DNA of 46,387 nucleotides from Dysgonamonadaceae bacterium. Its GTDB lineage: Bacteria; Bacteroidota; Bacteroidia; Bacteroidales; Azobacteroidaceae. The stretch is taken from NCBI GenBank assembly GCA_031275735.1, contig JAISOJ010000046.1:1-46387 (forward strand), given 5' to 3'. Shown here piece by piece: positions 1 through 46,387 of this stretch. Position 1 is the first letter of the stretch; every line of letters starts with the position of its first letter. Position numbers and translations under genes: made by a program. The notes below the pieces were generated by a model, which saw nothing but the letters and a program-made list of their open reading frames with translations, had not been told where the DNA came from and ran no database searches.

Positions 1-2
1 AA

Positions 3-188
3 ACCCGGGTACTGCCGGTGAATGACGGATGGGAGATCGTGGTGATCACCGGAATCGGATACGGATTCTGTATCGCCTGGCGAAGGAGGAAGCGCAGGAA
101 TAAGGCTCTGCCTTGTTCCAACGGGGGTTGTTTCAAAAGTGCGTCATGTCGAGCGGAGCGAAGTAGAGACGGTGTATGCACCGTCTAA
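3..188 (+). CDS. 3' end of a surface/anchored protein (partial)
   Basis: An open frame enters from the left edge and runs 61 codons to a TAA at 186-188. Its first half encodes a short Pro-Val-Asn-Asp-Gly stretch, a hydrophobic segment (around EIVVITGIGYGFCIAW) and a basic tail RRRKRRNK. This P-x-N-x-G, one transmembrane helix and Arg/Lys pattern is often seen at the very C-terminus of large Bacteroidetes surface proteins. The last 25 or so codons read through a dispersed repeat and look non-native, so the original stop has probably been lost or moved. The rest of the protein lies outside the window, so no function can be given. The frame could also be fortuitous, but the helix plus basic tail favours a real gene end. 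Confidence 0.5.
   Translation, partial: TRVLPVNDGWEIVVITGIGYGFCIAWRRRKRRNKALPCSNGGCFKSASCRAERSRDGVCTV
141..186. repeat. Dispersed GAGCGGAGCGAAG-type repeat with hairpin
   Basis: Positions 145-170 hold a TGTCGAGCGGAGCGAAGT core, a short dispersed element I recognise from Bacteroidetes intergenic DNA. It runs into a hairpin at 167-186: AGACGGTG pairs exactly with CACCGTCT across a 4-nt loop. There is no T-tract after it, so it is not a canonical terminator. It overlaps the end of the partial gene at the left edge. Confidence 0.55.
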
Positions 189-287
189 GAACTAAAAACC
201 GGCTGATGCCTGTTTGCTCCTGCTCATTGCTAACTTGCAATGGTAGCGCCTCAAAAAAAGAATTAACCCCTGTTTATGGTATAAATA

Positions 288-318
288 TTTGCAATATCAA
301 AAAAATGAGTTACCTTTG
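288..318 (+). promoter_or_regulatory. Bacteroidetes-type promoter (TTTG-N19-TAnnTTTG)
   Basis: A -33 element TTTG (288-291) is followed, after 19 nt, by a perfect -7 element TACCTTTG (311-318). This is the consensus of the Bacteroidetes primary sigma factor. Transcription would start near 325. The next intrinsic terminator is at 375-401 and grpE starts at 576. The promoter therefore drives either a very short RNA or an attenuated grpE-dnaJ leader. Confidence 0.7.
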
Positions 319-324
319 AAGCAG

Positions 325-401
325 AAAAAACCTTTATAAACTGTTAATATCGATCGTTTTGTTATTTATTTTTTACCCGCTATGAAAATAGCGGGTTTTT
401 T
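325..401 (+). ncRNA. Candidate short transcript, about 77 nt
   Basis: Inferred from a consensus promoter ending at 318 and a strong intrinsic terminator at 375-401. No plausible reading frame starts inside before the terminator. It may be a free small RNA or a premature-termination product of the chaperone operon leader. No known RNA family is recognised. Confidence 0.35.
375..401 (+). terminator. Intrinsic terminator
   Basis: ACCCGCTA (375-382) pairs with TAGCGGGT (389-396) across a 6-nt loop and is followed by a run of T (396-400). It lies about 175 bp before grpE. Confidence 0.8.
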
Positions 402-490
402 ATTCTTTATATCAATAAGTTATAACGTTACATAGGCTTTATTCTTATCCGAGTGAATGAAGCTCCGATTTGGCAAACTATTTGCTGCTA

Positions 491-521
491 TTCTGTGATG
501 AAAAAACGTAATCTATCTTTC
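491..521 (+). promoter_or_regulatory. Weak possible promoter for grpE
   Basis: TATCTTTC (514-521) differs from TAnnTTTG only in the last base. A TTCTG (491-495) sits about 18 nt upstream. No CIRCE-like inverted repeat is visible, so heat-shock control cannot be argued from the sequence. The rest of 402-575 shows nothing else recognisable. Confidence 0.25.
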
Positions 522-575
522 AAATCAACCCTAAAGCATTGAAAGACAAGTCTTATTAATTAAATATTTAAAGTT

Positions 576-1139
576 ATGAACGAAAAAGAATTAGAAAATA
601 AAATCGAAAACGAAGAAAATTTTGCCGACAATTTAGCAGAAGATATGCCAAAAGAGCAAATAGTTGACGAGAATGGAGAAGGAGATAATGAATCTACTGA
701 CAATCTGTCGGAGAAATTAACTGAATGGAAAGATTCTTATATTCGGCTGATGGCTGAATATGACAATTACCGGAAACGTACCATTAAAGAAAAAGCGGAT
801 TTAATTAAAAACGGGGGAGAAAAAGTTCTTATGGGACTTCTTCCGGTTATTGACGATTTTCAACGAGCTTTGGACACAATGAATCAAGCTACCGAACCGG
901 TAGCCATCAAAGAGGGTATTGATTTAATTTACAATAAATTCATTACTTATCTCCAACAAAACGGCGTAAAACCTATCGAGTCGATCGGAACCCTTTTCGA
1001 TCCGGATTTATATGAAGCCGTTGCCACGGTCCCTGCGCAAAATGAAGAACAAAAAGGAACGGTAATCGATAATGTACAAATCGGATATACTTTGAACGAT
1101 AAAGTAATCCGCCATGCTAAAGTAGTCGTAGCAAACTAA
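576..1139 (+). CDS. grpE: Nucleotide exchange factor GrpE
   Basis: GrpE exchanges ADP for ATP on DnaK and completes the DnaK-DnaJ chaperone cycle in the cytoplasm. At 187 aa the length is normal. The acidic, poorly conserved N-terminus (about residues 1-45) leads into the long helical dimer region, with the typical [12 protein letters not shown] segment. The C-terminal beta domain carries the family signature around [13 protein letters not shown] and ends [10 protein letters not shown]-like ([10 protein letters not shown]). The ATG at 576 is the only good start. dnaJ follows 11 nt downstream, so the two are almost certainly co-transcribed; dnaK is not in the window. Identification is secure. 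Confidence 0.97.
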
Positions 1140-1150
1140 GAAATATAACA

Positions 1151-2308
1151 ATGGCTAAAAAAAGAGATTATTACGAAGTTTTAGAAGTTTCTAAAACAGC
1201 TTCGAGTGAAGAAATAAAAAAGGCATACCGGAAAAAAGCCATACAGTATCATCCGGATAAAAATCCGGGGGATAAAGAAGCTGAAGAAAAATTCAAAGAA
1301 GCGGCAGAAGCCTATGAAGTACTAAGTAACGAAGAAAAACGAAAACGATACGACCAATTCGGCCATGCCGGCGTAGGCGGCGGATACGAAGGGTACGGCG
1401 GTGGAATGTCGATGGAAGATATTTTTTCCCAATTCGGGGATATTTTTGGCGGTGGATTCGGCCATTTCAGCGGATTCGGCGGATTTGGCGGATTTGGAGA
1501 CGATTCGTCACATAGAACGAATCGGGGAGCCGATTTACGGATAAAAGTGAAATTATCGCTGAAAGAAATTGCTACCGGCGTTGAAAAGAAAATCAAAGTG
1601 AACAAATACATTAGTTGCACCTACTGTAAAGGAACCGGCGCCGAAGGCGCTAACGCCTATTCTACTTGCTCCACTTGTCGTGGAACCGGTCATATTACCC
1701 GAACGATAAATACTATTTTAGGTCAGATGCAAACACGTACTGTTTGTAATGATTGTAACGGCGAAGGAAAAAGAATTACTAAAAAATGCCCGCACTGTAA
1801 TGGTGAAGGTATTTTGAGAAGCGACGACGTGATCACCATCAATATTCCTGCAGGTGTGTCGGAAGGAATGCAGATATCGTTTAGCGGCAAAGGCAATGCC
1901 GCCCGTCATGGAGGCGTTAACGGCGACTTGTTGGTATTAATTGAAGAAGAACCGCATCCGGAATTAATTCGCGACCAAAACGATATTATTTATAATTTAC
2001 TGTTGAGTTTTCCGAAAGCGGCTATGGGAAGTACGGTAGAAATTCCTACTTTGGAGGGAAAAGCTAAAATTAAAATAGATGCGGGAACCCAGCCCGGCAA
2101 GGTATTACGGTTGAAAAACAAAGGACTACCTTCTATTAACCGCTATGGAACGGGTGATCTGCTAATCAATGTAGGTGTGTACATTCCGGAGAGTTTAACG
2201 AAAGAACAAAAGGAAATGTTGGAAGAAATGGAAAAAGCTGCCAATTTTCAACCTAATTCATCAATAAAAGAAAAAATCTTCAACAAATTCAGAAATATGT
2301 TTGATTGA
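1151..2308 (+). CDS. dnaJ: Chaperone protein DnaJ
   Basis: DnaJ is the Hsp40 co-chaperone that delivers unfolded substrates to DnaK and stimulates its ATPase. The 385-aa protein has all parts of a type I DnaJ. The J domain (about 5-70) contains the HPD motif at residues 34-36. A Gly/Phe-rich linker follows (about 75-118). The zinc-binding region holds four CxxCxGxG repeats ([32 protein letters not shown]). Two C-terminal substrate-binding beta domains end the protein. It follows grpE by 11 nt. Nothing is missing or altered in the key residues. Confidence 0.98.
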
Positions 2309-2313
2309 TAATA

Positions 2314-2358
2314 CACCGCTTGAGAAGAAATAACCGTATTCGTTCTTCCGGACAGGTG
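2314..2358. repeat. Imperfect inverted repeat after dnaJ
   Basis: CACC (2314-2317) and GAAGAA (2324-2329) face TTCTTC (2343-2348) and GGTG (2355-2358), so a two-step hairpin can form. There is no T-tract, so it is a weak candidate for the 3' end of the grpE-dnaJ transcript. Confidence 0.3.
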
Positions 2359-2420
2359 CGAAGATAAGACTGATTGCTTTGTTGTTAAATAGCATAACTT
2401 AAAAATAACATTGTTAATTT

Positions 2421-2440
2421 TAATTCGTAATTCGTAATTC
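2421..2440. repeat. Short tandem repeat, TAATTCG units
   Basis: The 7-nt unit TAATTCG is repeated almost three times in the dnaJ-ruvA spacer. The same motif is a common intergenic microrepeat in Bacteroidetes. No function is suggested. Confidence 0.6.
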
Positions 2441-2500
2441 ATATACGCTTTTTGCTTTTTCTCCGTTATTATCTACATATTAGCTAATTCAAAATAGCCT

Positions 2501-3085
2501 ATGTTAGACTATATCAAAGGAGAAATTATCGAATTGACTCCTGCTTCAGTTGTCATTGAAGTGGGGGAAATAGGTTATGTTACGCACATTTCGTTGAATA
2601 CCTATTCTTCTCTTACGGGACAGAAAAAAACTAAATTATATGTTTATGAAGCAATTAGGGAAGATGCTCACCAATTGTTCGGATTTTCGGAAAAAAGAGA
2701 ACGAGAGCTTTTCCTCTTACTTATATCTGTTTCAGGGGTAGGTACCAACACCGCACGCATGGTTTTATCCTCTCTCGCTTTTTACGAATTGGAAGGAATC
2801 ATTGCTTCGGGCAATGCCGCTATGTTGAAAACCGTTAAAGGAATCGGAAGCAAGACCGCCGAACGAATCATTATCGATTTGAAAGATAAAATAAAAACCA
2901 ACGCAGGACAACAGACGCAAATTCAGGATACTTCGGTTTCCGAAACTGCCAATGAAGCCATAAGCGCTTTAGTCATGCTTGGATTTAACCAACCGGCTTC
3001 ACAAAAAGTTGTCAACAAAATTACAAAAGAAAATCCAGGATTAACCGTTGAACAACTTATCAAGAATGCATTGAAAATGCTTTAA
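2501..3085 (+). CDS. ruvA: Holliday junction branch migration protein RuvA
   Basis: RuvA binds four-way junctions and loads the RuvB helicase during recombinational repair. The 194-aa protein starts [20 protein letters not shown], the family's N-terminal OB fold. The two helix-hairpin-helix motifs are visible around [15 protein letters not shown] and [20 protein letters not shown]. The C-terminal RuvB-binding domain (about 145-194, [13 protein letters not shown]) follows a linker. Its TAA stop shares one base with the ATG of sprA (TAATG), which indicates translational coupling. RuvB and RuvC are not in the window. Confidence 0.97.
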
Positions 3086-6000
3086 TGAAAAATTGGAATA
3101 AATACATTATTACGGGTTTGAGCTTGTCTGCTTTTGCAGGAGGACTTACTTCCATGAATGTCGATTTAACCGGCGGCGGAAAATCCTTCGAGACAACGTT
3201 AATACAAGAACAAACGCAAGATGTTATTTCTCCGACTGTCAGAGATACCTCTCCTCCCCTATTCCCTGTTTCGCCCATCGTACCGGAAAAATACGAAGAC
3301 ATAACTACCACTTACCCGGTTGACTTGCGAAATCCGGAAAATTTTAATAATGGATTTGAGTATAACCCTTTAACTAATCGCTATGAATTAAAATCGACCA
3401 TTGGAGGAAGCAATATTACTACTCCCATCAGCCTTACAAGGGACGAATATATCCGATACTCCCTTCAACAAAGCATGAATTCCTATTTCAAGTCCCGGCA
3501 GCAAGAAGAAGTTTCGGAAGAAGGCGGAAAACCTAAAGACGCTTTATCTGCATTTGATTTCAATTTTGATTTAGGTCCTGCCGAAAAAATATTCGGACCG
3601 GGCGGCGTGCGGTTACAAGCCCAGGGCGGCGTTACCCTGAAAGCTGCCATCGACCGGACAGTTACAGGTAATCCTACTTTAACGGAAAGGCAACGGAATC
3701 GAACGTCCTTTAATTTCGACATGCAGATACAGGCTAACATAACGGCTTCAGTAGGAGATAAAATTAATTTCGATCTGAATTACAATACCGAATCCACTTT
3801 TGATTTCGATACAAAAAAAATAAATTTAGCTTACACCGGCAAAGAAGACGAAATTATTAAAACATTAGAAGCCGGAAATGTAAGCATGAATACAACTAAT
3901 TCGTTAATACGAGGAGGATCGGCGCTTTTCGGTATTAAAACCGAACTACAATTCGGCAAATTGACCGTCGGCGCTATTTTTTCCCAACAAGAATCGCAAT
4001 CCCGTTCCATATCGTCCAAAGGGAATGTACAAATGACCCCTTTTGAACTAAGCGTAGATAATTACGAAGAAAATATGCACTTTCTTGTCGGACATTATTT
4101 CTATGATACTTATGATAAAGCATTAAGTAAATTACCTTATATTAAATCAGGTATAAAAATTAATCGTATCGAAGTGTGGATAACCAACAAAAGGGGTAAT
4201 TACAACGAAGCAAGAAATATTGTGGCATTTGCCGATTTAGGCGAATATAATGTGATAGGTAACAAAGATTTCGTTATTCCTACCGCAGGGAGAGATAGTT
4301 TACCCGATAATCAAGCTAATAATCTCTACTCTAAACTTATTTCCGAATATGTGGGCGCACGTGATATCAGCCGGGTAAATCAAGTTTTCGAAAGTACCAG
4401 TATGGAAGGCGGCAGGGATTATGAAAAAATCGAAAATGCGAAAAAATTAGATACTAACGAATATTTTTTCAACGATTTGCTTGGCTATATCAGCCTTCGT
4501 GCACCCTTACAATCAGACGAAGTATTAGCTGTAGCTTATGAATACACCTATAAAAATCAAGTCTATCGCGTAGGAGAATTTTCGGACAACCCTGAAAATG
4601 CAACGGGCAATTTGTTTTTAAAATTATTAAAAGGAACAAGTATTTCTCCTTCTTCCATCACTTGGAATTTGATGATGAAAAATATTTACAACATCAGTAA
4701 CGGGCGGAATATCGAAAAAGACAAATTCCGTATGGATATTATGTATCAAAACGACTCCGCCGGTATTTACCTAAACTACCTCACCGAAGGAAATATTGCC
4801 AATCAACCGTTGCTCAAGGTCGAAAATTTAGATCGTTTGGATTCGAGAGAAGAACCATACTCAGACGGCTTTTTCGACTATGTCGAAAACTACACGGTTA
4901 AATCTCAAATGGGAAGAATCATTTTTCCCGTAATGGAGCCTTTCGGCAAGCACTTACGAACAGTAATCGGCGTGGATTCTATTGCAGAGAAATATGTTTA
5001 CCAAGAATTGTACGATACAACATTGACAATTGCCCGACAAACTGCCGAAAAGAATAAATTCATCCTTAAGGGGGAATATAAAGGTTCGGCAAACTCCGAC
5101 ATCGACCTGGGTGGATTCAATATTGCTAAAGGTTCGGTTAGAGTTTCCGCCAACGGCGTCCTTCTGAAAGAAAACGAAGATTATATCGTCGATTATTATA
5201 CCGGAAAGATTACGGTTATCAATCCTGTTTATGAAAATGCTAAGATAGACGTTTCTTCCGAAAACCAATCTACTTTTGGAATGCAGCGAAAAACCATGAT
5301 GGGAATTAACCTGAATTATGCATTTTCCCCCCAATTTAATTTGGGAGCTACCATCATGAATTTGAGCGAGATGCCAATGACTTTGAAAACCACGCCGGGA
5401 GAAGAATCCATCAACAATACTTTATTTGGTTTTAATACCAATTATTCTACTAACTCGTATTTATTAACTAATATCCTAGATAAATTGCCTTTTGTCGAAC
5501 TAACGGCTCCTTCCCAAATTACATTTACCGCAGAATATGCTCAACTCATTGCCGGGCATTACCGGAGCAAATACGGAGGAGATTATTCGTATATCGATGA
5601 TTTCGAAAGCGCAAAAATGACTTCAGACTTGCGTTCGTACTATGGGTGGAATTTATCGTCAACGCCTTCTACTTTCCCCCATTCGCATTCGGTAAACGAT
5701 ATCGATTATGGAAAAGACCGTGCTTTATTAGCTTGGTATTACGTTGAGAGTCTGTTCACCAGGAAATCTTCATTAACTCCCTACCATATCAAAAATGATT
5801 TAAACCAATTGTCCAACCATTATGTAAGAGAAATTTTGGAAGATGAATTATTTCCGAACAAAGATCAACGTTATAATGAATCGGCAACTATCCCTGTACT
5901 GAATTTAGCTTTTTATCCCAAAGAAAGAGGTCCTTATAATTTAGACGCTTCGGGAATGAATACGGATGGAACACTAACAGAACCTCAAAAACGTTGGGGA

Positions 6001-9000
6001 GGCATTTTCAGGAAAATAGATAATGGGATGACTGATTTCGAAGCAAATAATATCGAACATATTGAATTTTGGTTAATGGACCCTTTTATCTATGAACAAG
6101 ATTCGCCGGGGGGAGATCTCTATTTTGATTTAGGTGAAATATCGGAAGATATATTGAAGGATGAAAAAAAATTTTTTGAGAATGGTTTACCTACCGACGG
6201 CGATCAGTCTAAGGTAGAGCAAACGAATTGGGGCGTAGTCCCTAAACAACAATCCATGGTTTATGCTTTCGACGTTAACAATCGTAAATCACAAGATGTA
6301 GGATTTGATGGACTGAGCGACGAGCAAGAATTTCTTCACCCTTCTTATGCCGCTTATGTAAAAGAGTTACGTAGCCGTTTGGATCCAGCCACTATTCAAA
6401 GGATGGAAAATGATCCTTTTTCACCATTACGAGATCCGGCCGGAGATAATTATCATTATTTCCGAGGTTCGGATTACGATGAAAAAGAGATGCCTGTTCT
6501 GGGTCGCTACAAACGATATAACGGAACTGAAGGAAATTCTGTCGACGCTAACGATTCTCCCGAAAACTACAATACGGCAGCTCAGGTAAATCCTGACGTC
6601 GAGGATATCAATCAAGATAATACCTTGAATGAAAACGAAAAATATTTCCGGTATAAAGTTTCCATTCGTCCGAAAGATTTGGTAGTTAGAGAAAATAGTT
6701 ATATTGTAGATAAAAGGGAAACATCTACTCTCCTGAAAAATAACAAACGGGAATCAGTCAACTGGTATTTGTTTAAAATTCCTATCAATGAATTTAGCGA
6801 TCAAATTGGAGATATAAGAGACTTTAAAACTATTCGTTTCGTTCGAATGGTTTTGACCAACTTTGCCGATTCCATCATTCTTCGTTTTGGTACATTGGAA
6901 TTGGTTAGGGGTGCTTGGCGAGTTTATATCAAAGACTTATCCAATCCTAATCTTCCCCCCTCGTCCGACGCGAACACAAGCACAAGTCTTTCTACTGTTA
7001 ATATTGAAGAAAATGGGGATAAAGAACCTGTCAATTATATTATGCCTCCTAATGTAAACCGAATGATTGATCCCGGTCAGCCTCAGCTTCGCATGGAAAA
7101 CGAACAATCGTTGGCGATGCATATCTCAAAACTATCGCCCGGCGATGCAAGAGCTATTTACAAAAGCACAGCGCTGGACGCGAGGCAATACCGGCGCTTG
7201 CAAATGTTTGTCCATGCCGAAAAAACGACAGAAGACATCAATAATTTACAAGACAATGAATTATCTGTTTTTCTACGCTTAGGATCGGACTATAAACATA
7301 ATTATTATGAATACGAAATTCCGTTGAAACTTACTCCTCCAGGGACATATTCCCAAGGAATTAACGCCGACAGGGAAATCGTGTGGCCGACGTCCAATAT
7401 GTTTGACTTCCCATTTGAATATTTGACCAATCTTAAATTGAACCGGAACAAGGAAAAACGAAAGGAAAATTCGGAAGTAACTTTTCTCACGCCTTATTCG
7501 GAATACGATCCGGATAAACCCATGAATAAGATGACCATAGTGGGAAATCCAACTATTTCTGAAATGAAAATAATTATGATTGGAGTCAGGAACAATTCCA
7601 AAGGTTACAAATCGGCCGAAGTCTGGTTCGACGAACTGCGTTTAACCGAATTCAACGAAGATGGCGGTTGGGCCGGAAACGCCAATCTTTTCGTAGGTCT
7701 TTCCGATTTAGGCTCCGTTAACTTCGTCGGCAGGAAAGAAACTGCCGGTTTTGGGGGTATTGATCAGGGTATTATGGAGCGTAATCTCGACGACAAACAA
7801 TTTTTCAGCATAGCTACTCAAATAGAATTCGGTAAGTTTTTCCCCGAAAAGGCGAAAGTAAACCTGCCTGTGTATTTTTCGTACAGCGAAGATATCGTTA
7901 GTCCCAAATACAACCCCTTAGACCAAGATGTTTTACTAAAAGACGCATTAGACGCGGCAGGAAGTAAGGAAGAAAGAGATTCTATCAAAAGTTTCGCCGT
8001 GGATAAAATAACAAGCCAATCGTTGGATATTAACAATGTGCGGGTCAATATAAACAGTAAAAATCCTATGCCCTACGATCCGGCAAATTTCTCATTCGGA
8101 TATTCTACCTCCCAAATACTCACTCAAAAACCTACGGTAGAATATGAAAAACAAACCGAAACTCGGTTCGTATTTACTTATGCTTATTCTCCAATGTTTA
8201 AACTGTGGCAACCTTTTAATAAAGAAAGTAATAACGATTCATCAAACCGCAACGCCTCTAATAAATCTTCATCCAGAAATAGCCAATCAACGAGGAATCA
8301 ATCGAGAGGGAATAATTTCTTTAAAGATATTGGAATCGGTTATCTTCCCAAAAGCATTGCTTTTTCTTCGGACATTCATCGCGACTATTTCGAATTGCAA
8401 CTCAGGGATATACAAAGTGCGGGAACAAACAAAATGCCGGCTTCTTTCCGAGAAGATTTTTTCTGGAACAGGGACTTTTCGCTTCAATGGGACTTGACCA
8501 AAAACCTGAAACTAAATCTTGTCACAGGAACGGAAGCGCGGATTGACGCGCCTCATGTTCAAGCAAATAAAAAATTCAATTACAACGAATACCAACTATG
8601 GAAAGATGCGGTTTGGCAAAGTATCCTGAATTGGGGAAGTCCGATGCATTATAATCAAAATTTTTCAGCAATCTATACCGCCCCGTTCCAAAACATACCG
8701 ATTCTTAATTTCATAAACGCAGGGTTGTCTTACACGACTACCTATACCTGGGATAGAGGAGCAAGTCTCGAAGATGAAGAAGGTATTGAAATAGGTAACA
8801 CAATTAAAAATTCGCGAACTTTGGGCTTGGATAATGCGACAATTAATCTAATGTCTTTTTATGGTAAAAGTAAATTCTTAGACGAGGCCAATAAAAAGTT
8901 CACTTTGAATAAATCGACAAATACTCGAAACAATGCCCGGAGAGACGAGGCAAATAATAATCGGAAAACGGCGGAAAAAGAAAAAAGAAAAAAGAAATAC

Positions 9001-10593
9001 GAAGGGGAAGTTCAACTCAACACAGACTCATCTACCATTGTCCGACATTCTTTAGACAATAAGCGCATAAGAGTGACGGCGAGAAGAGATAACGGCAGAT
9101 TGTATGAGGTTAAGTATAAAAAATTGGATAATAATTCAATAGAAATTAAAAATAAAGATACCGTACAACTCAAATTGGCGATTACTCAATTACCGCCTTT
9201 GGAAGATGAAACTTGGTACAAGATAGCGCAAGTAGCCGCTCGCGGGCTAATGATGGTGCGAACAATCGGATTTAGCTACAATGAAACGACAGGATTAATG
9301 ATTCCCGGATTCCGTCCGGAAATCGGGGATTTTTTCGGGCAAAACAGTTCGTCATTCGGCTATACGCCCGGACTTGATTTTGCTTTTGGATTTATCGATG
9401 AAAGTTATTTGGAAAAAGCAAACAGGAACAACTGGTTGGTAAAAAACGAAGACAACATTATTCCCGCCATGTTTGACCGAACAGAAACATTCAATTTTAC
9501 CGCTTTACTGGAGCCATTCGCAGGCATGAAAATCAATCTTTCAGCCATGCAAACCAAATCGCACAGAAACGATATCTATTTCATGTACGATAATCCGGCG
9601 CCAAGATTTACCGGAAGTTTTAATATGACAACAATCGCGCTTCAATCTATTTTTGAAAAAGCCGACGCGGCCAATGGTTATTATTCTAAAACATTTAATA
9701 CTTTCTTAAAAAACAGGGGAATCATTGCCGAACGTTTGAAAAAACGCTACGCAAATATTACCGATCCAAATGCCGGATTCCATCTGAACTCCATAGACGT
9801 TCTTATTCCGGCATTCTTTTCCGCCTATACCGGAAAAGACCCGAATAATACGAGCCTCGCCTTTTTCCCCGCTTTGAAAAGTTTATTACCGAACTGGAAA
9901 ATAACTTATGAAGGATTTATACAACTCTCCTTTATCAATAAACATTTCAAATCCTTTATTTTAGAACATGAATATAAATGCCGGTATTTGATAGGTTCTT
10001 ACACCTCTATTCTTGATTGGGAAGAAATAAATGATGGAATCGGCTTCATCAGAAGCCAGACCTCTGATCTGCCTTTCCTTTCTTCACCTTATAGCATTAC
10101 TGCAGTGAACATTACAGAGGGTTTCGATCCCCTTATCCGACTTAATTCTACGTTTGTTAACAACATGAGCTTGAAGATGGATTATAGAACTTTGCGTAAT
10201 ATTAACCTGAATGTTTCCGCTTACCAAATTGTAGAACGAATCAGTAATGAATTCGGAATAGATATTGGTTACCGTTTCGAAAACTTCAATAAAGTACTCA
10301 AATTACCGAAAACCGGAGGAGAAAGTTTCAACAATGAATTCCGCCTTTCTGCCGGAGTCGCTTACCGCATATCGCAAGACTTGATTCGGAAAATTCAAGA
10401 TGCATTCACCCAATCTACACAGGGAGATTCCCAAACGACAATTAAGATAACCGGCGATTACAATATGAGCCGGCTGGTTACTTTTCAAGCTTTTTATGAC
10501 AGGCAAATCAGTAAACCTTTAGTTTCGTCGACGGCTTATCCTTTATCTAAGTCAAGTTTTGGTATCAGCTTAAAAATTAGTTTATCAAGATAA
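3085..10593 (+). CDS. sprA: Type IX secretion outer-membrane translocon SprA/Sov
   Basis: SprA forms the giant outer-membrane beta-barrel pore of the T9SS, through which proteins with a C-terminal sorting domain leave the cell. The length, 2502 aa, matches the family (P. gingivalis Sov and F. johnsoniae SprA are about 2400-2500 aa). The N-terminus has a hydrophobic export segment (residues 8-24). The early region (about 160-330) carries the SprA N-terminal beta pattern with [16 protein letters not shown]. The protein is rich in alternating Tyr/Asn beta strands and ends ...[10 protein letters not shown]. Two low-complexity polar stretches interrupt the barrel: Asn/Ser/Arg-rich at about 1711-1746 and Arg/Lys/Asn-rich at about 1935-1973. 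The gene overlaps ruvA by one base and is followed 8 nt later by a DedA gene. The GH43 protein at 37748 is a likely cargo. Confidence 0.95.
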
Positions 10594-10601
10594 ATACAAA
10601 T

Positions 10602-11264
10602 ATGGAAATTATTCAACAACTTATTGATTTCATTCTTCATATCGATGTTCATTTAGCCGAATTAGTACGCGATTACGGGTTATGGATTTACGGTATTCTT
10701 TTTGTAATTATATTCTGTGAAACAGGATTAGTCGTAACACCCTTTTTACCGGGCGATTCCTTGCTTTTCGTTGCCGGAACACTAGCTGCCGTTGGGGAAA
10801 ACCACATTAGCGTCCACCTAATGATTTTACTACTTGTTATAGCAGCCATTCTGGGAGATGCATCCAATTATTTTATTGGAAAATTCTTTGGAGAAAAGCT
10901 TTTCAGGGATCCCAATTCAAAGATTTTCAGACAATCGTATCTGGAACAAACACACAGTTTTTACGAAAAACATGGAGGAAAAACAATCATCATCGCCCGT
11001 TTTATACCAATTGTAAGGACTTTCGCACCCTTTGTAGCGGGAATGGGTAGAATGACTTATCTTCGTTTTTTTAGCTATAACGTATTCGGCGCTATACTCT
11101 GGGTGCCCTTGTTTATGTATGCCGGGTTTTTCTTTGGCGAATTGGATTTCGTAAAAAAGAATCTTAGTTTCTTAATTATTGTCATCATTTTTGTTTCTAT
11201 CTTACCCGGAATCATTGAAATAATACGGCAAAAAGCAAAAAATAAAAAAACAAAGGAAAACTGA
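10602..11264 (+). CDS. DedA-family membrane protein
   Basis: DedA (VTT/SNARE-associated) proteins are inner-membrane lipid carrier transporters; several recycle undecaprenyl phosphate. The 220-aa protein has the hallmark sequence: an N-terminal re-entrant region with [17 protein letters not shown], then [20 protein letters not shown] with the conserved arginines and prolines, then [13 protein letters not shown] final transmembrane helix and a Lys-rich tail end it. It follows sprA by 8 nt and probably belongs to the ruvA-sprA transcript. Its lipid substrate cannot be decided from sequence; a link to carrier-lipid recycling is an inference from the family. Confidence 0.9.
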
Positions 11265-11360
11265 TGCCGGAAAATTTAATTTGTTTCTAATACAATGGAA
11301 ACAAGAGTTTATTCAAATAGTTTTAATTGACAAGGAACGACGTCAATTAAAAAAGTTTAT

Positions 11361-11413
11361 TACCTTTGTCGCGCAAACTTGGAGTTGATTAGTTCTAAAC
11401 GAAACTTTTGCGC
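11361..11413 (+). promoter_or_regulatory. Promoter and 5' leader hairpin
   Basis: A perfect -7 element TACCTTTG lies at 11361-11368; no good -33 element is visible. Just downstream, GCGCAAA (11371-11377) is complementary to TTTGCGC (11407-11413), so the leader RNA can form a long-loop hairpin. The start codon is 70 nt further on. The rest of 11265-11483 shows nothing else. Confidence 0.55.
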
Positions 11414-11483
11414 AGGGTTGTAGTATAATACTCTGCAATAAACAAAGGCATGATTAAATATAAATAATACGCAATAAAATAGT

Positions 11484-12395
11484 ATGAGTTCAATAACTGA
11501 ATTAAAAAAAATAATTCTTAATAATGAAACAATCGACGAACAAACAGTTCGACAATTAAAGGATGCTTTGTTTGCCGATAATGGAATAGATAAAGAAAAA
11601 GCCAATTTCCTCTTTGATTTGAAAGACAATTTTCTTGGCAAAAATAATCATTCCAGTTGGGAGACTTTTTTTATAGATTCTATTACCGGTTTTCTTTTGG
11701 AAGATGAAGAATCGCCCGGCGAAATCGACGAAAGCGAGGCGCAATGGCTACGAGCTAAAATACAGCACGATGGAAAATTAGGCAGAATAGATAAAGCTTT
11801 GATCGACAATTTAAAAAAGAGATCTATCAATTTTCCCGAGATACTGCATTTGAAGAAAAAACCTGTTTTGTTTTTTGAAGCGATACTATTTAGCACAAGG
11901 TTTATTACCTTTCTAGCGGTCTTGGGCTCTATGTTAGCTTCTGTCGTCCTTTTTATTATGAGTACAATTCAAGTGGTGAAAGGTTTAGTTTTTTTCGTAG
12001 AAATCATAGGAAACGGCGATACCAAAGATTTAGAACATCTGGTAACCATATTTGTATCGTCGGTAGATGGTTATCTGTTTGCAACTGTGCTTCTTATCTT
12101 TAGCATGGGTATTTACGAATTATTCATTAATAAAATCGATGTAGTAAGCAAGCAAAAAGACTCTCGTCCTAATTGGTTAACAATAAGCAGTATAGATGAT
12201 TTAAAATCTTCTTTAGGGAAAGTAATACTTATGATTTTAATTGTTTCGTTTTTTGAACATTCATTAAATATTCAGTATAAGAATATCAACGACCTTTTAT
12301 TTTTAGGTATAGGAATATTACTAATTGCTGTGGCGCTATTTTTAACGCATGTTCATAACAAACATAATAATAACCACGAAAAGTTAAAAAATTAA
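11484..12395 (+). CDS. YqhA/UPF0114-like membrane protein with extra N-terminal domain
   Basis: The C-terminal part (about residues 130-290) has four hydrophobic segments and the YqhA/UPF0114 pattern, including LFATVLLIFSMGIYELFIN, RPNWLTISSIDDLKSSLGK and a helix ending EHSLNI. The function of UPF0114 is unknown. Ordinary members are about 160-180 aa; this one is 303 aa because of a soluble acidic N-terminal domain (about 5-112). That domain has features such as KEKANFLFDLKDNF, FFIDSITGFLLEDEESPGEI and EAQWLRAKI. It resembles the TerB-like helical domains of other bacterial proteins, but this is by eye only. The stop codon directly abuts the TTG start of the Ca2+ ATPase, so the two are surely co-expressed. 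A role in sensing or supporting ion transport is inference from that neighbour. Confidence 0.75.
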   Translation: MSSITELKKIILNNETIDEQTVRQLKDALFADNGIDKEKANFLFDLKDNFLGKNNHSSWETFFIDSITGFLLEDEESPGEIDESEAQWLRAKIQHDGKLGRIDKALIDNLKKRSINFPEILHLKKKPVLFFEAILFSTRFITFLAVLGSMLASVVLFIMSTIQVVKGLVFFVEIIGNGDTKDLEHLVTIFVSSVDGYLFATVLLIFSMGIYELFINKIDVVSKQKDSRPNWLTISSIDDLKSSLGKVILMILIVSFFEHSLNIQYKNINDLLFLGIGILLIAVALFLTHVHNKHNNNHEKLKN

Positions 12396-15152
12396 TTGAC
12401 AAATAATTTACACATTCAACAGACTAGCCGCGACACCGGCTTAACCGATGCTCAAATTATCGAAAGTCGCAAGCAATACGGAGAAAATATCTTAACTCCG
12501 CCTGAAAAAGAATCGCTATGGTCGCAGTTTCTGGAAAAATTTACCGACCCGATTATTATTATTTTATTGGTCGCCCTTGTTTTGTCCATTGGAATATCGT
12601 GTTACGAATTTTTCTCGGGACAAGGTACAATCAGCGTTTTTTTGGAACCTGCCGGCATTCTGGTAGCTGTCCTTTTGGCTACCGTTGTCGGTTTTTGTTT
12701 TGAATTAAGCGCCAACAAAAAGTTCGAAGTATTGAACAAAGTAAACGACGATGCTTCGATTAAAGTAATTCGCAACGGAAGTGTCTGTCAAGTCCCGAAA
12801 AAAGAAATTGTTGTCGGCGACGTTGTGATTTTGGAAACCGGCGAAGAAGTTCCTGCGGACGGCGAACTTTTGGAAGCTGTTTCGCTCCAGATTAACGAAT
12901 CGACACTTACCGGCGAACCGGTCATTAAAAAGACGATTCATCCTGCCGACTTTGAAAAAGACGCTACTTATCCATCCAATTATGCCTTGAAAGGTACCAC
13001 TGTCGCTGATGGACACGGCATTATGCGGGTATTGAAGGTCGGCGACGCTACCGAATACGGCAAAGTTTATGAAGGTGCACAAATTGACAGTAGCGTCAAA
13101 ACGCCGCTTAACCAACAATTGGACAAACTTGCCGGCCTGATTACCAAAATAAGTTATGCCATAGCTGTTTTTATTACAATCGGCCGTCTAATCAACTATT
13201 TTACCAACATAGGCGGCTTGTATGTAGAAGATTGGATTCACTTTGGAGGATATATACTGAAAACCGTGATGATTGCCGTAACCGTGATTGTAGTTGCCGT
13301 ACCGGAAGGACTTCCAATGAGCGTTACGCTGAGCTTGGCGTTGAGCATGAAACGCATGTTATCCACCAATAATCTTGTCCGTAAAATGCACGCTTGCGAG
13401 ACAATGGGCGCTGCAACTGTGATCTGTACCGACAAAACGGGCACGCTCACGCAAAACCAAATGAAAATTTATGAAACTAAATTTTACGATGATACAATAG
13501 AGACGAACGACCGTGAGTTTCTATTACCGCTAAACCCATTGATTGCAGAAGGCATCGCCGTCAATTCTACGGCCTACCTCGATTTTTCCGACACATCCAA
13601 AATCAAAGCTTTGGGTAACCCGACCGAAGGCGCTCTATTACTTTGGTTACACGACAATCATATCAATTACCTGGCTCTGCGCGAAAATGCGGAAATTGTG
13701 GAACAATTGACCTTTTCCACCGAACGCAAGTACATGGCGACCGTAGTGAAATCGCCCCTACTGGATAAAAAAGTATTGTATGTGAAAGGCGCTCCGGAGA
13801 TTGTACTCGATCTGTGTAAAACCGTGCCGGTAGCGAAAACCGAAATTCACAAACAGTTACTTGAATACCAAAACAAGGCGATGCGAACCCTGGGTTTTGC
13901 CTATCAAATCGTCGAAGATAACAAAGATTATATTCAAGCAGGCGCATTGCGCCAAGCTGAATTAACGTTTTTGGGCATTGTTGCCATCTCCGATCCTGTT
14001 CGCGCCGAAGTGCCGGAGGCTGTGAAAAGTTGCCTTAATGCCGGAATCGACGTGAAGATTGTAACGGGCGATACGCCGGGAACGGCAAAGGAAATCGGTC
14101 GCCAAATCGGACTTTGGGAGAAAAACGAAGATGAATCGCACCATCTTACGGGTGCGGAATTTGCCGCCATGTCCGACGAATCACTATTGAAAAAAGTACT
14201 TGACTTAAAAATTCTTTCCCGCGCCCGCCCGATGGATAAACAACGGTTGGTACAATTGTTACAATCCCAAAACCAAGTGGTGGCCGTTACCGGCGATGGA
14301 ACAAACGACGCTCCGGCGCTAAACGTAGCGCAGGTAGGTTTATCGATGGGCGACGGCACCTCCGTGGCCAAGGAAGCCAGCGATATTACCATTTTGGACA
14401 ACTCTTTCAGCAGCATTTCGCGGGCAGTAATGTGGGGACGTTCGCTGTATCAGAACATCCAGCGTTTCATCTTGTTTCAGATGACCATCAACGTGGCTGC
14501 TTGTATCATTGTGCTAATCGGCGCGTTTTTGGGAACGAAATCGCCTTTGACCATTACGCAAATGTTGTGGGTAAATCTGATTATGGACACTTTTGCCGCT
14601 TTGGCTTTGGCTTCGCTACCGCCGAGCGAAAAAGTGATGAGAGACAAACCGCGTAAAACGACCGACCATATTATCAGCAAGGTAATGGCCAGAACTATTC
14701 TGGGCGTCGGCCTCCTTTTTATTGTCTTGCTGTTCGGATTGATACAATATTTCAAACATGTTGACGTAACATCATTAAGCGATTTCAGTATGAAAGATTT
14801 TGCAGCAAATTTCTTCAACTTTGGGAATGGCGACGACTTAACGGCCTACGAGTTATCTTTGTTTTTTACAATTTTCGTAATGCTTCAATTCTGGAATATG
14901 TTCAATGCCAAAGCATTTATGTCCGGTAAATCGGCGTTTGCCATACTCGGTAAATGCAGCGGTTTCCTGTCTATTGCCGTCGTAATTCTCATCGGTCAAT
15001 GGGTGATTGTTACTATTGGCGGAGAAATGTTTAATGTTGTACCGCTAAAGTCGGCCGATTGGGGAATCATTCTTGGAGCAAGCTCTCTTGTCCTTTGGGT
15101 AGGAGAATTTGTGCGCTTATTTAAGTTGCCATTTAAACAAATTTCACTATAA
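12396..15152 (+). CDS. Calcium-translocating P-type ATPase (PMCA-type)
   Basis: The 918-aa pump uses ATP to expel Ca2+ across the inner membrane. Visible parts: an actuator-domain TGEP (172-175), the M4 ion-site PEGLP (about 303-307), the phosphorylated Asp346 in DKTGTLT, the hinge GDGTNDAP (633-640), and the M6 motif WVNLIMDTFAALALA typical of plasma-membrane Ca2+ ATPases. The start is TTG at 12396, immediately after the TAA of the upstream gene with zero spacing. No in-frame ATG occurs before the membrane domain, so the TTG start is well supported. The gene is visibly richer in G+C than its neighbours. It ends 3 nt from the convergent methyltransferase gene. The exact ion is inferred from the PMCA-type motifs. 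Confidence 0.92.
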   Translation: MTNNLHIQQTSRDTGLTDAQIIESRKQYGENILTPPEKESLWSQFLEKFTDPIIIILLVALVLSIGISCYEFFSGQGTISVFLEPAGILVAVLLATVVGFCFELSANKKFEVLNKVNDDASIKVIRNGSVCQVPKKEIVVGDVVILETGEEVPADGELLEAVSLQINESTLTGEPVIKKTIHPADFEKDATYPSNYALKGTTVADGHGIMRVLKVGDATEYGKVYEGAQIDSSVKTPLNQQLDKLAGLITKISYAIAVFITIGRLINYFTNIGGLYVEDWIHFGGYILKTVMIAVTVIVVAVPEGLPMSVTLSLALSMKRMLSTNNLVRKMHACETMGAATVICTDKTGTLTQNQMKIYETKFYDDTIETNDREFLLPLNPLIAEGIAVNSTAYLDFSDTSKIKALGNPTEGALLLWLHDNHINYLALRENAEIVEQLTFSTERKYMATVVKSPLLDKKVLYVKGAPEIVLDLCKTVPVAKTEIHKQLLEYQNKAMRTLGFAYQIVEDNKDYIQAGALRQAELTFLGIVAISDPVRAEVPEAVKSCLNAGIDVKIVTGDTPGTAKEIGRQIGLWEKNEDESHHLTGAEFAAMSDESLLKKVLDLKILSRARPMDKQRLVQLLQSQNQVVAVTGDGTNDAPALNVAQVGLSMGDGTSVAKEASDITILDNSFSSISRAVMWGRSLYQNIQRFILFQMTINVAACIIVLIGAFLGTKSPLTITQMLWVNLIMDTFAALALASLPPSEKVMRDKPRKTTDHIISKVMARTILGVGLLFIVLLFGLIQYFKHVDVTSLSDFSMKDFAANFFNFGNGDDLTAYELSLFFTIFVMLQFWNMFNAKAFMSGKSAFAILGKCSGFLSIAVVILIGQWVIVTIGGEMFNVVPLKSADWGIILGASSLVLWVGEFVRLFKLPFKQISL

Positions 15153-15155
15153 AAC

Positions 15156-15962
15156 TTAAATACCGTATTTTCGGCTGCGTTGCCGCATAGCTTCAAATGC
15201 AATTATAGCTGTTGATACAGAGACGTTTAATGAATCTATTACTCCTCGCATAGGAATTTTAATACGGACGTCGGCATTTTTCAACCAAAAAGGAGTCAAA
15301 CCATTGGCTTCGGTTCCCATAATAATTGCCGAGGATAAAGTAAAATCGACGTCTTGGTATATTTGCGTGGCTGTTAGTTCAGCGGCAAAACTCCGTATCT
15401 GTTTGTTTTGAAGAAATTCCAGCGCTTCTTCATTGGAACAGACAGCTATTGGTACGGTAAACAAGCAACCTACGCTCGACCGAATAATGTTGGGATTGTA
15501 TAAATCCGTTAAAGGGTCGCAAACAACAACTGCATCGGCACCCGCCGCATCGCTTGTTCGAAGAATAGCGCCTAAATTACCCGGTTTTTCTATGGCTTCC
15601 AAAAGAATAATAAAAGGATTATCCCGTAATTTTAATTCGGATAAAGTATGTGATTTTGATTTTACTAAAGCAAAGATTCCATCGGAACTTTCGCGATAGG
15701 CTATTTTTTGGAAAATAGCTGGGGTTATTTCATACAAAGCGTTAGAATCGATCGTGCGTATTATCTCCGGATAGTCGCTTTTTTCAAATAATTTAGGGCA
15801 AATATAGAGCGATTCTATTTGATAATTCCCCTCTAAAGCTAAACTTAATTCTCTTGCTCCTTCTAAAACAAAAAGACCTTGCAGCTTTCTTTCCTTGTTT
15901 TTAGCGCTTAATTGCCGGATATTTTTTATTTGGTTATTTTGAAGGCTGGTTATCTTTTCCAT
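15156..15962 (-). CDS. TrmH/SpoU-family RNA 2'-O-methyltransferase
   Basis: This SPOUT-fold enzyme uses SAM to methylate ribose of rRNA or tRNA. The 268-aa protein starts with an N-terminal substrate-binding domain (about 1-95, including GLFVLEGARELSLAL). The catalytic knot has the three family motifs: LLEAIEKPGNLGAILRTSDA (motif 1), IIMGTEANGL (motif 2) and IPMRGVIDSLNVSVSTAI (motif 3). The target nucleotide cannot be told from sequence; it is closer to the TsnR/RlmB-type group than to TrmL. Its start lies inside the end of the upstream gene (overlap 29 nt), so translation is coupled. Confidence 0.92.
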   Translation of the reverse strand: MEKITSLQNNQIKNIRQLSAKNKERKLQGLFVLEGARELSLALEGNYQIESLYICPKLFEKSDYPEIIRTIDSNALYEITPAIFQKIAYRESSDGIFALVKSKSHTLSELKLRDNPFIILLEAIEKPGNLGAILRTSDAAGADAVVVCDPLTDLYNPNIIRSSVGCLFTVPIAVCSNEEALEFLQNKQIRSFAAELTATQIYQDVDFTLSSAIIMGTEANGLTPFWLKNADVRIKIPMRGVIDSLNVSVSTAIIAFEAMRQRSRKYGI

Positions 15963-16296
15963 CGGTTTTCTTCTCTTCGTATTCTCTTACATAAACCACA
16001 TAAACCAACAGTAATGCCGAAACAAAAAGACATATAACCCATTCCATCATTTCTTCGAACATTAGGTAAGATGATACCGGAAGCATAATGGCGGCGATAG
16101 TTTGCTGTATGTTTAGCCTTTTTAAACGAAGATTTGTTCCTTTGTAAGGAGTTGTTAATAAATAGACAGCTACGCCTGCTCCCGAAACGGCATAAATATA
16201 TGGAATAAAACACCATTCGGAAATATAGCCTATTGCCGATAACAACAAAAGAATCGAACAAATTGAAAATAAGTATTCTTTGAATTTACAGGGCAT
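15934..16296 (-). CDS. Small membrane protein, conserved-type, unknown
   Basis: The 120-aa protein has four hydrophobic helices (about 8-24, 28-46, 66-82, 86-104) and a charged C-terminal tail, EYEEKKTDGKDN. I do not recognise a characterised family. It sits between an FtsB/DivIC-like gene (2-nt gap upstream) and the RNA methyltransferase (29-nt overlap downstream), so it is part of a compact three-gene operon. The tight packing and clean membrane topology make it a real gene. Confidence 0.75.
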   Translation of the reverse strand: MPCKFKEYLFSICSILLLLSAIGYISEWCFIPYIYAVSGAGVAVYLLTTPYKGTNLRLKRLNIQQTIAAIMLPVSSYLMFEEMMEWVICLFVSALLLVYVVYVREYEEKKTDGKDNQPSK

Positions 16297-16297
16297 T

Positions 16298-16588
16298 TTA
16301 TTCGACTATAATATAAAGGTCCTCGTTGCTTTTTTTCATTTGATATTGTTCCCTTGCTAATTTTTCCAGATTTTCATTATCACTATTCAAAGCGTCTAAC
16401 TTTTGCAGGGTTTCCTCCTTTTGTTTCGTATAATACTCAATTTCTTTTTTCAAACGGGTAATTTCATTATTATAATCAATTCTTTTTTTCAAAGTACTGT
16501 CGCCAATAACAAAAGTAATTATAAAAAATATAATGGCAGCTAACCAATATTTGTTGATTTTATTAAATATTTCCAACCAATTTTTCAT
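16298..16588 (-). CDS. FtsB/DivIC-type septum formation initiator
   Basis: FtsB/DivIC proteins are bitopic division proteins that join FtsL and FtsQ/DivIB at the septum. The 96-aa protein has a short cytoplasmic N-terminus, one transmembrane helix (about 14-32, WLAAIIFFIITFVIG) and a periplasmic coiled coil (RLKKEIEYYTKQKEETLQKL). It then has the family's conserved NLEKLAREQYQMKKSNEDLYII block. A longer frame opens at 16606. The -7 promoter element at 16604-16611 puts transcription start near 16597, inside that extension, so the internal ATG at 16588 (MKNWLEIF) is the likelier start. Confidence 0.88.
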   Translation of the reverse strand: MKNWLEIFNKINKYWLAAIIFFIITFVIGDSTLKKRIDYNNEITRLKKEIEYYTKQKEETLQKLDALNSDNENLEKLAREQYQMKKSNEDLYIIVE

Positions 16589-16603
16589 AAAAAACCGTTT
16601 TTG

Positions 16604-16611
16604 CAAAGGTA
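16604..16611 (-). promoter_or_regulatory. -7 element for the ftsB-like operon
   Basis: On the minus strand this reads TACCTTTG, a perfect TAnnTTTG. It predicts a leader of about 10 nt and decides the start codon of the FtsB-like gene. The -33 element is not obvious. Confidence 0.65.
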
Positions 16612-16631
16612 ATAAAAATCAGATTAATGAT

Positions 16632-16639
16632 TATCTTTG
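16632..16639 (+). promoter_or_regulatory. -7 element for dnaX
   Basis: TATCTTTG matches TAnnTTTG. Transcription would start near 16645, about 15 nt before the ATG at 16660, which rules out the upstream ATG at 16627 as the start of dnaX. It lies 20 bp from the opposing -7 element, so the two genes are divergently transcribed from overlapping promoters. Confidence 0.65.
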
Positions 16640-16659
16640 CAGACAATTATTTTTATATT

Positions 16660-18366
16660 ATGGATAATTATATTGTATCGGCAAGAAAATATCGTCCGTC
16701 CAATTTTCATTCGGTAATCGGACAAAAATCTTTAACAACTACATTAAAAAACGCCATTCTTAATAATAAATTGGCGCACGCATATCTTTTTTGCGGTCCG
16801 CGTGGAGTTGGAAAAACAACTTGTGCCCGGATTTTTGCCAAATCAATTAACTGTTTCAATCCTAATTCGGAAGGAGAAGCTTGTAATGAATGCGAATCAT
16901 GCAAGTCGTTCAATGAGAATCGATCATATAACATTCACGAACTGGACGCCGCTTCTAACAACAAGGCGGACGACATCCGCATGTTGATCGACCAAGTAAG
17001 GATTCCGCCCCAAATCGGGAAATATAAGGTCTATATCATTGACGAGGTTCACATGTTGTCTACCAGCGCTTTCAATGCATTCTTGAAAACTTTGGAGGAA
17101 CCGCCCCGCTATGCTATCTTTATCCTTGCTACTACCGAAAAGCATAAATTGCTTCCTACTATTTTGTCTCGTTGTCAGATATACGATTTTAACCGGATTC
17201 GTGTCAACGACATCGTAGAATACTTAGAATATGTAGTTCTGCAGGAAAACGTGAAAGCCGAACGTGAAGCGCTTAATGTTATTGCTCAAAAAGCAGACGG
17301 CGGAATGCGCGATGCTTTGTCTATTTTCGACCAGATTGTGAGTTTTTCGCAAGGAAATATTACATATCAGTCAGTTATCGAAAATTTGAATGTTTTAGAT
17401 TATGAATATTATTTTCGTTTAACCGGATTTATATTACAAGGAAATATAAAAGAGTGCCTCCTGCTGCTGAACGCGATATTAAGTAAAGGATTTGACGGAC
17501 AACACATTATTACCGGTTTAGCATCTTTTTTCAGAGATGTATTGGTTTGCAAAGATCCCCAAACTATTGTTTTATTTGAAGTAGGCGATGCGGTGAAAGA
17601 TAAATACCTGCAACTTGCGCCGCAGTGTTCGAATAATTTTCTTTATAAAGCCTTGGACTTGAGTAATGAATGTGATTTAAATTATCGGGTCAGCCGGAAC
17701 AAACGCTTACTGATGGAATTGCTTCTTATTCGTTTGTGCCGATTAAATCATCCTTCTGACCAGGAGGATGATAAAAAAAAAATAATTGTTGATTTAGGTG
17801 CTGCATCTTTAGAGCAGACTCAACCGGCAGGTGAGATAAAGAAAGAACCGTTATCTCCACAAGCTATTTTGTCTAATTTACAAAAAGAAGATTTCCGGAA
17901 AGAAAATACCTCTGTTAACGCCAAACCAATTACTATTGCCATAAAAAAACAATTAATTAAAGAAAAGGTAGGAGAAATTTCGGACAAGATAGAGAAAGAA
18001 GTTATGAATGAACCTTTTACACAAGAAGATTTGATAAAGGTATGGAAATTACGCGCCGATAAAGAAGATGATATTCATTTGAAAAATACGATGTTGAATT
18101 TTTCGCCATTGCTTAAAGAAGATTACCTTATCGAAATAGAAGTTTCAAATCCTACCCAGCAAACCAAATTAAACGAAAAAATAAAGGACCTTTATGATGA
18201 TTTTTCTTTGCAATTAAAAAATACATTTATCCGGTTTGAAATAAAAATCAAAGAAAGCAACAATAACCAAACTCCTTTTACAGAAAAAGAAAAATACCAA
18301 TATATGGCGTCCAAAAACTCAAACTTGGACGCTTTGGTCAAAGAATTCGACCTTCGATTGGATTAA
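16660..18366 (+). CDS. dnaX: DNA polymerase III subunits gamma/tau
   Basis: DnaX is the ATP-driven clamp-loader motor of the replisome. The 568-aa protein begins MDNYIVSARKYRPSNF. The AAA+ domain has a Walker A GPRGVGKTT (46-54), the four-cysteine zinc module (C65, C75, C78, C81), a Walker B region DEVHMLSTSAF and the Ser-Arg-Cys sensor (SRCQIYDF). A clamp-loader collar domain follows. The C-terminal 200 residues are a divergent tau-like extension rich in Lys and Glu. No A-rich slippage site with stem was noted, so a separate gamma form by frameshift is not evident. The start is set by the promoter at 16632-16639. Confidence 0.95.
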   Translation: MDNYIVSARKYRPSNFHSVIGQKSLTTTLKNAILNNKLAHAYLFCGPRGVGKTTCARIFAKSINCFNPNSEGEACNECESCKSFNENRSYNIHELDAASNNKADDIRMLIDQVRIPPQIGKYKVYIIDEVHMLSTSAFNAFLKTLEEPPRYAIFILATTEKHKLLPTILSRCQIYDFNRIRVNDIVEYLEYVVLQENVKAEREALNVIAQKADGGMRDALSIFDQIVSFSQGNITYQSVIENLNVLDYEYYFRLTGFILQGNIKECLLLLNAILSKGFDGQHIITGLASFFRDVLVCKDPQTIVLFEVGDAVKDKYLQLAPQCSNNFLYKALDLSNECDLNYRVSRNKRLLMELLLIRLCRLNHPSDQEDDKKKIIVDLGAASLEQTQPAGEIKKEPLSPQAILSNLQKEDFRKENTSVNAKPITIAIKKQLIKEKVGEISDKIEKEVMNEPFTQEDLIKVWKLRADKEDDIHLKNTMLNFSPLLKEDYLIEIEVSNPTQQTKLNEKIKDLYDDFSLQLKNTFIRFEIKIKESNNNQTPFTEKEKYQYMASKNSNLDALVKEFDLRLD

Positions 18367-18433
18367 TCAACGACGGCTTCTTGATAAATTCAGGCACACT
18401 TCCTTTCGTAAAAGAGAAGAAATTTACTTGCCT

Positions 18434-19633
18434 TTAGACCAGCACCGGATTTAAAATCCCTACTTTTTTCAAAGTTTTCTCTATTTTTTCCAAAGCATAA
18501 TCCAATTGTCCAAAAGTATGAGTTGCCATCAAGGAGAAGCGGATCAGCGTATCGGTAGGTGCTACGGCGGGTGATACTACCGGATTGACAAAAACTCCTT
18601 GCTTAAATAATTCGTTAGTAACATAGAATGTTTTGTCGTTATCGCGAATATAAAGTGGAATAATAGGTGTGGCAGTATTTCCTATTTCACATCCCATTCC
18701 CCGGAAACCGGCCAAGGCATAATGGGTTAAATCCCAAAGATGTTCGACGCGTTCCGGTTCACTAATCATGATATCGAACGCTGCATTGGCGGCGGCTGTG
18801 GCTGCCGGTGTATTACTGGCGCTGAAAATATAGGAACGGGAATGATGCCTTACATAATTGATGATAGGATCGGACGATGCGATGAAACCTCCGATAGAAG
18901 CTAACGACTTGCTGAAGGTTCCCATTACAAGATCAACATCCGGCAAAACACCGAAATGATCGCAAGCTCCTCGTCCTTGGCGTCCTAATATACCTATTCC
19001 ATGGGCTTCATCGACCATTATATTTGCTCCATATTGTTTAGCTAAACGAACAATTTCAGGAAGGTTAGCTATATCGCCTTCCATACTAAACACACCGTCC
19101 ACTACTATTAATTTAATTTTGTCCGGAGCACATTTTTGCAACTGTTTTTCCAACGAATCCATGTCGTTGTGTTTAAATTTCAATTTTGGGGAGAAAGAGA
19201 GCCTGTGTCCTTCGATAATGGAAGCATGATCTAGTTCGTCCCAAAGAATGTAATCTTCCCGTCCTGTAAGACAAGATACAACTCCTAAATTGACTTGGAA
19301 TCCCGTAGGATAAATGATAGCGTCATCTTTGCCCATGAAAGCAGCCAATTTTTTTTCCAATTCGATATGAATATCCAGCGTTCCGTTAAGGTAACGGCTT
19401 CCAGCCATACCCGTACCATATTTTTTCGTAGCTGCTATAGCCGCTTCTTTTACTTTAGGATGATTAGTTAATCCTAAATAAGCGTTAGAACCGAACATCA
19501 ATACTTTTTTTCCATTGATAACTACTTCGGTGTCCTGATCGCTTTCAATTACTCTAAAATAGGGATATATACCTGCAGCTTTTGCTTGTTGGGGAGCATC
19601 ATATTTGCTCAGCTTATCAGAAAGAAGATTCAT
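18434..19633 (-). CDS. spt: Serine palmitoyltransferase (alpha-oxoamine synthase family)
   Basis: This PLP enzyme condenses serine with a fatty acyl-CoA to make 3-ketodihydrosphingosine, the first step of Bacteroidetes sphingolipids. The 399-aa protein is full length. The PLP lysine is K242 in GTFSKSLASIGG. Aspartate 208 and H211 lie in VDEAHGIG, and the glycine-rich GTGMAGSRYLNGT segment is at about 73-85. The family also includes 2-amino-3-ketobutyrate ligase and 8-amino-7-oxononanoate synthase. The MFGSNAYLGLTNHP N-terminus and overall pattern best fit the bacterial sphingolipid enzyme. The ATG at 19633 (MNLLSDKLSKYD) is preferred over the one at 19645. It is monocistronic and convergent with dnaX. 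Confidence 0.85.
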   Translation of the reverse strand: MNLLSDKLSKYDAPQQAKAAGIYPYFRVIESDQDTEVVINGKKVLMFGSNAYLGLTNHPKVKEAAIAATKKYGTGMAGSRYLNGTLDIHIELEKKLAAFMGKDDAIIYPTGFQVNLGVVSCLTGREDYILWDELDHASIIEGHRLSFSPKLKFKHNDMDSLEKQLQKCAPDKIKLIVVDGVFSMEGDIANLPEIVRLAKQYGANIMVDEAHGIGILGRQGRGACDHFGVLPDVDLVMGTFSKSLASIGGFIASSDPIINYVRHHSRSYIFSASNTPAATAAANAAFDIMISEPERVEHLWDLTHYALAGFRGMGCEIGNTATPIIPLYIRDNDKTFYVTNELFKQGVFVNPVVSPAVAPTDTLIRFSLMATHTFGQLDYALEKIEKTLKKVGILNPVLV

Positions 19634-19717
19634 AAGATAATACAATAAATTTTAAATTAATATTTTGTTTATTTTTGTATTACTGTTTTTTTTGAGTGCT
19701 TAGAAAAAAACAGGCTG

Positions 19718-19725
19718 CAAAGATA
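19718..19725 (-). promoter_or_regulatory. -7 element for spt
   Basis: The minus strand reads TATCTTTG (TAnnTTTG). Transcription would start near 19711, giving a leader of about 78 nt. No convincing -33 element is seen. Confidence 0.5.
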
Positions 19726-19802
19726 ATAAATTAATCGAAATAGAGCATCTTTTTCGAAAAATTTTCAGCAATTAGGGGTAGTAAATACTTATTATCATCA
19801 AT

Positions 19803-20020
19803 GAGAGCCAGCTAACGCAGTCGTTAATCGAGTTAAATTTAATTGCGGGAGTAAAGTCCTTTTCACCCAATCTTCAAGCCGTAAAAGCACAACTATCCGG
19901 TAGGATATGAAGGTATAGATACTTTACAAAATTAAAGTAATAAACGTAAGCAATTGAAAATAAGTAAAAAGCAAGAATACCACTCCGAAAGAGCTAAATA
20001 TACCCCACGAGGCTTAGTTT
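19803..20020 (+). other. Structured non-coding region with RNase P-like fragments
   Basis: This gene-free stretch between spt and the GH3 gene is locally richer in G+C and has folding potential. AGTAAAGTCC (19850-19859) resembles RNase P conserved region I (AGGAAAGTCC). AAG-T-CCTT (19854-19861) can pair with (G)AGGCTT (20009-20015), leaving one bulged T, as in RNase P helix P4. There is also a hairpin TATCC-GGTA-GGATA near 19895-19909. The universal ACAGAA segment and most helices of RNase P are missing, and the length (about 220 nt) is too short, so I cannot call a known RNA. It could be a decayed gene, a divergent RNA or coincidence. Confidence 0.25.
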
Positions 20021-20067
20021 TGTGCAATAAATTTTATCCGCTTATAGATAATCTGATTTATTTCATG

Positions 20068-20075
20068 TAAATTTG
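20068..20075 (+). promoter_or_regulatory. -7 element for the GH3/beta-lactamase gene
   Basis: TAAATTTG fits TAnnTTTG. The longest frame would start at a TTG inside this element, so the ATG at 20103 is the true start, with a leader of about 20 nt. Confidence 0.6.
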
Positions 20076-20102
20076 CCCGATTATATACTTTACCTGTCGA
20101 TA

Positions 20103-23081
20103 ATGAATAAAAAAAGAGGAATATTGTTTATTTTATTTTCAATTCTGTACCAATTTGTTTCTGCGCAAGAACATCCCACTCTCTATACAAATACTGACCA
20201 AAAATCTATGAAACAATGGGTTGACTCAGTATTTGACTCCATGACCATGGACGAACGTATTGGGCAGTTGTTTATGATTACTGTTAATCCACACTCTGCC
20301 TACCAAACTAAAACATTGAAATATATTAAAGATTTGCACATAGGCGGTATTTTATTTTCAAAAGGTAAATTGAACGACGAAGCGTCCAGTATCAATATGT
20401 ATCAAAAAGCCAGCCGGATTCCTTTGTTTATTGCTTTCGACGGAGAGTGGGGATTGGCTATGCGCTTGGAAGACACGCCTCTTTTCCCTCGAAACATGAT
20501 GATTGGAGCAATTCAGAATAACGACCTAATCCGACTGTATGGAAAAGAAGTGGGTAGGGAATTGAACGAATTAGGCGTTCAGATTAATTTCGCTCCCGAT
20601 TTAGATGTAAACAGCAATCCGGATAATCCGGTTATAGGGAATCGTTCTTATGGAGAACGACAACAATTGGTGGCTGAAAAAGGAATTGCCTATTCAAAGG
20701 GATTGGAAAGCAAAAAAATAATTGCGGTAGGGAAACATTTCCCCGGACATGGCGATACTTCCGACGATTCGCATGTAAGCTTACCCTTAATTAACCATGA
20801 CCTCGTCCGTTTGGAAAAAATAGAATTATATCCTTTTGTGCAATATATCCGCGAAGGTTTTGCCGGGGTGATGACCGCTCACTTGTCCGTTCCTGCTTTA
20901 GATAACGTTTCTAAACTTCCAACTTCTTTATCTCCTGAAATTGTCGCCGGTTTGCTTCATAAAACAATTGGTTTTAAAGGACTTACGTTCACTGATGCTT
21001 TAGCGATGAAAGGCGCTTCGGGAACCAAGCAAAATGTATGTGTCCAAGCAATATTGGCTGGAAACGACGTCTTATTGAATCCTGAAAACCCGGTTGCCGG
21101 TTTTGATGCCGTAAAAACTGCAATCAAAAACGGAACACTTGATTTGGAAATCATCGAAGAAAAATGCTTGAAAATACTCCGTTACAAATACATCACCGGA
21201 CTAAGCAATTATAAACCTATACAAATAAACGGACTAGGAGATAGAATTAATTCGAATTACGCTAATTGGTTAGCTCAAAAATTGAACGAAGAAGCTATCA
21301 CTCTATTAAAAAACGAAAACAACAGGATTCCTCTCAACTATTTAGCAGATAAAAAAATTGCTGTATTATCAATAGGTGAAACCAATTTTCAGGATTTTCA
21401 GGAAACTTTGAAATTATATACTAAATTCGATTGTTTCCAAATAACCGGAAATGAAACCAAAGAGGCTATCGCCCAAATATTTAACAAATTACAGGATTAT
21501 GATACTGTTATTTGCAGCGTACATTCACGTGAAATACCTAATTATCAATTTTTTAAATCATTATTTGTACAAAAGAAAGTTTATCTGTGTTTCTTTATTT
21601 CTCCTTACCATATAAATAATTATAAGCCAATCATCGACTCCGCTTTATCCGTAATGATGGCTTATGAAGACACAAAATATGCTCAAAAAGCGGCGGCAGA
21701 AATTATTATGGGCGGATTACCCGCAAAAGGAAAACTACCGGTGACAATCGCCGGATTGTATGAATATGGAACGGGTATCCCAACTCAAAAAGTATGCCTT
21801 TCGTACCAACATCCCGAAGAAGTAGGAATGTCTGCAACCATCCTTCGAAAAATAAACAAAATAGTCAAAGAAGGAATTGAAGCAAAAGCCTTTCCGGGAT
21901 GTCAAGTATTAGTTGCCAAAAATGGAGTAATCGTCTACAATCAATCTTTCGGTTTTTTTGATTACGCCGGAACTCATCCCGTCCAAAATACGGATGTTTA
22001 CGATTTGGCTTCCGTAACAAAAGCGCTTGCTACTGTTCTTGCCGTAATGAAATTGTACGACGCTGGTAAAATAACTTTACATGACTACCTAAGTAAGTAT
22101 ATTCCGGAACTAAGAGGAACAGACAAATCAAAGATAAGTATAGAAGACGCTTTATTCCATCAATCGGGTTTAACTTCCTTTCTCCCTTTTTATATGTTAT
22201 TAATTGATACGGCTAGTTATGATGGGAATCTTTTTTCAAGCAAAAGAAATTTGACTTACCACATCCAATATGATAAAAATACTTATGTGCGTAGCGATTT
22301 CGAATTTCTTTCGCAAATGGTATCTTCTACGCCTACGGAAAAAATAAAAAAACAAATGGCTGAAAATTTTTATATTAATAACAACACTAATGAAATGGTC
22401 ATAAACGAAATTGCGACTTCTCAGTTAAAACGGAGTAACCATTACCTTTACAGTGATTTGAATTTTATTTTACTGAAAGAAGCAACTGAAAATATTACCA
22501 AGCAATCATTGGATGTTTTTCTTGAAAAAGAATTTTATGCTGATTTGGGTGCAAATTATACGACATTTCTCCCTTTAAAAAAAATAAACAAAAAAAATAT
22601 TGCGCCTACCGAAAATGATCGGTTTTTAAGGAATCAAATATTGATCGGTTATCCTCACGATGAAACAGCAGCCATAATAGGCGGAGTTTCGGGTAATGCC
22701 GGATTATTTTCAAATGCCAACGATATGGCAAAAATATTGCAAATGTTTCTGAATGAAGGAACTTATGGAGGTAAACGTTATATAAGCGAAACTACATCGA
22801 GGACATTTACACAAGCGAAAAGCGCCGTTAGTCACAGAGGTTTGGGGTTCGATAAACCCAACAAATCGAAGCAGAATTCTAATCTCACCGGAAAATCGAC
22901 GCCGGCAAGCGCATACGGTCATACCGGTTATACCGGTACTTGTTTTTGGGTAGATCCTGATAACCAACTGATATATATTTTCTTGTCGAATCGAGTATAT
23001 CCTTCCAGGTTATACACAAAACTGATGGATATGGATATCCGTACGCGTATCCAAGATACTATTTATGAAGCAATGAAATAG
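20103..23081 (+). CDS. NagZ-type GH3 glycosidase fused to serine beta-lactamase-like domain
   Basis: The 992-aa protein has a signal peptide (about 1-21, cut after VSA). The GH3 domain (about 40-360) carries NagZ features: the His/Asp loop KHFPGHGDTSDDSH (211-224) and the nucleophile D298 in FTDALAMKGA. These mark an N-acetyl-beta-glucosaminidase acting on peptidoglycan. A GH3 C-terminal domain follows (about 375-560). The last 400 residues are a class C beta-lactamase/DD-peptidase-like domain with Ser637 and Lys640 in SVTK and an HTG box at 940-942. The second motif reads YSD instead of the usual YxN. The same two-enzyme fusion is known in Bacteroidetes. It probably acts on muropeptides in the periplasm. 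The ATG at 20103 fits the promoter at 20068-20075. Confidence 0.88.
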   Translation: MNKKRGILFILFSILYQFVSAQEHPTLYTNTDQKSMKQWVDSVFDSMTMDERIGQLFMITVNPHSAYQTKTLKYIKDLHIGGILFSKGKLNDEASSINMYQKASRIPLFIAFDGEWGLAMRLEDTPLFPRNMMIGAIQNNDLIRLYGKEVGRELNELGVQINFAPDLDVNSNPDNPVIGNRSYGERQQLVAEKGIAYSKGLESKKIIAVGKHFPGHGDTSDDSHVSLPLINHDLVRLEKIELYPFVQYIREGFAGVMTAHLSVPALDNVSKLPTSLSPEIVAGLLHKTIGFKGLTFTDALAMKGASGTKQNVCVQAILAGNDVLLNPENPVAGFDAVKTAIKNGTLDLEIIEEKCLKILRYKYITGLSNYKPIQINGLGDRINSNYANWLAQKLNEEAITLLKNENNRIPLNYLADKKIAVLSIGETNFQDFQETLKLYTKFDCFQITGNETKEAIAQIFNKLQDYDTVICSVHSREIPNYQFFKSLFVQKKVYLCFFISPYHINNYKPIIDSALSVMMAYEDTKYAQKAAAEIIMGGLPAKGKLPVTIAGLYEYGTGIPTQKVCLSYQHPEEVGMSATILRKINKIVKEGIEAKAFPGCQVLVAKNGVIVYNQSFGFFDYAGTHPVQNTDVYDLASVTKALATVLAVMKLYDAGKITLHDYLSKYIPELRGTDKSKISIEDALFHQSGLTSFLPFYMLLIDTASYDGNLFSSKRNLTYHIQYDKNTYVRSDFEFLSQMVSSTPTEKIKKQMAENFYINNNTNEMVINEIATSQLKRSNHYLYSDLNFILLKEATENITKQSLDVFLEKEFYADLGANYTTFLPLKKINKKNIAPTENDRFLRNQILIGYPHDETAAIIGGVSGNAGLFSNANDMAKILQMFLNEGTYGGKRYISETTSRTFTQAKSAVSHRGLGFDKPNKSKQNSNLTGKSTPASAYGHTGYTGTCFWVDPDNQLIYIFLSNRVYPSRLYTKLMDMDIRTRIQDTIYEAMK

Positions 23082-23177
23082 CGCTTAATTACGCATATCT
23101 GTTTTATCTATCGTAAACGATTAAAAAATCAACGCCAAATAAAAAAAATTAGATATATTGAATCTTTTATGAATCTT

Positions 23178-23194
23178 TTGGCATGATATTTGCA
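23178..23194 (+). promoter_or_regulatory. Sigma-54 (RpoN) -24/-12 promoter
   Basis: TTGGCATGATATTTGCA matches the sigma-54 consensus YTGGCACGRNNNTTGCW at every specified position but one (C to T in the -24 box). The GG and GC doublets are exactly 12 bp apart (80/81 and 92/93). Transcription would start near 23205. No TAnnTTTG match is present here, only GATATTTG. An enhancer-binding activator would be needed; none is encoded in the window. Confidence 0.6.
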
Positions 23195-23204
23195 TATATA
23201 AAAC

Positions 23205-23392
23205 AAGAAGAAATATTGCCATTCTTCTATTTAGAAATTAGAACAGTCAAAATTTTTGTTTGTAATTACTTGTGAAAGTTGTTGCGATATTTCTAAATAG
23301 GTTCAGAGTGTGTGTATGGTGTATTGATTTTTCATTCTATCTAGAAGAATGCAATATTGAAATCCCTTGATTTTAGATCAAGGGATTTTTTT
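23205..23392 (+). ncRNA. Candidate structured small RNA, about 188 nt
   Basis: Bounded by a sigma-54 promoter and an intrinsic terminator, with no gene on this strand. The RNA has two nested long-range stems. The 5' arm 23212-23229 pairs with 23342-23358: 17 base pairs with a single bulged C at about 23220. Directly inside it, 23230-23238 pairs perfectly with 23289-23297. About 50 nt form the apical region, and a G/T-rich 3' strand (23300-23341) is left unpaired. The long duplex recalls 6S RNA in general shape, but the asymmetry and sigma-54 control do not fit well. No known family is recognised. Confidence 0.55.
23361..23392 (+). terminator. Intrinsic terminator of the sRNA candidate
   Basis: AATCCCTTGAT (23361-23371) pairs with ATCAAGGGATT (23377-23387) across a 5-nt loop, followed by a T run to 23392. 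It overlaps the 3' end of the small gene on the opposite strand, where it has only a weak T-tract. Confidence 0.85.
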
Positions 23393-23548
23393 GTTTATGA
23401 CAATAAATAAAATAAAACCTACAATTATCATTATCCACCCCAGGAATAGCGAGGTATTGGTTTGAAAATGCAAGAAAAAAGGAATAATCAAGAATAACGC
23501 GCCAATCAATATCAATAAGATTCCACTATTTTTTAGAAAGCTTTTCAT
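23378..23548 (-). CDS. Small two-helix membrane protein
   Basis: The 56-aa protein starts MKSFLKNSGILLILIGALFL and has two transmembrane helices (about 9-26 and 33-51) ending in the basic tail NKKIP. Small proteins with this G-I-L-L-I-L-I-G layout recur in Bacteroidetes; their function is unknown. The frame is open back to 23605 with an earlier ATG, but the extra 19 residues are unlike the family, so the ATG at 23548 is preferred. Its stop lies inside the terminator of the convergent RNA candidate. Identification as a real gene is likely from the conserved-looking layout, not proven. Confidence 0.6.
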   Translation of the reverse strand: MKSFLKNSGILLILIGALFLIIPFFLHFQTNTSLFLGWIMIIVGFILFIVINKKIP

Positions 23549-23686
23549 AAGTTTTATATTTCTGCAAAATAAAACATTATTTATGGGATCCGAAAATATT
23601 TTCATCGTTACTTTCCCAATTTTTACCCTTATTCAATCATATTCGGTTTTATTTTCAAATTTAAACATCGGATTATTTTCCCTGTT

Positions 23687-25927
23687 CTAAAAACTGAATT
23701 TCACTCCGGCCTTCAGAAAAAACGGATTCCCAGGAGTATAACAAATTTCGGAAACAGGTTCGATTTCGTCCCTTAAGCGAGTTTCCGTATCGAATTGAGC
23801 TTCATTCCATTTTACATCAAAAATATTTTGTGCCTGAATGCTCAATTCCCATTGCCGGATATTGTATGCCAGATTTAGGTCGTTAACAAAATAACCTTTG
23901 GCAACAACCGAGTTGTCTTCGTTTGCCGGGCGATCTTTCATGTAGCGGTAGCGTAAACCGGCGGTTAACCCGCAATCCAATCGCACAGAAATTCCCCCTA
24001 TACTGGTGAAGACGGGAGCTAAAGGGATATAATTTTCACCTTTGGGCATACCTAATGCTCTCGGATACGCATAGTTGAAATCCGTATCCAAGTACAACCA
24101 TTTCAGAGGTTGGTAGCGTATGGACAAATCAACGCCATAACGCTGGGTTTCACCCGAAGGTTCTACCACCGCTTCGTCGCCGACATATACAAATTCTTGC
24201 TGCAGGTATAAATACCATATGGCCGGCTGTATCGCCAATCCACGCAAAGGTTTGAAAATCAGACCTAAATCTCCTTCCAAAGAATAAGGAAGAATCTCTT
24301 TACCTTTTTGAGCAATTACCACTCGTGCATCGTTGGAATGGAATCCCATACCGGTTTTGAGAAAGAATAGATAATGGTCGTTGACGTTATAAAAGAAATT
24401 AAGCTTAGGACTGACACGGAAAGCCGTTTCTCCCTGTGTCGCGGTAGCCGGTTGAAGTTTATCTTCCACGTTGAAAATGAAATAATCAAAACGTAATCCC
24501 GGATTAATCATCCATTTTCCTTTTCTCCATTCAAACGAAGTATAGGCATTAAGATTGGTTTCACTGATAGCGCCGTTAGCCATAGGCTCCAAAAAAGTGG
24601 TTCGTTGGAAAACATGATTTAATTCAATGTTCTTAATATCGTCATAACGTAAACCTGCTCCCGATTTCCAGAGAAGATCGCTGTTAGAAAACAAGAATCG
24701 TTTCGTGTATTTATGATCCATACCGTAAATATTCCGGTTCTCTTTTTGTTGTATTTCATCGCCAAACTCAGGGTCATTCAGAAAAAGAGTGAAATTGGAA
24801 AATAAGTTAAATTCATAATTCGTAAAGTAAAACAGGCTCTGCCAGCTCGCGTTATCATTTAAATACCGGTCAATAGTCAACGCAGCATTGGTGCGGTTAG
24901 TGTTTCCTCCTTCGGTATCATCTATTGCTCCCCAACGGGAAATCCGGTTTTCATTTACCGCCCGTTCCGGAATTTGTCCGGAAGCGTCCCATTTGGAACT
25001 GAAAGTTGAGGCTTGCCACCCTATACGGGTATTATCATTTATCCACCGATTACCCTTAAGAAATAAATTAACGCGATTGAAATGTTGCGGTTTATCAAAA
25101 GGTCCGTCAGTATAATTATACTCTCCTGCAATATACATATTTTGACGTTTTTCCTGTATATTTTCATTAATCAAGTTGAGAAGTCCCACGGTCCGAACCG
25201 AATTGAACATACCGGCTTCCACTTTCACTAAACTGTTGTCTAATTTATCGAATGTTTTTAAGTTCACGTAACCCGAAGTAGTGAAATCGCCTTTATCGGC
25301 ATAATAAGAACCTTTTCCGAAATCAATATTTTCCACGGTTTCGGGAATGACAAAATGCAAATCGGAATAACCCTGTCCGTGCGCATGTGATACCATGTTG
25401 ACCGGCAAATCATCGACTGAGAGACGAATATCCGTACCGTGGTCGGAATCGAATCCTCGCATAAATATTTGTTCAGCCTTCCCTCCTCCGGCATGTTGTG
25501 CAATGAATAATCCCGGCGTTTTGCGCAATAAATCTTGGGAAGTATTGACCGGATTCATCGCTAAATCCACTTTCATGATTTGATTTAACAATTGGTTGGA
25601 AACCACTACTACCTGAGAAAGATTCATTGGTAAGTCCTTCAAAGTAATCACTAAATCCGTCTCTCCAGATCGAACGAGGTAGCCGGTTGATTCATATCCA
25701 ATGTATGATACTAAAATCGAATCCGGCAATTGGGTAGCTTGCAAGGTAAAGCTACCATCGTGCGCCGTATGCGTGTGGCTTTTCGTTTTCCACAATATTA
25801 CCGTTGCATTTTCAAGCGCTTCTCCCGTATTTCCGTCTTTTACAATACCGGTAATAAGTTGTTGTGCTCCTCCGGATAGACTCCAAGCGCATAATGCCAT
25901 AATAAAAACTAATTTATTCCAATTCAT
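23687..25927 (-). CDS. TonB-dependent outer-membrane receptor
   Basis: The 746-aa protein imports a substrate across the outer membrane using TonB energy. A signal peptide (about 1-21) is followed by a carboxypeptidase-regulatory-like beta sandwich (about 24-105), the plug (about 115-220) and a 22-strand barrel that ends in the usual Phe (...GVKFSF). The plug has the motif NMVSHAHGQGYSDLHF and GDFTTSGYVNLKT, shared by a group of receptors of unknown substrate in Bacteroidetes and Proteobacteria. No SusD partner is adjacent, so it is not a SusC-type glycan pair. The His-rich plug may hint at a metal or metal chelate, which is inference. The upstream minus-strand promoter is at 26004-26035. Confidence 0.9.
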   Translation of the reverse strand: MNWNKLVFIMALCAWSLSGGAQQLITGIVKDGNTGEALENATVILWKTKSHTHTAHDGSFTLQATQLPDSILVSYIGYESTGYLVRSGETDLVITLKDLPMNLSQVVVVSNQLLNQIMKVDLAMNPVNTSQDLLRKTPGLFIAQHAGGGKAEQIFMRGFDSDHGTDIRLSVDDLPVNMVSHAHGQGYSDLHFVIPETVENIDFGKGSYYADKGDFTTSGYVNLKTFDKLDNSLVKVEAGMFNSVRTVGLLNLINENIQEKRQNMYIAGEYNYTDGPFDKPQHFNRVNLFLKGNRWINDNTRIGWQASTFSSKWDASGQIPERAVNENRISRWGAIDDTEGGNTNRTNAALTIDRYLNDNASWQSLFYFTNYEFNLFSNFTLFLNDPEFGDEIQQKENRNIYGMDHKYTKRFLFSNSDLLWKSGAGLRYDDIKNIELNHVFQRTTFLEPMANGAISETNLNAYTSFEWRKGKWMINPGLRFDYFIFNVEDKLQPATATQGETAFRVSPKLNFFYNVNDHYLFFLKTGMGFHSNDARVVIAQKGKEILPYSLEGDLGLIFKPLRGLAIQPAIWYLYLQQEFVYVGDEAVVEPSGETQRYGVDLSIRYQPLKWLYLDTDFNYAYPRALGMPKGENYIPLAPVFTSIGGISVRLDCGLTAGLRYRYMKDRPANEDNSVVAKGYFVNDLNLAYNIRQWELSIQAQNIFDVKWNEAQFDTETRLRDEIEPVSEICYTPGNPFFLKAGVKFSF

Positions 25928-26003
25928 AATGATTTAATTTGTAGATGATTAATATAGTTGAAACGAGTCAGTGACACGATAATTATAAAAAGTGTTACTT
26001 TGG

Positions 26004-26035
26004 CAAAAATAGATATTATTTTCATAAATACGCAA
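26004..26035 (-). promoter_or_regulatory. Promoter of the TonB receptor gene
   Basis: On the minus strand TTG (26035-26033), a 21-nt spacer and TATTTTTG (26011-26004) form a good Bacteroidetes promoter. The predicted leader is about 70 nt and contains a small AAAGT/ACTTT hairpin near 25988-26002. Confidence 0.6.
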
Positions 26036-26162
26036 GTTTTTTTTGATTTTTTTATTTCTTAACTTTTTTTCAGTAGACATGGACTTGCTTGTGAATTATA
26101 TGTTCCATAAAACAAGAAAAGCTATGCCGGAAAAAACGGGTCAAAATGTCAATCGAAATCAG

Positions 26163-26226
26163 GGCAATGTCATAAAATAACTGAAACATTCGGAAATAAT
26201 TCGTCCTGATAATTTATGACATTACC
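26163..26226. repeat. Long inverted repeat between divergent genes
   Basis: GG(C)AATGTCATAAA at 26163-26176 faces TTTATGACATT(A)CC at 26213-26226, with an 11-bp perfect core, one internal mismatch and a few more paired bases. The arms are separated by about 35 nt. A further AATGTCA lies at 26145-26151. It sits between the TonB receptor and ftsE, so it could be an operator region, an RNA hairpin or the relic of a small element. The rest of 25928-26457 is AT-rich with no clear gene. Confidence 0.5.
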
Positions 26227-26457
26227 AATATATTTTACATCTCATACAGGAATCTTAATCGCATGGTTTATGCCGATTGGGATATACAAATTGGCAAGTA
26301 AATCCAGATATTCGGATTTTTTGTTTTATCCTTTAAATACATCAAAATAAAATATACAGCAAATAAAATGTAATTTTTAACTAAAATATACGTTACTAAT
26401 ATTGCGTGTATTGCGTGGAACAGGTATCTCTTGTTTATGCCGCTGTAATTAAATCAT

Positions 26458-27135
26458 ATGGACGACAATATACTAATTAATTATGAAGACGTTGAAATCT
26501 GTCGCGAAGAAAACGTCGTTTTGAAAGAAGTTTCCTTGCAAATGAGGAAAGGCGAGTTCTTGTATATTATAGGTAAGGTTGGTTCCGGTAAAACTTCTTT
26601 ACTCAAAACACTATATCTCGAAATGCCTATAACAAAAGGGTCAGCTCAAATTTTCAATTACAACGGAAAGAAGATTAAGAAGAAAGAAATTCCTCTTTTA
26701 CGGCGAAAAATAGGAATAGTCTTTCAAGATTTTCAATTACTGATCGACCGTTCGGTGGAAAAAAACCTGCAATTTGTGCTGAAAGCAACCGGATGGAAAG
26801 ATAAAAATACTATCAATGAACGTATTAATCAAGTTTTGACGCAAGTGGGAATGCCCAATAAAGGTTATAAAATGCCTCATGAATTATCGGGAGGGGAACA
26901 ACAGCGGATCGTCATTGCCCGCGCTTTACTCAATTCGCCGGAATTGATTTTGGCAGACGAACCTACGGGAAACCTCGACCCTGAAGCCGGAAACAAAATT
27001 GTCCAATTACTGCACGATATTTGCAACAAAGGAACTGCCGTTATTATGACTACCCATAATTACTATTGGGTGCAAAATTTTCCGGGTAAAATAAAAAAAT
27101 GCGAAGATGGACAATTTTTTGATTTCAATTTATAA
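26458..27135 (+). CDS. ftsE: FtsE-type cell-division ABC ATPase
   Basis: FtsE is the ATPase of the FtsEX complex, which controls peptidoglycan hydrolases at the septum. The 225-aa protein has Walker A GKVGSGKT (39-46), the signature LSGGEQQR (143-150), Walker B LILADEP and the FtsE-like phrase ADEPTGNLDPE. The tail after the H-loop (TTHNYYW) is the Bacteroidetes form. FtsX is not next to it, as is common in this phylum. It opens an operon with lysA (6-nt gap) and glycosyltransferases. Other MacB/LolD-type ATPases share most motifs, so the assignment rests on the overall pattern. Confidence 0.82.
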   Translation: MDDNILINYEDVEICREENVVLKEVSLQMRKGEFLYIIGKVGSGKTSLLKTLYLEMPITKGSAQIFNYNGKKIKKKEIPLLRRKIGIVFQDFQLLIDRSVEKNLQFVLKATGWKDKNTINERINQVLTQVGMPNKGYKMPHELSGGEQQRIVIARALLNSPELILADEPTGNLDPEAGNKIVQLLHDICNKGTAVIMTTHNYYWVQNFPGKIKKCEDGQFFDFNL

Positions 27136-27141
27136 ATAGTT

Positions 27142-28323
27142 ATGAAAGGTAATTTTCCACTGGAAAAATTCGAAGAAATACAAACGCCGTTTTATTTTTA
27201 TAATACAGAATTATTACAAGATACGATAAATGCAGCGAAAAACACCGCTGATAAATACAATTATCATATTCATTATGCTGTTAAAGCGAATGCCAACCCA
27301 CGGATTCTTTCAATCATCAGGAGAAATGGCGTGGGCGTCGATTGCGTTAGCGGAGGAGAAATACAAGCCGCTTTAGACGCCGGATTCCCCGCCGATAAAA
27401 TTGTATTTGCAGGAGTAGGTAAAGCCGATTGGGAAATTAATTTAGGCTTAGACGCTTCCATTTTTTGCTTTAACGCGGAATCAATTCCGGAGCTGAAAAT
27501 TATCAACGATTTAGCAAAAGCTAAGAATAAAACGGCTTCGGTGGCTTTGCGAATTAATCCGGATATAGATGCCCACACGCACGATCACATTACCACCGGA
27601 TTGAAAACAAATAAATTCGGTATCAATTTAAACCAATTGGATAAAACGCTTGATATATTGGAAAATCTTCCCGCCCTAAAATTAATCGGACTTCATTTTC
27701 ATATTGGTTCACAATTAACCGACTTAGCGCCTTTTCGGGTTTTATGCTCTTGCGTAGCAGATATTCAAAGGCAATTGGCAAAACGCGGCGTCGTGGTCGA
27801 AAACATCAACTTCGGAGGTGGCTTGGGTATCAATTATAATCGTCCCAATAGCGATCCAATTCCCGACTTCCAAAATTATTTCGAAATATTTCATAAATAT
27901 TTTCCCGCCTTACCCCACCAACAAATTCATTTTGAACCGGGACGCTCTATTGTAGGGCAATGCGGGACATTGATATCCAAAGTTTTATATGTAAAAGAAG
28001 GCTATTCTGATAAATTTGTTATTTTAGACGCCGGTTTTACCGAATTAATTCGTCCGGCTTTCTATAAAGCTTATCATAAAATAGAAAACCTTTCTTCCAA
28101 AGAATCGCCTGAAACATACGACGTGGTAGGTCCGATTTGCGAATCTTCCGATTATTTTGCAACACAAATCAATCTGAATAAAACACGTAGAGGAGATTAT
28201 ATTGCAATTCGTTCGGCAGGTGCTTACGGCGAAATTATGGCTATGCAATATAATTGCCGGCAATTGCCTAAAGCTTATTTTTCTGATATCCTTGCAGACA
28301 AAAACGAAACAATCAGACATTAG
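27142..28323 (+). CDS. lysA: Diaminopimelate decarboxylase
   Basis: LysA removes CO2 from meso-diaminopimelate to give L-lysine, the last step of the DAP pathway. The 393-aa PLP enzyme has Lys48 in HYAVKANANP, which forms the Schiff base. The substrate and PLP-binding motifs LHFHIGSQ, NFGGGLGINY, EPGRSIVG and GPICESSD are all present, and the tail has the conserved AGAYG. The fold-type III TIM barrel is followed by the C-terminal beta domain. lysC, often its neighbour in Bacteroidetes, is not in the window. The gene is 6 nt after ftsE and 10 nt before the glycosyltransferase start. Confidence 0.95.
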   Translation: MKGNFPLEKFEEIQTPFYFYNTELLQDTINAAKNTADKYNYHIHYAVKANANPRILSIIRRNGVGVDCVSGGEIQAALDAGFPADKIVFAGVGKADWEINLGLDASIFCFNAESIPELKIINDLAKAKNKTASVALRINPDIDAHTHDHITTGLKTNKFGINLNQLDKTLDILENLPALKLIGLHFHIGSQLTDLAPFRVLCSCVADIQRQLAKRGVVVENINFGGGLGINYNRPNSDPIPDFQNYFEIFHKYFPALPHQQIHFEPGRSIVGQCGTLISKVLYVKEGYSDKFVILDAGFTELIRPAFYKAYHKIENLSSKESPETYDVVGPICESSDYFATQINLNKTRRGDYIAIRSAGAYGEIMAMQYNCRQLPKAYFSDILADKNETIRH

Positions 28324-28333
28324 AACAAAAATT

Positions 28334-29500
28334 ATGTACATTCTTTTTGATACGATAACGATAATACTGCTTGCCGCTTTATTTTTTTTCTTAATAATCC
28401 AATTGGTTTATTATTGGATTTTTCTTGCCCAACCTTATTATTACCTAAAAAAAATCAAGAATAACAAAATTACTTTTTCTCATTCCCAACCTCCTGTTTC
28501 AATCATTATTTACGCAAGAAATGAACCGGAAAATTTACAATCCTTCCTTCCTTCTATTTTAGAGCAAAATTACCCCGAATATGAGGTAATTGTCGCAAAC
28601 GACGATTTTACAGGCGACAGCGAAGGAGTTTTGAAACGGTTTCAAATACAGCATAAACATTTATATTATACTTATATTCCACAGGGAACAAAAAATATCA
28701 GCCGGAAAAAATTAGGTCTTACGCTTGGAATCAAAGCGGCTAAATACGATACCTTGCTATTTACGGAAGCAGACAGCCATCCGGTAAGCGCCGACTGGAT
28801 AACATGTATGACCCGCCACCTGAACGATAAAAAAACAATCGTAGTCGGTTTCAGCGCTTTGGAGAAATGCAATACCTTGAAACATCGCTACGCCGTTTTC
28901 GATTATTATTTTGCCAATCTACAAATGATCGCCATGGCTTTGTTAAAAATCCCATACGGCGTGAATGGACGAAATCTCGTTTACCGGAAAGAGTATTTCG
29001 ATTCGCAAAAAGGATATTCCAAATACCGCTACCTTCAAATGGGAGAAGATGACCTATTTGTCAATGAAATAGCTACTAAAGAAAATATGGCTGTGGAACT
29101 GTCGCCCGAAAGTATCATTTATGCTCAATGGAACGAGATGTCCGATTGGAAATACACTAAAATCGACAGGGCAATCACTCAACATTTTTACAAAAAAACG
29201 CCGGTTATACTATGGAGAATCGAACTGTGGAGTCGTTTTTTCTTCATGGCTTCGTGTTTAGTCTGCATTTTTTACAATTTTTGGAATATATTATTGTTTT
29301 TATCTGCAATAACCGCATTTATCTGCAGGCTATTTTCTCAATTATTTGTTATAAATAAAACGGCCAATTGCTTGAAATTGGAAAAATTTTATTTTTTATT
29401 TCCTTTTTTCGACATAATGCAACCAATTGTGAATATATATTTTTATATTTACAGGCTGTTTGAAGGAAAAACAAATTATGTTTGGAAATATGAAAAATAA
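28334..29500 (+). CDS. Membrane-bound GT2 glycosyltransferase
   Basis: The 388-aa protein has an N-terminal helix (about 5-27), a GT-A domain and two or three C-terminal helices (about 295-380). The GT2 signature begins PPVSIIIYARNEPENL. A DxD-like site reads VANDD, and a later ADSHP and GEDD give the metal-binding and catalytic acidic residues. The sugar and acceptor are unknown. The frame opens earlier, at 28202, inside lysA; the ATG at 28334 (MYILFDTITI) is chosen because the catalytic and membrane pattern begins there and the upstream part overlaps lysA. It lies in the ftsE-lysA operon. Confidence 0.85.
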   Translation: MYILFDTITIILLAALFFFLIIQLVYYWIFLAQPYYYLKKIKNNKITFSHSQPPVSIIIYARNEPENLQSFLPSILEQNYPEYEVIVANDDFTGDSEGVLKRFQIQHKHLYYTYIPQGTKNISRKKLGLTLGIKAAKYDTLLFTEADSHPVSADWITCMTRHLNDKKTIVVGFSALEKCNTLKHRYAVFDYYFANLQMIAMALLKIPYGVNGRNLVYRKEYFDSQKGYSKYRYLQMGEDDLFVNEIATKENMAVELSPESIIYAQWNEMSDWKYTKIDRAITQHFYKKTPVILWRIELWSRFFFMASCLVCIFYNFWNILLFLSAITAFICRLFSQLFVINKTANCLKLEKFYFLFPFFDIMQPIVNIYFYIYRLFEGKTNYVWKYEK

Positions 29501-30215
29501 TAATGACGTATTCAAAGAATTCAGGGATTCGCTCGCAGGCCTGGAAGGAAACTTGCATGTCTTGAAAACAAGTGTTCCGGTAGAAAAACAAATAGAATAT
29601 TTTCACTATTCGGAAGAAGTTAGAAAAAACAAAAAAAACGAAAGCGTTGATAAACAAATAGATATATTAAACTCGGTGAATGCTTCTTCCAAAGAAACCA
29701 AATACGCTATGACTTTTTTGGCTATTTCAGGGGATGTAAAAGCTTATCGCGCTTTGGAAAATTATAACCGAGAGCATAAAGGCGATTTGGACGATTGGGC
29801 TACTTTATCTTTATTGCAAGCTAAAATAACCTTAGAGACCGAATTTTTGGACGAAAAGCAAATTTTTATTTCTACCGGATTGGGAGGAGAAGGACGCCGA
29901 CTCCGTTTTTTTTCCTTTTTCAAATCATCCGGATTAAAACCGTTTTCGGATTATCAACGAAAACTGATAGAAAGAGAAATACCTTTTTATATCCATAAAT
30001 ACAATGGTATTCTGGAAGAGCAAAAAATTGAAGAAACCTATTTTACTATTATTTTTCTGATCGATTTATTGGTTGATATTAAAAATATGTTGTTGGATGC
30101 TGTGAATGAATGTAATCAATATGGTAATTTTATCAGTACGAGTTTCATAATTACTAATGTAAAAATTTTCAACGAAAAAGACATTCAAAAAGAATTAATG
30201 AAAGCAGATGATTAG
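29478..30215 (+). CDS. Conserved-type Bacteroidetes protein, unknown function
   Basis: The 245-aa protein has no signal peptide or membrane helix. Most of it is predicted helical. A central conserved-looking stretch reads ISTGLGGEGRRLRFFSFFKS followed by a YQRKLIEREI helix. I do not recognise a characterised family. The frame opens at 29460 but would then overlap the glycosyltransferase by 41 nt; the ATG at 29478 (MFGNMKN) follows a purine-rich tract and gives a 23-nt overlap. It overlaps gtrA by 8 nt. It sits among glycosylation genes, but no function can be assigned. Confidence 0.7.
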   Translation: MFGNMKNNNDVFKEFRDSLAGLEGNLHVLKTSVPVEKQIEYFHYSEEVRKNKKNESVDKQIDILNSVNASSKETKYAMTFLAISGDVKAYRALENYNREHKGDLDDWATLSLLQAKITLETEFLDEKQIFISTGLGGEGRRLRFFSFFKSSGLKPFSDYQRKLIEREIPFYIHKYNGILEEQKIEETYFTIIFLIDLLVDIKNMLLDAVNECNQYGNFISTSFIITNVKIFNEKDIQKELMKADD

Positions 30216-30675
30216 AAAATTTTTTATTGAAGCATTTAAATACGGAGTTGTAGGCATTCTCAACACATTACTGACTGCCGTAACCATTTGGTTCATGATG
30301 TATGGCTTGTTCTCTGTTCAAGAAGAAGAAAAAGTACCTGAAACAGTAATTTCTGTGTCCAATATCGTAGGATATATCGTAGGATTAATAAATAGTTTTA
30401 TTTGTAACCGCAAATGGACTTTCAAAAGCACAACCGGTTGGAAAAAGGATCTTATAAAATTTGTTATCGCTTTTCTGATTTCGTATATTCCCCAACTATT
30501 TTTAGTTAATATACTAAACAATTATGCAAATATACCTGAAATAAATTTTACTTTCTTTTGCCATCCTTATCTCATCACCTCTGCTTACATTTGCCAATTG
30601 ATAGGAATTGTTTTTTATACAATCATGAATTTTCTTTGCAATAAATATTATACATTCAAAAAAGTAAATAAGTAA
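30208..30675 (+). CDS. GtrA-family membrane protein
   Basis: GtrA proteins are four-helix membrane proteins thought to help flip lipid-linked sugars for O-antigen or teichoic-acid modification. The 155-aa protein has four transmembrane segments (about 9-31, 49-66, 82-101, 128-146). It has the family motifs GIxNT-like (VGILNTLLTA), NRKWTF and the terminal NKYYTFKK. It overlaps the previous gene by 8 nt and is followed 18 nt later by a GtrB-like glycosyltransferase, the usual partner. Confidence 0.9.
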   Translation: MIRKFFIEAFKYGVVGILNTLLTAVTIWFMMYGLFSVQEEEKVPETVISVSNIVGYIVGLINSFICNRKWTFKSTTGWKKDLIKFVIAFLISYIPQLFLVNILNNYANIPEINFTFFCHPYLITSAYICQLIGIVFYTIMNFLCNKYYTFKKVNK

Positions 30676-30693
30676 ACATAGATAATCTAAAGT

Positions 30694-31650
30694 ATGCAAA
30701 CACTTACTATTATCGTTCCTTGTTATAATGAAGAAGCTGTTATAGAAACTTGTTACACGCGGTTGAAAGCAACGCTTGATTCGTTGAGTTTAAAATCGCA
30801 AGTTATATTCATCAATGACGGAAGTCGAGATGAAACCTACTCTATTCTAACGGCTATTGCGAAGCGGGATTCCCGCGTGATTTTGATTAATTTTTCACGG
30901 AATTTCGGTCATCAAGCAGCAGTAACTGCCGGTATTCATCATTGCCAAACGGATTTTGCCATTATTATCGACGCTGATTTGCAAGACCCTCCCGAATTAA
31001 TTCCCGACTTACTCGAATGTCGGGAAAGAGAACAAGCCAATGTCGTTTATTGCGTCAGAAAATCCCGTACGGGGGAAAGTAGGTTCAAGTTATGGTCGTC
31101 TAAAATCTTCTATCGAGAGCTGAACCGTCTGTCGGAAGTCAAATTTCCTTTAGATACGGGTGATTTTCGCTTGATTGATTCAAAGATTATCCAGGAGTTC
31201 AATCGTTTCAAAGAAAGAGGAAAATACATTCGGGGATTAATTTCGTGGGTTGGCTTCAAACAAGTTCCTTTTTTTTATGAACGGGAAGCCCGGTATGCCG
31301 GAAAAACAAAATATCCTTTAAAAAGGATGCTTTCATTTGCCTCAAAAGCTCTGTTTTATTTCTCAAAAAAACCATTGCTCATGGCTATCAGCTTAGGGTT
31401 TGTTGCCGTAATAGTCGGTATTTTGATGGCTTTTTGGTATATTTTCGGAAAAATATTTGGTTATACCAATGCAGAATCGGGCTGGACTTCCATCATGATC
31501 GCTATTATTTTCTTTGGTGGTATCCAATTGCTTACTATCGGCGTTTTAGGACAATATATCGGTATATTGTTCGACGAAGTAAAAGAACGTCCCGAATATA
31601 TTATTGAAGAAATTGTTAATAATCCGGTAAAAATTTCAGTTAAATCGTGA
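30694..31650 (+). CDS. GtrB/DPM-like polyprenyl-phosphate glycosyltransferase
   Basis: This GT2 enzyme probably moves a sugar from a nucleotide sugar to undecaprenyl phosphate. The 318-aa protein has the GT-A start TIIVPCYNEE, FINDGSRDET, NFSRNFGHQAAVTAG and DADLQDPPE (DxD at 93-95). The catalytic region ends before two transmembrane helices (about 230-250 and 263-285), followed by ERPEYII near the end. This is the bactoprenol glucosyl transferase/ArnC pattern. The gtrA gene just upstream supports a GtrA/GtrB pair. The sugar cannot be told. A secDF promoter begins 42 nt after its stop. Confidence 0.88.
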   Translation: MQTLTIIVPCYNEEAVIETCYTRLKATLDSLSLKSQVIFINDGSRDETYSILTAIAKRDSRVILINFSRNFGHQAAVTAGIHHCQTDFAIIIDADLQDPPELIPDLLECREREQANVVYCVRKSRTGESRFKLWSSKIFYRELNRLSEVKFPLDTGDFRLIDSKIIQEFNRFKERGKYIRGLISWVGFKQVPFFYEREARYAGKTKYPLKRMLSFASKALFYFSKKPLLMAISLGFVAVIVGILMAFWYIFGKIFGYTNAESGWTSIMIAIIFFGGIQLLTIGVLGQYIGILFDEVKERPEYIIEEIVNNPVKISVKS

Positions 31651-31691
31651 TATTTACTTCTTAATTTAGCCTTATAAAACGAAAAAAGCAC

Positions 31692-31699
31692 TATATTTG
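31692..31699 (+). promoter_or_regulatory. -7 element for secDF
   Basis: TATATTTG fits TAnnTTTG. Transcription would start near 31706 and give a leader of about 50 nt. No clear -33 element is seen. Confidence 0.55.
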
Positions 31700-31755
31700 C
31701 AGGCTGAAAAATTTACCCTTATAATATTAATATAAAAAAATAAAATAAAATTCAA

Positions 31756-34700
31756 ATGCAAAAAGGACTCGTAAAGTTTCTCGCTATTGCGCTTGTTTTG
31801 ATAAGTGTTTTCTATTTGTCGTTTACTGTAGTAACAAATAAATTTTACAAACAAGCAAAAGACTATTCCGGTGGTAATCCGGATTTGGAGAGTTTATACT
31901 TGGACTCTCTATCCACTGAAAAAGTATGGTTAGGTTACACCTTAAAAAAATGCCGTTCAATGGAAATCACTTTAGGTCTTGACCTGAAGGGAGGTATGAA
32001 TGTAATTATGGAAATTCGTCCGGCAGATGTGCTGAAAGTGCTCTCCGATTATAATCCCGATCCGATTTTTAATCAAGCATTAGCAAACACCGCTGAACTT
32101 CAGGCTAAAGGACAAAATAATGATTTCATTACTTTATTTGCTAATCAATACAAAGCTTTAGATCCCAATGCGCGGTTATCGGCTATTTTTGCAACATACG
32201 AATTAAGGGAAAAAATAACGCCTCAAAGTACGAACGAACAGGTAATCGACATACTGAGAAAAGAAGTGAGCAGCGCATTCGACAATTCATTCAATGTGCT
32301 CCGTACGCGTATCGATCGGTTCGGCGTTGTTGCTCCTAATATTCAAAAATTGGAAAGCGACGGCAGAATATCTATTGAACTTCCCGGCGTAAAAGAACCC
32401 GAACGTATAAGAACCCTTTTGCAAGGAACTGCTAACTTAGAATTTTGGGAAACTTTTATGGAATCCGAAATTCACCAGCTCTTATATACCATCAATAATA
32501 TTATTCGCGATTCCATCCAGAATACGGTATCCGAACCGGAAAGGCTTACCGAAACATCTATTCCCGTCGTATCCGAAATCGTTGCGGATACGCTTCCCAA
32601 AGCAACAACAGACGATGATTTGATCTCAGAAACAGCCGATCTATTGAACGAAACTACCGGAGAAACTGAAGCTATCGACAATACCGAAATTGCCGGTATA
32701 GATAATAAAATTTATCCTCTGTTCAGCTTATTAGGTATCAATCCTTCCCAACCTTTCCAAAGTCCGGCTATAGCTCGGGTAAAAAAATCGGATATGTTTA
32801 AAATAGACCAATACTTGAACAATTCGAAAGTAAAAACATTATTGGAAACCAATCGTCTGAGTTTGAAGTGGAGTGTTAAGCCCGTCGACGTGAATGAAAA
32901 TTATTATGAACTGATTGCATTAAAAGTGAATTATATCGACGGTAAAGCCAAACCGGTATTGAATGGCGATGTAATTACCGACGCTCGCGACGATTTTGGA
33001 CAACATTCCGCCTATGCCGTAGTAAGTATGGCGATGAATAGCGAAGGCGCTAAAGTCTGGGCTCGCCTGACGCGGGAAAATATCGGCAAGTGCATTGCTA
33101 TCGTTTTGGACAACCGTGTTTACTCGTTTCCACGCGTACAAGTTGAAATTACCGGAGGACGTTCGGAAATTACCGGCAATTTTACCCCAGAAGAAGCTAA
33201 AGACTTAGCCAACGTATTAAAATCCGGTAAAATGGCCGCTCCTGCCTATATTGTGCAAGAAGATATAGTAGGTCCTTCTTTAGGACAACAAGCAATTAAT
33301 CAAGGGTTCATTTCCTTTTTTATCGCCTTAATCGTTCTGATGTTCTATTTAATTATGATATATGGAGTTAAGCCGGGAATAATAGCTAATGGCGCACTAT
33401 TCCTTAATTTATTTTTTACTTTAGGAGTAATGGCTTCTTTCCATGTGGTACTGACTCTATCGGGTATTGCCGGTATTGTGCTGGCTTTAGCAATTGCCGT
33501 AGATGCCAACGTGTTGATTTACGAACGTATCAAAGAAGAAATAAGAGGCGGTAAATCGCTTAAAAAAGCAATTGAAGAAGGTTACCAAAAAGCCTTTTCC
33601 GCCATTTTCGACGCCAATTTAACTTCGCTTATTACAGGCTTTATCTTGTTGACTTTCGGTACAGGTCCTATCCGTGGTTTTGCATTCACTTTGATTATCG
33701 GTATCATTATTTCGTTTTTTACCGCCGTATTCTTGACTCGCGTCATTTATATGGGTTTATTAGAAAAAGGTAAAATAAAGGATATTGCCTTTACCACCAA
33801 TATTTCCAAGAATTTCTTACTAAATCCTAACTTTGATTTCCTAAAAAAGAAAAAACTGCTTTATACCATCATTACTGTCGTACTGCTTGTTTGCATGGGT
33901 ACATTTTTATATCGGGGTATGAACCAAGGAATTGATTTTACCGGTGGGCGTAATTACAAAGTAAATTTCAATCAACCGATTAACACGGTAGAAGCACAAG
34001 AATTATTAGATCCTTATTTTGAAAATCATACTCCAAGCGTAATCACTATAGGAACATCCAATCAAGTCAGGATATCTACCAACTATAAAATAGCTTCCAA
34101 CGAGTTGAGCGTGGACGAAGAAATCACGCGGAAAATTTACGATGCATTGCATCTTTTTCTCCCCGAAGGAACTACTTATGAAGTTTTTATTAATCCCGAC
34201 AACGGTTATATCTTAAGTTCACAGAAAGTAGGACCAAGCATTGCCGACGATATGAAAACAAGTGCAATCTGGGCTATTATTCTTGCCGTGATAGCTATTG
34301 GTTTGTATGTTTTCCTTCGTTTCAGCGATATATCTTATAGTATAGGCACAATTTTCGCCTTGTCGTTTGATACTTTATTTATTATAGGTACATATTCTCT
34401 TTTGTGGGGAATAGTACCGTTCTCACTAGAAATCGATCAAACATTTATCGGCGCTATCCTTACTGTTGTCGGTTACTCGGTCAACGATAAGGTAGTTATT
34501 TTCGACAGGGTACGCGAATATACAAAACTATACCCCAAACGGGAGAAATATGAAATTTTCAACGCCTCTTTAAATTCCACCTTGAATAGAACGTTCAACA
34601 CTTCATTCAGTACATTGCTTGTTTTGTTGATCATATTCTTTTTTGCCGGCGAATCTATCCGTAGTTTCTCGTTTGCAATGATTTTGGGCGTCGTAATAGG

Positions 34701-34776
34701 TACAACTTCTTCTTTATTGGTTGCAGCTCCGATTGCTTTCGAAATGCAAGAGCGAAACAAAAGAAAAATTAACTAG
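31756..34776 (+). CDS. secDF: Fused protein translocase subunit SecDF
   Basis: SecDF uses the proton gradient to pull proteins through SecYEG. At 1006 aa this is the single-chain Bacteroidetes form. The SecD half (about 1-615) has the GLDLKGGMNV motif and AIAVDANVLIYERIKEE; the SecF half (about 640-1006) has the DFTGGRNYKVNF motif and VGYSVNDKVVIFDRVRE. Each half has six membrane helices and a large periplasmic domain. An acidic, low-complexity linker (about 258-315, rich in Glu, Asp and Thr) interrupts the first periplasmic domain. Strong terminator follows at 34778-34825. The protein serves the Sec step that T9SS cargo also needs. Confidence 0.96.
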   Translation: MQKGLVKFLAIALVLISVFYLSFTVVTNKFYKQAKDYSGGNPDLESLYLDSLSTEKVWLGYTLKKCRSMEITLGLDLKGGMNVIMEIRPADVLKVLSDYNPDPIFNQALANTAELQAKGQNNDFITLFANQYKALDPNARLSAIFATYELREKITPQSTNEQVIDILRKEVSSAFDNSFNVLRTRIDRFGVVAPNIQKLESDGRISIELPGVKEPERIRTLLQGTANLEFWETFMESEIHQLLYTINNIIRDSIQNTVSEPERLTETSIPVVSEIVADTLPKATTDDDLISETADLLNETTGETEAIDNTEIAGIDNKIYPLFSLLGINPSQPFQSPAIARVKKSDMFKIDQYLNNSKVKTLLETNRLSLKWSVKPVDVNENYYELIALKVNYIDGKAKPVLNGDVITDARDDFGQHSAYAVVSMAMNSEGAKVWARLTRENIGKCIAIVLDNRVYSFPRVQVEITGGRSEITGNFTPEEAKDLANVLKSGKMAAPAYIVQEDIVGPSLGQQAINQGFISFFIALIVLMFYLIMIYGVKPGIIANGALFLNLFFTLGVMASFHVVLTLSGIAGIVLALAIAVDANVLIYERIKEEIRGGKSLKKAIEEGYQKAFSAIFDANLTSLITGFILLTFGTGPIRGFAFTLIIGIIISFFTAVFLTRVIYMGLLEKGKIKDIAFTTNISKNFLLNPNFDFLKKKKLLYTIITVVLLVCMGTFLYRGMNQGIDFTGGRNYKVNFNQPINTVEAQELLDPYFENHTPSVITIGTSNQVRISTNYKIASNELSVDEEITRKIYDALHLFLPEGTTYEVFINPDNGYILSSQKVGPSIADDMKTSAIWAIILAVIAIGLYVFLRFSDISYSIGTIFALSFDTLFIIGTYSLLWGIVPFSLEIDQTFIGAILTVVGYSVNDKVVIFDRVREYTKLYPKREKYEIFNASLNSTLNRTFNTSFSTLLVLLIIFFFAGESIRSFSFAMILGVVIGTTSSLLVAAPIAFEMQERNKRKIN

Positions 34777-34777
34777 G

Positions 34778-34825
34778 AAAAAAGACAGGAGAAAAGGAAA
34801 ATTTCCTTTTCTCCTGTCTTTTTTT
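34778..34825. terminator. Strong intrinsic terminator after secDF
   Basis: AAAAAAGACAGGAGAAAAGG on the left and its complement on the right form a nearly perfect 23-bp hairpin with a minimal loop, flanked by A- and T-tracts. It is symmetric and may act on both strands. Confidence 0.9.
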
Positions 34826-34897
34826 CGTTTCTCCTATTCTTTTCTTAACCACAAACTTGTTTTTTATCCGTCTGTATATAATGTCAGGGAATTTATG

Positions 34898-34905
34898 TAT
34901 TTTTG
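34898..34905 (+). promoter_or_regulatory. -7 element for the GH67-like gene
   Basis: TATTTTTG fits TAnnTTTG. It overlaps the first ATG of the longer frame (34903), so translation starts at the downstream ATG 34933, giving a leader of about 20 nt. Confidence 0.6.
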
Positions 34906-34932
34906 CACAATCAAATATTTATAAAAAATACC

Positions 34933-37539
34933 ATGAAAATTACTGACCAGATACGCGTTTTATCTCTTTTATTTATATTATTAGTAGTAACCGGAGCCGG
35001 TAAATCGGATCCGGAAATATCCATTATTACAGATAATTCTATGGAACAAACAGCTATGCATGGTTTGAAAAAACTAATGGAAGCACTTGACATGAAGCAT
35101 ATTTCCTATGAGAAAGTAATATCCGGATCCGAGGTTCATGGCCGGATTGTGTTAGTTGCAGGAAAGACACAAGGAAATGGATTGGCCGCTCGACTCTTAG
35201 GAAAGGGAAATTACGACATACCCCAAGTAACCGAAGCCTTGATAATCCGGAAGACTCATTTCGGAGGAAAGCCAATGCTCGTTATCGGTGGATATGACAA
35301 TAGAGGATTAATGTATGGCTTACTAGATGTTGCTAACCGGATTAGTTGGAGTGACGACCAATCAAATCCTCTGCAATATGTAAGAGAAACTACCTCTGTT
35401 CCAAATATAAAAGAACGGGGACTTGCTATGTACACAATGAATCGGGCCTATTGGGAAAGCCGTTTTTACGACAAACACTTTTGGACGCAATACCTTGATA
35501 TGATGGCGCAAAACAGATTCAACATGTTGGAAATCCTGTTTGGTTATGAAAACGGCGGTTTTATGGCGCCCTGTTATCCTTATTTTTTCCATGTAGAAGG
35601 CTTTCCCGAAGTAAAAATGGCGGATATAACTGTCGAACAGCAGCAGTTGAATGTAGCAACTATGAATCAGGTGATCGAAATGGCGCATGGTCGAGGCATC
35701 AATATACGTTTGGGAATATGGGATCATATATACCGGGGCGGCGTACAAGCAGGCGGAAATCCCGATTTCGAATATAGCGAAGGGAAACCTCTGCCTTGGC
35801 AGATAACCGGACTTGATTCCACCAACTTGAATCGCTACACCCAAGCGGCATTTGCCAAATTTTTGAAAACATTTCCTAATCTTGACGCTATTTTATTCAA
35901 AACAAATAACGAATCCGGGTTGAAAGAAAATGAATTACATGAATTCAGCTTGAACTTTTTTGAAACAGTAAAAGAAAATGCTCCAAACATGATGATCGAT
36001 ATTCATTCCAAAGGAATTACCGACACATTAATCCGAAGCGCTATTCAATTAGGAATAAAATTCCGGATTGCGCCTAAATTCTGGATGGAACAAATGGGGA
36101 TGCCATTTAGTCCCACTCATATTAATAGGGAAGATCAAAAGAACAGGAGGCACGGTTATGCAAACATGTTACGTTATCCACAACATTACCAGATGCTTTG
36201 GAAACTCTGGAATGGCGGCACTAACCGAGCGTTTTTGTGGGGTAGTCCGGAATATGTAAAACGGTTTGTAGAAAGTTGTCATCTTTATAACAGCGAAGCT
36301 TACGCCGTTTATGAACCGTTGGCCACTAAAATGGAATCACAAATGCATGATGCAAAGCCATTTCAATTACTCGATTCTCCATATCAATATTATAACTACG
36401 AGTTTGAACGTTATTGGTATTTCTTCCAGACATTCGGCTTAATCGGATACGACCCTTATACGCCTGATGATATTTGGAACAAAGAATTTGAAAAACGGTT
36501 TGGAAAAACAGCAGGAGTTATTATAAAACAAGCATTGGACGAAGCTAGTTGGATTTTGCCCCGGATCGTTGCATCTTGTTATCCTTACAGTTTTTTCCCG
36601 ACAACAAGCGCATGGCCGGAAAAACAACGCTTAGGCGACTTGCCCTTGTACGCCAAAGCTGAGGGAAGCGATTTGCAGCAATTCGCAAGCTTTGATGAAG
36701 AAGCTCAAGTTCTGTTGGGAACCCTTGAAACAGCCAAAACGTTACCATCAACAACCAGTTTGTGGTTAACAAAACGATCGGAAGACGTAAAGAAAAAAAT
36801 TGAGGCAGCGGAAAAAATTATAGACTCAACAAGCAATAAAGAATTTTATTCGACCATAACCGATTTAAAAATGTTATCAAACCTGGCTCTTTTCCATGCG
36901 CGAAGAATTCCGGCTGCTATTAGTTACTGCCTTTTTTTGCGTACCAAAGATATCACAGCGTTGGACGAAGCCATTATTCACGAACAAAACGCAACGGAGG
37001 CCTGGAAACAATTAGTGGACGCCGCAGGTAATGTATATGCGAAAAATATACTTATCGGAAAAAAATCACTTTCCGGACATTGGAAAGATGAATGGGTACT
37101 TCTTAACAAAGGATTGGAAAAATTGAAAGAGCAACGCATATATTTCACTCCCGACAAACCGGTTAAAACATCACCTCGCTATATATGCGCTACAGATACG
37201 GACAATAGCCGATATTTTACCGTCGTTCACACGCCGATAGATACGGTAGAAATAGGCCAACCGATTGTCATTAAGGCTAATATTGATGCTCCTGCAGGAG
37301 TGAAATGGGTACGCCTGCTATACAGGGCTGTCAACCAATACAAAGATTTTGAAATGCTTCCCATGATAACTACCGATGGTAAAACGCATACGTTTCAAAC
37401 GACAATTCGTGCAGAACAAATTGATCCTCAATATGATTTAATGTATTTGATTGAAATGATGGATAGAAATAACAAAGGGTTTATCTATCCCAATTTCAAC
37501 AAAGAAACACCCTACAAGATTATCAATTTGAAACGATAG
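34933..37539 (+). CDS. Secreted glycoside hydrolase-like protein (GH20/67-type N-domain)
   Basis: The 868-aa protein has a signal peptide (about 1-24). The next 100 residues resemble the N-terminal alpha/beta domain shared by GH20 hexosaminidases and GH67 glucuronidases (GRIVLVAGKTQGNG, LVIGGYDNRGLMYGLLDVAN). A TIM-barrel-like region follows (about 135-430) with LDMMAQNRFNMLEILFG and a possible acid at E327 in FKTNNESG. The C-terminal part (about 560-868) is helical and then beta-rich. I cannot assign a GH family or substrate. The protein lacks a T9SS sorting domain, unlike its neighbour GH43, so it probably stays periplasmic or on the outer membrane. The start is set by the promoter at 34898-34905. 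Confidence 0.7.
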   Translation: MKITDQIRVLSLLFILLVVTGAGKSDPEISIITDNSMEQTAMHGLKKLMEALDMKHISYEKVISGSEVHGRIVLVAGKTQGNGLAARLLGKGNYDIPQVTEALIIRKTHFGGKPMLVIGGYDNRGLMYGLLDVANRISWSDDQSNPLQYVRETTSVPNIKERGLAMYTMNRAYWESRFYDKHFWTQYLDMMAQNRFNMLEILFGYENGGFMAPCYPYFFHVEGFPEVKMADITVEQQQLNVATMNQVIEMAHGRGINIRLGIWDHIYRGGVQAGGNPDFEYSEGKPLPWQITGLDSTNLNRYTQAAFAKFLKTFPNLDAILFKTNNESGLKENELHEFSLNFFETVKENAPNMMIDIHSKGITDTLIRSAIQLGIKFRIAPKFWMEQMGMPFSPTHINREDQKNRRHGYANMLRYPQHYQMLWKLWNGGTNRAFLWGSPEYVKRFVESCHLYNSEAYAVYEPLATKMESQMHDAKPFQLLDSPYQYYNYEFERYWYFFQTFGLIGYDPYTPDDIWNKEFEKRFGKTAGVIIKQALDEASWILPRIVASCYPYSFFPTTSAWPEKQRLGDLPLYAKAEGSDLQQFASFDEEAQVLLGTLETAKTLPSTTSLWLTKRSEDVKKKIEAAEKIIDSTSNKEFYSTITDLKMLSNLALFHARRIPAAISYCLFLRTKDITALDEAIIHEQNATEAWKQLVDAAGNVYAKNILIGKKSLSGHWKDEWVLLNKGLEKLKEQRIYFTPDKPVKTSPRYICATDTDNSRYFTVVHTPIDTVEIGQPIVIKANIDAPAGVKWVRLLYRAVNQYKDFEMLPMITTDGKTHTFQTTIRAEQIDPQYDLMYLIEMMDRNNKGFIYPNFNKETPYKIINLKR

Positions 37540-37579
37540 ATTTAAGTTAAATATAGTTGTAGTGGTTTATATGCCTCTT

Positions 37580-37605
37580 AGCAGCCCTAAATTGCTGTTC
37601 TTTTT
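37580..37605 (+). terminator. Weak intrinsic terminator
   Basis: AGCAGC (37580-37585) pairs with GCTGTT (37594-37599, one G-T pair) across an 8-nt loop, followed by C and five Ts. Confidence 0.55.
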
Positions 37606-37611
37606 ATTCGC

Positions 37612-37644
37612 TTGTGTATAATGCCGGAAGTTTTTGTACATTTG
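37612..37644 (+). promoter_or_regulatory. Promoter before the tRNA-like element and GH43 gene
   Basis: TTG (37612-37614), a 22-nt spacer and a perfect TACATTTG (37637-37644). Transcription would start near 37651, 14 nt before the tRNA-like sequence and about 97 nt before the GH43 start codon. Confidence 0.65.
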
Positions 37645-37664
37645 CAGTTAAATCACCAGGTAAA

Positions 37665-37738
37665 GGCCCATTCGTCTATCAGCTAGGACGCAAGATTCTC
37701 ATTCTTGAAATGAAGAGCTTGATTCTCCTATGGGCACC
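37665..37738 (+). tRNA. tRNA-Glu(CTC)-like element, probably degenerate
   Basis: The 74 nt fold as a tRNA. Acceptor GGCCCAT faces ATGGGC, the D stem GTCT/GGAC and anticodon stem CAAGA/TCTTG are intact. The loop TTCTCAT has anticodon CTC (Glu), and the TTCGTCTA start of the D arm is diagnostic of tRNA-Glu. The T arm is faulty: one A-C mismatch in its stem, and the loop reads CTTGATT instead of TTCGATT (T54C, C56T). G18 of the D loop is A, and the 3' end lacks the base that should pair with G1. It is therefore a decayed tRNA, a divergent tRNA or a tRNA-shaped leader. It ends 9 nt before the GH43 start codon and shares that gene's promoter. Confidence 0.65.
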
Positions 37739-37747
37739 TTCAAATAA

Positions 37748-40195
37748 ATGAACATGAAATACTTACTTTTTTTTATCTTACCGGTTTGGGCTTGGTTAAG
37801 CATCCACGCACAAAATAACCGGATTGTTGCTAACCCAATGAATTTAAATTATCGCTTTCAATTCGATGAACCTTCACGGAGAGAAGCTGCCGATCCTGTA
37901 GTTGAATATTTTAAAGGAAAGTATTATTTATTCGCTTCTAAATCAGGGGGCTATTGGAGTTCTGCCGATTTGGTGAAATGGACTTATATCCCTTGTACGA
38001 CGATTGCTACACAAGAAAATTATGCTCCTACTGTTTTAGTATTAGGTGAAACATTGTATTATATGACCGGCGGTTCCCCTCGTATTTTTTGTACAAACAA
38101 TCCTGATACGGACGAATGGTATGAACTTATTCCTGTGAAATTTGAATATGGAACAGCTGATCCTGCTTTTTTTAAAGATGAAGATACCGGTAAGGTATAT
38201 ATCATTTGGGGTTGTTCGGACAGTGATCCTATTATGGGGGTAGAAGTGGATCCATCCAACGGATTTAAATCAATTGGAACACCGGTAGTTTTAATTGAAC
38301 ATAAGGGAGAAAAATACGGTTGGGAAGTTCCCGGAAAAAATAACGAAGAACACCGTACCGGATGGAACGAAGGTCCCTGTATGATCAAACACCAGGGAAA
38401 ATATTATTTACAATATGCCGCTCCCGGCACGGAATACAGGATATATGCCGACGGCGTATATATAGGCGATACGCCGTTAGGTCCTTTTACTTACATGGAA
38501 AACAGCCCGTTTTCGATCAAACCGGGAGGTTTTATTGGAGGCGCCGGGCATGGACATACGTTCAAAGATGAGTATGGAAATTATTGGCATGTGGCATCCA
38601 TGCGAATATCTGTCCGACACTCTTTCGAACGGCGTTTGGGTTTATTTCCTGTTTATTTTTCCGAAGGGAACCTGTATGCCCATACCGTTTATACGGATTA
38701 TCCTTTTATTATTCCAAATAAAAAAGTTGATTTTGAAACAGACGATTGTTCAATGAATTGGCATCTGCTTTCCTATAAGAAAACGGTATCTGCTTCTTCG
38801 TTTTTTTCAGGGTTTGTGCCGGAGAACGCGAATAACGAAGAAATAGAAAATTGGTGGTCGGCTCAAACCGGAAATGCCGGTGAATGGTGGCAAGTAGATT
38901 TAGAAAAATCCATGCAAGTGAATGCCGTGCAAGTGAATTTCGCCGATCAGGATTTTACAACTAAAGCGCCTAATTCGTATGTGATTTATCAATATCGGAT
39001 AGAAACTTCCGACGACGGCAAAGCATGGACGGTACTTGTCGACCGGACACAAAATATCTATGATATGCCTCACGAATTGATAGTGTTAGATGAACCGCAG
39101 CAAATGAGGTATCTTCGCATTACCAATACCCAAGCTTTGAATGGAAAATTTTCATTATCCGGATTTCGCGTTTTTGGAAAAGACAATGGCATATTCCCTA
39201 ATGAAGTATCCGGTTTTCAGGCAAAAAGAAAAAATAGCGATCAACGGCGATTCCTTTTGGAATGGAATGGGCAAGATAATGTGACGGGATATATTGTTCA
39301 TTGGGGCGTGAATGTAAACCGATTAAACAATGCGGTCATGGTTTTTACCAATCAATTGGAAGCCGGTTTTTTCAACAAGGATTCTCCCTACTATTTCTCG
39401 GTCGACGCCTTTAACGAAAGCGGGATAGTAAATGGAACGATAATTACCGAGGGAAGCATATTTTTAGGTACTCCTTATGGTGGAAATGCAAGGAAAATTC
39501 CTTGTACAATTGAAGCTGAGGATTTTAATGAAGGAGGAAATGGTTCTGCTTATTACGATACGAGCAAAGGAAACTTTTTTAGAGAATATCGCGAGGAAGA
39601 AGACGTAGATATTGCCTATTATCGTACTAAAGGAATCTATTATTTAGCGGATACGAGAACGAGGGAATATACTAATTACAGTATTGAAGTACCGGAATCC
39701 GGATTATACGATTTCGATTGCATTGCCGTTTCTATCAATGAAGGTTATGAAGGAAGTTTTTATTTAAGTTTTGATGGAGAAATTTTAACCGATCCTGCCT
39801 TTATGACAATTCCGAGTGGTAGTAGAAGCAATTTCCATACCGTTACCTTATCGGATATACCATTTACAGAGGGCTTACACGTTTTGACTTTCAATATGAA
39901 AGGCGATATTTACGTAGATAAATTTGTGATTAGAAAAGGGGGGGATAAAATGGAAAACTTTATACAACCATCGATCAGTGTTTATCCAAATCCATCCGAA
40001 GGCATTTTCCATGTTCAACTACCCAATGACGATCTTTTTTTATTTGTCGCCGACATCTACGGACAGAATCTTTATTCTCGTTATACGCAAGAGGCATCTA
40101 CAATTATTGATTTGTCCAAATATCCGAAAGAAATTTATATCCTATCGGTGGAAGGCAATAGTCAAAAATACAGAGCCAAATTAGTCAAAAAATAA
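37748..40195 (+). CDS. Secreted GH43 glycosidase with CBMs and T9SS sorting domain
   Basis: The 815-aa protein probably cleaves arabinose, xylose or galactose-containing glycans. Signal peptide about 1-21. The GH43 five-bladed propeller (about 30-320) has the three expected acids: D49 in AADPVV, D138 in GTADPAF and E208 in WNEGP. An F5/8-type C (CBM32-like) domain (about 345-475, with GEWWQVDLEK), an FN3-like segment (about 490-565) and a CBM6-like domain (about 595-720) follow. The last 80 residues (VYPNPSEGIFHVQL ... VEGNSQKYRAKLVKK) are a T9SS C-terminal sorting domain, so the enzyme should leave the cell via SprA. There is no SusC/SusD pair, so this is not a classic PUL. Start at 37748; a second ATG at 37754 is also possible. 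Confidence 0.88.
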   Translation: MNMKYLLFFILPVWAWLSIHAQNNRIVANPMNLNYRFQFDEPSRREAADPVVEYFKGKYYLFASKSGGYWSSADLVKWTYIPCTTIATQENYAPTVLVLGETLYYMTGGSPRIFCTNNPDTDEWYELIPVKFEYGTADPAFFKDEDTGKVYIIWGCSDSDPIMGVEVDPSNGFKSIGTPVVLIEHKGEKYGWEVPGKNNEEHRTGWNEGPCMIKHQGKYYLQYAAPGTEYRIYADGVYIGDTPLGPFTYMENSPFSIKPGGFIGGAGHGHTFKDEYGNYWHVASMRISVRHSFERRLGLFPVYFSEGNLYAHTVYTDYPFIIPNKKVDFETDDCSMNWHLLSYKKTVSASSFFSGFVPENANNEEIENWWSAQTGNAGEWWQVDLEKSMQVNAVQVNFADQDFTTKAPNSYVIYQYRIETSDDGKAWTVLVDRTQNIYDMPHELIVLDEPQQMRYLRITNTQALNGKFSLSGFRVFGKDNGIFPNEVSGFQAKRKNSDQRRFLLEWNGQDNVTGYIVHWGVNVNRLNNAVMVFTNQLEAGFFNKDSPYYFSVDAFNESGIVNGTIITEGSIFLGTPYGGNARKIPCTIEAEDFNEGGNGSAYYDTSKGNFFREYREEEDVDIAYYRTKGIYYLADTRTREYTNYSIEVPESGLYDFDCIAVSINEGYEGSFYLSFDGEILTDPAFMTIPSGSRSNFHTVTLSDIPFTEGLHVLTFNMKGDIYVDKFVIRKGGDKMENFIQPSISVYPNPSEGIFHVQLPNDDLFLFVADIYGQNLYSRYTQEASTIIDLSKYPKEIYILSVEGNSQKYRAKLVKK

Positions 40196-40281
40196 TTAAA
40201 ATAACTTTTGGGTAACTATTCAGGTACTGTATACAATTGACAACCTGAGCAAGATATGGAGAATTTTTAATAATTTAATGC

Positions 40282-40289
40282 TATCTTTG
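40282..40289 (+). promoter_or_regulatory. -7 element for the small FeoB-associated-type gene
   Basis: TATCTTTG fits TAnnTTTG. The start codon at 40301 is only 11 nt away, so the mRNA is predicted to be nearly leaderless. The spacer 40196-40281 also holds TCAGGT/ACCTGA arms (40220-40225 and 40243-40248) without a T-tract. Confidence 0.55.
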
Positions 40290-40300
40290 CCTTGTATTTT

Positions 40301-40447
40301 ATGTGGCAAGAAATCATTATATATATAATAGGAATACTTGTAGCGATTTATCTCTACAGAAAAATTTACGTGTATTTTTGCAATAAAAAAACCCGGCATA
40401 ATCGCTGTAATGACTGTCCGGGTTGTGCAATCAATCCTAAAAAATAA
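40301..40447 (+). CDS. FeoB-associated Cys-rich membrane protein-like
   Basis: The 48-aa product has one transmembrane helix (about 5-20, IIIYIIGILVAIYLY), a basic middle segment and a Cys cluster, CNDCPGC, near the end, with one more Cys at residue 27. This layout matches the small FeoB-associated Cys-rich membrane proteins, which accompany the ferrous iron transporter FeoB. FeoA/FeoB are not in the window. The gene has its own -7 element 11 nt upstream. Its stop is 3 nt from the convergent phosphorylase gene. A link to iron transport is known only from the family. Confidence 0.75.
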   Translation: MWQEIIIYIIGILVAIYLYRKIYVYFCNKKTRHNRCNDCPGCAINPKK

Positions 40448-40450
40448 ATT

Positions 40451-43018
40451 TTAGATATTAATCCATTTTACGTATGCAAAATCCATCCGGTGAGGAATAT
40501 CTTTATTGTCGGGATAAATGCGCAAACCTACCTTGAAAGAACCGGCTTCCGAAGCTTTTAGTGCAATGGAAAAATACAATATATTTCCTTCTGTCTTATC
40601 CAAATGCATCGGGTAAACTTTGATTATTTCTCTATTTGTTTCCGCATCCACATGCATTCTTACAAATTCGGCGCCCAAATCTCCTTCAATACCATGTTTA
40701 TCTAATACAAGAGAGGCCCTTAGCTCATCGCCTATTTCGATTCCGCTATTGAAAATCGTATCTTTAGCATTACTCGAAACGACTTCAATTTCATCCCAAT
40801 GAGAAGCGACATTTTCTTTCCAAGCCACCAACTCTTTTGCTTTGGAGAAATTATTTGCAGCCAATTCTTTCGAACGAGCAGCCAATTTATTATAAAAACG
40901 GTTGATGTAATCATCAAACATTCGCTTAGTCGTATAATGCGGAGCAATTTGCGCTATCGAATTTTTAATGTATTGTATCCATTCGGAAGAATAGTCCTTA
41001 TCATTTTTCGAATAATATAAAGGAATAATTTCATTTTCCAGCATCGTATAGATAGTCACTGCATCTAGCTGATCTTGAAACTGTTGAGAGTCGTAAGTCC
41101 GCTTTTCGGTCAAAGACCAACCGGCGCCTTCACGGTAAGCTTCATACCACCAGCCATCCAATACTGAAAAATTCAATACGCCATTCATCTCCGCCTTTTC
41201 GCCCGAAGTTCCCGAAGCCTCCAAAGGACGAGTAGGCGTATTTAGCCAAATATCCACGCCGGAAACTAAGCGTTTGGCTAAACGCATATCATAATTTTCA
41301 AGGAAAATAATTTTACCCAAAAATTCAGGACGACGGGATATTTCAACTATTTGTTTAATCAATCCTTGTCCGCCGCCATCCGCAGGGTGGGCTTTTCCTG
41401 TGAAAATAAACTGAACCGGATAATCCGGGTTATTCACAATTTTAGCTAATCGTTCCAAATCGGTAAACAACAAATGAGCACGTTTATACGTAGCAAAACG
41501 ACGACCGAAACCAATTAATAAAGCATTGGGATTAATTTTTTCAAGAATGGAAACTACTTTGGAAGGATCGCCTTGATTTTTTAACCAATTGTCTTTGAAA
41601 GATTCTCGAATATGTTTTACTAAACGATTTTTTAATGTAGTTCGGACATTCCATATTTCCTCGTCGTTTGCCTGATAAATTTTTTCCCAAATGGCCGGAT
41701 TGGACTGATCGTTATAAAAGTTTTTATCGAAACATTTTTCATAAAATTTTCGCCATTCCGAAGCAGCCCAAGTTGGCATATGTACGCCATTAGTAACATA
41801 TCCTACATGTAATTCCGACGCAAAATAACCTTTCCATACGGGATTGAACATTTTTTTTGAAACTTCGCCGTGCAGGAAACTCACGCCATTAGCCTCTTGG
41901 CAAGTATTCAAAGCAAAAACGCTCATTGAAAATTTTTCACTGCTTCCCGGTTCGGCACGACCCATATCCATGAAATCTTGCCAAGAAATACCTAATTGTT
42001 CAGGGAAATGGCTCATGTATTTACAGAATACCTGTTCTTCAAAATAATCGTGACCTGCCGGAACCGGAGTATGACAAGTGTATAAAGCAGAGGATTTTAC
42101 AATCTCTAAAGCCTCGTTAAAGTTCAATTTGTCATTTTGAATATAATCTACCAAGCGTTGCACGTTGATTAATGCGGCATGACCCTCATTACAATGATAT
42201 ACATCCTTCTTTATTCCCAATTTATTTAAGAGAAGAATCCCGCCTATCCCCAATAGATATTCCTGTTTGAGCCGGTTTTCATTGTCGCCTCCATACAATT
42301 GATACGTAATAGAACGATCCCACTCGCTATTTAGATCTATATCCGTATCCAATAAATACAATCTAATACGTCCTACATTAACTTTCCATACATGAGAATA
42401 GACAAGGAAATTATTGTAAGGAACTTCTAATATCATCGGCTTACCGGTTTCATCTAGTATTTGTTCGATAGGCAGTTGATCGAAATATTGGGGTTCATAA
42501 TTGGCAATTTGCTGACCATCCATTGATAATGATTGGGAAAAATATCCATAACGGTACAAAAATCCAACGGCTGTCAAATCGACATTAATATCGCTTGCTT
42601 CTTTAATATAGTCGCCTGCTAAAATACCTAAACCTCCCGAATATATTTTCAGAATATTAGACAAACCATATTCCATACTGAAATAAGCAACAGAAGGGAT
42701 ATCGGTTCGTTTCGGTTCTTGCATATAAGTTTTGAATTTTGCATAAACATTATTTATCATTTTCATCAATAATTCGTCGCGGGTTATAGATTCCAAACGG
42801 CGATATGAAAGACGTTGTAATAACAAAACAGGATTTCCTTCCAGCTTATTCCAAAGATCTTTATCTATGCTTTTAAATAACTCGGTTGCTTCATAATTCC
42901 AATTCCACCATATGTTATGAGCAATTTCGTCCAATACCTTTAATTCCTGCGGCATTTTAGAATGAACATTACTTTCTTTCCAAAAAGGTTCATTCGCATA
43001 ACTTGCTTTGAATTTCAT
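40451..43018 (-). CDS. glgP: Alpha-glucan (glycogen/maltodextrin) phosphorylase
   Basis: This GT35 enzyme releases glucose 1-phosphate from glycogen or maltodextrins. The 855-aa protein is of the shorter bacterial/archaeal alpha-glucan phosphorylase type. Typical stretches are [15 protein letters not shown] near the N-terminus, [27 protein letters not shown] and HCNEGHAAL. The PLP-site region reads [20 protein letters not shown], with the lysine that binds the cofactor. An extra C-terminal beta domain of about 110 residues ends the protein ([12 protein letters not shown] onward). It follows the glycogen synthase by 35 nt on the same strand, so both are co-expressed. Confidence 0.92.
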
Positions 43019-43053
43019 ATTTGTTTGTTTTTATATTATTATTCAATTGATTT

Positions 43054-44712
43054 TCAATAATTATTTTTCCTTTTTAAAGCATAGTCGTAAGCATCCAAAT
43101 AGTATTCGATGAAATTTATCCAGGATGCTTTTTTTGACAATTTTTGAGCGGCTGTTTGGGTTTGCTTGATTTGTTCTGGAGTAAATTCTGTGGTGTATTT
43201 CAAAACCGTTTCCTTTATTTGTTCAGCCACATCAAAATAGTTACCGTCTGTTCGCTTAATGACCTCAACTCCTGATTCGAAATTATTGCTCGCTATTCCT
43301 TTTTCTTTTGCCCATAAACCAAAACCGGCTAAATTAGTTGTGATAGTAGGAATGGCAAAAGCAATGCTTTCCAAAGGTGTATATCCCCATGGTTCATAAT
43401 AAGAAGGAAATACGGTTAAATCAAATCCAATTAACAAATCATAATACGGTAAATTAAATATACCGTCATTTCCATTCAAATAAGAAGGAACAAAAATAAT
43501 TTTAGTGTTGAAACTTTTCTGATTAAGAAAATCCAAATGACTCAAGTAACCACAAATCCTGTCTTGTTCCGGAAAATACAAATTATGCGTGTAATAAGGA
43601 TTAGATAATGCAAATTCATGCTTATCCTTCATTAATAAACGGTTTTGTAAATCGGTACGAGGGCCGTTTATCCATGCAGGAACCAGCAAATAAGCAATGA
43701 TCTGTTTTTGAGGATGCGTCCAACGAATCCGGTTCATGGCTTCGATAAAAACATCAATTCCTTTATTCTTATATTCATATCGGCCGCTGATTGCCAATAA
43801 ACAAGCGTCGTCTTGTATTTCTTCCCCTATTAATTGTTCCGCAACACAAATTAATGACCGGCGAGCGGCTTTCCTTTTGTCATCAAAAATTTTTCTTTCC
43901 GGTACAAAATTAAATTCAAACCCGTTCGGTGTTATAATATCCGGTTTTTTCTCTAATAGTTGCATACATTCTTTAGCAGTTAATTCACTCACTGTCGTAA
44001 AACAATCCACATAAAAAGCCGTTTGTTTCTCCAGCGAATGTTTCGCTTCCATGTTCAGTTGCCGTGCCATTTGATCGCCGTTGTACGTATTAAATTTCTC
44101 GTACAACGGATAATTATTTCCACAAATCGATCGTCCAATAGAAGTTGCATGCGTAGTGAAGACTGTTGCTACCGCAGGCAAATGATCTTTAATATAAAGA
44201 GCGCCCATTCCCAACATCCATTCATTGAAATGAGCGATAACTTTTTTATCCGCTAGTTTTAAATGATAATAGAGGCTTTCTATAATTTTCCCGGCGGCGT
44301 AGGCAAACATACAGGATTCGTCGTAGTCGCCATAAGCTAATAACGAATTTATCCCGAATTTTTCCCACATCCGGTAATAAATTTTATCTTTTATCTCATA
44401 ATAAAAATGAAAATCAACCAAGAGAGCAAGCGGTTTTCCCGGTATATTCCAACGTCCTACCCTAACTTTAATTTTTTCTTCCTCAGATATTTTTTTCTTC
44501 CATTCTTTTAAAAAAGTTTTACTTTCAATAAAATCCGGATTACTGGCACCTTGCCACAAATCAGGTCCGATAAAAATAATTTTGTCATTGAACAAGGATT
44601 GCAAGGTTTTTGCTCGAGTGGATAATACCGTATAGATTCCTCCCACTTTATTACAAACTTCCCAACTGGATTCGAAAATATAGTCAGGAGTAATCCTTTT
44701 TATTTTTGCCAT
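43054..44712 (-). CDS. Glycogen synthase, GT3-like
   Basis: The 552-aa protein extends glycogen chains from a nucleotide sugar. It starts with the glycogen-synthase N-terminal phrase FESSWEVCNKVGGIYTVLSTR, in which K-V-G-G binds the sugar nucleotide. It has HFNEWMLGMG and TTHATSIGRS, and near the C-terminus FPSYYEPWGYTPLESIAF, the hallmark of eukaryote-like GT3 synthases rather than bacterial GT5 GlgA. UDP-glucose use would follow from GT3 membership but is not shown by sequence alone. It is upstream of glgP in the same operon. The promoter at 44742-44749 predicts a leader of about 23 nt. Confidence 0.85.
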   Translation of the reverse strand: MAKIKRITPDYIFESSWEVCNKVGGIYTVLSTRAKTLQSLFNDKIIFIGPDLWQGASNPDFIESKTFLKEWKKKISEEEKIKVRVGRWNIPGKPLALLVDFHFYYEIKDKIYYRMWEKFGINSLLAYGDYDESCMFAYAAGKIIESLYYHLKLADKKVIAHFNEWMLGMGALYIKDHLPAVATVFTTHATSIGRSICGNNYPLYEKFNTYNGDQMARQLNMEAKHSLEKQTAFYVDCFTTVSELTAKECMQLLEKKPDIITPNGFEFNFVPERKIFDDKRKAARRSLICVAEQLIGEEIQDDACLLAISGRYEYKNKGIDVFIEAMNRIRWTHPQKQIIAYLLVPAWINGPRTDLQNRLLMKDKHEFALSNPYYTHNLYFPEQDRICGYLSHLDFLNQKSFNTKIIFVPSYLNGNDGIFNLPYYDLLIGFDLTVFPSYYEPWGYTPLESIAFAIPTITTNLAGFGLWAKEKGIASNNFESGVEVIKRTDGNYFDVAEQIKETVLKYTTEFTPEQIKQTQTAAQKLSKKASWINFIEYYLDAYDYALKRKNNY

Positions 44713-44741
44713 AAAACTAACTTTCCATTCAAATGAAGGGG

Positions 44742-44749
44742 CAAAGGTA
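44742..44749 (-). promoter_or_regulatory. -7 element for the glycogen operon
   Basis: On the minus strand TACCTTTG is a perfect TAnnTTTG, about 30 nt before the glycogen synthase start. No clear -33 element. The spacer 44713-44879 shows nothing else. Confidence 0.6.
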
Positions 44750-44879
44750 GCATTTTTTTATGAAAAATAGATTATTTACTTTCATAATTTCAGGTAAATG
44801 CATCTTAACTTGTACGGCAGGTCTGTTCTTTATACAGTTCAATTATCCTGATTTGGTACGGGAAGTAAGTTTTTTTAAT

Positions 44880-46124
44880 TTATTTTTCAGCCAACGCTTG
44901 CAAAATATCAGCTTTCAAATCTTCCAAATCTTCTAATCCTACCGAAAGCCTTAACATATCGTCAGGTACTCCCGTCATTTTTTTATGTTCCGGTCTTAAA
45001 GTTCCGTAGATAGTAGATAAAGGATGAATAATAAGCGTTTTATTATCAAATAAATTAGTTGCTCTTCGAATAACTTTCAATCGGTTCATGAAAGCAAAAC
45101 AAGTTTTCTTGTCTTCCAAACCAAAAGTCAACATCGCACACGGATAATCGCCGTACTGTTTTTTACTGACCGGATAAAAAGGATTGTTGGTTAAACCATT
45201 ATAATTTACGTTTTTAATGCTTGGAATAGTTTGTAAGAATTGGGCTAATTGCAAACAAGTGGAAGACGCTTTTGCATAGCGCAGACTTAAAGTTTCCATT
45301 CCAAGATTTTGCAAATAAGCAGTATGAGGCGACATATAAGCGCCCATATTGCGGGAAATTTCAGAGCGGAGTTTTACTTGAAAAGCCTGTTTACCCATTG
45401 TTTGAGCTAATTTACCTAAGCGGGGTGAGCGACTCCAATCAAAAGTTTGATGATCCAGTATCACTCCTCCAATACTTGTTGCACCTCCCGAAATATATTT
45501 TGTGCTTGATACCACTTCTAAATCAACACCTAATCTGGAAGCGTCAAAAATAGGCCAAGGAATCAGTGTTGAATCGGCAACCAAAGGAATTCCTTTTTGC
45601 GAAGCAATTTCAGAAAGCATGTTTAAGTCGATCACTTCCAAATGCGGATTTGTAATAATTTCCGTAAATATCGCGCATGTCTTTTCATCAATATTACGTT
45701 CAATTTCTTCTTTATTCATTAAATTGCAAAAACGGGCTTTCACTCCGAATGCTTCAAGAGTAAAAAGAAATAAAGAGAATGTATTCCCAAATAAGTGAGG
45801 AGAAGTAACTATATTAGATCCGGCATAAGCAATGGTCATGAAAACATTAGAGATAGCAGCCATTCCTGATGAAACGGCTAATACATGAGCAGCTCCGCTA
45901 GCATCTTTAATTCGATTCTCAAAAAATTCTACCGTAGGATTAGAAATGCGGGAATAAGTATGTTTTCCGTTTTTTCCCAAAAATGCATCTTCCATTTCTT
46001 CAGCCGTATCAAATTCAAAAGCTGCTCCTGAGTAGATAGGCATTGAGATAGAACCATGGCTGTCCTTTTGAGGGAAAGAGCCGCTTATTATCCGAGAGGT
46101 TATGTCTTTCTGTGCTTTTTTCAT
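44880..46124 (-). CDS. Cys/Met metabolism PLP enzyme, O-acetylhomoserine sulfhydrylase-like
   Basis: The 414-aa protein belongs to the cystathionine gamma-synthase superfamily. The PLP lysine is K209 in SSTKYISGG, and Y57 with R59 in HTYSRISNPT contact the phosphate. The stretch GAYMSPHTAYLQNLGMETLSLR resembles O-acetylhomoserine sulfhydrylases, which make homocysteine from sulfide. Methionine gamma-lyase or cystathionine gamma-synthase remain possible. A longer frame opens at 46208, but the minus-strand promoter at 46143-46177 lies inside it. The ATG at 46124 (MKKAQKDITSR) is therefore the start, with a leader near 12 nt. Confidence 0.82.
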   Translation of the reverse strand: MKKAQKDITSRIISGSFPQKDSHGSISMPIYSGAAFEFDTAEEMEDAFLGKNGKHTYSRISNPTVEFFENRIKDASGAAHVLAVSSGMAAISNVFMTIAYAGSNIVTSPHLFGNTFSLFLFTLEAFGVKARFCNLMNKEEIERNIDEKTCAIFTEIITNPHLEVIDLNMLSEIASQKGIPLVADSTLIPWPIFDASRLGVDLEVVSSTKYISGGATSIGGVILDHQTFDWSRSPRLGKLAQTMGKQAFQVKLRSEISRNMGAYMSPHTAYLQNLGMETLSLRYAKASSTCLQLAQFLQTIPSIKNVNYNGLTNNPFYPVSKKQYGDYPCAMLTFGLEDKKTCFAFMNRLKVIRRATNLFDNKTLIIHPLSTIYGTLRPEHKKMTGVPDDMLRLSVGLEDLEDLKADILQALAEK

Positions 46125-46142
46125 CGCTTCAAAATTAGTTTG

Positions 46143-46177
46143 CAAATGTACAAAAATTTCTTTGTTAATCCCCCAAA
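46143..46177 (-). promoter_or_regulatory. Promoter of the sulfhydrylase-like gene
   Basis: Minus strand: TTTG (46177-46174), 23-nt spacer, TACATTTG (46150-46143). It sets the start codon at 46124. Confidence 0.6.
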
Positions 46178-46350
46178 AACAGGTTTTTTGCTCAAAACGT
46201 AGATTCAAGTATTAAATGCAAACGGTTTATAAATCTCCTGAAAAAACTTTGCCAAAGGCGTATCGAAGCCCTCTTTCAATTAGTAAATGCGAAAAATAGG
46301 ATTTATCTAATTGATTAAAAAGGAGAAGAAATAGATTTTTTGTTGGCTTT

Positions 46351-46387
46351 GAAAATTGTTTTTGAGCGTAGCGAAAAAGCCATTTTC
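46351..46387. repeat. GAGCGTAGCGAA-type repeat with hairpin at window edge
   Basis: GAAAA (46351-46355) and TTTTT (46359-46363) face AAAAA (46374-46378) and TTTTC (46383-46387) around the loop GAGCGTAGCG. The core resembles the repeat at the left edge and other dispersed Bacteroidetes repeats. Short open frames crossing it reach the window end but show no protein-like features; 46209-46350 shows no gene. Confidence 0.4.

Follow-up and report, generated by a model that had tools for sequence, protein, structure and literature searches.

A decayed tRNA-Glu(CTC) gene as a probable passive part of the GH43 leader in a termite-gut Dysgonamonadaceae bacterium

A tRNA-shaped sequence that directly precedes a GH43 gene in a Dysgonamonadaceae bacterium is very probably a decayed, non-functional copy of a dispensable second Glu tRNA gene, which would now form a passive part of the GH43 leader. 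The source organism belongs to the termite-gut Bacteroidales (assembly GCA_031275735.1), and the window that we analysed is the whole of contig JAISOJ010000046.1, namely 46,387 bases of a 2.43-Mb draft genome (a MAG that is 76% complete). The features of the locus are listed in Table 1. The GH43 protein carries the Pfam domains Glyco_hydro_43 and F5/8 type C and a Por secretion (T9SS) C-terminal tail, and it is predicted to be a secreted sugar-cutting enzyme. The same contig also encodes the T9SS translocon protein SprA (2502 aa, window 3085-10593). The element itself is preceded by an 878-aa gene, a relative of which was found in 1 of 60 genomes.

Table 1. Features of the GH43 leader region (window coordinates).
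Feature	Position	Strand	Basis
Terminator-like hairpin with a T run behind it, downstream of the 878-aa gene	37580..37599	+	consensus scan; prediction
Bacteroidetes-type promoter (TTG at 37612; -7 box TACATTTGC at 37637-37645)	37612..37645	+	same-genome copies, consensus
tRNA-Glu(CTC) pseudogene, 74 nt	37665..37738	+	covariance model, Rfam RF00005, alignments; ARAGORN negative
Spacer of 9 nt (TTCAAATAA) between the pseudogene and the GH43 ATG	37739..37747	+	sequence
GH43 gene, intact, 815 aa	37748..40195	+	Pfam, translation

An initial annotation had placed a tRNA-Glu(CTC)-like sequence 9 nt before the GH43 ATG. This was confirmed with a covariance model made from 18 intact tRNA-Glu genes of relatives, to which the element could be aligned over its whole length with a score of 73.7 bits (E 1.1e-19). 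In a permissive scan of a short region with Rfam RF00005, positions 37665-37737 scored 29.9 bits (E 2e-4), the gathering score of this family being 29. The element was not found in a gathering scan of the whole window with fast filters, and ARAGORN called no tRNA in the window. Sequence identity to intact genes reached 92-93%, with E values from 1e-23 to 1e-15. Judged by these matches, the element is homologous to tRNA-Glu(CTC), far beyond chance. It is set apart from intact genes by its score. On the same model, the intact tRNA-Glu genes of the genus (n=42) scored 95.1-106.3 bits and those in the loci tested 101-107 bits, so that even the lowest-scoring intact tRNA-Glu gene of the genus exceeds the element by more than 21 bits. 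Its score is isolated between those of the intact genes and a second, lower cluster (57-65 bits), the members of which are tRNA-Arg where annotated.

Alignment with CTC genes of the same genus revealed seven differences between the element and the nearest intact CTC gene (L030). One of these, T20C, is also seen in intact genes. The remaining six (G18A, an extra T in the variable loop, G50A, T54C, C56T and the loss of T72) either fall at positions that do not vary among intact CTC genes or disrupt a stem pair, and we therefore regard the element as a pseudogene and not as a working tRNA. G18, T54 and C56 are invariant in the 18 aligned intact genes and all three are replaced in the element; these are the residues at which it fails among those assessed for the elbow (G18, G19, T54, T55, C56 and A58). 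The elbow, which is formed by G18, C56 and the T-loop motif, is recognised by RNase P, RNase Z, the ribosome and many enzymes (PMC4810234). Moreover, pairing is lost at 1:72 and at 50:64, the latter being an A50.C64 mismatch. The element has no complete cloverleaf, as it possesses neither the full 7-bp acceptor stem, of which six pairs are kept, nor the full 5-bp T stem. No pair is broken in the D and anticodon stems, and the anticodon loop and stem are identical to those of intact CTC genes.

The initial annotation had described the acceptor, D and anticodon stems as intact, which is true of the D and anticodon stems but not of the acceptor stem, where the deletion has removed pair 1:72. The reported loss of T54 and C56 from the T loop was borne out by the alignment, as was the shortening of the 3' end by one base. 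The mismatch in the T stem, the additional nucleotide of the variable loop and the replacement of G18 in the D loop are further defects that it had not mentioned. In folding energy, the cloverleaf of the element (-14.5 kcal/mol) falls short of its own best fold (-20.6 kcal/mol) by about 6 kcal/mol, whereas the two values are close for an intact CTC gene (-23.1 and -24.5 kcal/mol). It should be noted that the unbroken anticodon and D stems, together with an identity of about 90%, count against simple decay in that the decay must be recent or some structure must have been kept. However, as there are only seven changes in all, the unchanged stems are too weak a basis on which to claim selection.

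The tRNA-Glu(CTC) gene is a dispensable, relocating spare gene in this termite-gut genus. The dispensability follows from the finding that the bacterium's own genome contains an intact tRNA-Glu(TTC) gene (G000:C24), and that G003 and G023, two genomes of the genus that are close to complete (99%, 5-7 contigs), each carry a single tRNA-Glu gene, which is TTC. An intact TTC tRNA can read GAG by wobble, and only 12% of the Glu codons of the window are GAG. As the MAG is 76% complete, it may lack a further intact CTC copy. Of the 40 other genomes of the genus, at least 8 (G010, G013, G019, G026, G029, G031, G036 and G039) possess an intact CTC gene, which occupies several different neighbourhoods with unrelated downstream genes. 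It directly follows gltX, whose product belongs to the synthetase family that serves this tRNA, in G026, G039 and G019 (gltX being identified by Pfam in G026 and by resemblance in G039 and G019), and it has moved in the others. No CTC gene adjoins the gltX match of the bacterium's own genome (42% identical). In G010 the CTC gene lies beside another tRNA, and in G013 it lies near a gene pair that is also found at 16.6-19.6 kb in the window, where no tRNA remnant was detected. The layout in G036 (L217, G036:C51, 765-837) is as in the window, with an intact, diverged CTC gene that ends 16 nt before the ATG (854) of a DUF2461 gene, but there the tRNA is a working one. The view that the element is a dead tRNA is well supported. 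Relatives contain canonical tRNA genes of this kind in front of unrelated genes, which is the outcome that the initial annotation had named as refuting its reading. As a separate observation, two tRNA-Glu(TTC) genes with a repeated spacer are arranged in tandem at about 660-828 of L218 (G058:C351), the second being cut by the contig end.

We also considered how the element would be transcribed. A consensus scan found one terminator-like hairpin upstream, compared with 0.2 expected in shuffles, and the -7 box of the promoter can be compared with TAnnTTTG, the -7 consensus of the Bacteroidetes-type promoter (PMC7366714). The 9-nt gap between the element and the ATG leaves no room for a second promoter. 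Together, the hairpin, the promoter and the short gap suggest that the element would be transcribed as the GH43 leader. Transcription would then start just after the box at 37637-37645, cross the element and enter GH43, and the element would be a roughly 75-nt passive portion of the 5' leader that takes no part in translation as a tRNA. This arrangement may have arisen either when a tRNA copy landed between the ATG and a GH43 promoter that was already there, or when GH43 arrived behind a tRNA transcription unit.

A 46-nt stretch around the promoter recurs in the genome before unrelated genes. These are GNAT-like, ABC-permease-like and sigma-like genes (labels that rest on inspection by eye instead of a domain search), the neighbouring gene at 34933 and, in a weaker form, a GH3 gene at 20073. 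The closest copies precede protein genes, including the neighbour at 34933, and the tRNA-Met gene of this genome has a weaker copy in front of it. Over the 8 nt that follow TTTGC, 17 tRNA promoters of the genome have 2-6 G/C (mean 3.9), the protein-gene members of the promoter family 0-3 and the GH43 promoter 1. If the element were taken out, about 29 nt of leader would be left, which is comparable to the leaders of the promoter relatives. The earlier idea that the promoter was captured from a tRNA gene may hold in so far as a tRNA could use it, a related copy being located at tRNA-Met, but it is weakened by the A+T-rich discriminator, which is unlike those at the tRNA genes of this genome, and by the closest copies being at protein genes. 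These last two properties lean, suggestively only, towards a tRNA copy having been put into an existing GH43 leader, and such an insertion fits at least as well as a captured tRNA promoter. The promoter family as such follows the pattern TTTATCCGTCTGTGTATAATG-N8-TTT-N2-TGTACATTTGC, which is conserved well past the usual -33/-7 boxes. In the window it occurs at 34863-34906, 37602-37645 and 20033-20076 (before the 878-aa gene, which has no Pfam match, in the GH43 leader and before the GH3 gene, respectively), and elsewhere in the genome at four sites (G000:C87:20516, C103:6439, C107:803 and C106:16173). A control search with the reversed pattern gave no match, and the family is possibly one regulon.

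If the element served the GH43 gene, it might be expected at other GH43 loci. GH43 homologues were drawn from 100 relatives and a genome collection, in which the matches were mostly to termite-gut Bacteroidales (Candidatus Symbiothrix, Dysgonamonadaceae and Tannerella). The element was absent from the leaders of about 70 other GH43 loci, some of them shared by the two collections or cut before the start codon, when these were searched with ARAGORN and the tRNA-Glu model, and a search of these leaders for degenerate copies gave an unrelated tRNA-Leu and noise alone. It was likewise absent from the closest full-length homologues (G007 and L165; 66-68% identity). The element is therefore not a conserved feature of GH43 leaders in the relatives examined. 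When the 201-nt leader was searched across the genus, the tRNA-Glu matches ended at or near the tRNA edges, which means that no relative shares the flanks of the element. The arrangement of pseudogene and GH43 gene was thus seen at one locus in one genome, and the absence of selection is not measurable from a single instance.

Several other explanations were weighed. It had been proposed that the tRNA-like structure remains a substrate of RNase P and/or RNase Z, whose cuts would free the 5' end of the GH43 mRNA. A tRNA a few nucleotides before an open reading frame is indeed an ordinary layout in these genomes: besides the CTC-DUF2461 pair of G036, tRNA-Glu(TTC) lies about 30-40 nt before rpsT (recognised by sequence) in these Bacteroidales, in the same order of promoter, tRNA, short gap and open reading frame, probably on one transcript. 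The retained D and anticodon arms and most of the acceptor pairs would also be in line with processing. However, the tRNAs before rpsT are intact and conserved in place, whereas the element is decayed. Processing is very unlikely, as the residues lost are precisely those of the elbow that both enzymes see (PMC4810234), the cloverleaf is not close to the best fold and the other GH43 loci do without the element. Much the same can be said of a tRNA-like RNA kept to control the translation or stability of GH43, for which the position immediately before the ATG and a precedent in Bacillus cereus speak. The tRNA-Other of B. cereus is likewise a tRNA-like sequence that is not expected to act in translation and that is transcribed from either its own promoter or one nearby, and it illustrates that tRNA relics can be put to use, but it sits within a regulatory RNA with deletion phenotypes, whereas the element directly precedes an open reading frame (PMC3399842). 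The element occurs at no other GH43 locus, its fold is only weakly better than that of shuffles (z -1.35), the start region is not clearly sequestered and GH43 has no link to glutamate. We therefore consider a regulatory leader, which had also been proposed initially, to be very unlikely, and equally doubtful is the combined view that the relic, with enough tRNA shape left for a tRNA-processing enzyme to bind or cut it, has been recruited in this species as a leader that sets the level of the secreted GH43 protein. tRNA mimicry or tRNA binding in leaders is known, for example from the leader of the E. coli threonyl-tRNA synthetase gene and from T-box leaders. The element differs from these in being a direct sequence descendant of a tRNA gene, in its lack of conservation and in having no link to an amino-acid or synthetase gene.

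That the element is an unusual yet functional tRNA-Glu(CTC) is barely credible. The exact match of its anticodon loop and stem with intact CTC genes would favour this, but G18, T54, C56 and pair 1:72 are lost, the score lies well below those of all intact tRNA-Glu genes of the genus, ARAGORN was negative and the TTC tRNA could serve GAG codons. The least plausible explanation is that the element represents the att-site scar that a mobile element left after integration into a tRNA-Glu gene. While tRNA genes are often used as integration sites, the window contains no second tRNA 3' end, no integrase was detected among the neighbouring proteins scanned with Pfam, and the full tRNA length is present instead of a 3' fragment.

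The significance of our findings lies mainly in annotation, since an odd tRNA-shaped leader can be explained as a spare tRNA-Glu gene that probably died recently. In addition, they show that tRNA-Glu(CTC) is dispensable and shifts its position in this termite-gut genus. Should the leader be functional after all, it would represent a natural case of a tRNA gene that was turned into an mRNA leader.
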